A stretch of 64,000 nucleotides of DNA from Hexactinellida sp. DTS-2022. Taxonomy: Eukaryota > Porifera > Hexactinellida. Location: the NCBI GenBank assembly GCA_028753945.1, contig JAPNXP010000001.1, positions 11,894,501 to 11,958,500 on the forward strand, written 5' to 3'. Of this stretch, positions 1-64,000 are shown piece after piece. The first letter of the stretch is position 1. Each line of letters starts with the position of its first letter. Below the pieces are notes generated by a model that saw only the letters and a list, made by a program, of their open reading frames with translations, was not told the origin of the DNA and did not search any database. Position numbers and translations under genes: made by a program.

Positions 1-497
1 TGACACCTTTGGGGTGCCATACAAATTTTGCTTTTATCAAAAAAGTTCCGGCCATGAAAAACCTAGATAAACCCCTAATTCAGTTGTTTGCTGAAATCTT
101 CATTTGAACTTGAATTCTCGTAAAGAGGCAATGGAACATTGCCACAGTTATAGAGTCAATAGATAGGCTGTGAAAAATATTCTACAATTTATTTACTCAA
201 GGGCATTAAGGACTTTCGATCCATAATCTACGATGAGGATCTCGATTCTTTACTGAGGATCGTGATCCTATCGTAGACCATTTTTTTAAATAGGCTCGTC
301 GATCGAAGATTTTATAAGAAACGATCAGATTTTGTTTCTTTACACAGGCCAATTTTATAGAAAATGAGAATAAATTTCTTCATATGTCCACTGTTAGTGC
401 TAAACTCTTCATGAGATAATAGTGATGTTATTTATGCAGTGTAATGTATGAGGTTAAACAATATTTTATATGAATGTGCAAATTGCCAATCACTCAC
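1..497. other. Intronic or intergenic AT-rich sequence
   Basis: No gene is visible. If the lectin-Ig gene continues to the left, this is the intron following the 498-854 exon, which ends in a good donor site at 497-496. A short palindromic patch of GATC-rich words lies at about 220-290. Confidence 0.4.
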
Positions 498-854
498 CCT
501 GTACGTAGAGCTGAATACTCATGATAGGATTACCAGATTCTGCATCAAAGCATTCCATCGGATGAGTGTTGGTGTATTTGAGGAGATATCCCAGTCTGTG
601 TAGGTCCAATGGGTTTGGGTAGAATACAATTATATCTTGTCTCTTCCAATGAATATCAGAGAGCCGAACTGAATTATCAGGACTGTAACAGAACAGGAAT
701 ATATTGTCTGCATCTATTCCCACTGTGTATTGATAGTTATCTGTATTCTCAGCAACTAAGGGTTTGAAAGTACATAAATTATATGTGTATTTGTTCACTG
801 TAGTGCGACTGGATTTCCTACTATATCCATAATTTTGTCTCCTTATCATAATGT
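498..854 (-). CDS. Internal exon, Ig-like domain, of left lectin-Ig gene
   Basis: A 357-nt open exon. The acceptor is a TTTAG at 859-855 and the donor reads CAGG|GTGAGTG at 498/497. Both borders are phase 1, matching the phase-1 donor of the Ig exon at 4698-4997, so this is probably the next exon. The translation has cysteines in FLFCYSP and MECFDAE with IHWKRQD between them, a spacing like the Cys-Trp-Cys core of an Ig-like fold, but the resemblance is weak and the fold is inferred. It would sit in the secreted or extracellular part of the protein. No counterpart is seen near the right-hand copy (58-63 kb). The gene continues beyond position 1. An ATG lies early in the exon, so a separate start is possible but less likely given the splice phases. 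Confidence 0.6.
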
Positions 855-1289
855 CTAAATTATTGGGTACTTTTGAAATTTTACCAATAAATTTTTTCTA
901 TTAAGTAGGCAATCATGGAATATTTGAGGATATTCGCACTTTAATCTAGATACATCACTTTAGCATGTGTGTTCTGATGAGAACTTATTCAGATAGAAAG
1001 CCAGTAAGTATATACTACATTAGTATTTAGCTTTGTGCTGGTTTAAAGCAGGAGGGAGCAGAGAGAACGCATTGCAACTTCCATAATTCAATGTTAAGAC
1101 TGGCGCACCAAATATACAATATGGGTACGTAGTTGATTTACAATCTTGTGTCATAATTTAACATTTACTGTGCCGACTATACTTTAGTAGAGTGGCCCAG
1201 TTTTTATATGATATATATATATCACTGCTTTGGCTAGTTATTATGCTTTGCCAACAACTATGAATTAGGCCAATTCTGAATAACGGCCT
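855..1289. other. Intron sequence with a GTGCCGACTA-type repeat
   Basis: No coding signal. Around 1165-1210 is the first of several window copies of a short repeat reading ACTGTGCCGACTATAC followed by GTGGCCCAG; others are at about 1303-1345, 11605-11640 (reverse), 35363-35395, 50455-50490 and 58290-58330. Confidence 0.5.
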
Positions 1290-1430
1290 TATTATTATTA
1301 TTATTACTGTGCCGACTACTATGTAGTGGCTGCCATGGCTTAGATATATTTTGGTAAATATCCTCTCCACATACAGAGCTTGATTAACTGAGTGACTTCT
1401 TGAGTAATTTTTGGAAACATTTTCATACCT

Positions 1431-2250
1431 ACGAGCCCTTCGATCTCGGTCGCTTTGCGACAGATCGGTGCTACGCACCTCAAGTTAACGGCCGCTACGC
1501 GGCCTTACTCCTCACAAACACATTGATTACATAGTTAGTAAATATTTGTTATAGTTATATACTTATAATACCCGTTGAAAGCTAACTTCTAGGTTGATTT
1601 TGAATTTCAATAATTTGTTTACCTATTTTGTGTCAACAACAACAAGAAATATTCATATTATAAATTTTTAAACGCGAAATTCGTGTTCAGCATACTTGTT
1701 AACCTATAATACCCGTTGGAAGCAAACTTCTAGGTTGATTTTGAATTTCATTAATTTGTTTACCTATTTTGTGTCAACAATAACAAGAAATATTCATATT
1801 ATAAATTTTTAAACGCGAAATTCGTGTTCAGCATTCTTGTTAACCTATAATACCGTTGGAAGCAAACATCTAGGTTGATTTTGAATTTCATTAATTTGTT
1901 TACCTATTTGTGTAAACAACAACAATAAATATTCATATTATAAATTTATAAATGCGAAATTCGAAATCAGCATACTTGTTTACCTATAATACCCGTTGAA
2001 AGCTAACTTCTGGTTTGATTTTGAATTTTCATTAATTTGTTTACCTATTTTGTGTAAACAACAACAACAAATATTAATATGAGAAAATTATAAACGCGAA
2101 ATTCGTGTTCAGCATATTTGTTTACCTATTATAACATTTGGAACTTAGTCTCTATCTCAATTATGAATGCGGTTTCTAGTCCCCCATCACTTTAATACAA
2201 TCCGGACAAATACATAAACAAATAAACACACAACAATCGAGATTTAATAA
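1431..2250 (-). mobile_element. Helentron/DINE-1-like non-autonomous element with central minisatellite
   Basis: Read on the minus strand the element begins ATTAAATCTCGATTGTTG, runs through a GTTTGTCCGGATTGTATT block, then about four copies of a roughly 130-150 bp monomer (GGTAAACAAGTATGCTGAAC ... CAACGGGTATTATA), and ends in GC-rich hairpins and GACCGAAGGGCTCGT. Conserved ends around a variable tandem core and a 3-prime stem-loop is the layout of Helentron-derived elements (DINE-1, MINE, pearl). Family assignment is inferred from layout only; no Rep/Hel gene is present. Confidence 0.55.
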
Positions 2251-2784
2251 TACGAGCCCTTCGGTCTCGGTCGCTTCGCGACGGATCACTCTCTCACAAA
2301 AGTCGCTTCGCGACTTTTCGTTTGTGTTAGGCACTACGCAATACAATTAACGGCCGCTTCGCGGCCTTTCCCTCCCCAAAAGTAATCACATTAATAATGA
2401 ATTTTAAAAGCTCAATAAATTTCAGTTACAGTATGGATTAGCAGATTTCATCAATTAGTATAAATAGATTGTGCATAATAGAAATATTTTCTGAGGCTCC
2501 AATTTGATTGATTGAAAATAAATTCATTTAATCAATCAATCATTTGTCTATTCTATTGCCTGTTTTTCTTTTAGTATTATTTTGATTCGAGCTTTCTTAT
2601 CGTGTAACTGAAATTTATTGAGCTTTTAAAACTCATTATTAATGTGATTGCTTTTGGGGAGGGAAAGGCCGCGAAGCGGCCGTTAATTGTATTGCGTAGT
2701 GCCTAACACGAACGAACAAAAGTCGCGAAGCGACTTTTGTGAGAGAGTGATCCGTCGCGAAGCGACCGAGACCGAAGGGCTCGT
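2251..2784. mobile_element. Foldback element made of two inverted Helentron-like 3-prime ends
   Basis: Arms 2251-2435 and 2605-2784 are inverted copies. Each arm carries three consecutive hairpins (GGCCGCGAAGCGGCC, AGTCGCGAAGCGACT, GGTCGCTTCGCGACG) and ends in the same CCGAAGGGCTCGT terminus as the neighbouring Helentron-like elements. The spacer is unique and recurs, interrupted by two insertions, at 31040-31850. The right arm abuts the 2787 boundary where alignment with the right duplicate resumes. Confidence 0.7.
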
Positions 2785-3056
2785 TAGATTAAAAATTGAA
2801 TTGTACACCTTTTATCAGTGGACATATTTAAAAATTGGGCTTAATATGTGCCATAATTTGGTTAATAATTTCCTGTATTTAAAACATTTGTGTTCAATCC
2901 AAAGTGTTAAAATAATTCTATTGTTTCAAGTGATAATTTTACACCTGTGCTCATAGCATTTTTCTTTAGAAGCACTATCATACTTTCCTAAAATATAGTG
3001 CCGCCAAAAAGGTGCCCTGGGCACAGCTGTAATTTTACATTTTTATATAGCACAAC

Positions 3057-4681
3057 CATGGCCTACTATACATGTATTATACGGCTAGATAAGTCAAGTA
3101 TTTGCCATTTATTTCCAGGCCAGTGTTTACTTTCTAATTGCTCGTAAAATAAATTACCTATTGTCATGGAATAAACTGAACTTAGGTTTTCAAATACGCT
3201 GGAAACATCTAAAATACTTTTGAGAATGATTTCTCATCGGATTTAACCACAATGACGTAATCAAATATACATACCCATATATGGCAATGATGTTAAATAA
3301 ATGTTAATTTATTAGCTAATTTGAGAGTCTAACTTTGCCGTTTTTATCCTTATGCATTTTTCTTGTTAAAAACTAACTACAGTAACAAATTATGTCATTC
3401 CTTTCACTCAAATTCTTTTCAAACGTCAATGTAAGTAAATAATTATACTATTGTTATCAAACCATATGTTTTGTATTTTTTGAAATCTATATTATTAAAT
3501 CTCGATTGTTGTTTGTTTGTTTGTGTGTGTGTGTTTGTGTGTTTGTTTGTCCGGATTGTATTAAAGTGATGGGGGAATAGAAACCGCAATTAATATTGGG
3601 ATATAAACTAACTTTCAAATGTTATAATAGGTAAACAAGTATGCTGAACACGAATTTCGCGTTTATAAATTTCTCATATTAATATTTGTTGTTGTTGTTT
3701 ACACAAAATAGGTAAACAAATTAATGAAAATTCAAAATCAACCTAGAAGTTAGCTTCCAACGGGTATTATAGGTAAAGTAGTATGCTGAACACTATTTTC
3801 GCGGTTAAAATTTTCTAATATGAATATGTGTTGTGTTGTTTACACAAAATAGGTAAACAAATTAATGAAAATTCAAAATCAACCTAGAAGTTAGCTTTCA
3901 ACGGGTATTGTAGGTAAACAAGTATGCTGAACACGAATTTCGCGTTTAAATTTTCTAATATGAATATTTGTTGTTGTTGTTGTTGTTGTTGTTTACTCAA
4001 AATAGCTAAACAATTTAATGAAATTTCAAAATCAACCTAGAAGTTAACTTTCAAATAGGTATTATAAGTAAACAAGTGTGCTGAACACGAATTTCGCATT
4101 TATAAAATTCTAATATGAGTATTTGTTGTTGTTGTTGTTTGCACAAATAGGTAAACAAATTAATGAAAATCAAAATCATAACGTCCCTATCTACCATTTC
4201 CATGGTAGAAAATGTGAGGAGTAAGGCCGCACAGCGGCCGTTAACTTGAGGTGCGTAGCACCGATCTGTCGCAAAGCGACCGAGACCGAAGGGCTCGTGT
4301 ATAGTTAAATTTTAATCTAAGTCTTAAAAGTGCTGTTTTACGATGTACATGTTGCCCAGTCAGTTTAATGACCGTTCTTGTGACTTATTTAGCTAATGTT
4401 CACTGAATCTCTACTTCAATCTCCACTTCAAATCTCTACTTCATAATTAGTCTTAATTACCATATATGGGTATGTATATTTTATTACGTCATTGTGGTTA
4501 AATCCGATGAGAAATCATTCTCAAAAGTATTTTAGATGTTTCCAGCGTTTTGAAAACCTAAGTTTAGTTTATTCCATGACAATAGGTAATTTATTTTACG
4601 AACAATTAGAAAGTAAACCCTGGCCTGGAAAAAATATGGCAAATACTTGACTTATCTAGCCGTATAATATAGTAGGCCATG
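3057..4681. mobile_element. P-superfamily-like non-autonomous TIR element
   Basis: TIRs of about 230 bp (3057-3286 and 4463-4681) start CATGGCCTACTATACATG. They are flanked by the 7-bp direct repeat GCACAAC at 3050-3056 and 4682-4688. The right duplicate has the unoccupied site at about 58737-58752. Inside lies a Helentron-like element at 3487-4298. The ends resemble those of the THAP-transposase element at 45420-47790 (CATAGCCTACTCTATATATG). The right end lies 16 nt inside the donor of the 4698-4997 exon, leaving the donor intact. Confidence 0.8.
3487..4298 (+). mobile_element. Helentron-like element nested in P-like TIR element
   Basis: Begins CTATATTATTAAATCTCG, followed by a GTTTGTTTGTGTG stretch, GTCCGGATTGTATTAAAGTG, four degenerate 130-150 bp monomers with TTGTTGTTGTTT runs of varying length, then the GC-rich hairpin end GACCGAAGGGCTCGT. 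Opposite orientation to the copy at 1431-2250. Confidence 0.6.
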
Positions 4682-4697
4682 GCACAACTAAAGATAC

Positions 4698-4997
4698 CTA
4701 TAATGAAATCCAGCATAACAGTAGTATATGTTCTAGTGTTCCCTCCGTTCTGACTAACTACACAGCTGTAGTATCCTGGCTTATCATTAGTTACATAGAG
4801 AGTGCTGACTCCTGTTGTAGCATTAGTTGTAGCAGAGAGAGTAGTACTGACTCCATTTAGATCTGTAAAGCTCCAAGTAACTTGTGGTGTATTTTTAATC
4901 TCTGTTATGCAGTAAAGAGTCGTGTTTCTGTTCAAAAGTGAGTTGTCTTTTAATGGCGTGTAAGTGTTTGGACTGATCTGTTCTCCGAATGGGCTCA
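4698..4997 (-). CDS. Ig-domain exon of left lectin-Ig gene
   Basis: A 300-nt exon with acceptor TATTGTAG at its start and donor ATAG|GTATC at 4698/4697, phase 1 at both ends. The translation is a clear Ig domain. TLYCITE gives the B-strand Cys, VTWSFTDL the core Trp, and GYYSCVVSQNGG the F-strand Tyr-x-Cys, with a final G-strand TYTTVML. It follows the lectin exon and presumably forms an extracellular adhesion module. It is about 90 percent or more identical by eye to 58761-59060. A P-like TIR element was inserted just 16 nt into the downstream intron. Confidence 0.85.
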
Positions 4998-5680
4998 CTA
5001 CAATATAAACACGCTCAACTTCAGATTCTCTTTGTCTCTATACACTCTGTATTTATGGAAATTATAATTTTCTCTATATTAATAACACAATTTTCTGTGT
5101 GTGATCTTGGGTTTATTTGTCCAGAATTAATCGGAAAAACTACGAGTCCCAGAATGCTCAAAAGCAAAATTTGTATTTGTACAGCGATAACGATCTATAT
5201 AGGTTTTATGGTGCAGCTGAAATTATTCAGCTATATATAATACGTATGAGAATTTGAATTTCCCAAACAAATTACATTGTGTACCATTCTTATTAAGCGG
5301 CCTTTATGCGTAGTAGGTTTGAAAAACATTATAATTCTGAACAATTCGCCCTGCAGCCATTATCAATTGAGTTGCGTAGCACGGAATTTAATTAAAGACA
5401 TGTAGTTATCAGACAATAAACACACTGTATTTACTAGATTCACCTTGCAAATAGTACTAATTTAGATTTGATTTTAAAGGTAAAGCTAGCCTAATCATTT
5501 TTTCTACCAAATGTTTAGACATTGATTACAAAAGAATTTTCTAATTACTTGTTCGAAGCTGGTAAAATGTTATTCGTGCTCAAATAATGGAGAGTGTTAC
5601 TTTTGATCCCAAATACATACTCCACTAATTTTGGTACCCACAATTTGGTATATATTTTTTCATTCGAGGGACTGACTGAC

Positions 5681-6070
5681 CTGTTGTGCTACAGAAATAG
5701 CAACCTAGTGTATATTCACATGGTTTATCATTCCAGTATTGGTGTAGCAATATTTCTGTACAATCTTCATTTCCCCCATAATTAGTTGGTTCCCCACGAC
5801 TACCCCACCACTTCCTATAAGTGCTTTCGCTACCATCAGCCCAAACAAAAGTATTCTCTACATCTATGTCATTGAGTCCTATCCAACATTCAATGGCTCC
5901 TGACTTGATGTTGCTCAACATTGTATTCTCTTCGAGAGATGTAACAGTAGCTAGATCTCCTCCCATCGCTATACACATATTTCTAGCATCATGCCAGTTT
6001 ATACCAGAGCTTGTGAAAGAGTTGTAGCATCTACCTTTATCTGAAATTGCAGCACAATCGCTTGAAGGAG
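5681..6070 (-). CDS. C-type lectin domain exon (EPT/WND type)
   Basis: A 390-nt exon with acceptor GTTTGTAG and donor ACAG|GTCAGT, phase 1 at both ends. It joins in frame to the signal-peptide exon at 8256-8319 (G|CT makes Ala). Domain landmarks are CAAISDKGRCYN, the WHDARNMC helix, GGDLATVTS, CWIGLND, WADGSESTYRKW, a GEPTNYGG calcium-site loop, DCTEI, YWND and CEYTLGCYFC. EPT is close to the EPN motif of mannose-type lectins and WND supplies the second calcium-binding stretch, so calcium-dependent sugar binding is predicted. The right paralogue has QPD instead. Confidence 0.88.
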
Positions 6071-6220
6071 CTACAAACAAACGTCCATTTTATATTTGAC
6101 AATTTATTATTATTTCTTCTTTATTATGTCTTCTTATACCACTTAAGCGACACGTTTTGAAGTTGTTTAAGTTAAAAATATCTTCTACAATTATTGTCCA
6201 ACCATTTCTATAAAAATATT

Positions 6221-6570
6221 CTAAGTTGTTTAATACGTCTTTTATTGGTTACGTATTACGTATAATACGTATAATGTAATACGTATTATACATATACCTT
6301 ACAAATAATATCGAGCTTATGGAATTTGCTTTGAGCAACTTTTGGTTAAATCGTTGTTCTTTTATTGTTAATCGACTCGTAGTATAGTTTGTATAGTACA
6401 AATATGATTATTTGCTAGATGTTGTATTTACAACAAGAATTAGAAATATTCTATTGAATTTACTTCGAAAACATCCTGGTTGATCATAGATTTAACGTAT
6501 AATACGTACTGGTGGATAGCGAATTACGTATAATACGTATTATGCGCAATACGCGTATTAAACAACTTAG
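6221..6570. mobile_element. 350-bp AT-rich MITE with 8-bp TSD
   Basis: TIRs CTAAGTTGTTTAATACG frame an AT-rich core full of TACGTATAATACGTA words. The 8-bp direct repeat AAAATATT lies at 6213-6220 and 6571-6578. The right duplicate near 60250 has a single AAAATATT, an empty site. The 8-bp duplication suggests the hAT superfamily; the TIR is not a classical hAT sequence. Confidence 0.8.
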
Positions 6571-6889
6571 AAAATATTGGTATTCAGTGTAGGATAAGTA
6601 GTCTCAAGGGATCACTTAATTAAAATGACGCGGACATCGGCATAAAATTTGATTATACAACAATTATTTGAAGTTAATACCAGTTGAAAATTAGTCTAAA
6701 ACCACTTAGTTGTATTTCAATTTTGGGCTGTTCAAAATTTACGTAGCGCTTCCAGAGTTGGAAATTGGTGAGCAAAATGTGACAGACGTGGCATAGCGGT
6801 AGGGGGAGTTTGTTCCTGCATTGCGTAACGAATCTTTCCTATAATTTCATTGGCGACATTACACAATTGGACATTGCTAATTAATATAT

Positions 6890-7454
6890 ACGAGCCCTTC
6901 GATCTCGGTCGCTTTGCAACGGATCAGTGCTACGCATCTCAAGTTAACGGCCTTACTCCTGACTAAACCAGTGATTATATAGTCAGTAAAAATTTGTCAT
7001 CGTTATATACATCCCTTTCCACAATTTTCCTTACTTTTAACTTGTTTCCTATAATGTCCGTAGGAAGCTGATTTCTGGGTTCATTATATTTTTTGAATAA
7101 TTTGTTTCCCTATTTTTGTAATTAACAACAATAAATATTCATAATTGGAAATTTATAAATGCCAAATTCGTAATCAGCATACATGTTTGCCTATAATATA
7201 ATACCTGTTGAAAGCTAGCGTCTAGATTGATTTTGAATTTTTATTAATTTGTTTACTATTTGTGTAAACAACAACAACAAATATTCCTATTATCAATTTA
7301 TGAATGCGAATTTAGTGTTCATCATACTTGTTTACCTATTATAACATTTGAAAATTAGTTACTATCTCAATATTAATTGCGGTTTATATTCCCATCACTT
7401 TAATACATCCGGACAAACAAACACACAAACAACAATCGAGATTTAATAATATAG
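6890..7454 (-). mobile_element. Helentron-like element shared by both duplicates
   Basis: Reverse-oriented copy ending ACGAGCCCTTCGATCTCGG on the plus strand and with CAACAATCGAGATTTAATAATATAG at the other end. Only about two monomers remain. The same insertion is at 60566-60981 in the right copy, so it predates the duplication. The duplicates have since lost different internal parts. Confidence 0.6.
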
Positions 7455-7860
7455 ATTTGACCCAAATAAATATTAACAAACAAGTTGTAGTATTTACTCT
7501 TTGATATTATGTATTTCAAATTAACCAAGAAATCATGTATTTTGAGTGATACTAATATTATCTATAGTACTATAGATTTTATTAGTATAGAAACGTAGGA
7601 ATATCATACAAGTTTCTAAAATATATACGTATGTTATGTCAATTTTGTCAAATGTGATTTTACAAAATAAACATGAATCAACGGAACTATAACAAGTGTT
7701 CGACTTTGGCTATATTACTCGGATAAGCCTAAGTTTTATTGCATTTTCTTCAGAATTCGCTTCATCCAAGTATATACCGACTTATATGAATTTTCTTTAC
7801 CAAAATGAAATTTTTACTAGAATGAAAAAAATATTCCAGGGTGCTTTTGCAGTTAGTTTC

Positions 7861-8103
7861 TAATTAGTTGATTTTGTAAATCGACATTCTGAATAGTCGA
7901 TTTTACAAAATCAACTAATAAAATATGTTGATTTTGTTCAATCGACATTCTGAAATGTCGATTTTTAAAAATCAATTAATTAAAAATGTCCATTTTATAA
8001 AATCAACGATTTTACAATTTTAACTTAGTTTGTATGTTGATTTTACAAAATTGACATTTTGGATGTTGATTTTGTAAAAGCGACTATTTGACAAAATCGA
8101 CAT
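7861..8103. repeat. Array of short palindromes TTGATTTTGTAAAATCGAC
   Basis: About ten degenerate units of the form (A/G)TTGATTTT(A/G)(C/T)AAAATC(A/G)AC lie head to head with spacers such as ATTCTGAA. Each unit is itself a near-palindrome. The right copy has its own array at 61141-61660 with a different number of units. Confidence 0.75.
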
Positions 8104-8255
8104 AACATATGTATATTAGAAATAGAACTCAGATTCCCTTCCTATTTTGAGATTGTATATCTTGTTACAAATAATCATTTAATGAATAATTAACGTATTT
8201 ATACTCTAGCCGAGTCTAGCGTAACAATATATATTTATAATTTTAACATATTTAC

Positions 8256-8319
8256 CTGTTGTTTGTTGTGAAAATATCCCCAAATAGAGAATAATAGCCA
8301 TTATTGATAGAATTTTCAT
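8256..8319 (-). CDS. Signal-peptide first exon of left lectin-Ig gene
   Basis: ATG at 8319-8317 in an AAAATG context. The 21-codon exon encodes MKILSIMAIILYLGIFSQQT and ends ACAG|GTAAAT, phase 1. This is a typical cleavable signal peptide: a Lys, a hydrophobic stretch of about 14 residues, then polar residues. It fits in phase with the lectin exon at 6070. The predicted product is secreted or membrane-anchored with order signal peptide, C-type lectin, Ig, Ig-like. A promoter was not identified; the next 0.7 kb upstream is conserved between the duplicates. Confidence 0.82.
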
Positions 8320-9242
8320 TTTTAATAAACAGTGTTTAAATTAAGTCTTCAAATTGTGCAATTTATATAATGTGTGTAAGACATAATATCTTACAGATTG
8401 CATAATTAATTGGTAGCACGTCATATAAAATCTCCTCCTATTAACCATAATAAAATGCAAAGAGCGAAATAACTGCTCAAGATCCTTCCATCTTATCAAT
8501 ATCGATTGATGGATTTTAAGCAATAATTTAGCTCTTTGCATTCTATGTTCTTAAGACTATTATTGGAGATATATTACAGAGAAATAAAGATTCTATTCAA
8601 ATTTGTTTGCGTATTTCCACGTAAAATTTGAACACAAACATCATTTAGGTATCAATAATTAGCCGCTAAATATGTTTGATGCCTGTCCTAGTGTGTAATG
8701 AGAAGTAACTATTTTATGAAAGTTGCATTGATTTTAGAATATATTCAGGGATGATATAGTGAACTTCTTTCCCCCGAAGCTCTAAATGCATAAATTATTA
8801 TCCGCTTATAACGAATATCCGGATATAACGAGAGAATTTACAGGTCACAAAAGCACTTCGTTATAACGAGAGCTGACTATATGTTTAATTAGAATCTGAT
8901 ACTAGATATTTACAGAAAATATTGGGGGTTGCTTTACTTAGGTTTAGGGAAAATTCAGGGAACATTTTGCATGTCAGAAAAATCTGGTGTTGGGAGTAGT
9001 GAATTGTACTGTCGACCGTCCAATTAGCAGTATTTCGGGGCGAAATGATTATTTTAATTATGACTATCTATCTAATATTTACTTTTGTGCACTCATACAC
9101 AGGTTTTATACACGATGGATGTATGCATTTGTTAATCTTTGAACAAAATATTGGGCGAAAATATATTCTCATGATCGATTGGATATCAAATAGAGTAATA
9201 GACAGATTGGAAGGTTAGAAATGTGTGGCTAGACAGACGGAA
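8320..9242. other. Upstream region of the left gene, conserved between duplicates
   Basis: No further exon seen. The region at 8800-8880 has mariner-like words (CTTATAACGAATATCCGGATATAACG), also present in the right copy near 62705. Homology with the right copy stops near 9036. Confidence 0.5.
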
Positions 9243-9244
9243 CA

Positions 9245-9368
9245 CAAAAAATCCAAAATTGCAGCTGTGCCCTTTCTAGGCACTATCTTTTGGTGGCTAC
9301 TGGCTGGTTAATGGATAGTGCCTCCAAATTGAAAATGCTGTTGGCACAGCTGCAATTTTGGATTTTTT
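9245..9368. mobile_element. Palindromic MITE, AAATCCAAAATTGCAGCTGTG ends
   Basis: Near-perfect inverted repeat of about 50 bp per arm, with a GGCACTATC / GATAGTGCC inner stem. Related copies or half copies are at about 25255-25330, 27190-27310, 32485-32605, 57090-57215 and 58165-58275, and truncated pieces at 2995-3045 and 58660-58740. No target-site duplication could be assigned. Confidence 0.7.
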
Positions 9369-9865
9369 TGCCATGTCATCATCACTATGAAGGTGTTAGC
9401 CATTTCAGAAAGGTGTTTCGGAAGGTAACAAGCCTTAATGAGTTAGAAGTTTCGTTGTAGCTCACTTCATTTCAGGAATATTCAAATTTCAGTTGAATAT
9501 AAAAGGTGATGAGCCCGCATTTTTTATGTGCGTGTTTGGTACTCACCCATCACCAACCACCCATTTGAAATATATAATTCACAAAATTGTAAAAACATAT
9601 TTTTTGACGATATCATCATCACCTTAAGGTGTCATGACACATTTGTAGAGGTGTTATGTGGCATGAGCATAAATTGATAAATTGGAAGTTTGTTTCTATC
9701 TTGCATCATCTCTGAGATTTATGCTATTTAGCTAATTAATATAAATATTTATTAATATGATTAATAATTTAACACCAATTTCAATGTCAACTTGAATTTA
9801 TTAAGTTTAATTATTTGTCATAAAAGTAATCTATACTAATAAAACACAAGCCTGGGTGTGTGTAT
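9369..9865. repeat. Interspersed repeat with AAGGTGTCA and CATCATCTCTGAG blocks
   Basis: Recurs with rearrangement at about 26935-27190, 32120-32480, 56160-56500 and 58060-58160, often next to the AAATCCAAAATTGC palindrome, so the two may be parts of one larger composite. No coding potential. Confidence 0.55.
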
Positions 9866-10449
9866 TAGAGCACTGCGGGGGCGGGTTGATAAATTCGGGT
9901 TGCGGGACCAGCGGGTTCTTTCGGGTCAAACGATCAGAATATTTTCGGGCGGGTCGGGTGCGGGTCAGAGATTCTTACTGCGGGTTGGTGCGGGTCAGCG
10001 CGGGTTTGCGCAAGAGTGTCCACTAATTGTAACAATGTATCCCTCTATAGTTCCTAAACAAAATTAATGATCAATATAATCTTAAGATGGCAGAAGTCTT
10101 GCGATGGAACGAATTGTCTGTGAATTATTTCGTAATCCCGAATAATAAACTCGTAATTCTTTAAATTTCCCCCAAAACATATTGCCGTCTTCTTTATTCC
10201 TTAAGGATGTAAATATTTTTGTGCCCGCATTGTGCGCCCAGTGTTTACACCCTATTATATAATCCTAGCGAATAGCGATAATACTGGTCATCGAGTGTTG
10301 GTGCAGGTTGGTGCGGGTTAATGTGAGTTAGTTTTTGGATTGGTGAGGGTTCATTTCTTTATATTGTCGGATTTTTGGGGCGGGGCGGGACAATCACTAA
10401 TAGATGCGGGGTGGGTGCGGATCCCGCATATGACACGCGCAGAGCTCTA
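9866..10449. mobile_element. hAT MITE, G-rich, 8-bp TSD
   Basis: TIR TAGAGCACTGCGG at the left and TAGAGCTCTGCGCGTG (reverse complement) at the right. Flanks GTGTGTAT (9858-9865) and ATGTGTAT (10450-10457) match at 7 of 8 positions. The left and right interiors carry many GCGGGTCGGGT-type words, strongly G-rich on the plus strand, unlike the AT-rich surroundings. Non-autonomous. Confidence 0.75.
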
Positions 10450-10847
10450 ATGTGTATGTATATATTTGTTTGTATGTTACGAGTTGATTGAAGAAAGTGG
10501 ACGGTTTCGAAATGTGATTTTTGGCATATAGGGGTAACTTTTGGCAACCGCCAACAAGTTGAGGTTTCCACTCAAAATTTCTCACACCTCGACAAGTTAT
10601 GACGTCATTGTCACATTTCGAGAACTTTGAAAATTCACTTAATCGCACATAATTCGCGCCCTCTAAGAGATAAAAATCTAAAAATTTAATAGAACATGGA
10701 CATTAATGATGCGGACACGTTGGTCATACCAAATTACCACTATGCTTACACATCATCGCACGATGACGTAATCATTAAAATTTCACATTGTTAAATTCGA
10801 CTATTTAGGCGTATTTACGCTATATAATCAATATTAGGAGTATATAA

Positions 10848-10928
10848 ACCACACACCAACCGCTTCGCGGTTGGTGTGTGGTTGTGTTATGCCGCGAAGC
10901 GACTTAGCAAGCGAAGCGCGCTAGATAA
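10848..10928 (+). repeat. GCGAAGC hairpin cluster
   Basis: Perfect hairpin CCAACCGCTTCGCGGTTGG followed by GCCGCGAAGCGAC and AGCAAGCGAAGCGCGCTAG. A reverse copy lies at about 14690-14757. Probably the 3-prime end of a second Helentron-like family; that is inferred from the likeness to the GC-rich ends at 2251 and 2784. Confidence 0.5.
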
Positions 10929-12000
10929 AATAAATTTCGAACAAAATTTCAATTTCGCATTTAGTCAAGTAGAAGAAAGAAAGAAGCCATTAAAGGTGCA
11001 TAGTAATATAGTCAAGTCATGATCAAAGGGTAGTAATTCTGTCATGTAAGGTAGTAAATCTGTCATGAATAGAGAACATCCATGGTACTAGTAATAGAGG
11101 TAGTAAGTCTGTCATGGTAGTAAAACTGTCATACAACAGTGCCTCGAAAGGAAAATGTAAAATCTTAGTTTTCAATTAAAAAATAGAAGCTACTCGATCT
11201 CACAAGTGAATCAAATATAATTATCACTAGTTGAAACAATGGAATTCGATTTAACTCTTTCAATTGAACTGAAGTGTTAGCAAACAAGGGGAATTTGCAA
11301 CTCAATTGTGGCACAAACGAAGCCCAATTTGAAAATTCGTGCACTGTGAAAGGGTGTAGAAATAAATTATCTATCGAATGCAATCAATGCATATATATTG
11401 AATATTCGCACACTATTTATTGTTCATTTTCTAACATTAAACTGGTGTAAAAATGTGTCCAAACAAATTTAATCAAAAGTCGTGACCCCAGATGCACATC
11501 TGTAAGCTATCCTGAAAATTTTGGCTCTTAGTTGATTAAACTCTTTTCTGTGGATGAGCTACGGATTAATAATAACAAACCAAGGCAGTAAGATTATAAT
11601 TTGGCCCTATACTAAAGTATAGTCGGCACAGTAATAACTGATTGGATGAATGAATTTAGTCTCGAACAATCGATAGAGACCTAAAACATAGATGTCTATT
11701 GATAGAGTATTCTTTAAACAAACGGAGTAATCATAACCTAACAACTACGTAGATATGTTTACATTTTAAATTAAATATCATACAATAGTCCAATACAACA
11801 ATCGTATAATAAGTAATTAATATTTCCTGTTGTTTCTAGTGGAAATTTTTCCCACCAGCCGGTACCCGCTCTTTGCCGCGGAATTAAAAGTTTGGCCTCC
11901 ACATTTCCTCCAAATGAGTTGTGACAGGAGCAATCAATCACAGTTGATTTCACAGTAAGTAGTAGCAGATGAACTGATATCAGTTAAGAGCTAACTGAAG
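10929..12000. other. Repeat-rich stretch without a recognised gene
   Basis: 11161-11470 is a minus-oriented copy of the CATTCGATAGAGAATTTAAT repeat found also at about 25530-25760, 30460-30700, 55850-56130 and 56640-56960. 11605-11640 has the reversed GTGCCGACTATAC repeat. An open frame on the minus strand at 11771-11953 has no recognisable domain. Confidence 0.5.
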
Positions 12001-12192
12001 TACAGGTAAACCTCCGAAATGCGACACTTTTGGGAGCAGCGCTTGTGCTGGATATTCGGAGGTTGTCGCATTTGGGAGATTGCCCCCACATGCTTTATTT
12101 ATATTGGAAAGTCAATCGGGAGAATGGTTTTGTGCCGTATCTCGGAGGTTGTCGTATTTCGGAGGTGCCACTTTTAGAGGTTTACTTGTATA
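12001..12192. mobile_element. Tc1/mariner-like MITE
   Basis: Ends ACAGGTAAACCTCCGAAATG and, reversed, ATACAAGTAAACCTCTAAAAG, with inner GTCGCATTTCGGAGG repeats, between TA dinucleotides. Layout typical of mariner-derived MITEs. Confidence 0.6.
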
Positions 12193-12464
12193 TCTCTTTA
12201 CTATAGCAGGCCTCCTGGTTGATGCTGCGTGTGCGGCATTAAAAGTATTGAAATGTCTCATATAGTATAAGGAGTTATAAGAATATATGTAATGGTGTGT
12301 AATATCATTAATATGACGGAAAAAGTTAAATTAATGTAAATCAGTTGTATTTATAATAGCTGGGACCGTAGGGGATATTATGGGACTGTTACAAGTACAG
12401 AGTACAGAGAGTGTACTGAGAGAGACTGTACATGTATACTCTACAGGAGTGCCTACTGGGGTAT

Positions 12465-12746
12465 CAATGGCGGATCCAGACATGTTGAAAAGGGGGGGCC
12501 CAAGAATTAATGCAAGCGTAGCGAGCAATTTATAAGGGGGTCTGGGGGGTAACCCCTCACATTTTTTTTTAGTTATATACACTCAGAAGTCATTTTAATA
12601 AACGCTAATTTCTTAGCTAATTTGCCATAATTCAAACTTGAGGCTGAATTTTCTTAATTATTTTGTCCATTTCAGCCTAAATTTCAGTCAATTCAGTTTC
12701 GAAGGGGGGGCCCAGGCCCCTTGGGGCCCCCCAGGATCCGCCTCTG
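12465..12746. mobile_element. MITE with CGGATCC ends and 5-bp TSD, nested
   Basis: Starts CAATGGCGGATCCAGA and ends GGATCCGCCTCTG, inside the left arm of the surrounding TIR element. Flanked by GGTAT on each side. The opposite arm of the host palindrome (near 13030-13050) keeps the sequence with a single GGTAT, so the insertion and its 5-bp duplication are confirmed inside the window. Contains GC-rich G7/C7 runs. Confidence 0.75.
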
Positions 12747-12821
12747 GGTATGTAGGTAGCGGCAGTACGGTGTAGTGTAGGAAGACACTGTGGATACGGC
12801 AGTACGGTGGTGCCTAGACAT

Positions 12822-12873
12822 GGTGGTTGAGGGTTACCCTCCTGATGAGTCCTTGTGATAGGACGAAACCACT
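12822..12873 (+). ncRNA. Hammerhead ribozyme, complete core
   Basis: All core nucleotides are present. Helix I is GAGGG(TTA)CCCTC at 12829-12841, followed by CTGATGA at 12842-12848. Helix II is GTCC/GGAC (12849-12852, 12861-12864) with an 8-nt loop, followed by GAAA. Helix III pairs 12822-12827 (GGTGGT) with 12868-12873 (ACCACT) in six pairs, one of them G-T. Self-cleavage is predicted after T12828 (a GUU site). Helix III is the open helix (type III topology). It lies in an insert of about 130 bp within the 12387-13112 TIR element. Similar ribozymes occur in retrozymes and Penelope-like elements; neither context is evident here. Structure is read from sequence; activity is not shown. Confidence 0.85.
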
Positions 12874-13292
12874 CATACAATATGTTATGCCCTGTAAGGT
12901 AGAGGGCTGGTCCATGGTCGTAGCTACCGGAGGCTGGCCGCTATCTTACAATATAATAACCCCCGACATTATATTGTAAGATAGCGGTTTCCACAGTGTC
13001 ATCCTAAACACGATACCGTACTGCCGCTACCTACATACCCCAGTAGGCACTCCTGTAGAGTATACAAGTACAGTCTCTCTCACTACACTCTCTGTACTCT
13101 GTACTTGTAACAGGACTATTGAAAACTCATTGGAAGCTGAAATTTGAATGGTTATAGCTTTAAGGGACTTTGAATTGTTGTTTTCTTTGATACACAATTG
13201 ACACAATTTGATACACAATTGACATATTTAATTAGGCCATAAAACAAGTGTCATGAATATTTCGAAAACTCTGCAATCTGGTTGGTCATGGT

Positions 13293-13450
13293 CAGAGGCG
13301 GCGCTAGGGTGGGCCAGGTGGGGCCTAGGCCCCACCTGAATTTAAGTGTGCCCCACCTCATTAATGTAAATGTGCCCCAGTTTAATAGCCTGTGCCCCAC
13401 CTGTTACGCAATTTTGCCCCACCAGTGGCTGCTGACTAGCGCCGCCACTG
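13293..13450. mobile_element. hAT MITE with 8-bp TSD
   Basis: TIRs CAGAGGCGGCGCTAG and, reversed, CAGTGGCGGCGCTAG; flanked by GTCATGGT at 13285-13292 and 13451-13458. The interior repeats TGCCCCACCT words. A classical hAT-type MITE, 158 bp. Confidence 0.85.
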
Positions 13451-13458
13451 GTCATGGT

Positions 13459-14300
13459 CAGTAAATCTCAAAGTGTGAAAATATGGACATGGAAAATTTC
13501 AAAATATACATTCTAATTAACTTAAAAATATTTTATTCGGATTCTTCATGCACTAGGGGACCGTCAAAAATCCGGAATTTTTATTACCTACACGAATTGT
13601 ATTGAAAAGGCCTTCAATGGAACTGTATTAACCGAAATTTCGTGTCAACAACGTTCGTACTAACGAAGTTCTGCTGTAGTTTAATTTAGATCAGTTAATC
13701 TAGAAATCAGTTAATACTTTATTATAAACAAACTCAAATTCTACATACTGTATATGTAGCTTATAACGAAGTTATATACATTAGACTCTCGTTAATGGGA
13801 ACACGAACAAGGTAACATACCAGTAAGGAGTACAATGTTTAGTTTCCCTCGCATATAAAGTATATGCAAGGGTTTAACTTAATCAAGGGACTCTGGTTAT
13901 ACCGAATTTACGGATAATACGAACACATTTTTCGACATTCCCTGATATTGGTTTACTGTATTATATTCTAACTTCTAAGCATTGAATCTATTGATTTACT
14001 TTGTGTTGATTAATTACATTTCGTTTCATTAAACTGACGAGTCATCAGAGTGGGATGTGTTCATTTCCGTTTATTATAGCCAATTATAGATTATAACAAA
14101 GTTATTAGTATGGTACCAATAGTGGCGTATATAAACTAAACGAGAAAAAATTCCCGCATCGTATCTAGTATAATAACTTTCTGGAGGATGTAAGCGAAAG
14201 CCCACCCGAGATATTTTTAAGAATTTCTTCCAAATTAGAATTAAAACATAATAGTACAGTGTATTAATAAGGGGCTAAATAATCTTAACTAACTTACAAG
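13459..14300. other. AT-rich sequence with mariner-like fragments
   Basis: Pieces such as ACGAATTGTATTGAAAAGG, CCGAAATTTCGTG and TTATACCGAATTTACGG around 13560-13690 and 13880-13930 look like decayed mariner ends. No gene recognised. Confidence 0.4.
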
Positions 14301-14461
14301 CAAGGCCGCATAAGGGGGGATATGGGTGCTGCAGCACCAGGATCCAGGGCCTGAGGAGCCCATTAGGGGCCCGCGTAGCGTGCCTCTAGAGAGTGTAAGA
14401 CAAATAGGGCCCTGAAATTTTGGACAGCACCTGGGCCCAGACGACTCTTAATGCGGCCTTG
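14301..14461. mobile_element. hAT-type MITE, CAAGGCCGCATAAG ends
   Basis: TIR CAAGGCCGCATAAG and reversed CAAGGCCGCATTAAG. Flanks CTTACAAG (14293-14300) and CTTACACG (14462-14469) agree at 7 of 8 bases. 161 bp, GC-rich relative to surroundings. Confidence 0.75.
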
Positions 14462-14689
14462 CTTACACGAGTAGAACAAAACTTGGTACTTGTATCTTGA
14501 CTAATTTTAGCAAAAAATCCAGTTATTTACTTATTTATCATTAAATATAAGTATAGAAACAATTTCCAAAAAAGCGGGAGTTTGAAAAGTTTGGCGGGAG
14601 GTCGGGAGGATGAGTGAAAAAGGCAAAAAATCGGGGAGATCTATATAGATTGATGCTACAGTATGTCAGTATATCTATCTAGACTAGCG

Positions 14690-14760
14690 CGCCTCGCTTG
14701 CTAGGTAGCTTTGCAGCAGAACCCAACCACACCAACCGCTTCGCGGTTGGTGTGTCAGAT
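14690..14760 (-). repeat. GCGAAGC hairpin cluster, reverse copy
   Basis: Reverse counterpart of 10848-10928: CTAGCGCGCCTCGCTTGCTAG, then CCAACCGCTTCGCGGTTGG. The inner parts have mutated (GCTTTGCAGC where the other copy has GTCGCTTCGCGGC reversed). Confidence 0.5.
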
Positions 14761-14948
14761 GGTGGCAATTCTGACATAATTAGCATAGTAGTGCAAAGCC
14801 TTCTAATTTAATATACTCAGCTATTAGCACTGCGAACAAACAATACTAAGGGAAGGGGAATTCTAAGGAAATTGGAGACAACATACTTAGTAAATCAGTA
14901 TGAATTGAAGTTGGGAGATAACTGAATTAGTTGATGAGGGGAGCCGAT

Positions 14949-15083
14949 GCGTAGCCAGGTCTGTAGACAAAAGTGCGTCACTGGTGTAAAAAGGGTGCAA
15001 CTTTTAATCACAAATAATACTCTTATCAGAAATGGTGTGAGTGGGCCTGTGCCACAATTCCGCACCCTGGCTACGCCTCTTAG
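14949..15083. mobile_element. GCGTAGCCAGG MITE
   Basis: Inverted ends GCGTAGCCAGGTCTG and CCTGGCTACGCC at about 14949 and 15083; same family as the CAGGGGCGTAGCCAGG element at 34253-34400. Terminal bases are decayed and no TSD could be read. Confidence 0.5.
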
Positions 15084-15238
15084 TGGTGTCAGTATCTCTC
15101 TACTATTCTATACTAACAAGGAAAACTCAGATAGGATAGGTCACCTGTTATTTATTAGTCTAAATAAAGCGTGAAAGTGCGGTAACCAGCAAATGAATCG
15201 CATTTGTAAGTTGATATGATGAAATAATTACTAAGCAA

Positions 15239-15604
15239 TATAATGTTACTCAGGAGCCAATTTAGATACCGCCGGAGACGTCTTGTTCTTGGTTTACCCC
15301 AAACAATACGCAGCTGGCTGTCAGTCGCTCAGTTTTGGTTGGAGTCTTCTGGGTCCATTGGAGGTACTTCGGGTAAGGATTAGGAGAAGGGAACACCGCT
15401 GTTCTCGACAGTTCTGTGCGCTTTCGAGTGAGTGCGGCACATTTTGCTGCCGTGATGAACTTCCTGAGTATAGAAGTCAGCTACCTGCCGGGCTGCCAGA
15501 GTTTGGCCTCTGCGAGCGAGAGAGTAGGACTAATTAGCAGAACTGTCTGGCGTTCAGGAGCTTCTAGTCGTGCTGCACTCCTTGAAACAAAGCCCTAAGT
15601 ACAG
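15239..15604 (+). other. Higher-GC open region, unrecognised
   Basis: About 50 percent GC in an AT-rich neighbourhood, with overlapping open frames. One frame ends in a stretch containing RFRVSAAHFAAVMNFLSIEV and stops at 15596-15598, followed by ATATAAGTAAGTG, which could be a donor. No domain was recognised. It could be an exon of an unrecognised gene, a transcribed leader or an old insertion. I give no function. Confidence 0.25.
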
Positions 15605-16191
15605 GATATAAGTAAGTGATCCCCATCTAAACTTTTGTTACATGTATGCAGATGTAAAAGTTAGTAAAGCTATAAAACATAATGAGAATAATGGCGGAAA
15701 CCGGAAACGATTGTAGATACATAGTCAAATGAAAACTGACCATAGAAATAGAAATTACGGATATTCAACAACAACAACAACAACAACAACATGGCTCAAA
15801 ACAATAAAATTTTCTACAGGATATTTGAGTGCCACCATTGAATACTAATTCTCAAATACGTCAAATCCAGATGTAGAGCAAAGTGCAACAAAGAGATATC
15901 ATACCCACTCTTTTAGCTGTTGATAGAACACAATTCCTCTAATTACTTTTCTCAGCTTAGGTACTATACGCATTCACTAATGCCTGTAATTAGTCCTAAA
16001 CAACATTGTATACTCTCTTGTCAGTACATGAGCGGTCCTACTTGTAGGAAATGTAGTTAATGAAATTGATCTTTTTTTTCCCTCCTTTGTGATTCCTTTT
16101 ATCCCTTCAATCAACACTAATTGATATATCTTGAAATTTATTTAATATACAAAAGGAATACATTGCATCAAATAAATATATTAAAATACAG
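15605..16191. other. AT-rich sequence with a CAA microsatellite
   Basis: A (CAA)n run of about nine units at 15766-15792. Nothing else recognised. Confidence 0.5.
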
Positions 16192-16350
16192 TAGATATCG
16201 GATATAAGAACACCGGTTATAAGAACATACCGGATGTAAGAACATCTACTGGAAAACGGTTGCCATTACCCTATCTAATTTATGCCGGTTATAACAACCT
16301 GTCGGTCAAAAGAACAATATTTGCAGTTCCCGACGATGTTCTTATTATCT
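16192..16350. mobile_element. Mariner-like MITE, ACAGTAGATATCGG family
   Basis: Carries GGATATAAGAACACCGGTTAT direct blocks and an inverted GACGATGTTCTTATTATC end. Related copies at 26706-26905 and, split by a hAT insertion, at 41700-41751 plus 44183-44265. Confidence 0.6.
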
Positions 16351-16998
16351 TCATACATGTATTCCAAAATATACAAAATACAAATACAAATATTATAACA
16401 AAAACAGGTAAATAAATACAATAAATGAAAATACTTAAAATAAATAAAATGAATAAAATACATAAATAAATTTTTATGTAAATAAATAAATAATAATATT
16501 CCTATCTATCAACTCTAATTAGGAACTAGGGGATATGACCAGCCGAAAATAGTACAAAGAGCCCAAATAATGTCGAAAACGGGCTAATGATTTTCTAACA
16601 AGCGCACAATTAATTAATTAGGAACTGGAAGTTATTCAGCCTCAGCGTCTCTAAGTACTTTTTCTGAGCTTATTCCTTGTATTAGTTTTAGCTCAGGAAT
16701 ATTCAACCTAGACGTATCCACTGAGTTCTTACTAGGGCCATCTGCTTTCCCTCTACACTACTAGTTCTTCTTTGTCTTTCGTGCATTGTAAGTGCTCTAG
16801 CGCATAGTTGTACTCTACGTGGATATCCTATTCCTCAATGCTGCCCACCCATCTGCTATTGAGTATGCAAAGTAAAGCAACTGCAGTAGCAGGTGTCCGA
16901 GCGGGCGGACGATTGGAAAAGATTTACGCCCTAAAGACCATCCTTCCTTGGAGAATTCTCCGTTGATCATTTACTTTCTAAGATTCAACATATGAATC

Positions 16999-17330
16999 GA
17001 AAATATGAATCGGAACATACATTTATAGTAAACGTAGCTTATCCTCCTAGTATCGGATGATGCAAGTCAAGTTAAGCACTGTGTAATTATACTAGATTAA
17101 TCAAATTGTACTACAGTCAACTCCGCTTAATAGAGCCACCTCGGGACCAGGTTGTTTTGACCCGATTAAGTGGAGAAACCGATTAACCGGTGGCTCTATT
17201 AAGCGGAGTTGACTGTAGTACAATTTGATAAATCTAGTATAATTACACAGTGCTTAACTTGACTTGCATCATCCGATACTAGGAGGATAAGCTACGTTTA
17301 CAATAAATGTATGTTCCGATTCATATTTTC
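16999..17330. repeat. 332-bp near-perfect inverted repeat
   Basis: Arms of about 120 bp (16999-17112 and 17218-17330) are almost identical in reverse complement. The centre is a mariner-like MITE (17109-17220) with ends ACAGTCAACTCCGCTTAATA. The arm includes GTCAAGTTAAGCACTGTG and CCTCCTAGTATCGGATGATG. No direct repeat flanks the structure. Confidence 0.85.
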
Positions 17331-17365
17331 AAACTTTATTTTCTATTACCAATTTTCAGATAAAC

Positions 17366-17560
17366 ATGGATATATTTCGTTGTAAAAAGCAAGTACCCTC
17401 TGATGCAGATAAAGCTCTCGCCATGGCCAATCATACAACAATAGAGGTTGCTAGATTCAAGGAAGAAGGGGAAATGGAGAGGAGATATTTGGAGCTCGAG
17501 CTCAAACTGGTTCGTACAGAGAATCAGCGATTGTCAGATGTCCTAGAAAAAAAGAACCAG
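17366..17560 (+). CDS. Possible coiled-coil exon
   Basis: ATG at 17366 preceded by a strong acceptor (CCAATTTTCAG at 17348-17358), so it may be a coding exon after an untranslated one. The reading encodes a charged helix (VARFKEEGEMERRYLELELK) with leucines spaced like a coiled coil. The frame stays open to 17683, but from about 17563 it runs antisense to a death-effector-like frame, so the real end is probably near 17560. A 332-bp hairpin ends 36 nt upstream. No family recognised. Confidence 0.35.
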
Positions 17561-17562
17561 CT

Positions 17563-17884
17563 TAAAAAAATATGGTTCATCCGATGGGAGAAGTCTTTTC
17601 TTGAGGCTCGCTGCCTTGCTGACTCTTCTCTTCAAAGAGCCATGTTATCTGTTCGGCTATATCTACCAAGTCGGGTCAGTTGATTCTTTGCAGTGAGTCA
17701 ATGAACTCTGTTGGTTTGAACGATTCCCAATTTCTCATGGCCGTTAGGAAATCTGTGGCTTCACAATCTTCTTGGCAAATGCCAGCGGATACTCCCATGT
17801 GAATTTCAGTTCAGCGATTGTATCGGTGTTCAACTCTTCTGAGAGTTCCAGAACGTTTCCAAAATCTGAAAACTCTTCAGCCAT
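17563..17884 (-). pseudogene. Death-effector-domain-like gene remnant
   Basis: ATG at 17884-17882 (AAAATGG). The frame reads MAEEFSDFGNVLELSEELN, then AELKF; after one frameshift near 17775 it continues DFLTAMRNWESF ... FIDSLQRIN, a stop at a TGA, then PDLVDIAEQITWLFEEK to about 17563. The order of L-x-x-x-SEEL, LKF, a second helix pair and a final LQRIN-x-PDL matches the six-helix death effector domain, which recruits caspase-8-like proteins. The TGA falls where the family has a basic residue (CGA to TGA would explain it). Frameshift and stop say it is broken here, unless an unseen splice removes them. Confidence 0.5.
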
Positions 17885-18603
17885 TTTAGATTTATCCTAG
17901 TAAAAAAAGGAATTAATTTTCAATGCAACTTGATGATAATAATTATAATAGTAATTAGAATATATTTTGCATATTTACTGCATAAACCTGTCAAAACGGA
18001 ACGCAACACTCATAAAGATTAGACATCCCCTCCCAATGTCACGCCTTTTACCCATTTTGTAGTACAGGGTGGTTAACAGAACCAAGGAATTACCCAGGTT
18101 CGCGAGAAGCTCCTTTTGAGCATGATTTTGGGAAATTTGAATTTAGGAGCGCGAAAATTTGGAATCCTCTCCTATACCGTCACATAAATTTGTGATTTGG
18201 CTTATGAAATTGGATTAGACCAGGATTAGAGCGCATTTACAAATGGCTGATAATACACTGTCCTTAACGCATTGGTCCTTTCAATCTGTATAACGTTTGA
18301 ATGGCCCCTTATAAGTTATAACCTAGTCCATATATTATGAAAATCACCCAACCATATGCTAAATCCCTTTTTCTTCTATTAATAACAAAATATATGCAAT
18401 TAATTAAATAATTAATTCAAAATACTAAATCAACTCAGGATATTTGGTATGAGCACCCCCAATAATTCCCAAAGTGTCCGCCACTGATGTATAGCATTAG
18501 TCATTTCGAAAATTCAACACCAAATGTGCGTTAGTATTTCTAAACTTTTCAATCGACACAGTTCTGAACCTTACCAGATGCAATATTTTGTTCAATTTGC
18601 ATA
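17885..18603. other. AT-rich intergenic sequence
   Basis: Nothing recognised. Confidence 0.5.
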
Positions 18604-18605
18604 TA

Positions 18606-20008
18606 CCGTATTTCCCCGAATAAGCGCCGGGTCAATAAAAATGACATTGGTATGTTAAAATTTAAACACATTAGTGGATCACTATAATGGAATTCCATTG
18701 ATTTTGGTAACTTCGGTTGGTATACTGTTGGTGGAAACCATTAGAACCGACCCATGGCCTACTTAATATACGGCCGTGTATGTCACCAAGAAGACCAAAA
18801 AATAGAAGGCCAGTTTATAAATTTCATTCTAGGTAAACTATGCCTCCTATCGTTATTATTTTGGTTGTATATGGGGTAATCAACCATTGCGAGTCCAATG
18901 GAACCACTTTTGAGAATCTCAGATTTGTGGTCAAGCTGTTTAGGCGCCATTTCATGGTGACTAACAATTTATGGAAAAATGAATTTTTTTCAAATATCAT
19001 AAATTTCATTTTCTTCATACTTTCTGATAATTTTATAACAGGAATACTAAACTAGGGACTTATTTCACACTCCCAAGGCTACTAAATCACAAAATGGCGA
19101 CATTATAAAAATTATAAAATTTATAAAGCAACCACATGCTAAAATACAAGTAGTATCCGAGTTACAACTTCTATTTTCGTCCATAAAACTTATATAATTG
19201 CTGGTTTATATATAATCATTCTCATTATATATTCGGAAATGTATACTAAGCATATTAGCAAAATATCTTCATTTTCTCGTAGTTCTTTTAGACTTCAATT
19301 GTATATATAGTATATTTGTTGTGTCATCATTAAATGGCGCCTAAACAGCTTAACCACAAATCTGAGATTCCATAGCTCCAAGTGACCCGCATTTGAGCAT
19401 CGAAACCCGCTGACCCGCGAAGGTCCAAAAATCCGCATTGGAAAATAATTTTCTGGAGCACAATTCTCTAAAATCAGATCAGTATGAAGACTAAGAACGC
19501 TTAGAACACCTAAATAGTTCCCTTTTTTGTTCATTTTAATTACTCTTATTCAGTAAATAGGTAGTAAAAATTGTCTTTTTCATATAGAAAGTTAGAAACT
19601 AACATAAATATGTCAAAATGACTTTACCAATCTAATTTTAAGTATATAAGAGTCCTAACTAATCTCCAAAACGAGTCCATATCCCTTCGAATCTATGTAG
19701 TGAGGGGGGTTGGGGTGACCCGCATTGGACCATCTCAAACTTGGGAGGTATGGATTCTCAAAAGTGGTTCTAATGGACTGGCAATGGTTGATTACCCCAT
19801 GTAAAATCCAAATAATAACAATAGGAGGCATAGTTATCCTAGAATGAATTTATAAACTGGCCTTCTAATTTTTGGCCATCTCGGTGACATACACGGCCGT
19901 ATTTTAAATAGGCCATGACCGACCTAAATATTATATTCTGGATTTTCACAAAAATTTCAGGATAACGCAAAACAATAAGCGCCGGGGCGTTTATTCGGGG
20001 AAATACGA
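18606..20008. mobile_element. TA-flanked TIR element, CCGTATTTCCCCGAATAAGC ends
   Basis: Left end CCGTATTTCCCCGAATAAGC, right end reversed TCGTATTTCCCCGAATAAAC, between TA dinucleotides (18604-18605, 20009-20010). Without the P-like element nested in it (18753-19917) it is about 240 bp. Layout and TA target suit Tc1/mariner. Confidence 0.7.
18753..19917. mobile_element. P-superfamily-like non-autonomous TIR element
   Basis: TIR CATGGCCTACTTAATATACG left and CATGGCCTATTTAAAATACG (reversed) right, then GGCCGTGTATGTCACC on both. Flanked by the 7-bp direct repeat ACCGACC at 18746-18752 and 19918-19924. Inverted repeats extend well inward (TTGCGAGTCCAATGGAACC on one side, GGTTCTAATGGACTGGCAA on the other). 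Same end motif and duplication length as 3057-4681 and 45420-47790. Confidence 0.8.
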
Positions 20009-20015
20009 TAAATAT

Positions 20016-20480
20016 CTATATTATTAAATCTCGATTGTTGTATTTTGTTTGCGTGTTTGTCCGGATTGTATTAAAGTGATGGGGAATAGAAACCGCATTT
20101 ATATATGAGATATAAACTAACTTCCAAATGTTATAATGGGTAAACAAATGTTATAATAGGTAAACAAGTATTCTGAACACGAATTTCGCACTTATAAATT
20201 TCTAATATGAATATTTGTTGTTGTTGTTTACACAAATAGGTAAACAAATTAATGAAAATTCAAAATCAACCTAGAAGTTAGCTTTCAACGGGTATTATTG
20301 GTAAACAAGTATGCTGAACACGAATTTCGCGTTTATAAATTTGTAATATGAATATTTGTTGTTATTGTTTACACAAATAGGTAAACAAATTAATGAAAAT
20401 TCAAAATCAACCTAAAAGTTAGCTTTCAACGGGTATTATAGGTAAACAAGTATGCTGAACACGAATTTCGCGTTTATAAA
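20016..20480 (+). mobile_element. Helentron-like 5-prime part
   Basis: CTATATTATTAAATCTCGAT start, GTCCGGATTGTATTAAAGTG block and about two and a half monomers; cut off at CGCGTTTATAAA by the THAP/P-like fragment. A reverse-oriented 5-prime end (21881-22005) lies on the far side. Confidence 0.6.
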
Positions 20481-21880
20481 TCTAGACCTTTGACTTTTTA
20501 TGACGAGCGATTTCTATTTTTGACTCGTGTAGTTTTGGTTAGATGCTTGGCAAACTTTACTAGAAAAAATTGGCAAACTGAGTAAACAAACACACACCAG
20601 TTTTAGACATGCTTGTATTGCCTTACCACAAATTACCAATCATTTGACTCAATCTTGTGGCTTTACATATCTGTTGTCCTCCTTTCTACAGACGGATCCC
20701 TTGGAACACCATTTCGGTCTATATCGTATGATGTCGGGTTCTAATTATCACATCTATCTTCAAATCCTTGAACCGAGCGCCGACTTAAACTTTCTAGCAT
20801 AATGAAACATATTTACTGACCAACAAGACACTTCCTTTCAATCTATTCAGTCATTTGTTAAGTCATTTTCTTCTCCGTATAGCGTATTCGACTACTGGTG
20901 AGTTCAATTTGGAGCCATTTCTTGATGAGATTAATGATCTATCAACAATTGATTGTGGTTCATAGTTGCTTCAATCATTAGCCTTTATTGCAGGCTATAC
21001 TGTCCATCAGTACCTGAAACAAACAAAACCGTGTCATGTCTGTCTACATATGCTAATAGTTGATATAGAATTTCTGCTTGATTTAGACCTGGACTCTCAG
21101 TATAAACTTCTGCAGCTAATGGACCGTGGCGGACTTAAATATCCTTCTGAGCCAGTTTTAAAATCCATATTTGTTATATGGAAGACCTTTAGTGCCATCG
21201 AAAACAATAAAGAGCTGATGGCGAAGCTTGTAAGTGGACCTTCTAGAAAAATACTAGTTGACTCACGTTGGTGTATTTGGAAGATAGTGATAATCGTGAT
21301 CCAAGTATTTGGAAGTCTACTTGTATTAGCTGTGGTGTGTTTAGTTGGAACATCTTATCGAAGCTCGTCTTTACTGCAGCGAATTGCTTTCTTGCAAACA
21401 AAGTTAAGAATTATAACTCGCTGGTTCTTTCAAAAAGTATAGAAAGCGTAAATTTAAGAAATTCTCTTAATTATGTGTCTACTTATTTGTATTTACCAAT
21501 GATTTGTATTACTCTGTTATTCTTATTTCTATTTCTATTATGTAGTTAAGTGTGTCGTGTGTCACTGCTAGAGCCAGAGAGAGAAAGGAGAAAGAGGCGA
21601 AAGGAAAGAAAGCAAATAATTGTGTATTATTTACTGTATATTAATATTAGAAATTGTACTGTTTGTGTTTATTATTACTATTAAATTATGAAAATCCGAT
21701 CACCGTTCTCATTACAGCTAATACTAATCACGGGCTAGCACTGCTGAGTTATGTTTACGACCTAGAGACCCATAAAGAACTTAGTAGTTCAATATAGAAA
21801 ACATTAACAAATTAAAATTTCCCATCTTCTTGTGCATCCCTGGTACATCTACTGTCAGGCCATATATAGAGTAGGCTATG
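20481..21880 (+). mobile_element. 5-prime-truncated THAP/P-type transposon
   Basis: Aligns to 46392-47790 over its whole length and ends with the same TIR (reversed CATAGCCTACTCTATATATG). It lacks the left TIR and the THAP-encoding part. Inside it about 20695-20760 encodes DPLEHHFGLYRMMSGSNYHI, a motif of the C-terminal part of THAP9/P-type transposases, and 20966-21250 encodes an IAGYTVHQYL ... DRGGLKYPSEPVL tail. Stops and frame changes show it is dead. It is embedded between two inverted Helentron-like 5-prime ends. Confidence 0.8.
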
Positions 21881-22005
21881 TGTTTACCTATTATAATATT
21901 TTGAAGATAGTGTATTTCTCAAATGTAAATGCGGTTTTTCCCCCATCCCTTTAATATAATACGGACAAACACACAAACACTCAACAATGAGTTTTAATCA
22001 TGTAG
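21881..22005 (-). mobile_element. Helentron-like 5-prime end, reverse
   Basis: Reads (reversed) from CTCATTGTTGAGTGTTTG through GTTTGTCCGTATTATATTAA to a GTAAACA. Only the first 125 bp remain. Confidence 0.5.
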
Positions 22006-22409
22006 ATATATATTTTATTTGGTGAATAAGTTTGTATCCATGACTCCCAAGTTGAACTTATTTTAAATATTTGTACATTACTTATGCAGTTATGCCAATT
22101 AAGTCGTATTATACTTAAATTTACATGAATATCATAAACATCCTGATACTTCGCACGAGTTTTCTGTCTAATGATCAATAAATATTATTCTCAGAAAAAT
22201 TGCAGACCCTAGGCCTAGAAGACGAATACTAAATTTATCTCGCATGTAGTAATATGATACTTATAAGTAATTATAGAATTATATATTTATATTATAATAG
22301 ACTATATATTACGCGAACTAGTTAATGTATAATATCTTGTGCAGCAGCAATTTTCTGACAATTTACTCAGTATTAGGTATAGTTAACGTAAATTCTATAT
22401 ATTCTTTTC
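22006..22409. other. AT-rich sequence; expected left end of Harbinger element not found
   Basis: The Harbinger right-end motif (GGCCTTATTCACTAAAC) has no partner here, so the left end is lost or changed. Confidence 0.45.
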
Positions 22410-23465
22410 ATGGCATCTGCACTAAGTTTGATTGATATTGAAATTGAATTAATACAAAGCAGCTTACATAGACAGCGAGTTTTTAGAGATCGACTAAACC
22501 CCCTGGATGCATATTCTGACTTTGAGTTTATCACTAGGTACAGAATTACTCAGTATATGTTCCTCGAACTCCTGGAAAGGATTCTACGAAACTAAATCGC
22601 ACCACAGCTCGTTCTTACCCAATTGCTCCAGCTACACAACTAGCAGTAGCTCTACAATTTTTAGCTACCGGGACATTTCAGACGGTAGTCGCATCCGCAC
22701 ATGGGATCTCCCAAATATCTGTATCCAGATGCGTAACTGCTGTATGTGAAGCATTAACAGCTATTGCTCCTACCTATATTCAATTTCCAAATACATCTCG
22801 ACAAAAAGTAATCCAAAGATTCTTCCTCAAAAAATACAAGTTTCCACTAGTTCTCGGTTGTATTGATTGTTCACATGTTTCCGTCCTTGCGCCATCATCG
22901 AATGAGGATATCTATGTTAACCGAAAGGGATTTCATTCTATTAACATACGTACAAGCGATTTGTGACCACGAATTTCACTTCATTAATGCTGTTGTTAAA
23001 TGGCCGGGATGTACTCATGATGCTTTCATATGGCGACAATCAGGCATAAATCAAAAGATAACAACTGGTGAGATCGAAACTGTACATGGGTGGTTCTTGG
23101 GTGATAGTGCTTATGGATTAAAACAAAACCTAATGACTCCTATAACTTCTCCAATTACTCCTGGGCACAGAAGGTATAATCGGGCTTTTCTTAAAGCTCG
23201 CCAAACTATTGAGTGTACCTTCGGAATATGGAAGAGCCGTTGGAGATCAATGGATAAAACAGGAGGAACCCTTTGTTATAGCCTTGAAAAATGTTGCCAA
23301 ATTATATTTGCTACCATGGTGCTGCATAACATGTGTATTAGCCATGGCCTCTTAGCCGATTTTGAAATGTTGATGACTGATCCTATCTCAGATATAGTCC
23401 CACCGGAACCTTCAGAAAATGGATTAATAATGAGAGAATCAATAATATCAGAATTTTTTGCTTAA
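22410..23465 (+). pseudogene. PIF/Harbinger (HARBI1-like) transposase, two frameshifts
   Basis: Starts at an ATG with VFRDRLNPLDAYSDFEFITR, the usual N-terminus of HARBI1-like transposases. It changes frame at about 22592 (a stop after ERILRN) and again near 22960. Between these the frame reads ALQFLATGTFQTV and a helix-turn-helix-like AHGISQISVSRCV. Catalytic triad residues are visible: Asp in GCIDCSH, Asp in GDSAYGL and Glu in TIECTFG, with HDAFIW between. Total about 350 codons, full length for the family. It is convergent with the Myb-like gene at 23614-24423, the normal two-gene plan of Harbinger elements. Two frameshifts make it inactive unless they are sequencing errors. Confidence 0.85.
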
Positions 23466-23613
23466 TTATGCTGTTGTATACTACATTGAATTTATACTAG
23501 TAAAGTATGTAATAGTATAATTACAAAGTTATATTATAGAATACTATTTATTGGAGAACTATTAGCGAACTATCTATCTTTGATTACTTGGTTAATTAAT
23601 TAGTAGAAATCCA

Positions 23614-24423
23614 TTAATAATCGGTAGTAGGAGGATACATTGATGGATGAGGAGGAAAATTCTTCACATAGGGATTTGAAACATAAGACCCGACTGCTGC
23701 TACAGGATGCTCTAAACCTGGCTGGATTAACGCAGCTAACAGTCTGTTTTGGTTCGCGAGTATCTCGGGGATTGTTTCCATCATTATATCCCCAATTCGT
23801 TTCAGGCTGTACTCGATTTTCTCCATTCTATGTTCTATATTCTTCATGCAATCCAATTTCTGCTGTTCTTTTTCGAGGAGAATATGTTTAGTTTGTGTGA
23901 GATCACTTGGTGATAAGCTATGTGAGGAGTATTTTCTCTTGCGATTGGGCAGTACCTCAAACTTCGGCTGGTCATCATCAGTTGAGAAGATTGGACTTAT
24001 TGGCATCTGCTGGTCAGCCTCAATGGAAACTTGAGAGCTGATATCTATTCCAGAAGCAATGCCCTCAAACACTTCTTTGCCCATAATACTTCTAATCTTG
24101 TCCTCCAATAGTGTTAACTCGGCTCCAGGGGGACCTCCGCCAGTTTTATGAATTGAAGCAAGCTTATCGGCGATTAGTGGTTTATGTTTGCTCAAGAGGT
24201 TAGACCACTTTTTAAGTATATCATCTCTAGTTCTTGTTACCCCATGTAGAGATGATAACTTAGAGGCGACTTCCTCCCAAACCAAAGTCTTCTCTTCAAA
24301 GGTAAATGAAGCACCTAAGCTGCCGAATAACTGCGACTTGTTTTCCTGGATTATGTCCACCAAGGAATGAATTTCTTCGGTGGAAAATTTTTTCGAACGG
24401 GTTTTGGATTTTTCGAGGGTCAT
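23614..24423 (-). CDS. Harbinger Myb/SANT-like DNA-binding protein
   Basis: Intact 269-codon frame, ATG at 24423. Residues 1-75 form a Myb/SANT-like trihelix with KKFSTEEIHSLVDII, FTFEEKTLVWEEVASKL and DILKKWSNLLSKHK (two core Trp). Then GGGPPGAELTLLEDKI and a Lys/Glu-rich helical part (LLEKEQQKLDCMKNIEH) that could be a coiled coil. In Harbinger elements this second protein binds the ends and helps the transposase into the nucleus (as NAIF1-like partner of HARBI1). Still open although its transposase is broken. A decayed homologue is at 37826-38514. Confidence 0.82.
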   Translation of the reverse strand: MTLEKSKTRSKKFSTEEIHSLVDIIQENKSQLFGSLGASFTFEEKTLVWEEVASKLSSLHGVTRTRDDILKKWSNLLSKHKPLIADKLASIHKTGGGPPGAELTLLEDKIRSIMGKEVFEGIASGIDISSQVSIEADQQMPISPIFSTDDDQPKFEVLPNRKRKYSSHSLSPSDLTQTKHILLEKEQQKLDCMKNIEHRMEKIEYSLKRIGDIMMETIPEILANQNRLLAALIQPGLEHPVAAVGSYVSNPYVKNFPPHPSMYPPTTDY

Positions 24424-24519
24424 TTGGTTAAGAATCCAATTATGTAATTATTGTTAAATTGTTATTTATATATCCGGTGTTTACATTGTATATGTTCGTT
24501 AGTTGAAGTTAGTTATAAG

Positions 24520-24964
24520 TTTGAAATAAAATAAGAGTTAAGTCAACGTCCGGTATGACTTAAGTTTTAACTCAAGTTTTAGTCAGAGTTAAGAATTTTT
24601 TTAGAAAATAATAAGAATTTGCTTAAAGTTAAGCAAATTCTTAGTTTTTGCTTAAGTTTTGTTTAGTGAATACCAACTTAAGTCTGACTTAAGTGTTGCT
24701 TAAGTGCTGATTTAAGTTTAAGCTAAAACTAAGAATTTGCTTAAGTTTTAGGCAAATACTAAGAATTTGCTTAACTTTAAGCAAATTCTTAGTATTTGCT
24801 TAAGTTTTGTTTAGTGAATACCAACTTAAGTCTGACTTAAGTGTTGCTTAAGTACTGATTTAAGTTAAGCAAAAACTAAGTTTTTGCTTAAATTTAAGCA
24901 AAAACTAAGAATTAGCTTAAAGTTAAGCAAATTTTAAGTTAAGAAGTTTAGTGAATAAGGCCCC
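24520..24964. repeat. Harbinger right-end subterminal repeats
   Basis: Dense TTAAGCAAA / TTTGCTTAA words. A block of about 150 bp (about 24630-24720) with GTTTAGTGAATACCAACTTA is repeated at about 24785-24865. The element ends GTTTAGTGAATAAGGCCCC at 24964. The internal GTTTAGTGAATACC copies look like duplicated terminal sequence. Probably transposase-binding sites; inferred. Confidence 0.7.
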
Positions 24965-25140
24965 TGGGTTTGTAAAAGGTGGAATTGGCAGACGTGATCG
25001 CTCGGTCTCGTAAAATACTCGTACATTTTCGGAGATGTGAAGTTATAAAAAATCCTTAAAATAACCCCTGCCTCAGTAGTACCTGGCGTGGGCACGTCGG
25101 ATAGAGACCAGTGATACAGTGTCCTGTGATCCGCATAGCA

Positions 25141-25190
25141 TAGGTAGAGGGTTACCCTCCTGATGAGTCCCTGTAATGGGACAAAACCTG
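25141..25190 (+). ncRNA. Hammerhead ribozyme with a G12-to-A change
   Basis: Helix I GAGGG(TTA)CCCTC (25147-25159), CTGATGA (25160-25166), helix II GTCCC/GGGAC (25167-25171, 25178-25182), then AAAA where the core needs GAAA. Helix III pairs 25141-25145 (TAGGT) with 25186-25190 (ACCTG), five pairs with one G-T. Predicted site after A25146 (GUA). The missing core G (position G12, the general base in known hammerheads) should abolish cleavage. Same helix I as the ribozyme at 12822-12873. Confidence 0.75.
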
Positions 25191-26705
25191 CCGGTTGACA
25201 GCCCCAACGGGTGTGACGAGCATTGGTGTATAATCCGTACTTCCACACTCGTCGACACCATCAATCCACCAAGCACTAAAAGATAGTGCCTCCACGGAAG
25301 ATGCTGTCGGCACAGGTATTATTTTAGATTTCTTCTTCCATATCCCCTCCACAGATGAGAGTTTCATTACCTAAGAAGTGAAATTTTCAGGATAGGTGTC
25401 TCATGGGTTACACCTGGGCCTGGGGTTACGATTCTGGTTTCATTCTTTTGACACATTTGTATACCTATTAATGCCACAACAGGAACATTAAATAATGCCC
25501 GAATATTGAATTTATATACATTCGTCAGAGAATTTAATTATACACCTTTTCACAGTGTAAGAATTTTCAAAGTGGGCTTAGTATGTGCCACAATTGAGTA
25601 ACTAATTTCCTTTGTTTTCTAACACTGAGTTCAATTGAAAGTGTTACATCTAATTCTATTGTTTCAATTTGTGATGACTATATTGATTCAACTTGTATGA
25701 TCTAGTAGGCATGTATTCTAATTGAAAACTAAGATTCTATATTCCATAACAACGACAGATTGTGTATGTTTCCTTCTGCAAGAATACTCTTGACTTGCAC
25801 ACATAAATAATCTACTGATGTATTTAATTCGAATTAATTTAGTCTTTATTTAAATTATTAATAATTTTAATAATTATTCAATTAATTAGCTAAATGTCAA
25901 TAATCTCAGAAATCAGTGGCGTAAACTTGGGGGGTGCTGGGGGCGCATGACACCCCCATGATCTTCTGTTACCTTGCCAAGACGAAATGCTTGGTAGTGC
26001 CGCTTGTGCTAAGATGTAGAATACCTTATTATAGAAGATTAACCGGAAGAAAATAACGAGGGTTGGGTTTTGTCCAGTCCAAAACCAGTTTTGGACTGGA
26101 GTCACTGGACAGTGGATAAATCCGGTTAAAACCGGATAAAACCAGACTAAACCTCAATGAAACCTTGACGTATTCAGTGGAAGAATGTAATTGCTATTGT
26201 ATCGAGCCAATGCAACAATTTGTGTTTAAAGTTTATTAAACATTAGTATCATGCATATTAGATTGTTCAACGAATGTATTTGTTGATTATATTAGACAAT
26301 ACCTTTATACTCGGTAATGGCATTAGCTATAAAAGTAAAATCCATACACTGTATTTAAAATATTTAATGTTTTGACCACTTTTGTCCAATTTTTATGTTT
26401 AGGACAGGGCGGTTTAAACCATTTGGCCAAAACCTACCAACCCTGGAAATAACGCGATTTGGAGCAAAACATTTTCAAATACATGAAATTAACGCGATTG
26501 AGGGAAGAACATTTTTTTATACATGAAATTAACGCGAATAATGTTTTTTAAAAATTCAAGTTAACGTCATCTAAATTAATGCTGTAATACATTGGTTCTA
26601 TCCACTATCAAATGTCTCTATTTGGTGTAAGTAGGTTTGTGCCATGTTGGCATCCCCATGACCAACCTCGAAGTCTACGCCCCTGTCAGAAATGATACAG
26701 CATAG
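25191..26705. other. Repeat-rich stretch
   Basis: 25255-25330 is a half copy of the GATAGTGCC palindrome family; 25530-25760 a plus-oriented copy of the CATTCGATAGAGAATT repeat. 25905-26130 contains CCAGTTTTGGACTGGA and GGATAAAACC words. No gene recognised. Confidence 0.45.
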
Positions 26706-26905
26706 ATACAGTGGATGCCGGTTATAAGAACATCGTCGGGAACTGCACTTGATGTGCTTATAACCGACATACATTATATAGGGTATATGGCAACCGTTTT
26801 CCAACATGGTGTGCATATATCCGATATGTCTTATAACCGGTGTGCTTATATCCGATATGTTCTTATAACCGGTGTGCTTATATCCGACATATACCGTACA
26901 AACTT
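26706..26905. mobile_element. Mariner-like MITE
   Basis: ACAGTGGATGCCGGTTATAA at the left and repeated CTTATATCCGATATGTTCTT words at the right, an inverted arrangement, between TA pairs. Same family as 16192-16350. Confidence 0.6.
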
Positions 26906-28420
26906 CCAATTTATCAATTGATCCTTAAGCCACGTTAGCTCTACAAATTGTCTTGACACCTTGAGGTGATGATGACATCGTCAAAAATTTTGTTTTTACA
27001 ATTGTGTTAATTATTTGGCACCCAACATGCATATAAAAATGCCATCTCATCACCTATTATATTATACTGATAGTAGAATATCTCTGAAATGAAGTGAGCT
27101 AAAGGAAACTTCCAACACACTAAGGGTCGTTTCCATACGAAACATCTTTCTGAAATGGTTTATAATCTTTAAAGTCCTGATACAAAAATTCTAAAATTAC
27201 AGCTTTGCCGATAGCATGTTCTTTTAGAGGCACTATAAAACGACCAACGACCAAAGATTGTGCCTTCAAGGGAACATGCTTCTGCACCAGCTGTAATTTT
27301 AGATTTTTTCACTCGAAAAGTTAGTAATACAGTACCAGTTAGGTATTGGAAATTTGGCTAAAAAACGCCATTATATAACCACAAGGGAGCTTACAGCGCC
27401 TTCCAGCTTGTGTTTTATAAAATCACAACTCCCCTTGTAAAAATCCTGATCCTCTCCACGCCCACGCTTATTTCTAAACTAACTAGTTTATTATTCAGGA
27501 AATAAATTCCATATCAAAGAATCAATTATGCGAAAATATTTACAATGCAGGATTATTCTTGGACAACTAAATATATTTCATCCAATTAATTGCAAAGAAT
27601 TATGTACGTATTATATACGCCTTAATTTAGTGGAGAAATAATTAAATATACTGTATACAGCTGTACCGACATATTGTATATTTAATGGATTTCCACGATT
27701 CCCAACAAATAGAGTCTCCAATTAAAAAACGTCGGCGCCGCTGTAAATTTTATTCGCAAAATAAACCTAGCTTTAAAATTACATACTTAGAAAAATATTT
27801 GTTTATAAATTCATGGGGACCGCTAGAGTTTTTAATATTACAAAGGGGACCAAAAATACATTTGTTAAAACAGTTTTGGAACCGCTGTCTTGGAGGGTAA
27901 AAATTTTGCTGGTTTAAGTGAAGTGCCAAAAATGTTCTCTGTACAGTTGTAATTTTAGATTTTTCGTCATGTCATCGTCACTATAAGGTTATATCGAATG
28001 CATATAAATTTAATATTAGTCACTATTTATTCTTCCTATTGTGACATTAAATGGGTATTAACGAGTAAACTGTATTTTAATACGTACTATTTCTTGTGTT
28101 TTTCAAAACAAGTTTGATAAAAAATAGCCCTTCCTAGAGAATAAATTCTAAAATAAGCTAAATTATATACTAGATAAATAGGTGTGTAGATTATTAAGTT
28201 AGTAATACTACAAGACAATATTAAGATAAGTTGCTTATTACTTATACAGCGAGTATTAGCACACAAAGAGAAAAAATATTATACAAATTTTACAAACTTG
28301 GCAAAAGTAGTAGAACGTTTAGAAATGCGATCAGTTAACATGCAGTCTAAGAAAGCTAAAACTAAGCTATGCTGTATACAGTATACAATACAGAGTCAGT
28401 AGTTATACTATGTATTAACA
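26906..28420. other. Repeats and an unassigned small open frame
   Basis: 26935-27310 holds the AAGGTGTCA composite repeat and the AAATCC palindrome. A 71-codon plus-strand frame at 27685-27900 begins MDFHDSQQIESPIKKRRRRC; the KKRRRRC patch is notable but no domain is recognised and the rest does not look constrained. 28240-28420 shows nothing. Confidence 0.35.
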
Positions 28421-28696
28421 TCAGGAACAAAGCCAGGCCTTGCAAGCGACATCCGCGACCACGCCAACTGCCGCTCCAATCTTTGCACCTGCAGCTACAA
28501 CTGTTCCGGTTGCAGCCAAGCTCTGAGCAATAGCAAAGTAGGATCCTGATGCTACAGCAGGGCCCTGTATGCTAGCTGCTATGCTAGCAGCGGCTACGCC
28601 AGCTGAGGTGAACCCGACTAAGGGTAACACGAAAGGCAGGGCAATTGCACCTGCAACTGTGCAGCCTCCTACTATCCCAACTGTAGAGATTATCCA
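28421..28696 (-). CDS. ISG12/IFI27-like protein, terminal exon
   Basis: Acceptor CTTTTAG at 28703-28697, open from there for 91 codons to the stop at 28423-28421. Reads WIISTVGIVGGCTVAGAIAL then PLVGFTSAGVAAASIAASIQ ... GSYFAIAQSLAATGTVVAAG. The GFTSAGV-AxxSIAA and SLxATG elements are the hallmark of the ISG12 family (IFI6/IFI27, Pfam Ifi-6-16), small hydrophobic Ala/Gly-rich membrane proteins, mitochondrial or ER-linked and induced in innate immunity in vertebrates. The ATG must lie in an upstream exon that I could not place. Paralogue at 29923-30255 shares the phase-0 acceptor. Confidence 0.8.
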   Translation of the reverse strand, partial: WIISTVGIVGGCTVAGAIALPFVLPLVGFTSAGVAAASIAASIQGPAVASGSYFAIAQSLAATGTVVAAGAKIGAAVGVVADVACKAWLCS

Positions 28697-28738
28697 CTAA
28701 AAGGTTAGAACATACTATAAAACATATTAATATATATA

Positions 28739-28925
28739 CAGGCGACTCCGCTTAATAGAGTCACCTCGGGACCAGGTCGCTTTGACCCGATTAAGCGGAG
28801 AAATCTATTAACCGAAAATATTGTAAGCCAAAATGTAATTCCGTCCTAAAATTCCTGTGAAATTTTGACCCGATTAAGCAGTGAAAATTTATTAACCGGT
28901 GGCTCTATTAAGCGGAGTCGACTGT
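28739..28925. mobile_element. Mariner-like MITE, CTCCGCTTAATAGAG ends
   Basis: ACAGGCGACTCCGCTTAATA and reversed ACAGTCGACTCCGCTTAATA ends; same family as the centre of the hairpin at 16999-17330. Sits just upstream of the ISG12-like exon. Confidence 0.7.
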
Positions 28926-29099
28926 ATATAGATAGATAGATAGATTAAACACATATTCACTTACAAACAATTAGCATAACAGTCATTATCTAGAAGTATA
29001 GTAGGCTTATGTACGTGTAATATGTTCTATAGTATTAGTTACTATACGTAGAGTAATTACAATATGGAGAAGATAGCTTATTTATGTAAGACCGTTAAT

Positions 29100-29470
29100 A
29101 AAACGTGAATTGGTTAGCGACTTGTACGTTTTAATTGATATATAGAAAGAACATCCTTAGGAGAATACAACCTCTATATTTTCAATTGGTAATCCGAATT
29201 CTAAAAGAGTCACTATACCAGAACACAAATTTCGATATAACTGACGGACAGAGAAAGTTGAGAAATCGGGCTTCGAGGTGATTATCTCCAGGAAATTTTC
29301 TATCCTCTGTCTAAATTTAAAATCTCTATCACAATGGTTTAGTCAGGCCATCGCGTACGGCCGGCCGGACTGAAGCCCGACAGAACGAATTAGAACTGTG
29401 CATATTATAGTATAAAACTATAGTAGGACCCTACGATAACGTTTTTACTAGAAGAAGCACACTAAAAATA
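29100..29470. repeat. Duplicated block, also at 39885-40270
   Basis: Shared landmarks: AAGAACATCCTTAGGAGAATACAAC, CTTCGAGGTGAT-ATCTCCAGGAAATT, GGTTTAGTCAGGCCATCGCG, CGGCCGGCCGG, and TATAAAACTATAGTAGGACC. On the minus strand this copy is open for about 60 codons (DRDFKFRQRIENFLEII ...), but the other copy has stops in that frame. It may be an old exon or a transposon piece. Confidence 0.6.
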
Positions 29471-29922
29471 ATCTATTCGCTATGCTAAAGCATCCAACAA
29501 ATAAAGTACAATACATATCACAATAACAATTACCGCCATATCTGTAGAGCAGAAGTAGTAATGCTATCTCTGGAAAACTGACTTAAGATGAAGAGAGTTG
29601 TGTAAAGCTAATAGTTAACAAAGGTATAAATGTCAGATTAATGAAATAACAGGTACATTCACATATGGGTGAGACAGAGATTTATCCAGGAGTTCGGAGC
29701 GTTCCTTTAGGCGCAACCAAGCTCAGTTGTTTTCATAAAAAGAGCGTCCTTTTAAATTGAGAAGTACTGAAATAATTTGGTTTGAAAAAAATTATATTTC
29801 AAAAAATGTTTTATAAATACATAAAAGAAAAAATATTATATAAAGATAACAAATACTAGGTAAAATTCAATCCAATTGAGAATAGTAATGTACGTACAAC
29901 ATCAAACTTAACAGTTCACGAC

Positions 29923-30255
29923 TTAACAAGAGGTATAATACACAACTATACAAACAATTCCAATTGATAGTAGCACACATAGAATGGTTATTGCAAATAC
30001 AATGCAAAATGCGCATCCACACATTCCACATTTTCCTGTTGCTCCCAAACTCTGACAAATTGCGAAACAAGAGCCTGATGAAGTATTAGGACCTTGAACA
30101 CTTGATGCACAACTACTGGCTCTTACACCTTCCTCTCCAAAGCCAAGTAGTTTCAATAGACAGCAACATAGCGTCGAACAACAACAACAACAACATAGTA
30201 GAGTTGCAATTACAACAGCAGATACTATTAGTATGGTCCTTAAACTATTGCATTC
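29923..30255 (-). CDS. Cysteine-rich ISG12-like protein, terminal exon
   Basis: Acceptor CTTTTAG ending at 30256, phase 0, then 110 codons to the stop at 29925-29923. It reads ECNSLRTILIVSAVVIATLL, a run of six Cys encoded by a (TGT)6 microsatellite, then KLLGFGEEGVRASSCASSVQ, GSCFAICQSLGATGKCGMCG and a hydrophobic Cys-rich tail. The GF-x-x-x-GV ... SS ... QGP ... SG-SxFAI-QSLGATG backbone is that of the 28421-28696 protein, so it is an ISG12-family paralogue. About 17 cysteines replace small residues, unusual for the family. The first exon was not found. Confidence 0.7.
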   Translation of the reverse strand, partial: ECNSLRTILIVSAVVIATLLCCCCCCSTLCCCLLKLLGFGEEGVRASSCASSVQGPNTSSGSCFAICQSLGATGKCGMCGCAFCIVFAITILCVLLSIGIVCIVVYYTSC

Positions 30256-31136
30256 CTAAAAGTAAGTCCATTATTAGTTACTGAATAAATACAACAAAAT
30301 ACGTAGCTTGTTTATGTTCGTCACAAGGGTGGCAAAATGACAATTATGGGGTAATAGGTATTACGCCAATGGTCACGATTTTTTATTACAAATTTTTGGC
30401 CACATTTTTGCACCTGTTTAATGCTAGAAAAATAACAATAAATAGTGCGGAAGTATTTAATATACCGTATATGCATTCGATAGAGAATTTAATTGTACAC
30501 CTTTTTACAGTGCACGAATTGTTAAATTGGGTTTCGTTTGTGCCTCAATTGAGTTGCAAATTTCCTTTGTTTACTAACACTTCAGTTCAATTGAAAGTGT
30601 TATATCTAATTATATTGATTCAACTTGTGAGATCGAGTAGGCTTCTATTTTCCAATTGAAAACCGAGATTTAGATACATTCTATAACAACGACAGAATAT
30701 ATGATTATATTCCATCTTCAAAAATACTCTTGCACTATTAATATACTGACGTAAATAATTATACGAGCCCTTCGGGGTCTTTCCAATCAATTATGAACAA
30801 ACACACAAACAAACAAACAACAATTGCGTTTTAATATACGAGCCCTTCAATCTCGGTAGCTCTGCGACGGTTCGGCGCTTCACGGCTCAATTGACGACCA
30901 CTGCGCGGCCTTACTACGCCTTAAACTAATCATTTATAATTATACATCTCTGTGGTGCATTAAATATATTCCTCATAAAGTCCCCTTAATAAATGCTACG
31001 CAATTTAATTGGTTTGGAAAATTCAAATATGTACTCCTATTAGTAGCTCAATAAATTTCAGTTGCACGATAAGGATAGCTCAAATCCAAAATTGAAATAA
31101 TAGTAAAAGAAAAACATGCAATAGAATAAACTTGTA
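30256..31136. other. Repeats: CATTCGATAGAG family and Helentron-like ends
   Basis: 30460-30700 is a plus copy of the CATTCGATAGAGAATT repeat. 30763-30836 and 30838-31035 are reverse Helentron-like pieces starting ACGAGCCCTTCG; the second ends in the unique spacer known from the foldback at 2251-2784. Confidence 0.5.
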
Positions 31137-31519
31137 GAGCTGAAACGAATATACCGAATATTCGAATATTCGTTCGAAATGATTGAACGAATATTCGTTC
31201 GTTTCCAAACGAATATTCGTTTTGACAAATATTAGATCGAAACGGGTATTCGTGGACTAACAACGTGACTTTTGTTTGGCTTGGAGAGATCGTAAATATA
31301 AGTTCCTACCTAAACAAGCTGATTATTAGTTAATTTGTGTATAATACACTTTGTAACCATTATTAAACCATTGCAACTTTAACCAAAACATATTTCCTAT
31401 GTATTTTGTATCTTGAAATTGATTTAATGATTAGTCATCCAAACGAACGAATATTCGAATATTCGTTCGTTTAGTAAAAGGTTCGTTCGTTACATTTCGA
31501 ATATTCGTTTCAGCCCTAG
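31137..31519. mobile_element. TIR element, GCTGAAACGAATATTCG ends
   Basis: Ends TAGAGCTGAAACGAATAT and reversed TAGGGCTGAAACGAATATTC, with many ATTCGTTCG words inside. It interrupts the foldback-type spacer sequence. Target duplication not clear. Probably hAT. Confidence 0.6.
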
Positions 31520-31581
31520 GACTCAATAAAGTAATTATTGATTGGTTAAATGAATTTATTTTTACTCAATCAGATTGCAGC

Positions 31582-31762
31582 CAGGGCCGGATTATCCAAT
31601 AGGAACAGTAGGCACTGTGCCTAGGGCCTACGAAAAATTTGGGGCTTACGAAAAATTTTGTACCTAAGAAAACTCGAAAAGTGAATTATTCAAAATAAAT
31701 GCTGCCTGGTATCCTCAAAGTGCCTAGGGCCTACGAAGTACGAAGACCTTAATCTGGCCCTG
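31582..31762. mobile_element. hAT MITE with 8-bp TSD
   Basis: CAGGGCCGGATTATCC / CAGGGCCAGATTAAGG (reversed) ends, flanked by ATTGCAGC at 31574-31581 and 31763-31770. 181 bp. Confidence 0.85.
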
Positions 31763-32619
31763 ATTGCAGCCTCAGAAAATATTTCTATTATGCACAGTCT
31801 ATTTATACTAATTGAAGAAATCTGCTAATCCATACTAACAAAACAAACCCTCGAATTTAATTGGCTAACAAATTTTTCACCTTCAAATGTGAATATTTCT
31901 CTTCAAAAACCAATAGATCGTTGTCGCAGTACAAAATTATCCTAGGAAACAAATTTTCAGCTTTCTGGGACTCGTAGTCTTTCCAATTAATTCATATGGT
32001 AGCCAAATTAATTATATTTACTATTTATGACAAATAATTAATTTTAATAAATTTAAATTGACATTGAAATAGGTGTTAATTATTAATCATTTTAATAATT
32101 ATTTATACTGATTTGGTAAATAACATTAATCTCAATGATGATACAAGATGGAAACAAACTTCCAATTTATCAATTTATCCTTATGCCACGTAACACCTCT
32201 ACAAATGGGTCTTGACACCTTGAGGAGATGATGACATCGTCAAAAAAAATGTGTTTTACAATTTTGTGAATTCTATATTTCGAATGGGTTGGTTGGTGTT
32301 GGGTGATTGCAACACGCACATAAAATGCAGACTCATTACTTATTATCTTCTGCTGAAACTTGAATATCTTTGAAATGAAGTGAGCTAAAACGAAACTTCC
32401 AACTCACTAAAGGTCGTTTCCTTCCCAAACACCTTTCTGAAATGGTTTAACATCTTCATAGTGATGATGACATGTCGAAAAATCCAAAATTGCAGCTGTG
32501 CAGACAGCATGTTCCTTGGAGGCACTATCAATTAACCAACCAGTAGCCACCAAAAGATAGTGCCACCAAAGGGAAATGCGTCGGCACAGCTGTAATTTTT
32601 GATTTTGTGTATTTGTGTA
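31763..32619. other. Foldback-type spacer end, composite repeat and palindrome MITE
   Basis: 31771-31850 continues the spacer of the foldback family; 32120-32480 is the AAGGTGTCA composite repeat (reverse); 32485-32605 is a full AAATCCAAAATTGC palindrome. No gene. Confidence 0.5.
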
Positions 32620-33000
32620 TTTGTGTATTTGTTTGTTTGATTATTTGATTATTTTTTGATTGTTTGTTTGTTTGATTGTTTGTGTGTTTGTCCGGATTGT
32701 ATTGAAGTGATGGGGGAATAGAAACCGCGTTTATATATTTGATATAAACTAACTTCCAAATGTTATAATTAGTAAACAAATGTTATAATAGGTAAACAAG
32801 TATGCTGATTTAGAATCTCACATTTATAAATTTATAATGAATATTCATTGTTGTTGTTTACAAAAATAGGTAAACAAATTGATGAAATTCCAAATCAACG
32901 TAAAGTTAGCTTCCAACGGGTATTATAGGTGTAATAAATATTATAACAATGACAAATATTTTCTAACCATATAATCAATGGTTTAGACCGAAGGGCTCGT
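32620..33000 (+). mobile_element. Helentron-like element, short
   Basis: Simple GTGTATTTGTTTGTTTG start, GTCCGGATTGTATTGAAGTG block, two monomers and the CCGAAGGGCTCGT end; the GC hairpins are deleted. Confidence 0.55.
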
Positions 33001-33547
33001 TAATAATTAAACAATAACCACTCGCAGTCTGGGAATCATAATTATATTTTGGGTTTCTTCCTAAGTCAATATAAATATTATTTGGTCTCTTTCAAATTAA
33101 ATGTATAACGGTCAACCAAGGCACTTGGCAAAATGCTCCGTTATATACAGGTATTGCACTAGCGCTATACACAAGTTCACTATATGTGAGAAGTCATGTG
33201 GGGCTTATATAAGTACGTATATTAGTATAAGACAGTTATAACAGGTCAAGCTGTAGATATTACAATGGAATTTAATTAAAATAATAAATTAATATATATT
33301 TTGAAATAATTAAAATTGCAATAAATAAATAAACTAACAGTACTTACTTCTAGAGATGCATCCATATCTTTGTAAATTATGTGATGAACAAATGTTTAAA
33401 AAACTAAAAATATAAAGAGAACCTAGATCATAAAAAATAAATCATAAAGTATGTTCGTACTACCCGGGCGGGTAGTACGATCAAATTCAAATTCAAGTCA
33501 TTTGGGGATGTGACTATTCAAATGAGTTTATTTAGGACATTAAACTT

Positions 33548-33812
33548 TAGATTGAAAAGATTTCACAAGATATGATTTGGTGGTATCTTGAATAGTGATG
33601 TCACGCCATATACGGTACCCCTACGGTTTATCTTCCCGTACCATTTACAGAGCCTTAACTGGTCCCCGGACATTCATAGCGCCATACATGGAATTACCGG
33701 ACTGTTATGGTGGTGGTGCCGTGGTTTTTCCGAGAGGACCAGTTACAGCTGCTTCCGGCATATAATGTCCGCTCTGGAACAAATGTGGTGCTGTAGGTCG
33801 AATCATGACTTA
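33548..33812 (-). pseudogene. Decayed open frame, family unknown
   Basis: From an ATG at about 33809 the minus strand reads MIRPTAPHLFQSGHYMPEAA, TGPLGKTTAPPP, stop, QSGNSMYGAMNVRGPVKAL, stop, MVREDKP, stop, GYRIWRDITIQDTTKSYLV to a final stop near 33546. All pieces are in one frame with three stops, as expected from point decay of a longer coding frame, and GC is higher than around it. No family recognised. Confidence 0.35.
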
Positions 33813-34252
33813 TTATTTAAATGTGTGTTTCCCCCAGCTTCGAGAGTTCTCTTTCTAAGATAATTTCGCAGTTGCATAATAAACAGAATCAAAATATAAG
33901 CTGATTAAATGCTAATAGACAGAAGCGATCATAACATTGTACGTACTATATTTTTTATATGCAATATATTGTGCTAATAGTCATCTTATATATTAAATCA
34001 ATTACGTATTTGTTAAACAAATAAAAAATCTAATATTGAGACTTCGTGCAAGGAGGCGGTATAGAGGGTATATTGTTGACAAGGGGCGCTGTCCGAAAAA
34101 AGTTTGAGAAACACTGTTATACACGGACATGCGTTAATATCTAGAAAAGTTCTAATTAGCATAAATTTCAACAATACAGGCGGTGATTAGTATTTCCCAA
34201 TTTATTTTTTTATGTCCTTATACGTATACCTATGGCTAGGTCCCACGGATAA
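33813..34252. other. AT-rich intergenic sequence
   Basis: Nothing recognised. Confidence 0.5.
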
Positions 34253-34400
34253 CAGGGGCGTAGCCAGGGTGGTCACTAGGGGGGTTTCCAAACAGCTTAC
34301 TAGTACAGTCGACTCTGTACACTTAGACTACTGTTACGTATATCTAAGAGGTTTAGGGGGGTTTCCGGGCAACGGGAAACCCCCCCTGCCTACGCCCCTG
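34253..34400. mobile_element. MITE, CAGGGGCGTAGCCAGG ends, 5-bp TSD
   Basis: 148 bp with reversed end CAGGGGCGTAGGCAGG and direct repeat GATAA at 34248-34252 and 34401-34405. The inner stretch has TTTAGGGGGGTTTCC and GGGAAACCCCCCC. Confidence 0.8.
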
Positions 34401-34764
34401 GATAAATAGACAGCTTAGGGGAGCACAGCCCTACTCTGAAACAATAGCATTACTGTTATGTGGGTCACTAGCGGTCACCTAAAAATTACCCATATGATTC
34501 CCCGTAAAATAATCAACCTGTGTTAGGGCCTTTGAATGTTAAGTAATGCGCAAGGGGTAAGTGTTACAGCCCGTCCTTCTTTATGAAGAAATGAAAAAAG
34601 CGTGATGTAGATGGGGTAAATAACTTTTTGCTATTTTTTCGTTAAATAACCGACAGTCTTTTTATAGGTGCCTAGATTCAGTTTGAGCTCAATCATGCAC
34701 ATAAATTACGCAATTTATATTACGTCTATTGGAGTACAATCGGCATTTAATTTGAAAAGGCATG

Positions 34765-34850
34765 TGTTTGAATACAAGCGAGGGCCGCAGGCCCGAGTGC
34801 AAGTAGTAAGAACGCGTAGCGCGGACGAGCAGCTTGTGTATAATGAAGTG
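34765..34850 (+). repeat. Repeat end GGGCCGCAGGCCCGAG ... GCGGACGAGCAGC
   Basis: Contains hairpin GGGCCGCAGGCCC and the sequence GTAGCGCGGACGAGCAGCTTG. A reverse piece (37770-37825) sits inside the Harbinger Myb-like frame at 37826-38514. Resembles the GC-rich hairpin ends of the Helentron-like elements but is a separate family. Confidence 0.5.
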
Positions 34851-35490
34851 TGAAACATTAAAAAAACAAAATACAAGTGCATAAGCGAGGAAAAGTCTGT
34901 ATTTATATAAAGCATAACGACCTCTGTATTTCAATGTGAGAAGAATCTCCGAATCGATTCGTTTCGATAGAATTCTTCAATTATGTGTTGTATCCTAGCA
35001 ACAAAATAGGATTAAGAATTTCATTAAAATGATTAATCACATTGTTTGTTTGTTTATTTATATCATATTTACTAACCTGTTAAATCGAAGAATAGAAACT
35101 GTATAGGAATTCGTTTGAATTAATAAGTACACAATTGTTATTGAAAATATTGTTATCGACAAATAGTATAATTTGAGTAGAATTGTAGGTAGATACAGTA
35201 GACTGTGATTAATTATATGAAAGTGTTCTTATGCATATTCCTCTGTAACCATAGAACCACGTGACATGTAATGCTATACTTGATTCCATAAATAAACCTG
35301 GTACAAAGACTCGCTTAGGTACTATAATTTAACTGCACAGTTAATTAATTAAAAGTAATTTTACTGAGCCGACTACTAAAAAGTGGGCCATTATTTTCTT
35401 CTGATGGTATGGTCGAGCGTTAATATTTAGATAGATTATTCTATAGAAATATCAGCTGTCATGTGATTATAGATTGTGTTAGAGTGTAGA
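34851..35490. other. AT-rich sequence; part repeated at the window end
   Basis: 35395-35490 recurs in reverse at 63905-64000. A GAGCCGACTACTA repeat piece is at about 35365. Confidence 0.5.
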
Positions 35491-36869
35491 TGTTGCAGTG
35501 TATATGCACTTTTGGTGTACATGCTTGCACACCAGTGTACATGCATGTACACTGATAAGTTGGTGTACATGCATGTACACCGGTGTATATGCACTTTATG
35601 AACTATATTGGCTACAAGTGTATATACACCAGTGTATACGCACTTTTATCCATTTTTTATGCTTATGAATTTTTTAATTAAGTATTGTGAATTCCTGTGT
35701 ATCTATCTAGTTACGATTCAGTCGAAACAGGTTTTCTAATCCCAGTTTTTCGTAACTAATCGTTTTCTATTTATTCTAAATGTGTAAGAAATTCCTATTT
35801 TGTTTTATCTTCAATCGGTTTATTCTAACTATAGGATTTTTCTTACTTTATTTCCATGAAATGAATTGTTTAGAATAAACCGGTTTCGATTGTATAACAT
35901 TTGATTCTAATTGATAAGATACAATTATAATCATGCAATGCATTTCAATAAACACAAATTATTTGAAGTTAATTCTAATTATATTCCCAGCAATGCATCC
36001 TACAATTGCATGTGTGAAAATATAATCGATTGCAATTATATCAAAGTAATTCACGCGCGCCGTATGTCATGATCATAACATACGAATGTATAATACTAGC
36101 TATATTATATCGAGGGAATATATGTACAATTTCAGATTAAATGTTTTATCATAACTTAGATACAAAGGAATTAACAATACACTAGTATAAATTTATAAGC
36201 ACCCATTGACATTAAATATAAGCAAAAGTGCGTGTACACTGGTGTATATATGTTGCAGTCCAAGTGCGTTTCAACGCCAAACGCGTTTGGCGCATTTTAG
36301 TTCAGCCAAACGCGTTTGGCGTGTTTATATACGCCATTCGCGTTTCTAACATTGCATTATTTCTTTTTTTGTTCAACAAATACAAATCATTTTTAATTAT
36401 TCGGAATTATATTTCCCTCTAAGGCGAGGTACATATAGTTCAAGTACATATTGTTCAATTACTTAGTTTGAACGTGAATTCTTTTTAATTCACGATGGTT
36501 TAAATATTTAGTATAAGTCGCAATGGTATTATTTTAGTACACAGATGAAATTATCAGTAAACATTGCAGAACAGATATTTGAATATTAATTAGATACTCT
36601 GTTTGTGAATAATCTCTCTAGCATAATTAAATAACAACAAATAAAAAGAAATAATGTTAGAAACGCGAATGGCGTATATAGACAAGCCAAACGCGTTTGG
36701 CTGAACTAAAATGCGCCAAACGCGTTTGGCGTTGAAACGCACTTGGACTGCAACATATACACTTGTAGCCAATATAGTTCATAAAGTGCATATACACCGG
36801 TGTACATGCATGTACACCAACTTATCAGTGTACATGCATGTACACCAAAAGTGCATATACACTGCAACA
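35491..36869. mobile_element. TIR element with TGTTGCAGTG ends and 4-bp TSD
   Basis: Ends TGTTGCAGTGTATATGCAC on both sides (reversed right), flanked by TAGA (35487-35490, 36870-36873). Subterminal parts have repeated 18-bp palindromes GTGTACATGCATGTACAC. The window end (63905-63925, reversed) has the same flanks with a single TAGG/TAGA, a paralogous empty site. A second element is nested at 36251-36755. The core (35690-36230) is AT-rich with no gene. Confidence 0.85.
36251..36755. mobile_element. Nested TIR element, TGTTGCAGTCC ends, MluI-like palindromes
   Basis: Ends TGTTGCAGTCCAAGTGCG on both sides, TATA flanks (36247-36250, 36756-36759). Each arm has two copies of GCCAAACGCGTTTGGC. The left arm of the host element preserves the uninterrupted sequence in reverse (near 35625), which confirms the 4-bp duplication. 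Confidence 0.85.
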
Positions 36870-37338
36870 TAGAGACTTAAGAGAAAAACTGCTTTCAATA
36901 CACAACCTACTGTCAAAACATAAAATGAGATATTTTTTATCCTAAATCTTGCTTTTCCACCTAAGGGTTCCGTTGGTAGATTATATATTTTGAATTTAAC
37001 TACAGTAGAAAATCGTTAGTACGAACACGGTTAATATGAAATTCCGGTTAACGAATCTTTAGAATTTTTACTCACTTTCAGTAAAGATATGAAGTCACCA
37101 AATGGTATCTGTTTCTATCTTAACAAAGTCCATGTCGTAATTGTTGCTAATTCTATCACTGTATACTCTACTGTGGGTAGATACATAGAATCAGTTGGAA
37201 GAAAAGGCGATAAAGAACTGGAATTTATTTGGTTGCTTTATCAACAGTGAATAATCTAATTTACATTTGTAACTATTGCAACAATCGGATTCATTGTCTA
37301 AATTTTGACATTAACTTTCAATTCATTTATTTCTAAAG

Positions 37339-37455
37339 TTATCCAGCCTACAGATATCAAGCTGACTCAACAAGATAATGTACTGTTGACAGCAGGAAGT
37401 CCATGTATCCAATTCTATGATTACTCACATCAGCTGATTAGACCACGAGGAGAAG
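37339..37455 (+). CDS. Possible internal exon, 39 codons
   Basis: Acceptor TTATTTCTAAAG, donor GAGAAG|GTAATC, phase 1 at both ends. The reading is IQPTDIKLTQQDNVLLTAGS then PCIQFYDYSHQLIRPRGE. Good splice sites and a symmetrical phase favour a real exon, perhaps of an extracellular protein; no family recognised. A Harbinger element starts 7 nt into the intron. Confidence 0.4.
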
Positions 37456-37462
37456 GTAATCT

Positions 37463-39218
37463 GGGGACTTATTCACTAACATTTCTTAAACTTAAACTTA
37501 AACTTAAACTTAAACTTAGTTTAAACTAAGTCTAAACTAAGCTTGACTTAGTTTATGCTAAGTTTATTTAACTTCTCAAAACTTATCCAAAAACTTAGTT
37601 TTTGCTTAAACATAAACTTAAACTTAGTCTGAAACTAAGTATTGACTTAGTTTTGCTTAAACTTAAACTTAGTCTAAACTAAGTAATTATTTACTTTTTG
37701 CGATGTTTTCTTAATTTCTCAAAACTAAACTAAGAGTGATGCAAAGACTATTAGTGATACAACCACGATAATTTATACGTACAAGCTGCTCGTCCGCGCT
37801 ACGCGCGTTCTTACAACTTGCACTAGGAGGGGGAAGTGGTGGGAGAAACGTTGGAGGATTTGACCCATATTGTGGGTGCATTTGAGGTGTCGTGTTGGCT
37901 AGCAACTTATTCAGCACAGCAACTATCTGTCCCAAGAGATCTACCATGCAGTCCATCTTTTGGTCAATGCTTCTTAAAATAGTTATTTTCACTTGTTCGT
38001 TCTCCAATAGTAGCTTCTTTGTTTGGTCAAATGGATCACTCCTCTCATCAAAAAATTTCCGCTTCCTAGGAGGCTTCATCTCTTCAGAAATTGACATATC
38101 TGAATCACTCAGAGGACTAAGTGACGAAGTACTTATGTCGATTCCTCCTACAACTCCTACAAACAATTATTTTCCCTTAATGCTCTTCACCTTGGCCTCG
38201 AGCTCTGTAAGTTCGGCTCCAGGAGAGCCGCCGAAGGTTTTGCGAGCTGAAGAAATCTTCTCACTTATAATTGGCTAATGCTTTTCCAAAACATCTGACC
38301 ACTTCTTAGCGACATCTTCTTTAGTCCTCAAACTTCCATGCGCCTGGGATATTGCTTCCGCGATTTCTTTCCAAATGCTGTTCTTTTCTTCGTAGGTCAA
38401 AGATGACCTCAATGAACCAAAGAGTTTGGACTTGTTTTCTTGAACTAAGTCCACTAGCATTGAAATTTCCTCGTGTGAAAAGTTCTTTGAATGAGTTTTC
38501 AATGACATTGCCATTATATTCCAAAGTTAGTGATTTTAATGAACAAGTGATCGAATTAATTTTACAAACAAACGCACCAGATTTTATATCTTTTCAAATG
38601 CTATCTATGACGACTCGGAGGCACAGTTACTAAGTGATTAGTTATACAGTTACCGCCGCCCCTGGTACCAGAAAGAACTTTCATTCACTCCAAATATATT
38701 TTGTCATAGCTTTGACAGTGATTTCCCTATGTCTTCACTATTATAGAATATTTCGCAAAATTGTATAGACGAGTTAATTGTTGATAGTTTATCGAGTTAA
38801 CGCAGCCCAATATATACGAACTTCGCCATATTACATTAAATGGAATTAATTAATGTAGTAATGAAGGATTGAAAATACAACAACTTAAGAAATAATACAG
38901 TATTTTATGTTTGTATACTACAAAGAATGCGAGATATAATTCGTTAATATATTAAATAATTGTAAAATACAAGTGTATATTATCGTGAAATATTCAGTTA
39001 AGTCTGGTAAGAAGTAGACTTAACTTTTTGCTTACTTTTCAACAGAAAACTAAGCAAGAACTAAGTTTTATCTCAAAACTAAGCACAAACTAAGTTCAAA
39101 CTAAGTTTAGACTTAGTTTGAACTTAGTTTTGCTTCGTGAATACCAACTTAGTTTCAGACTTAGTTTGTGCTTAGTTTGTGCTTAAACTTAGTTTAAGAA
39201 GTTTAGTGAATAAGGCCC
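37463..39218. mobile_element. Non-autonomous Harbinger element
   Basis: TIRs GGGGACTTATTCACTAAC and reversed GGGGCCTTATTCACTAAACT. Left subterminal CTTAAACTTAAACTTAAACT tandem; right CTTAGTTTGTGCTTAGTTT. Contains only the Myb-like frame, no transposase. A second MITE begins where it ends, hiding any target duplication. Confidence 0.75.
37826..38514 (-). pseudogene. Harbinger Myb-like gene with stops and 3-prime insertion
   Basis: ATG at 38514 (also usable 6 nt later). KNFSHEEISMLVDLVQENKS and IWKEIAEAISQ, KKWSDVLEKH match the Myb/SANT part of 23614-24423. Stops occur in frame after EKH and after SIKGK; the frame then runs through GGIDISTSSLSPLSDSD to PPLPPP, where a repeat end (37770-37825) has replaced the natural C-terminus. 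Dead copy. Confidence 0.8.
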
Positions 39219-39366
39219 CAGGGGCGGATACAGCCCTTCGACTCAGGGGGGGGCCCAAATTTGTAGGGGTATGGAGCGAGTGAAACGAGCGACGGTAAGA
39301 GGAGTAATGGGGGCCCATGAGAAAAATATCAGGGGGGGCCGGACCCCCCCTCTAGATCCGCCCCTG
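39219..39366. mobile_element. MITE, CAGGGGCGGATA ends
   Basis: Ends CAGGGGCGGATACAG and reversed CAGGGGCGGATCTAGAG; G7 and C7 runs inside. Same end type as 12465-12746. Flanks differ, so no TSD can be read here. Confidence 0.65.
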
Positions 39367-40320
39367 TACGGGACAGATGATAATGAAAAATTATAATATT
39401 AATTAATGAGATAATTACGTAATAATTTTGAGGAGGGTTTGCAATTGATTAACTCTGAGGATTTGCAATTGTTCAACTAAGGTAGGTTTGCAATTGATCA
39501 ACTAAGGTAGGTTAAGGATACTACTTGAAACGAAGCAGCTGCAAGTTTATTGTCCTACAAAAATATAGAAACGTCCATGTAGTATAGAGCAAGACGTGAA
39601 ATTGTACTCCCATTTCACGATCTGCAGCTGAGTTTTGTCAACAAATACAATCAACACAATACGCAGTCTATTATAGAGGAGAGGTAACAGTAGGTTCATA
39701 AAAAGGAGTACTCTTTTATTCGGATAAGTTTTCCCAAGTCCTTGCAAAAGTAAGGGATATTCGATTTAATAGAACCTTCTATACCGTACCTGATCAGTTT
39801 TATCAACTCTGGACGATATTTGCAAGAATCGGAAGACATATTGTCCCGTGTATTGTAGAATTGATTAGCGACCTATTCATTAATGCATATTCAAACGTAG
39901 AATTGATTAGCGACCTATTCATTTTAATTGATAAATAGAAAGATCATCCTTAGGAGAATACAACGTATCTATTTTTAATTGCTAATTCGAATTATATAAG
40001 AGTAACTAGACCAAAACACAAATTTTGATATAACTGACTAACAAAGACAAAATTCAGAACTCAGGCTTCGAGGTGATCATCTCCAGGAAATTCTATATCT
40101 CCTATCTAGATTTGAAAGCTCTATCAGCAATGGTTTAGTCAGGCCATCGCGTACGGCCGGCCGGCCGGAAGTCCGACAGAGGTAAATTTAGTAGTATGCA
40201 CTTATATCTTATAGTATAAAACTATAGTAGGACCCTACTATAACGTTTTTTACTAGAAAAAGCACAATAAAAAATTCTACTACTTGATACGCATTCCCTT
40301 GTTGTCAGGAAGACGATAAC
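39367..40320. other. Repeat and duplicated block
   Basis: 39420-39520 has three near copies of GGTTTGCAATTGATCAACTA. 39885-40270 is the partner of 29100-29470. Confidence 0.5.
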
Positions 40321-40913
40321 AGATTTAGAAAATTAAAGACATATCTGAGAAAACAGTGGATCATTAAGACTCCGGCCAATTAATTATCCATTTATAAATC
40401 AAGCCAAACTACCAATAATGGAGCAGAAATTTATCATGCCATGTTAAAGGCAAAAATTGTTGTGAGCCATCCTCGAATCTGGTATATTATTCAGATTTTA
40501 AATGATATCATTATTCATTACTGACACAGATTTAGATGTTGAACGCTTACGTAATGGCATTGAGATTTCTCGCCCCGCAAAAAGAAGAACATAGATAATA
40601 ATATGCTAAGAAGTCAATGTACACTTGAAGAAGGAGTATACACACCGGAACAATATTTGTTTGCATTGGGTAGTACAGTTGAGCTGGACAATTCAAGTCA
40701 ATAAGTGGAAGACACCTCTTCAGGGAGCGATGAGGATAGTGAACAGTTAAATAATCAGCCTTTATGTTGCGTGTGTATACGGGTGAAAGAAACCACAGTA
40801 CTTTTATATCCATGTAGCACGCTAGATGCTGTCAAGATTGCAGTGAACAAGTTGGTAATTTATGTCCTATATGTCGCTCCACCATTACAGATCGGATACC
40901 AATCTTCATATAG
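40321..40913 (+). pseudogene. MULE-type transposase tail fused to RING finger
   Basis: Read across at least three frame changes and several stops: LKTYLRKQWIIKTPAN, then SQTTNNGAEIYHAMLK and SHPRIWYIIQILNDII, then TDLDVERLRNGIEISRPAK, then CTLEEGVYTPEQYLFALGST. TNNGAE-x-YH ... HPRIW is the C-terminal signature of Mutator-like (MULE) transposases. It is followed by a C3HC4 RING finger: PLCCVC, TTVLLYPC, then after one frameshift HARCCQDC and LCPICRSTI to a stop at 40911-40913. A RING would give ubiquitin-ligase activity. The 5-prime part with the catalytic core is missing and no ends were found. Confidence 0.65.
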
Positions 40914-41699
40914 TAGCAGTTAATGTCTTCTTTCATTTTCTTTCTTTTAACCCTCATTTTATTATTTTAATCTTTTCAGCTTAATTTTCATTTCATTATT
41001 AAGTTAACAAATATTTATATATTCTCGTAATTATTTTTATTTAAAGCTTGAGTATTCGGTAATTAATCACTAGATATTCTTACTTGATATTTTCAGATAA
41101 ATATGGACTAATTTCCATATATTTTGTGAAAAGATAGATAGATGGGATTTAACTGAAACTCCAACTGCTAATTTCGCGCAGGCATTTGTTTATCATTACA
41201 ATTTGATCGATATCCTTATGAAGGGTAGGAAGATGTCATTTGCAAATAATTTAATTTATTAATTGCAAAGAATTTAGTTGATCAATTGCAAATAATTTTA
41301 GTTGATCAATTGGCAAAGAATTTTAGTTGATCAATTGTAAGCGTCTCTTTTGTAGCAGTACATATAATGAAAATATTGATAATAAGATGAATGATGATGT
41401 GTGACCACGACTAAAGGTACTTACTTGTTAGAGTATGATTGTTAATATTTCAATAAAACAAATTAATTATTCTTACTAATATTATAATATTCATTTATAA
41501 AGCGAAATTTCCAAAGTAGATATGTTTAAATGCGCTGTACAGAGGATATGTGTGAGAATGTTTCTGCGTCAGGCTAGAACCGGGTCTCCGGGTCACTTAA
41601 TTTTGATTTGACCTAGTAGTGCTAATTAAATTTTATTGGTTTGTAATTTTATAGGTTTATCTAATATAGTAAGGCGTTTAATATTTATGAGACATAGTA
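40914..41699. other. AT-rich sequence
   Basis: 41270-41340 has three tandem copies of about 33 bp (AATTTAGTTGATCAATTG). Nothing else recognised. Confidence 0.5.
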
Positions 41700-41751
41700 C
41701 AGTAGATGTCGGATATAAGCACACCGGTTATAAAAACATATCGGATATAAG

Positions 41752-44182
41752 CAGTAGCGGATATACCATAGGGCTGCTCGGGCTAAAGCCCTAGGCCCAC
41801 TTCATTCTTAGGCCCAGTTTAGGTCAACTTAGCCAGGAAATGGGATTGATTTGGGAGTAGAAACTAGTTTCCGCCGAAGAAATTTCAAAATATAATGAAT
41901 AGTTTGCATGAGCTAAACCCGATGTTTCAATAAAATTTTAGCAACACCACGTACATAAGTACTTCGTGACATTTTTAGCAATAAAAGTTATCTATCTATA
42001 TTATTAAATCTCGATTGTTGTGTGTGTGTTTGTGTGTTTGTGTGTGTGTTTGTCCGGATTGTATTAAAGTGACGGGGGGATAGAAACCGCATTAATATAT
42101 GAGATATAAACTAACTGTCACATATTATAATTGGTAACAAATGTTATAATAGGTAAACAAGTATACTGAACACGAATTTCGCATTTACAAATTTATAATA
42201 TGAATATTTGTTGTTGTTGTTTACACAAAATAGGTAAACAATTAATCAAAATTCAAAATCAACCTAGAAGTTTGCTTCCAACGGGTATTATAGGTAAACA
42301 AGTATGCTGAACACGAATTTCGCATTTACAAATTTATAATATGAATATTTGTTGTTGTTTACACAAAATATGTAAACAAATTCATGAAAATTCAAAATCA
42401 ACCTAGAAGTTAGCTTCCAACGGGTATTATTGGTAAACAAGTATGCCGAACACGAATTTCGTTTTTAAAAATTTCTAATATTAATAATTGTTGTTGTTTA
42501 CACAAAATAGGTAAACAAATTAATGAAAATTCAAAATCAAACAAGAAGTTAGCTTTCAACAGGTATTATGGGTAAACAAGTGTGCTGAACACGAATTTCG
42601 CGTTTATAAATTTCTAATATTAATAATTGTTGTTGTTGTTTACAGAAAATAGGTAAACAAATTGATTAAAATTAAGAATCAACCTAGAAGTTAGCTTTCA
42701 ACAGGTATTATAGGTAAACAAGTATGCTGAATACGAATTTCGCATTTAGAAATTTAGAATATTGAAAAACAAGTTAAAACTATGGAAATTTTCTAAAGGG
42801 ATGTATATAAGTCCCTTTCTGCCATTTTCCATGGAAGAAAGGGTGAGGAGTAAGGCCGCATACGGCCGTTAACTTGAGGTGCGTAGCACCGATCCGTCGC
42901 AAAGCGACCGAGACCGAAGGGCTCGTCCATATATTAAAAGCACAATTGTTGTCTGCTTTTGTCTGTGTTAGTCTAGAATTGTTAGGGAAGACAATATGCT
43001 CTAGAAAATACAAATTGGCATGCAAGGGTAATTTTAGACGTTCACAACGATGAATTGGTCTTAACGTCTTCCAAACAAAATATCGGCATTCTGAAGTCTT
43101 AAAAGCGCATAACATCAACCTTCCAAATGGGCACCCTTATTGATGATACTCAAACTAAACAAGTACTTATTACTATAATCACGTTTAATGATAAAAATAT
43201 GGACAAGACACTTTCTGAGATGCGGGTAAATTCCCAGTTACGGGCACCCTTCGTTAAAAGTGCCCGGATATAGGAAGTTTGGTGTATTTAGGAATAACTA
43301 ATTAGTTTTTGTCCGAATCGCCACAATTTTAGATGACAAGGCAGGATAAAATGAAGGACACGTACGATTTATGGGATTATTGCCTCAAGTAGGAACTAAT
43401 TTGGATTGACTCCTAGTATTTTGATTCAGACGACACAAATTTGTCACATTATAATATATATTGTATTGTATTTCTCTTCAAAATTTAACAATTTTCACTT
43501 TTAATCTGCGCAGATATTATCAAAAACGCACCTCCAACTGCTTCCTCATGGCTCAAATTGTGTTTTGTAGATTTAATCTTCCCCTACATTTTTCCGAGAT
43601 TGCATACTTTGATTAATCCAGTTTGGCTTACATCAATTACTTCTATCGGTGATTTATTTTTGCTACGTCAATCACATAATTATGCATGATATTACTATCA
43701 AAGATGTTCAACGATTTACCCGCATATATCTTCTGCATTGTAAATGACATATTGATCCAACAATTTATTGTCTGGAGGAAAATCTTGATGTTAAATAGCA
43801 TTTTAATTGATAAGTTGAATTGACTCGACTCCCAAATTGTGACAAACTAATCTAATAAAATAATATACGTGTAATTAACAATTCACAGGCTTAACTTATT
43901 TTATTATGAGTGATTTCTTGAGGTTGGTAAGGTCGCGAAGCTTCCGTTAATTGTGTTTTATATTCTAACACCAACGAAAAAAGGACACGGTGCGACCTAG
44001 ATCGAAGAACTGGTTTATATTAATAGCAAATAATTAATAGTAATTATGGAAGAAAATTTGTTATTTCATTGTTTCTGCTTAAATATGTAAAGTAGGGACT
44101 ATCATTGGAAAAATAAAAGATAAAAAAATAGGCCCAATAAAAATAACAGCCCTAGGCCCACAACACCCTAAATCCGGCACTG
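41752..44182. mobile_element. hAT element with 8-bp TSD, inserted in a mariner MITE
   Basis: Ends CAGTAGCGGATATACC and reversed CAGTGCCGGATTTAGG, then matching GCCCTAGGCCCA blocks inside each end. Flanked by GATATAAG at 41744-41751 and 44183-44190. The flanks themselves belong to a mariner-like MITE (41700-41751 and 44183-44265). Contains a Helentron-like element (41996-42926), a decayed Helentron-like end (about 43920-44010) and AT-rich filler; no transposase. Confidence 0.85.
41996..42926 (+). mobile_element. Helentron-like element, longest copy
   Basis: CTATATTATTAAATCTCGAT start, GTGTGTGTTTGTGTG run, GTCCGGATTGTATTAAAGTG block, about five monomers of 120-140 bp, and the end with GGCCGCATACGGCC, GTCGCAAAGCGAC and GACCGAAGGGCTCGT. 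An open frame on the minus strand at 42780-43118 is only the reverse of these repeats. Confidence 0.65.
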
Positions 44183-44312
44183 GATATAAGCACACTATGT
44201 TGGAAAACGTTTGCCATCTACCCTGTATAATTTATGTCGGTTATAAGCACCATAAGTGCAGTGTACTTCAATTGAAACTTCTTTGTTATCGCTGGTCACT
44301 GTATACTTACTT

Positions 44313-45262
44313 ACCGGTGTAACAGCCCAGATTATACCCCCCTCTCGAATATACCCGGTTATAATCTGTCCTAGCCCAGATTATGCCTGGGTATAATCTG
44401 GGCTAGGACAGATTATACCTGGGTATAGTCCAGCTAGGGCAGATTATAGTCTCCTGTCTAGTGTATATTGTGTCATGTGAAAAAATGTGGGACGTCTGGT
44501 GTAATCTATGTATGCATAATTCCCATCATAGACGGTGCAACTTTGTTGCATGCAACATTGTAATATACAAAGTGCAACAATTTTGTATGAAAATCGAACA
44601 TTCAACAATTTGCATGAAATATCGCAAAAACAAATTTGTATGCAACAGTCCAAATATGCGATGCAACTTTGTTCTACTGTCTAATTTTCTTCGTATATAA
44701 ACAAATAAACGTATGTCCCATCTCTAAGTTGAATAATTCTCGAATATAACGAATTATTCCGGAACTATAAACTTTTGGCAAATTTTTGGTATTCACGATA
44801 TGGATAGTATATTTTCGAGGTTTACCCGATGAGAAGAAGAATTTGATCAAATATTAGTCTCCCCTGTTAGTTTTAACAATCAATAATGGATTATTCGGCA
44901 AAAAAAATAGTTTATAATCTATTCACAATTATTTGCCACTTTTTTCAATGAATTAGTACGTATTTTAGTTATAAAAATTAAAACCACATAATATAAACTT
45001 GTGTTGGGTTTTTCGTTCAATCATCATTCGAAATACTACAAATTTTGTAACCTACTATACTACTGTCCCGTCCCGAAAATTGGGTAACTGGATTTTTCGA
45101 ACTTTCCTGTTCCGTCCCGAAAATTAGACATAAGCAATAAGAGAGGGATATATTCTCTCCTAGCCCAGATTATACCCCCAAGGGGGTATAATCTGGGATA
45201 GGGAGGTATATTTTGGGCTAGCCCACTTCATGCCCGGGTATATTAAGGGCTGCTACACCGGG
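44313..45262. mobile_element. Probable TIR element, CCGGTGTAACAGCCC ends
   Basis: Left CCGGTGTAACAGCCCAGATT, right reversed CCGGTGTAGCAGCCCTTAAT. Many CCCAGATTATACCC / GGGTATAATCTGGG words near both ends. No TSD seen; ends may extend. No gene. Confidence 0.5.
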
Positions 45263-45419
45263 TCAGCCGGGTCACCGGGTATGAGCTTACCGGATCAATC
45301 GGGTCACCCGGTCCAAGCCTGATGTGCGTGTTTGTACACATGTCATGTGAGCACGGTTTTAATCAGGGTTCATATTAACTTTAAATATTTAGCTGGGAAA
45401 ATCTAAAAATAAGTTTAGT

Positions 45420-47790
45420 CATAGCCTACTCTATATATGGCCTGACAGTAACCTAGAAAATGTGGACCAAGGATGAAGGAGAAGATGGTAATATTTATCC
45501 AACCACAATATTTAATTTCAAAAATAATAATCATAATCAACCACATTAATTAGAAATATTCTTAAAATATATACAATTATTGATCAGATTTTATTCCAAA
45601 CTCTTCTATTGACGTAAAATCTCATCCTTTTAATTTCGCTTTGGTATTTTATTCATATTAGCTTCTATTCATGCCTAACTCGTGTTCTGTTCCCGGATGC
45701 AAGAACAACTACAACCCTGATGACCATGTTCCTTGTGTTCAAGATGCCTCAAAATCCACCAACCCTGAATCATGCCTGGACATGCGCTCTTCGTCGCGAG
45801 GATATCGGTGACCTGAAGGTGGTCTATGTATGTATCAACCATTTTCAGAAAGAAAACATAGACTACACTTTCCAAGTCCCAAGAGGAGATGGTACTTTTA
45901 CTGAAGTACCGCGGGCAAATCCAAAGCTGAAGGAAGGCGCTGTACCAAGTTTACTGCCCTGCTGCCCAGCATATTACTCATCCAAACCTTACAAACGGAA
46001 TCGCTTCTCATACGATGCAAAAGAGGAAGAATTGATGAACCAAACACTACAACTCAGCTTGAGATCCGAGAGTCAAGAGAAAGAGAAGTTTGTGGTCAAC
46101 TCTCCACAGGACTTGAAAGATAAGTTAACCTTGATTTCTTTACCTTATAGTTGGTTGGTGTGGTTCCGTAATGAAAGCAACACAACGTTTGTTCTCGCTA
46201 AAATGGCTGACAAAATATCTCAGTAGATTTGTACCTTGAAATCAATGCTTATTTATCCACCTCAGCCTATTTTAATAGACAGAGTATATCCGTTTCCATT
46301 GCTGCAATTAGTGACATCCGAGAAATTGAATCTGTTTTGCAGGAACTTGCTTTAACACACCATTTAAAGGAATACGTTTGAACGATAATTTCTCTAGACC
46401 TTTGACTTTTAATGACGAGCGATTTCTATTTTTGACTCAGGTAGTTTTGGTTAGATGCTTGGCAAACTTTACCAGAAAAATTTGGCAAACTGAGTAAACA
46501 ACTTACACCAGCTTTAGACATGCTTGTATTACCTTACCACAAATTACCAATCATTTGACTCAATCTTGTGGCTTTACATATCTGTTGTCTTGTCCTCCTT
46601 TCTACAGACGGATCCCTTGGACCATTTCGGTCTATACCGTATGATGTCGGGTTCTAATTATCACATCTCCTATCTTCAAATCCTTGAACCGAGCGTCGAC
46701 TTAAACTTTCTAGCATAATGAAACATATTTGCTGACCAACAAGACACTTCCTTTCAATCTATGTATTCAGTCATTTGTTAAGTCATTTCTTCTACGTATA
46801 GCGTATTCCACAACTGATGGTGAGTTCAATTTGGAGCCATTTCTTGATGCGATTAATGATTTATCAACAATTGATTGTGGTTCACAGTTGCTTCAATCAT
46901 TAGACTTTATTGCAGGCTATACTGTCCATCAGTACCTGAACGAACAAAACCGTGTCATGTCTGTACATATGCTAACAGTTGATAAAGAATTTCTCCTTGA
47001 TTTAGACCTGGACTCCTAGTATAAACTTCTGCAGCTAACGGACCGTGGCGGACTTAAATATCCATCTGAGCCAGTTTTGAATTCCATATTTGTTATATGG
47101 AAGACCTTTAGTGCCATCGAAAACAATAAAGAGCTGATGGCGAAGCTTGTAAGTGGACCTTCTAGAATATTTATTACTAGTTGAACTCACGTTGATGTAT
47201 TCGGAAGATAGTGATAATCGTGATCCAAGTATTTGAAAGTCTACTTGAATTAGCTGTGGTGTGTTTAGTTGGAACATCTTATCGAATCTCGTCTTTACTG
47301 CAGCGAATTGCTTTATTGCAAACAAAGTTAAGAATTATAACTCGCTGGTTCTTTCAAAAAGTATAGAAAGCGTAAATTTAAGAAATTCTCTTAATTATGT
47401 GTCTACTTATTTGTATTTACCATGATTTGTATTACTCTGTTATTCTTATTTCTATTATGTAGTTAAGTGTGTCGTATGTCACTGCTAGAGCCAGAGAGAG
47501 AAAGAGGAGAGAGGAAAGAAAGCAAATAATTGTGTATTATTTACTGTATATTAATATTAGAAATTGTACTGTTTGTGTTTATTATTACTATTAAATTATG
47601 AAAATCCAATCACCGTTCTCATTACAGCTAATATTAATCACGGGCTAGCACTGCTGAGTTATGTTTACGACCTAGAGACCCATAAAGAACTTCGTAGTTC
47701 AATATAGAAAACATTAAAAAATTAAAATTTCCCATCTTCTTGTGCATCCCTGGTATATCTACTGTCAGGCCATATATAGAGTAGGCTATG
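45420..47790 (+). mobile_element. P/THAP-type transposon with TIRs and 7-bp TSD
   Basis: TIRs CATAGCCTACTCTATATATG (31 bp) at 45420-45450 and 47760-47790, flanked by GTTTAGT at 45413-45419 and 47791-47797. Encodes a broken THAP-domain transposase. At 2371 bp it has probably lost part of the catalytic core, with the junction near 46390. Its 3-prime half is repeated at 20481-21880. Confidence 0.9.
45671..47340 (+). pseudogene. THAP-domain P-type transposase, degenerate
   Basis: ATG at 45671: MPNSCSVPGCKNNYNP, one frameshift near 45725, then VFKMPQNPP, HAWTCALRREDIG, VCINHFQKENIDY and GAVPSLLP: a C2CH THAP zinc finger with its AVPSLLP ending, which binds transposon ends. Then about 100 residues to LQELALTHHLKEYV (46370), a junction, and downstream remnants TDPLDHFGLYRMMSGSNYHI and IAGYTVHQYL ... 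DRGGLKYPSEPVL from the C-terminal part of THAP9/P-element transposases. In the first of these a 5-nt deletion has removed residues that the copy at 20695 keeps (LEHHFG). Several stops; inactive. Confidence 0.82.
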
Positions 47791-47906
47791 GTTTAGTATG
47801 AATTATAATTAGATATTAACAACAGATTACAGACACTTCAAATGTATGAACAAACAGGCACATCATATATCTATAACACAGTAAATGTGTTGAAATAACT
47901 CTCGAG

Positions 47907-49807
47907 TTATACACTTGATATGACGGGTCCTTTTCTAGGCTTAGGAAGGTTCAAAGGAAGAGAAACTTTTTCTCTCGCAGCGGTATGATACGACACACCT
48001 TGTTGTGATGTGAAAATTGTGTATGTAGGTTCTGACGAGAATAAATATTTCACAAATGGATTCCTGATGGTATATGCAAAGAAGAACACAACACCGATAG
48101 GTCCATTCAATAGTAGGAATAACCACTCCATAACTATAGTCAATGTGTTCAGACGAATGAAATAATTACAGACTGCATTGACAATTAAAATGAACCAGGG
48201 CAGTCCTAGAATAGAGATTAGCACTAGAAATTGTACATATAGTGTTCGGTACTGTAAATAGAAGGCACTACGTGATTCATTAGTTTGGATGAATGACATT
48301 TTATGTGGTTTGATCCTCCAGCAGAGCTTCATGGTGAGGTAGATTAGAGCTAATGCGTTGAGTGCTAACAGTAGCAGAATGGGGCATAGCATACCCCATG
48401 TAGAGTAGGCAGGTGGACCACTAGCCAAAAAACAAGTCGAATTTCGGACCATGGATTCATATTTGACATAATTAATTGCAATATCCGGTAATGCAGCGCA
48501 TAACGTAACAATGCAAGGTAACACAGGAAAACCCCATCCAAATAAGAAGTAAATAATGAAACACCTTAATTGGCCACCGATTCTTTCTTCCCGAAAGAAT
48601 TGTACTATCACAATTCCTATGCAGAAACTCCAAGTAAACACAGCAATCCAAGCGTACTGTGTAACGAGAGAAGCTATGACGCAATAATAGTTGTTCAGTA
48701 CAGCGTATGGGAGAATGAATATGAAGACGCTACATCCCAATGTCAATGCTATGGCATAATTGAAATATATCAAGTTAGGCAGACTACAGAAGAATCTCTT
48801 CCCAGCAAAGCAGAAGAGTATTAAGGAAATAGAAAGTGCTAGAAACGACATCGACAGCAACACAAAACTAAACATTTTAGAAGCTAGGTTTTCTGCTCGT
48901 TCAACTGGACGATTGAAACTGACGATTGCCGCGAATGTAGTGAGATGAGTAGTCGCACATACAATGATAGATTCGTTAAAATTAACTAATTTCAGTCCAG
49001 TTGTATTGATTCCGTTTGTGTCATTGAAAGAAATGCATACAGGCGGTACGATGTCAATGTTTCGGAAACTGTGGGGAAATGAGATGTCGATTGGCTGTAC
49101 TAGCACAAGATTCCCCACGCTGCTTGATTGTGGTAAATGGAAATTGAGTGAAATAAATCCGGTTGTACCAGTCTCGTCAATGACTGCTAGCTTCAGGTTG
49201 TAGGTGATTGAAGAAATGAAGAAAGAAGTTACATTGCCCTGTGTTGCAATCTGATTCAATACAGAAAATGGGATGTATGCAGTTGGGGAGAGTTGGTTTG
49301 AAATATGAGTTATATTCGGAATAATATTAGCAGATTCTAGCTCTACCACATTCACACTTACAATATAAACCTGTATTCTTTCAGATATTATAATTTTAGG
49401 TGCTTGCATTGCTTGTAGCCCTTGTGATACAGTATTTATATAGTTTTCAAACGTAAGAATGAGGGACACGAGTGATGAAGGGATTTGGCTTGATTCCGTG
49501 TTAGTAGAATTTGCTGGTCTATCGCGCACTACTTCACTTATAATAGTGGAAGCTAGAACAATAAGACTGTTGGTTACAGCTTCATCTTGTGCTGTTATTG
49601 GATCAATACTTTTGGTTATTCTTTCAAATTGTTCAATTATATTCATGATCGATTCTATGGTCATTGAATTTGAATTTATTGAATCTATTTGGTTGTTAAT
49701 ATCTGTAATTACTTGACTTGTAACATTGCTAGGTGCTGTAGGAGTAGAATAATATATATTTGAGATACTGTTCGTTGAGGGATGTATGCTGGTCATTGTG
49801 AAGGCAT
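47907..49807 (-). CDS. Adhesion GPCR, terminal exon with GAIN/GPS-like and 7TM
   Basis: Acceptor TTTATTTATTTAG at 49820-49808, phase 1, 633 codons to the stop at 47909-47907. Residues about 1-300: Ser/Thr/Asn-rich helical stretch and GAIN-like beta part (TSFFISSITYNLKLAVID, GFISLNFHLPQ). GPS-like site: PVCISFNDTN ... IIVCATTHLTTFAAIV, with the HL|T cleavage tripeptide. Seven membrane segments follow from FSFVLLSMSFLALSISLIL to WLFLLLNGPIGVVFFFAYTI, with the receptor-like loops WSFCIGIVIVQFF and CFLASGPPAYSTWG. The tail ends ISSV, a possible class I PDZ ligand. Family B2 receptor in the plasma membrane. The GPS is reduced: only two of four cysteines and no Trp. Confidence 0.88.
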
Positions 49808-50212
49808 CTAAATAAATAAACAAAAACACCTCACTTATGCTAATAATATGCATGAGTCAGTTTTATACTCTTCTGTCTTCACAAATAAAGCAGTGCGTGC
49901 ATTGAGTACGGGCGCCTTGCCAAGTTGCCTTAATGATAAAATATTCTTTTTGCATTCCAAACATTTGAACCCTTGACAGAAATTTCATTCATTAAATGTT
50001 ATCCCGCTACCTGACCACACATAGTTCCCAATATATAATAAGGTAAAATCCTTGTACTTTTCTAAGAATTTAAGCCAATTCTCATATTTGAATTCCAACA
50101 AGACTGTTAATACTATAATATTACTAAGTATATGGTATATGTTAACACCATAATCTGTCTAATGTCATGAAGAATCTTTAGACATAGTACAAATAAATGT
50201 TATTACTTTTAC

Positions 50213-50321
50213 CTTTGCACCAGTGATGGACATTGAGTGGAGCACACATTTTCGGTAAGCTCACGAGCGAGAGCAGGATTTTATAGGACGAATGACATAA
50301 TATTAATATAACTAGTATAGC
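50213..50321 (-). CDS. Upstream exon of adhesion GPCR
   Basis: Donor TGCAAAG|GTAAAAG at 50213/50212, phase 1, joining the 49807 exon in frame (G|AT gives Asp; intron 405 bp, GT-AG). Upstream an acceptor CTTTTATCTGCAG ends at 50322. The exon reads LAILVILILCHSSYKILLSL then VSLPKMCAPLNVHHWCK. The hydrophobic stretch looks like a signal peptide, but no in-frame ATG precedes it within the open frame (which extends to 50387); the first ATG is in KMCAPL. So this is an internal exon or a short first exon starting at MCAPL. A second possible acceptor TTAG|CT a few bases in would be phase 1. Confidence 0.6.
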
Positions 50322-50366
50322 TAACTGCAGATAAAAGTTTAGATATATTATACTCCGAGTTAGCAA

Positions 50367-50520
50367 ATAGATAAATGCACAACAAAATTACATGAAATAT
50401 GAAAAAGACAATTCTTTGTATGTGTCTAGAGGCAGTAGACTATTGAGATTTTTACTGTGCCGACTATACTCTAGTTATAGTGGCCCAGTTCTAATCTTAG
50501 TGCTTTGTTTAGTCTAATTC
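50367..50520. other. Short intronic stretch with a GTGCCGACTA repeat piece
   Basis: ACTGTGCCGACTATACTC and GTGGCCCAG at 50455-50490, directly before the Academ-like element. Confidence 0.5.
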
Positions 50521-50523
50521 TAA

Positions 50524-53500
50524 TAGTCCAGTCATTTTATGGTTTGACCTTAAACAAATTGCAACACAAACTCTCTCAGCAGTTTCTTGTACAGAAAAAT
50601 ATGCTCTATAACATACAAAAAGTCCTAAGGAATCACTTGGGGGGAAAGCGCAAAAAGGTTTTCAAAAAATCACATTAATTTCGTGCATTTATAATTTTTC
50701 CTTTTTGCATTTTCTCTTCTCTATGAGCTTTTTCATGAACAGCTAACTCTGTTATAGTCAGGTTTTTATTATTTTATATGACCTTTCATATGACCTTTGA
50801 CCTCAATGCCTTGTGGTTAGTTTAAGTGTTGCAATGGAGGTATCAAAAGAGTGTGCTATCTGCAAGCAGCCAATTGGGGCATCACCAAAAGCTACCCTGG
50901 GTGAAAAAGGAAGTACAAGCATCAACAAGGCAAGTAAGGAAAGGAATGACACTGTACATTGTACACCTGTGCAGCAGGTACACCAAGAATGTCGTCGTAA
51001 CTATTGTAAACCAGATCAAATAGCCAAAACTCTTAGATTAAAAGTACAAGGTATAGCCACAAATACTGGAAAGCAAGTGCTCAGGTCAGCAGAAAGGCAA
51101 TTTAATTTTAGCACTGACTGCTTTTTTTGTGGCAAACCAGCAACATTAGGAAGAAAGAGAAAAAGTTCAGATGTTGTTCTTGTCAGGACGGTTGAAACAA
51201 GGGACACAATTCTGGAAGTTTGTTGTGAAAGGGGTGATGATTGGGCAAATGCTGTGCAAGCGAGAATTTTACATGCTCACGATCTGCATGCTGTAGATGC
51301 AGTATATCATAGAGCGTGCAGTGTCAATTTTCGTACTATGAAGCAGATACCAGCAGTTCATGAGCATGAAGTGAACCCATCCAAAAAAGTGCAACTGGGT
51401 CGACCACAAGAGAAACAAAGGACAGATGCATTCCTCGAAGTTGCCAGATTCCTTGAAGAGAATGATGATGAACAGATTACCATTCATGACCTGATTCAAC
51501 GTATGGAGGAAAATCTGGCTGACATGGAACACAGCGCTTATAGCTATCCACATATGCAACAAATGCTCAAGGAACATTTTGGAGATAAGATTATTCAGAC
51601 TGAGATCAATGGTAAGCTTAATGTTGTAACTTTTAGAAACAAGGCGAAGGAAGTGCTCTACGACTTTTACAATAATCGTGATCTTGATCATGAGAAAGAC
51701 AAAATGAGGATAATAGAAACTGCTGCCAAGTTGATCAAGGATGACATTAAAGCAGTGAACACATCTCACTGCAACTATCCAGGTTTTGATGAACTTGGGT
51801 CTGAAGAGTGTATCAACTTCTTACCTGAATCTTTGAGAGTACTGCTTGCAGGTCTGATTGTGGGAAAGGAAGTGCAGACAAAAATTTCCTCAATTGGACA
51901 GGCAGTAATGCAGGCTGCTCGGCCAAGAGTTTTATTGGCACCACTTCAGGTTGGTTTGGGTGTGCAACTGCATCACCATTACACATCGCGTTTTTTAATC
52001 GATACATTACACAAACATGGTTTCTGTTGCTCCTACAACGAAGTTCACCAATTTGAACAAAATGCTGTATTGAGTTATGAAACCGACATTCCCAACTATG
52101 TACTCATCACAGTTTGTCCAGTATGTTGCAGATAATGTTGATCACAACATCAAAACCCTGGATGGAAATGATACCTTCCATGGCATGGGGATGATAGCTG
52201 CCATAACCCCTGGAACAAAGAAAAACAACCGAATTCTTCGAGTAAAAGTCACACCCAGGGACATAGCAAGTATTGGAAGAGTCCCAATCCGATACCACAG
52301 AGAAGAAAGTCTTGGTATGGCTATGGTGACATATGAAAAGTTACACAGCTTCAAAGCTAAGGATCCTACAGCCCATCTGGATGTCCTTTGGAAGAGTTCA
52401 ATCATGTTTGGGTCACCGAGGCCAGCATGGTCTGGAATGATGCAACTTGTACATCGTGGCAGACACCCTGGTAAATCATCCGTGATTTTTCTCCCAATGA
52501 TAGACATGAACCCCAGTGACATCACGTGTGTATACTCCACACTGAAGTACATTCAAGAGCATGCACACCGCCATGATGTCACACCAATCATCACCTTTGA
52601 CCAGCCACTCTGGTGGAAGGCTTTGAAGATTATTGTCACTGAGCCAGTCGGAAGTGATTTGAGAAGTATAGTTCTTCGCCTGGGAGGTTTCCACACTGAA
52701 ATGAGTTTTCTTGGGTGCATTGGCCACCTCATGGCTGCATCTGGTTTGCATGAATTGTTCGAATTGACCTATGCATCTAATGCAGTAGTACACATGCTCA
52801 GTGGCAAAGCTATTGCTCGAGCAGTGCGAGGGCATTTCATTGTCGATGCAGCACTCAATGCCCTGATTCTAGCAAGCACATTCAATGTGCCCCTACCTGG
52901 AGTTTCGGATGTGGCAAATGAAGAAACAGAAGAAGTCATGGTAACCGAACAAACACATGAAGAATCTGCTGTAAAGACTGGCCTAGAAGAAGCTGCTGTC
53001 CTCTATGAGAAGCTGATGCAGGGTTCAGTGTCTGCAGATCACGTTTGCCAGGATAATATAATAACCAAGATTAATGATACCGTTCAAGCAAAAAAGGAAT
53101 ACAGTATATGAAATCTTCTAGGACTGCTACAATGTGGTTGCAGTACATGGACATGGTTGATATTCTTCGCAAATATATCCGAGCAGAGCGTACGGTCAAC
53201 TGGGAATTGCATCTCCAAGCTGTTTCGGAAATGCTTCCTTACTTGGCAGCTTCTGGCCACAACAACTACACAAAGTCTGCATTGATATACCTACAGCGAA
53301 TGTCTCATCTTCAGAGTGATCATCCAGAGGTATACCAACACTTCCAAGATGGTCTCCATGTGATCAGAAGGAGTGATCGTTATTGGGCAGGCCTCTCTTC
53401 AGATCTTATCATTGAGCAGGTGCTGATGAGAACCATGAAGACAAGTGGTGGCCTCACAAGGGGACGAGGCATGAGTGAGCAACAACGACTGATTTGGTTA

Positions 53501-55587
53501 TTATCAATGCCAGCATGTGCAGAAGTGAATGGAGCAATGCAAGAGCTAACTGGTGTATCCTACAACTCAGGGGAGCAGAATAAGGACATGACACAGGCTA
53601 GGCAAGCTCGTGATTGGAAGGATACACAGACACTTCTGAGCTACCTCCAAGAGAGGAACCCCTTTACTTCTGATCCCAGTCTACGAAACATTTGTACTGG
53701 AGTGCATGCACACAGCACAGTTAATGCTGACACAGCAAAGGATGTTGGTAATGCCATTCTGGGTAGCATGGAAGGTATTACAGCTGCAGACTACACTTTC
53801 AAGAGGAGTGATCAGGTTGTCACACTAGACACCAAGTCTGCAGTGAAAATTGATGGTGTTACAGTGCAGATAGATCCTCAACTCCTTTTCCAGAGACTGA
53901 CACTAGCTGCAAAAGCAACCAACACCATTGAGGACATATTCAAATATGAGCTCTGCAGTTATCCACCAGCACTCTTTGATTCATCGCTGTTGCTTAGAGA
54001 GCCACAGAAGCCAGTCCTGGCTAATGCCATTTGGGACATTTTGACACAAGATATTCCAGGAATATCTGGGGAGGTCCAGTTTGTGCTAGACGGTGGTTCC
54101 CTCCTCCAGCGCATCCCATGGACGCGAGGGGCCACTTATAGGGATATATGTACAGTGTACACAGATTACGTGGCAAAGAAGTATGGGGAAGCAATTGTTA
54201 TTTTTGATGGCTACAGTGAATCATCAACGAAGGACATGGTACATCAAAGACGAGCCAAAGGGCAAGCTGGGGTAACTGTCACGTTCACTGAGGATATGAA
54301 ACTCACCATGAAGAAAGTGACTTTTCTAGCAAACAGTACCAACAAGCAACAGTTTATCAACATGCTTGGCAGCTACCTAGAGAAGAAATGCAAAGTGTAC
54401 CATGCTCCAGAGATGCAGACCTACTCATTGTACAGAAAGCAGTGGAATCAGCCACAATGGTGAACACTGCATTGGTTGGTGACGATACAGATCTTCTCAC
54501 TTTGCTGTGTTACCATGCCACTTTGGATTCCCACAACATATTTTTTCGACCAGAGCCAAAGAAAAATAGCAAAAAGCCCAGAGTGTGGAACATCAAGGCT
54601 GTCAAGGAGCAACTAGGCCCTGAAATATGCAGCAACATCCTCTTTCTACATGCAGTCCTTAGCTGTGATACTACTTCACACCTGTATGGCATTGGAAAGG
54701 GCACTTCTCTCAAGAAGTTCAAATCAAGTAGGCACTTTAGAGAACAAGCCAAGGTGTTAGAGTCAGCTACGCCCAAGGCTATCTCTGCTGCAGGAGAGCA
54801 AGCATTGGTAAGTGTGTATAATGGGACACCTGGGGAATCGCTAGACTCTCTGCGCTATAAAGTTTCTACGAAAAAGTGGCTACGAATACTTCCTGCATTC
54901 ATCCAAAAACTCTACCACCCACTTCAGCTGCTGCAAATTACCATAGTCTCCGTGTATACTTCCAAATTCAGGAGTGGAAAGGTTGTGGTGATGAAATTCA
55001 ACCACTGGAATGGGGATGGAAAAAGAGCGAAGGAAAACTTATGCCAGTACTCACTCACTTGCCACCAGCTCCAGATGAGCTCCTGAAAATAATCAGATGT
55101 AACTGCCACACTGACTGTAGCAGTATGAGATGCACATGCAAGAAACACAATGTAAAATGCTCTCCTGCATGTGGCAACTGCAGAGGATCAGGTTGCACAA
55201 ACTCAGACAATCTTATACATGAGGATGAAGAAGACGATTTAGATGAAAATACTGAATAATTGCTATTTTTATCACATATCTCACTCTTTTAGATGAAAAA
55301 TATTAACTAATTCATTACATATTGAAAGTGTTTTCACTATTACTTCCTAATTATTATAGTAAACATTTTTAATCCCCAGAATCTCATTTTGTATCATACA
55401 AAAAGGGCCAAATTTGGCTAACATTCCATTCGGGTGAGGTCAATTTCCTATACTTTCCCCTAATAGGATTCCTTAGGACTTTTAGTATGTTATAAAGCAC
55501 ATTTTTCTGTACCAGAAACAGTTGAGAGAGTTTGTGTTGCAATTTGTTTAAGGTTGACCCCCTAATTCTCATAAAATGACTGGACTA
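50524..55587 (+). mobile_element. Academ-like DNA transposon, 5.06 kb
   Basis: TIRs of about 115-120 bp (50524-50637 and 55466-55587) begin TAGTCCAGTCATTTTATG and share TTAAACAAATTGCAACACAA and AAGTCCTAAGGAATC. The flanking bases TAA (50521-50523, 55588-55590) are a likely 3-bp target duplication. One gene spans 50834-55259. The TIR, 3-bp duplication and XPG-like nuclease with a Cys-rich C-terminus fit my recollection of the AcademX lineage of the Academ superfamily; a library search is needed to settle it. Confidence 0.75.
50834..55259 (+). pseudogene. Academ-type transposase with XPG-like nuclease and CXC domain, four frameshifts
   Basis: Start ATG 50834 (upstream in-frame codons lack ATG). 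Part 1 (to about 52090): paired Cys motifs CAICKQ, CFFCGKPA and VYHRACSVNFRT, likely zinc-binding. Part 2 (52095-53090): VQYVADNVDHNIKTLDG, FDQPLWWKAL and LRLGGFHTEMSFLGCIGHLM, a probable catalytic core region. Part 3 (53110-54400): IRAERTVNWELHL, GGLTRGRGM and DGGSLLQRIPW, IVIFDGYSESSTKDMVHQRR. Part 4 (54395-54850): DADLLIVQKA, GDDTDLLTLL, SCDTTSHLYGIGKG. Parts 3-4 follow the XPG/FEN1 order. Part 5: CNCHTDC, RCTCKKHNVKC and CGNCRGSGC, a tesmin/TSO1-like CXC. Frame changes lie near 52090, 53090 (A6 run), 54400 and 54870 (A5 run). Otherwise few stops, so decay is recent. Confidence 0.8.
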
Positions 55588-55590
55588 TAA

Positions 55591-58275
55591 GTATGTATTG
55601 AACAAATTAGAGAAAAATTCTTGAATTCTTTAAGAATCTAAATTTCAGTAAGTGCTTAACAGATTCTAAGTTCTTGAGAATTCTTAGACTTTCTATTTTG
55701 AAAAAAACTCTGGTCTCAATTGTGTCTCATGGATAACAGATCGGCACCTGGGGTCACGATTTTTTAGTACATTTTTTTGACACATTTTTTAGACCTATTC
55801 AATGGAACAATAAATAGTGCGCGAAAATTCATTTTATATGCATTCGATAGAGAATTAAATTCTACACTTTTTCACAGTGCACAAATTTTCAAATTGGGCT
55901 TCGTTTGTGCCACAATTGAGTTGCAAATTTCCTTTGTTTACTTACACTTCAGTTCAATTAAAGTGTTATATCTAATTCTATTGTTTCGATTCGTGATTAT
56001 TATATTGATTCAACTTGTGACATTGAGTAGGCTTCTATTTTCTAATTAACAATTAAGATTATATATTCCATAACAACGACAGATTATGTGATTATATTTC
56101 CTTCTGCAAGAATACTCTTGCACTGTTAATATACTGACGTAATTAATTATAATTAATTCAGTCAGTATATTACTTATATAGATGCTTCCAATTTGTTTCA
56201 CCCAACTCCAACCAACCCATGCGAATTATTTAATACACAAAATTGTAAAATAATTTTTTGACGATGTCATAATCACCTCAAGGTGTCAAGACCCATTTGT
56301 ATAGGTGGTACGTGGCATAAGGACCAATTGATATATTTAAAGTTTGTTTCTATCTTGTATCATCTCTGAGATTAATGAAATTTAGCTAATTAGTATAAAT
56401 ATTTAATTAATTAATTAATTAGTTAACACCATTATTATGTACAGCAAAATAAATTAAGTTCAATTATTTGCAAATATTATTAATTTAAATTTAATTTCAC
56501 TATCATATTTGAATTCACCGCACTCGATAACACCAATAATCTAATTGGAACCGTCTCTATAAGTTAAACACAGAGCGAATTAATTATACGTAATTAAATA
56601 TGTCATGTATCCATTGTGCAAGAATATTCTAAGCAGAAGGAAATATAATCACATAATCTGTCGTTGTAATGGAATGTAAATCTTAGTTTTCAAATGGAAA
56701 TAGAAGCCTAACCGATCTCACAGGTTGAATCAATATTATAATAACGCATTGAAACAATAGAATTAGATTTAACACTTTAGTTTAACTGAAGTGTTAGTAA
56801 ACATAGGAAATTTGAAACTCAATCGTGGCACAAACTAAGTACAATTTGAAAATTCGTGCACTGTGAAAAGGTGTACAATTTAATTCTCTATCGAATGCAT
56901 ATAAATTTAATTTTCGGGCACCATTTATTGTTCCTTTTCAAACATTAAACAGGTGTAAAAATGTGTCCATAAAATTTTAATCTAAAATCCTGACCCCAGG
57001 TGCACATCTTTAATCCATGAGACACATATCCTGAAAATTTGGGCTCTTAGTCAATTAAACTCTGTTCTGTGGAGAGAATAAGGACTAATAATAAAAATCC
57101 AAAATTGCAGCCTGTGCTGACGTATTTTCCTTTGGAAACACTATATTTTGTTGGTTGTTTATTGATACTGCCTCCAAAGGAACATGCTGTGGGCAGAGGC
57201 TGCAATTTTGGATTTTTTTCGCCAAGTCATCAACGCCTCAAGCTATCAAGAACCATTTGTTAATTGGTCCGAGTCACAAGGAACGGTAGATAAATAAATG
57301 TTTCTTAAGGGCTGTCGGAAGTGAATTTTCAACATTCGAATTTGAGAAAGTTGAAATAGCCATTAATTTGCTCTATAACTATCTAGTAAATATCCATAGT
57401 ATTAGAAGTTGCGAATTCATATATCCTCGGTTATAACTTAATCAAATTTCTATACTATACTGAACAGAGTTTAATTAACTAAGACCCCAAATTTGTAGGA
57501 CAGGTGTCTCATGGGTTACAGATATGCACCTGAGGTTACGAGTTTTGATTAACAAATTTTGGACACATTTTTAACACCTTTCAAAATTTGTCTGGTCCAT
57601 AACTCAAAAGATATTATACTAAACCCTCAATTTTATTTCACCATTGGATTCATCATAAAATTATGCGTCTGATGGGAGAAGAAATCGTTTAATAATGGGT
57701 TAAATTTCTGCCATAAATGGGGGTTGAAATTTATTTGTTTACTCACATATCAATCTCAGTAAAACTGTTAAATCTAATTCTATTGTTTCAACTTGCAATA
57801 ATTATATTGATTTAACTTGTTAAATCCTACTCTATTGATTCAACTTGCGATAAATATATTGATTTAACTTAAAAATTCCAGCTGGCTTCTATTTTAATTG
57901 TAATATTGCTATACAATAAATAAAATAAAATGATATAATATAAGGAAATTGGTGACTTTACTCACTCACCGAGGATAACATTGCTAAAATATATAACTAA
58001 TACGTAATATAATTTATTATCAATACATAATGAATTAATGGCATTAAACTCAAGATGGTTTATGATAGAAACAAATTTAGAACTTATCTATCGTTCCTTG
58101 TGACTCGGACCAATTAACAAATGGTTCTTGACACCTTGAGGCGTTGATGACTTGGCGAAAAAAACTCCAAAATTGCAGCTGTGCCGACCGCACGTTCCTT
58201 TGGAGGCACTATCAATAAACCACCAACAAAATATAGTGCCACCAAAGGAACATGCGTCGGCATGGCTGCAATTTA
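55591..58275. repeat. Composite repeat region
   Basis: 55710-57070 is flanked by inverted sequence (CTCATGGATAACAG side and CCATGAGACACATATCC side). Within it are a plus copy (55850-56130) and a minus copy (56640-56960) of the CATTCGATAGAGAATT repeat, with an AAGGTGTCAAGACCCATTTG block between. 57090-57215 and 58165-58275 are AAATCCAAAATTGC palindromes. No gene seen. If the lectin exons and GPCR are one gene, this is intron. Confidence 0.6.
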
Positions 58276-58760
58276 TTATTATTATTATTATTGCTGTGCC
58301 GACTACTATGTAGTGGCTGCCATGGCCTAGGTATAATTTTGGTAAATATCCTCTCCACACAACAGAACTTGATTAACTGAGTGACTTCTTGACTAATTTT
58401 TGGACACATTTTCATACCTATTTTACATTTCATAACAATATATGGTGATCATTGTTTAATTTCTATTTATTAGATTGAAAATTGAATTGTACACTTTTAG
58501 CAGTGGAAAAAAAAAAAAAAAAAAAAATTGGGCTTAGTATGTGCCATAATTTGGTTTATAATTTCCTGTATTTAAAACATTTTTAGTTCAATCCAAATTG
58601 TTAAATATAATTCTATTGTTTCAAGTGATAATTTTACACCTGTGCTCACAGCATTTCCTTTAGAAGCACTATCACACTTTCCCAAAATATAGTGCTGCCG
58701 AAAAGGTGCCCTGGGCACAGCTGTAATTTTACATTTTTATATATTACAAACTAAAGATAC

Positions 58761-59060
58761 CTATAATGGAATCCAGCATAACAGTAGTATATGTTCTAGT
58801 GTTTCCTCCGTTCTGAGTAACTACACAGCTGTAGTATCCTGGCTTATCACTAGTTACATAGAGAGTGCTGCTTCCTGTTATTGCATTAGTTGTAGCAGAG
58901 AGAGTAGTACTGACTCCATTTAGATCTGTATAACTCCATGTAACTTGTGGTGTGTTTTTAGTCTCTGTTATGCAGTAGAGAGTAGTGTTTCTGTTCAAAA
59001 GTGAGTTGTCTTTTAATGGCGTGTATTTGTTTGGACTGATCTGTTCTCCGAATGGGCTCA
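58761..59060 (-). CDS. Ig-domain exon of right lectin-Ig gene
   Basis: Acceptor TATTTGTTAG, donor ATAG|GTATC, phase 1 both ends, 100 codons. TLYCITE, VTWSYTDL and GYYSCVVTQNGG give the Ig core Cys, Trp and Tyr-x-Cys. Differs from the left copy at few residues. The next exon downstream (left) is not identified; nothing like the 498-854 exon is seen between here and 50.4 kb. Confidence 0.85.
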
Positions 59061-59731
59061 CTAACAAATATAAATACATTCAATCTCAGAAACTCTTATT
59101 CTCTATACACTCTGTATTTTATGAAAATTATAATTTTCTCCTTATTAATAACACAATTTTTCTGTGTGTGATCTTGGGTTTATTTGTCCAGAATTAATCC
59201 GAAAAACTACAAGTTCCAGAATGCTCAAAATTAGTATTTGTACAGCGACAACGATCTATATAGGTTTTATGGTGCAGCTGAAATCATTCAGCTATTAATA
59301 CGTATGAGAATTTGAATTTCCCAAACAAATTACATTGTGTACCATTCTTATTAAGCGGCCTTTATGCGTAATAGGTTTGAAAAACATTCTAATTCTGAAT
59401 AATTCGCCGTGCAGCCATCATCAATTGAGTTTCGTAGCACGGAATTTAATTAAACACATGTACTTATCAGGACAATAAATACCCTGTTAATTACTAGATT
59501 GATTTTGCAAATAGCATTAATTTAGAATTGATTTTATAGGTAAAACATATCATTTTCTCTACCAAAAGAATTGATCACAAAAAGGATTTTCTATTTACTT
59601 GTTCGATGCTGATGAATTATTATTTGTGCTTGAATAATGGAAAGTATTACTTTTGTGTTCCCAAATATACACTCCACTAATCTTGGTACAAACAATTTGG
59701 TGTATAATTTTTATTCGAGGGAATGACTGAC

Positions 59732-60112
59732 CTGTTGTGCTACAGAAATAGCAAACATGTATATATTCACAGTTTAGATCATTCCACTTATTATGCGTTA
59801 ACTCCACACAATTTTCAGCAGTCAGATGATCATCTGGTTGAAAAGTACGCCAGTGTCTATAAGTGCTTTCGCTACCATCTGCCCAAACAAAAGTATTCTC
59901 TACATCTATGTCATTGAGTCCTATCCAACAGTTAGTGACTCCTGGCTTGATGTTGCTCAAAATTGTATTCTCTTCGAGAGATGTAACAGTAGCTAGGTCT
60001 CCTCCCATCGCTATACACATATCTCTAGCATTTTGCCAGTTTATTCCAGAGCTTGCGAAATAGTTATAGCATCTACCTTTATCTGAAATTGCAGCACAAC
60101 CGCTTGAAGGAG
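59732..60112 (-). CDS. C-type lectin domain exon (QPD/WND type)
   Basis: Acceptor TTTGTTTGTAG, donor ACAG|GTCAGT, 127 codons, phase 1 both ends. CAAISDKGRCYN, WQNARDMC, GGDLATVTS, CWIGLND, WADGSESTYRHW, then FQPDDHLTAENCVEL, KWNDLNCEY and VCYFC. QPD is the galactose-type calcium-site motif, with WND completing the site. Predicted to bind galactose-type sugars with calcium. The loop is the region of greatest difference from the left paralogue (EPT), in length as well as sequence. Confidence 0.88.
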
Positions 60113-60565
60113 CTACAAACAAAAATTCCATTTTATATTTGACAATTTATTATTATGTCTTCCTTATTACGTCTTCTTACACCACAAAAGGGACACGTTT
60201 TGAAGTTGTTTAAGTTAAAATATCTTCTACAATTATTGTCCAACAATTTGTATAAAAATATTGGTATTCAGTGTAGAATAAGTTGTCTCAAGGGATCACT
60301 TAAAATGACGCGAACATCGGCATAAAATTTGATTATACAACAATTGTTTGAAGTTAATACCAGTTTAAAATTAGTCTAAAACCACTTAGTATTTCAATTT
60401 TGGACCTTTCAAAATTTACGTAGCGCATCCAGGGTTGGAAAATGTGAGGAAAATGTGACAGAAGTGGCATAGCGGTATGAGGAGTTTGTTCCTGCATTGC
60501 GTAACGAATCTTGCCTATAATTTCATTGGCGACATTACACAATTAGACATTGCTAATTATTATAT

Positions 60566-60981
60566 ACGAGCCTTCGGTCTCGGTCGCTTTGCAACGGATC
60601 GGTGCTACGCACCTAAAATTAACGGCCGCTATGCGGCCTTACTCCTCACTAAACCAGTGATTATATAGTCAGTAAAAATTTGTCATCGTTATATACATCC
60701 CTTTCCACAATTTTCCATACTTTTAACTTGTTTCCTATAATGTTCGTTGGAAGCTGATTTCTGGGTTCATTTTAATTTTTGAATAATTTGTTTCCCTATT
60801 TTTGTAAATAACAACAATAAATATTCATAATTGGAAATTTATAAATACGAAATTCGTAATCAGCATACATGTTTACCTATTATAACATTTGAAAACTAGT
60901 TACTATCTCAATGATAATTGCGGTTTCTATTCCCATCACTTTAATACATCCGGACAAACAAACACACAAACAACAATCGAG
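60566..60981 (-). mobile_element. Helentron-like element, partner of 6890-7454
   Basis: Same position in the right duplicate as the left element. It keeps the GGCCGCTATGCGGCC hairpin that the left copy has lost, but has one monomer less and ends at CAACAATCGAG. Confidence 0.6.
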
Positions 60982-61140
60982 AATAAATATTAACAAACAA
61001 GTTGTAGTATTTACTCTTTGATACTATTTCACTATGAAATTAAACCAAGAAATCATGTATTTTGAGTGATACTAATATTATCTATAGAGTGTTGTATATT
61101 TTATTAGTATAGAAACGTAGGATATCATATAAGTTTCTAA

Positions 61141-61660
61141 AATATATATTTTATGTCGATTTTGTCAAATGTTGATTTTACAAAATCAACATGAATCAAC
61201 GGAACTAAAACAAGTGTTCGACTTTGGCTATATTACTCGGATAAGCCTAAGTTTCATTGCATTTTGTTCAGAATTCGCTTGATCCAAGTATATACCGACT
61301 TGTATGAAGAATTTTTTTTACCAAAATGAAATTTTATAAAAAAATATTCCAGGGTGCTTTTGCAAAATCAACGAATAAATATGTCGATTTTATAAAATCA
61401 ACATTTTTTATTAGTTGATTTTGTAAAATCGACATTTCTAATTAGTTGATTTTGTAAATCGACATTCTGAAAGTCGATTTTACAAAATCAACATTTCAGA
61501 ATGTTGATTTTACAAAATCAACTAATTAAAAATGTTGATTTTATAAAATCAACTAATTTAAAATGTCGATTTACTAATTAAACTTAAGTTTGTATGTTGA
61601 TTTTACAAAATCGACATTTTGGATGTTGATTCTGTAAAAGCGACTATTTGACAAAATCGA
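61141..61660. repeat. Array of TTGATTTTGTAAAATCGAC palindromes
   Basis: About fifteen degenerate palindromic units, more than in the left copy (7861-8103). Units alternate GTCGATTTT and GTTGATTTT forms, and several make longer hairpins such as GTCGATTTTACAAAATCAAC. Confidence 0.75.
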
Positions 61661-61751
61661 CATAACATATATATTAGAAATAGAACTCAGATTCCCTTCC
61701 TATTTTGAGATTGTATATCTTGTGACAAATAATCATTTTAATGTATTTATG

Positions 61752-62155
61752 TTGCAGTGTATTAGAGAACTTAGTGAGTACGCGTACACACCATTTAAGT
61801 TTGGTGTGTACGCGTACTCACCAAACTGTGTAGTGAGTACGCGTACACACTAAATGTAATTTGTGTGTTAAGAGTATTTTCATGTAATGAGTTGTTTTCT
61901 CCGATTCTAAGCTCATTTATATTAGTAATAATTATTGTCTCAATCAATGACTTAATTTAGGTAAAACCTCTGAATATAGTTAATTAAAAAGCCGTAATAC
62001 ATTCAAATGAAAGTTGAAGTTACTGATTAGAATTCTGTTTAGAATCCCTTAATATCTCACTTCATGATTTCCAGCTTCTTAATTAACTATATTCAGAAGT
62101 TTACATAAATCAAGCGTGAAACAACTCATTACATGAAAAATACTCATAACACAGC
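61752..62155. mobile_element. Palindrome-rich insertion, TGTTGCAGTG start, right copy only
   Basis: Starts TGTTGCAGTGTATTAGAG, then GAGTACGCGTAC palindromes three times, then an inverted pair GTATTTTCATGTAATGAGTTG / CAACTCATTACATGAAAAATAC (61872-61893, 62122-62146). Absent from the left copy near 8200. The left end belongs to the TGTTGCAG family at 35491, but the right end is not a clean match, so it is truncated or rearranged. Confidence 0.55.
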
Positions 62156-62189
62156 GTAACAATATATTTAATAATTTTAACGTATTTAC

Positions 62190-62253
62190 CTGTTGTTTGT
62201 TGTGAAAATATCCCCAAATAGAGAATAATAGCTAATATTGATAGAATTTTCAT
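62190..62253 (-). CDS. Signal-peptide first exon of right lectin-Ig gene
   Basis: ATG 62253-62251, MKILSILAIILYLGIFSQQT, donor ACAG|GTAAAT, phase 1. Joins the lectin exon at 60112 (G|CT, Ala). Differs from the left exon by Met to Leu. If the gene also includes the 47907-50321 exons, this is the start of an adhesion GPCR with signal peptide, lectin, Ig, GAIN/GPS and 7TM. Confidence 0.82.
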
Positions 62254-62942
62254 TTTTAATAAACAGTGTTTAAATTAAGTCTTCAAATTGTGCAATTTAT
62301 ATAATGTGTGTAAGACATCTTACAGATTGCATAACTAATTGGTTAGCACGTCATATAAAATAATAATAAAATGCAAATATCGAAATAACTGCTCAAGATC
62401 CTTCCATCTTATCAATATCGATTGATGGATTTTAAGCAATAATTTAGCTCTTTGCATTCTATATGTTCTTAAGACTATTATTGGAGATATATTACAGAGA
62501 AATAAGAGATTATATTGGAATTTGTTTACGTATTTCCACGTAAATTTGAACACAAAATACCATTTAGGTGTCAATAATTTGGCTCTAAATATTTTGTGTA
62601 ATGAGAAGTAACTATTTTATCAAACTTGCATTGATTTTAGAATATATTCAGGGATGATATAGTAAACTCCTTTCCCCCGAAGCACTAAATGCATAAATTA
62701 TTATCCGCTTATAACGAATATCCGGATATAACGAGATAATTTACAGGAGCTGACTATATGTTTAATTAGAAGCTGATACTAGATATTACAGATAATATTG
62801 GGGGTGCTTTACTTAGGTTTAGGGAAATTCAGGGCACATTTTGCATGTCAGAAAATCTTGTGTTGGGAGTAGTGAATTGTTACTGTCGACCGTCCAATTT
62901 ATGTTTTGACAGTAGGTTGTGTATTCAAAGCAGTATTTATAA

Positions 62943-63153
62943 TTATCGATTATTGTAGTTCCCGTGTACAGTAGAACCTTGTTAATACGAACACGATTTG
63001 TACGAAATTCCGGTTAATACAACACTATTTCAGTATCTTTCAAAGCCTTTTCAATCCAAATGACTACGAATTCCGGATTGTTACATTGATATTCTAATAT
63101 CTTTATTGCGTGCTGTGTTAAAATACAGTTGATCAACGGCGGATAGGTTAGAC
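62943..63153. other. Mariner-like fragment
   Basis: ACAGTAGAACCTTGTTAATACGAAC and CGGTTAATACAAC at 62970-63025 resemble the piece at 37003-37060. Confidence 0.5.
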
Positions 63154-63855
63154 CAGGGCTCTTCAATTAGTGGACCGCGGGCCAAAAGTGGGCCACTGCC
63201 TATATTTTGGTGGCCCGCCCAATCTTTTCAGTTTATATTTTTATTCGATATCCTTTCGCTCATTTCTACATGCTCTGCAACTGAAACTGTAATTTATCCT
63301 TCTAGGCCCTAGGATATAGTAGTTACTTGATCATTCCAATATTCAAATTTATGTTTAGCTATTATACAACCATTGGCATAGCAGGGCCGTAGCCACCAAA
63401 TCAAAAGTGGTCAGGTTAATTTGACTAACCTTACCGAGTTGTAAGGTTAATCTGACCAACCTGACGACCGAGTGGTCAGATTATTCTGACCAACCTGACC
63501 GAGTGGTGCCATATTGGGAAATTAATCAACCAAAAGTGGTCAGGTTGAAACCTGACCAACCTGAACAGTGGCTACGACCCTGCATAGTGTTTTTACAGAA
63601 CGTTACTTTTCCCGATATTCTTCATTAATTAAATTGTCACATGCATTAATATGCCCAATTGTCTTTCTTGCTTGTACTTGTAGTCTTGTATCCATATTAT
63701 GTATATCACATAATGTGTATTATTCTTACCTATTTGTCATTAGCGTATAAGTAATCAATTATGGCTAATCCAGTTACGAAGTGGCCCGGGGTAGCCCGGG
63801 GAAGTGCCTGATTTTTCAAAAGTGGCCCGGGGATAAAACTAAATGAATAGCCCTG
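63154..63855. mobile_element. hAT element with 8-bp TSD
   Basis: Ends CAGGGCTCTTCAATTA and reversed CAGGGCTATTCATTTA, flanked by GGTTAGAC at 63146-63153 and 63856-63863. GTGGCCCG words near both ends. No transposase. Contains the MITE at 63382-63582. Confidence 0.85.
63382..63582. mobile_element. MITE, CAGGGCCGTAGCCACC ends, 5-bp TSD
   Basis: Ends CAGGGCCGTAGCCAC and reversed CAGGGTCGTAGCCAC; CATAG flanks at 63377-63381 and 63583-63587. Inside are four AGTGGTCAGGTT / AACCTGACCA repeats. Third member of the 5-bp TSD class after 12465 and 34253. Confidence 0.8.
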
Positions 63856-63863
63856 GGTTAGAC

Positions 63864-64000
63864 TAAATTCGCAACCCCAGACTTAGCATTTTGGGCAAAC
63901 TCTTAACACTTAAGTCCCTACACTCTACACACAATCTATAATCACATGGCATCTGATATGCTCTATAGAATAATCTATCTAAATATTAACGCTCGACCAC
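63864..64000. repeat. Reverse copy of 35395-35490 and flank of 36870
   Basis: 63905-64000 is the reverse complement of 35395-35490 joined to the sequence after 36870, without the TGTTGCAGTG element: an empty-site paralogue. Continues beyond the window. Confidence 0.75.

Follow-up and report, generated by a model that had tools for sequence, protein, structure and literature searches.

A type III hammerhead ribozyme in a palindromic element of a hexactinellid sponge genome, a probable by-product of a non-coding LTR retrozyme

Introduction

A 64,000-nucleotide stretch of Hexactinellida sp. DTS-2022 contig JAPNXP010000001.1 (positions 11,894,501 to 11,958,500, forward strand; hereafter the window, numbered from its first base; GC content 35%) carries a type III hammerhead ribozyme within an element with inverted arms. 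The initial annotation, made from the letters of the window, placed the ribozyme in an insert of about 130 bp between the arms of a DNA terminal inverted repeat (TIR) element, with no visible retroelement around it, and remarked that a type III layout was not to be expected in an animal. The locus raises the question of which kind of mobile element carries such a ribozyme in an animal genome, and how the ribozyme came to lie in a palindrome.

In the literature consulted, the ribozyme-bearing retrotransposons of plants and animals form two separate kinds (PMC4918200, PMC7229834, PMC7761336). In the model for plant LTR retrozymes, the two hammerheads cut the RNA, which is circularised and then copied by a gypsy reverse transcriptase with a tRNA primer (PMC4918200). 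The retrozymes of animals are described as having hammerheads of type I and no LTRs, primer site or polypurine tract (PMC7229834, PMC7761336), in agreement with the annotation's comment on the type III layout. Animal type III hammerheads are reported in HDV-like agents and insect genomes, and not from LTR elements, in the available part of PMC7936874. With good confidence, we interpret the element in the window as the integrated palindromic by-product of a non-autonomous, non-coding LTR retrozyme whose two LTRs each bear a hammerhead of type III.

The ribozyme of the window

Every part of the intact-core type III hammerhead that had been described was found in place (Table 1). Helix III pairs 12822-12827 with 12868-12873, its outermost pair being G-U; the cleavage triplet NUH is GUU, with the predicted cut between 12828 and 12829; and helix I (GAGGG/CCCTC) joins 12829-12833 to 12837-12841 around a UUA loop. 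The core boxes CTGATGA (12842-12848) and GAAA (12865-12868) follow. Helices I and III were thus as annotated, while helix II, which had been given four pairs, has five (12849-12853/12860-12864). With its core, NUH triplet and three helices, of which I and II are closed by loops, the motif belongs to the type III class.

Against the Rfam hammerhead model RF00008, the window copy reaches 47.0 bits (E 4.9e-9, 901 bases searched). This is 1.5 bits short of the gathering score of 48.5, so a default Rfam scan of the window omits it; the covariance-model search proposed as a check therefore returned a match, but one under the threshold. Among the 68 scored genome matches listed, a lower bound that includes neither copy of the window, 64 pass the cut-off, the best with 64.3 bits. 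Folded alone, the ribozyme has a z-score of -2.2, with 4 of 200 shuffles folding equally well or better, and its minimum-free-energy structure holds the three helices and one additional pair at U17. As this energy is unremarkable, the case for the ribozyme stands on its motif and its relatives.

The default scan lists only a second copy, a relic probably of the same superfamily, which over 25141-25257 is 83% identical to locus L073 (C11:14270050-14271050). L073 itself is a convergent hammerhead pair within sequence that, by eye, resembles a non-LTR reverse transcriptase. To judge from the mutation of core G12 to A, the relic is probably inactive. That a mutated copy passes and an intact one fails indicates that the Rfam cut-off is no gauge of activity. 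A transcript through the window element could, by its sequence, still cut itself, probably slowly; having one ribozyme only, the element cannot release a monomer.

Table 1. Coordinates of the element, its parts and the hammerhead motifs in the window
Feature	Position	Strand	Remarks
Left target-site duplication GGAC	12383..12386	.	same as 13113-13116; abuts element
Whole element: LTR, hairpin spacer, inverted and internally deleted LTR	12387..13112	+	relatives L002, L004, L069, L070
Left LTR, hammerhead-bearing	12387..12950	+	282 bp minus nested repeat; TGTTACAAG...CTATCTTACA
Nested high-copy repeat, ~282 bp	12465..12746	.	inside left LTR; foreign to retrozyme
Type III hammerhead ribozyme	12822..12873	+	core bases intact; triplet GUU; RF00008 match
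Spacer ATATAATAACCCCCGACATTATAT	12951..12974	+	loop part of post-LTR hairpin
Inverted LTR copy	12975..13112	-	without complement of ~12801-12937 (ribozyme segment)
Right target-site duplication GGAC	13113..13116	.	same as 12383-12386
Second hammerhead relic	25139..25192	+	RF00008 49.8 bits; core G12 = A (GGGACAAAACC)

Hammerhead copies across the genome

A search of the 112-Mb genome for further copies gave 192 matches to the exact core pattern CTGATGAGTCCN{4,12}GGACGAAAC (100 forward, 92 reverse) and none to its reversed control. In the loci fetched, 84 sequences fit the pattern and 75 of them keep helix I; among these 75 compared copies, the cleavage triplet is GTC in 69, and GTT occurs in the window copy alone. 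The hammerheads are of type III, with a helix III of five to six pairs, rather than the type I of Penelope-like elements and Terminons. One differing hammerhead-like motif (L068, position 2616), with GGCC/GGCC as helix II, apparently lies outside this family.

The helices covary: across 47 distinct copies, 6 of 16 pairs are changed on both sides and 95.3% of cells are paired, a result matched by 0 of 500 shuffles, with slid registers giving 0-3. Five of 52 distinct rows had been excluded from this set, one for its differing length and four because their helix I is broken or shifted. Most hammerhead loci were detected via the hammerhead itself, which biases any estimate of core conservation, and mismatches were counted in 12 copies chosen otherwise: a DNA-similarity search supplied 16, of which the four nearest the query were excluded. 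They number 26/648 inside the ribozyme versus 395/3180 in the remaining LTR (Fisher test, p 8e-12, a significance that is overstated because the copies are related).

An LTR retrozyme family

The relatives of the window element take three forms: solo LTRs, elements with an internal region between two LTRs, and inverted LTR dimers. Many of them have perfect 4-bp duplications, and the view that no retroelement is involved did not survive their inspection. The repeated unit is about 200-330 bp long, starts with TGT and ends with ACA in most subfamilies read, and its ends form short imperfect inverted repeats. One subfamily, with an LTR of 325 bp, is represented by 14 copies of at least 98% identity (rounded), all with sharp ends at identical positions; five belong to a single cluster. 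Perfect 4-bp duplications flank 17 of its 20 insertions, about 0.08 being expected by chance; the count derives from 24 rows, of which three were dropped with a 5' end not aligned to TG and two are both LTRs of one element. The insertions without a perfect duplication are L075, L079 and L089, and the core pattern does not fit L086, L088 and L089, three rows of the 24.

Full-length elements carry direct hammerheads in both LTRs (L092, L060, L074 and L052), as is expected of retrozymes. The 834-bp element L092 is ordered LTR (330), hairpin, internal region (174), polypurine tract, LTR (330), with a hammerhead in each LTR; its direct 332-bp repeat is 99.7% identical, and TACT is duplicated on both sides. 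Elements L060 and L074 measure 684 bp each and have the duplications CTAC and ATAG, respectively. Ahead of the 3' LTR, a polypurine tract is present in L052 (AAAGGGAAGGTGA), L092 (AAAAAGGGAAGGTGA) and L060 (AAGGGGGGTGA), and no clean tract is seen in L074 (GGGGGTTGA) or L072. The cut sites lie 385-504 bp apart. The 504-nt monomer of L092 folds with a z-score of -6.6, and in the minimum-free-energy folds of nine units, judged by eye, a long 3' terminal stem appears in eight and the three hammerhead helices in seven.

A search for a tRNA primer site in the retrozymes L092, L052 and L072 gave no TGG within the 24 nt after the LTR, and the same holds for two gypsy-type elements of the genome, hence for all five elements searched. 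By plan the elements are LTR retrozymes, though the tRNA primer site listed as a feature of that family is absent from the positions searched.

Several arrangements were recorded alongside. L052 (C1:7627723-7629906) is a cluster of five LTRs, two forward and then three reverse, with internal regions between them; L046 (C1:4511058-4511323) consists of two hammerhead LTRs head to tail, one base apart. By eye, the LTRs of several subfamilies, for example that of L036, each hold several copies of the motif GGMAGTACGG, which is possibly a structured RNA repeat.

The element in the window

The terminal inverted repeat reported at this locus is real, with 79 nt at 97% identity; its assignment to a DNA transposon was mistaken. 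Nor does the ribozyme sit in an insert of 130 bp: the insert seen occupies 12465-12746 and is a distinct repeat, about 282 bp long. This nested repeat alone accounts for 35 of the 40 scored places in the own genome (within query 74-366), at 85-90% identity, and is absent from the family A relatives L002 and L004. It has terminal inverted repeats of its own (GGCGGATCC) and, by eye, a GGGTAT target duplication. A perfect 20-nt inverted repeat (12938-12957/12968-12987) comprises the LTR end together with the spacer. The element has one hammerhead and no internal region, hence no polypurine tract. Its inverted repeat is probably a secondary, self-primed form of an LTR element.

The post-LTR hairpin and the inverted dimers

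Directly after the LTR of L052, L092, L072 and L049 lies a hairpin whose stem takes in the final LTR nucleotides and which is followed by internal sequence. It folds with a z-score of -9.7 in L092 and in L072, and of -6.0 in L052, the right arm of which was shortened in the query. The stems vary by subfamily yet stay paired (CATAACA/TGTTATG, CGTAACA/TGTTACG). Inside the retrozyme LTR, the longest complement of the post-LTR bases is 5-7 nt.

In the inverted dimers, the hairpin is followed by an inverted LTR instead of internal sequence, and the L052 cluster holds both contexts. Perfect duplications flank the dimers of the window, L026, L071, L040, L072 and L068 (L069, L070 and L073 stand outside this count), and in all six the inverted copy reaches the terminal bases of the LTR with the duplication next to it. 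The dimers of L068 and L072 are more complex than two simple arms and have one altered base at their left end, and the duplications of L002 and L004 are imperfect (3/4 and 2/4). Right-arm deletions vary among the copies of family A, as expected, since palindromes are unstable.

One observation constitutes a difficulty for hairpin priming. L060 and L074 have in common the loss of the LTR tail and the 5' strand of the hairpin in their 5' LTR, at two sites (C1:9778 and C5:4260) with different duplications, which implies that elements so arranged have moved although the hairpin was incomplete, or have used a different route.

Candidate gypsy-type helpers

The junction pattern AGGGRDGGTGATGTKAY, which spans the polypurine tract and LTR start and was taken from a retrozyme, has six matches in the genome; its reversed control has none. 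Four matches are retrozymes, three of them in the L052 cluster, and two lie directly behind gypsy-type integrase sequence (L093, L097), so that the exact junction reaches just two retrozyme loci and two others. Through this junction the retrozymes share their ends with two Ty3-gypsy-type elements, a label based on domain order and ends rather than phylogeny. The L097 element (C6:3745102-3749961) has 187-bp LTRs at C6:3745102 and C6:3749775 that are 99% identical, an ATGT duplication, and matches to an aspartyl protease (26.3 bits), RVT_1 (101.6 bits) and an H2C2 integrase domain (70.5 bits); L093 has an H2C2 match of 52.7 bits. The rve matches of both are under the cut-off (24.1 bits in L097 and 27.8 in L093, versus 32.6). 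The L097 integrase has one in-frame stop between frames 2-487 and 491-1495 and that of L093 is scattered among several frames; these copies are therefore not necessarily active.

The polypurine/LTR junction and the LTR ends are what the L097 element has in common with the retrozymes; a DNA search with its LTR gave seven matches, none at a retrozyme locus. In place of a hairpin of the retrozyme type, it has a Tf1-like complement: 14 nt just past the LTR are perfectly complementary to the LTR interior, compared with a maximum of 12 in 2000 shuffles. The second gypsy-type element, with an LTR of 140 bp, has a 9-nt complement; as 69 of 2000 shuffles also reach 9, self-priming of this element is only suggested. 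From their sequences, these elements are candidate gypsy-type helpers within the same genome.

Alternative explanations

That the motif is a chance hammerhead-like sequence within an ordinary repeat has a negligible probability. Its score under the Rfam cut-off and its ordinary folding energy would fit such a reading, which is refuted in silico by the 192 exact cores against none in the reversed control, the covariation and the excess conservation. Almost as improbable is an artefact of assembly or library preparation. Fold-back artefacts do occur in long-read data; the arms of the older dimers (window, L002, L004), however, have diverged through substitutions and deletions, and those of the window dimer also through the nested repeat, and the duplications differ from dimer to dimer.

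The transposon reading of the initial annotation, in its most specific form a DNA transposon with the hammerhead in its terminal inverted repeats, has somewhat more in its favour and is still improbable. Ginger-like transposons combine an integrase related to that of gypsy with TGT...ACA ends and duplications of 4 bp. About a dozen other elements share the inverted arms of the window element, the unit ends are short imperfect inverted repeats, and the 4-bp duplications are compatible with such an element. Yet 37 of 51 hammerhead contexts are without an inverted-arm match, L092 has the order LTR, internal region, polypurine tract, LTR, and one element reached through the junction pattern possesses direct LTRs of 187 bp together with protease, reverse transcriptase and integrase sequence. 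In L091, the one wide inverted pair examined, no open reading frame exceeds 117 amino acids, and no transposase-bearing relative with the same inverted repeats was noticed among the loci read. This reading was dropped once the direct elements L092, L060, L074 and L052 had been read.

The most serious competitor, which we nevertheless consider unlikely, accepts the LTR retrozyme and attributes the inverted dimers to DNA-level template switching at the hairpin after insertion. Template switching is especially frequent at hairpins and cruciforms, and some dimers (L052, L068, L072) are complex. In the window, L026, L071, L040 and L072, however, the arm ends at the terminal bases of the LTR and is followed by the duplication, an order that a later rearrangement would not produce repeatedly.

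Proposed mechanism

We therefore retain the reading of the window element as a palindromic by-product of an LTR retrozyme. The scheme below connects features read from the genome sequence (LTR ends, 4-bp duplications, full-length elements, the gypsy-type polypurine/LTR junction, the post-LTR hairpin and dimers of an LTR, hairpin and inverted LTR) through processes that we infer, namely cleavage, circles and hairpin priming. Two direct hammerheads would cut the transcript to a monomer of 385-504 nt, which would close into a circle, a step made necessary by the removal of the repeated R region on cutting. A gypsy reverse transcriptase may then copy the circle, starting at the hairpin beside the LTR, with plus strands beginning at the polypurine tract, and a gypsy integrase would insert the product. 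Inverted dimers would arise where a hairpin-ended strand snaps back and copies its own LTR up to the TG end defined by the polypurine tract; such a dimer could be integrated like any pair of LTR ends. The window element would be a decayed dimer, in which the triplet changed from C to T, the right arm lost its ribozyme and the left arm received the nested repeat.

The broader proposal, that an animal lineage possesses type III LTR retrozymes self-priming from a hairpin at the LTR edge, with inverted dimers as snap-back products kept in the genome together with their duplications, stands at about an even chance. If true, each dimer would be a direct fossil of priming from a hairpin, a step that is suspected for hairpin-bearing LTR elements and for which the available part of PMC5445492 offers no fitting model. 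Through the dimers, such priming could then be tested on genome sequence. An LTR kind with type III hammerheads in an animal genome, accompanied by candidate gypsy-type helpers, would close the gap between plant and animal retrozymes and would bear on the origin of viroid-like circles.

Other features of the window and the genome

Several further features were recorded. At 22538-24447 a DDE_Tnp_4 transposase lies beside a Myb/SANT-like frame on the opposite strand, a pair we take to be Harbinger-like. Immunoglobulin-like and C-type lectin frames form a pair that is duplicated, one copy lying near each end of the window (4606-6089 and 58744-60146; the second immunoglobulin-like frame by eye). 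An adhesion-GPCR reading of 47907-49853, made by eye, had no Pfam support. As for the host, an animal is indicated by Ets domains, which are known as animal-specific and of which seven genome matches exceed the cut-off (the highest at 127.8 bits), and by the C-type lectin and immunoglobulin domains of the window. Against an animal host stands a Wnt search, run without a positive control, which gave no match. A probe with a Hox-type homeodomain found three matches only (best 46%).

Comparison with known systems

Among animal elements, the metazoan non-LTR retrozymes likewise carry hammerheads and are non-autonomous (PMC7229834), but differ in having type I hammerheads in short tandem repeats (PMC7229834, PMC7761336). 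Penelope-like elements and Terminons also have the ribozyme in terminal repeats, in this case a minimal type I (PMC7229834, PMC7761336). The bivalve TRIM elements are tiny animal LTR elements with internal inverted repeats and, in the available part of the paper, no clear tRNA primer site (PMC6934838); the words hammerhead and ribozyme are absent from the text of that paper. No animal LTR retrozyme was recognised by title in the literature searched, which largely excluded subscription papers.

The priming arrangement has its nearest counterpart in the fungal GalEa Copia elements, where a Conserved Hairpin Site after the 5' LTR, touching the last LTR base, replaces the primer site (PMC5445492). 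GalEa differs in being an autonomous Copia with conserved arms of 9 bp, and neither a ribozyme nor LTR palindromes are mentioned in the available part of the paper; according to its authors, no described model fits the hairpin (PMC5445492). Self-priming elements of the Tf1 type have no tRNA primer site either (PMC5445492, PMC6934838). The candidate helper at C6:3745102 resembles them in its 14-nt post-LTR stretch complementary to its own LTR, while the retrozymes are unlike them, their pairing partner being local, in the hairpin.

The closest overall likeness is to the plant LTR retrozymes, which are also non-coding, bear a type III hammerhead in both LTRs (each some 330 bp long in Jatropha), have a polypurine tract and 4-bp duplications and occur as solo LTRs too, and which have only the LTR ends, the polypurine tract and little else in common with Ty3-gypsy elements (PMC4918200, PMC7761336). 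Unlike in the sponge, the plant internal region begins with a tRNA-Met primer site, and the cut sites in Jatropha are about 700-780 bp apart compared with 385-504 bp here (PMC4918200, PMC7761336). The elements described here are set apart from the plant retrozymes by the hairpin at the LTR edge, by the inverted LTR-hairpin-LTR dimers and by their animal host.
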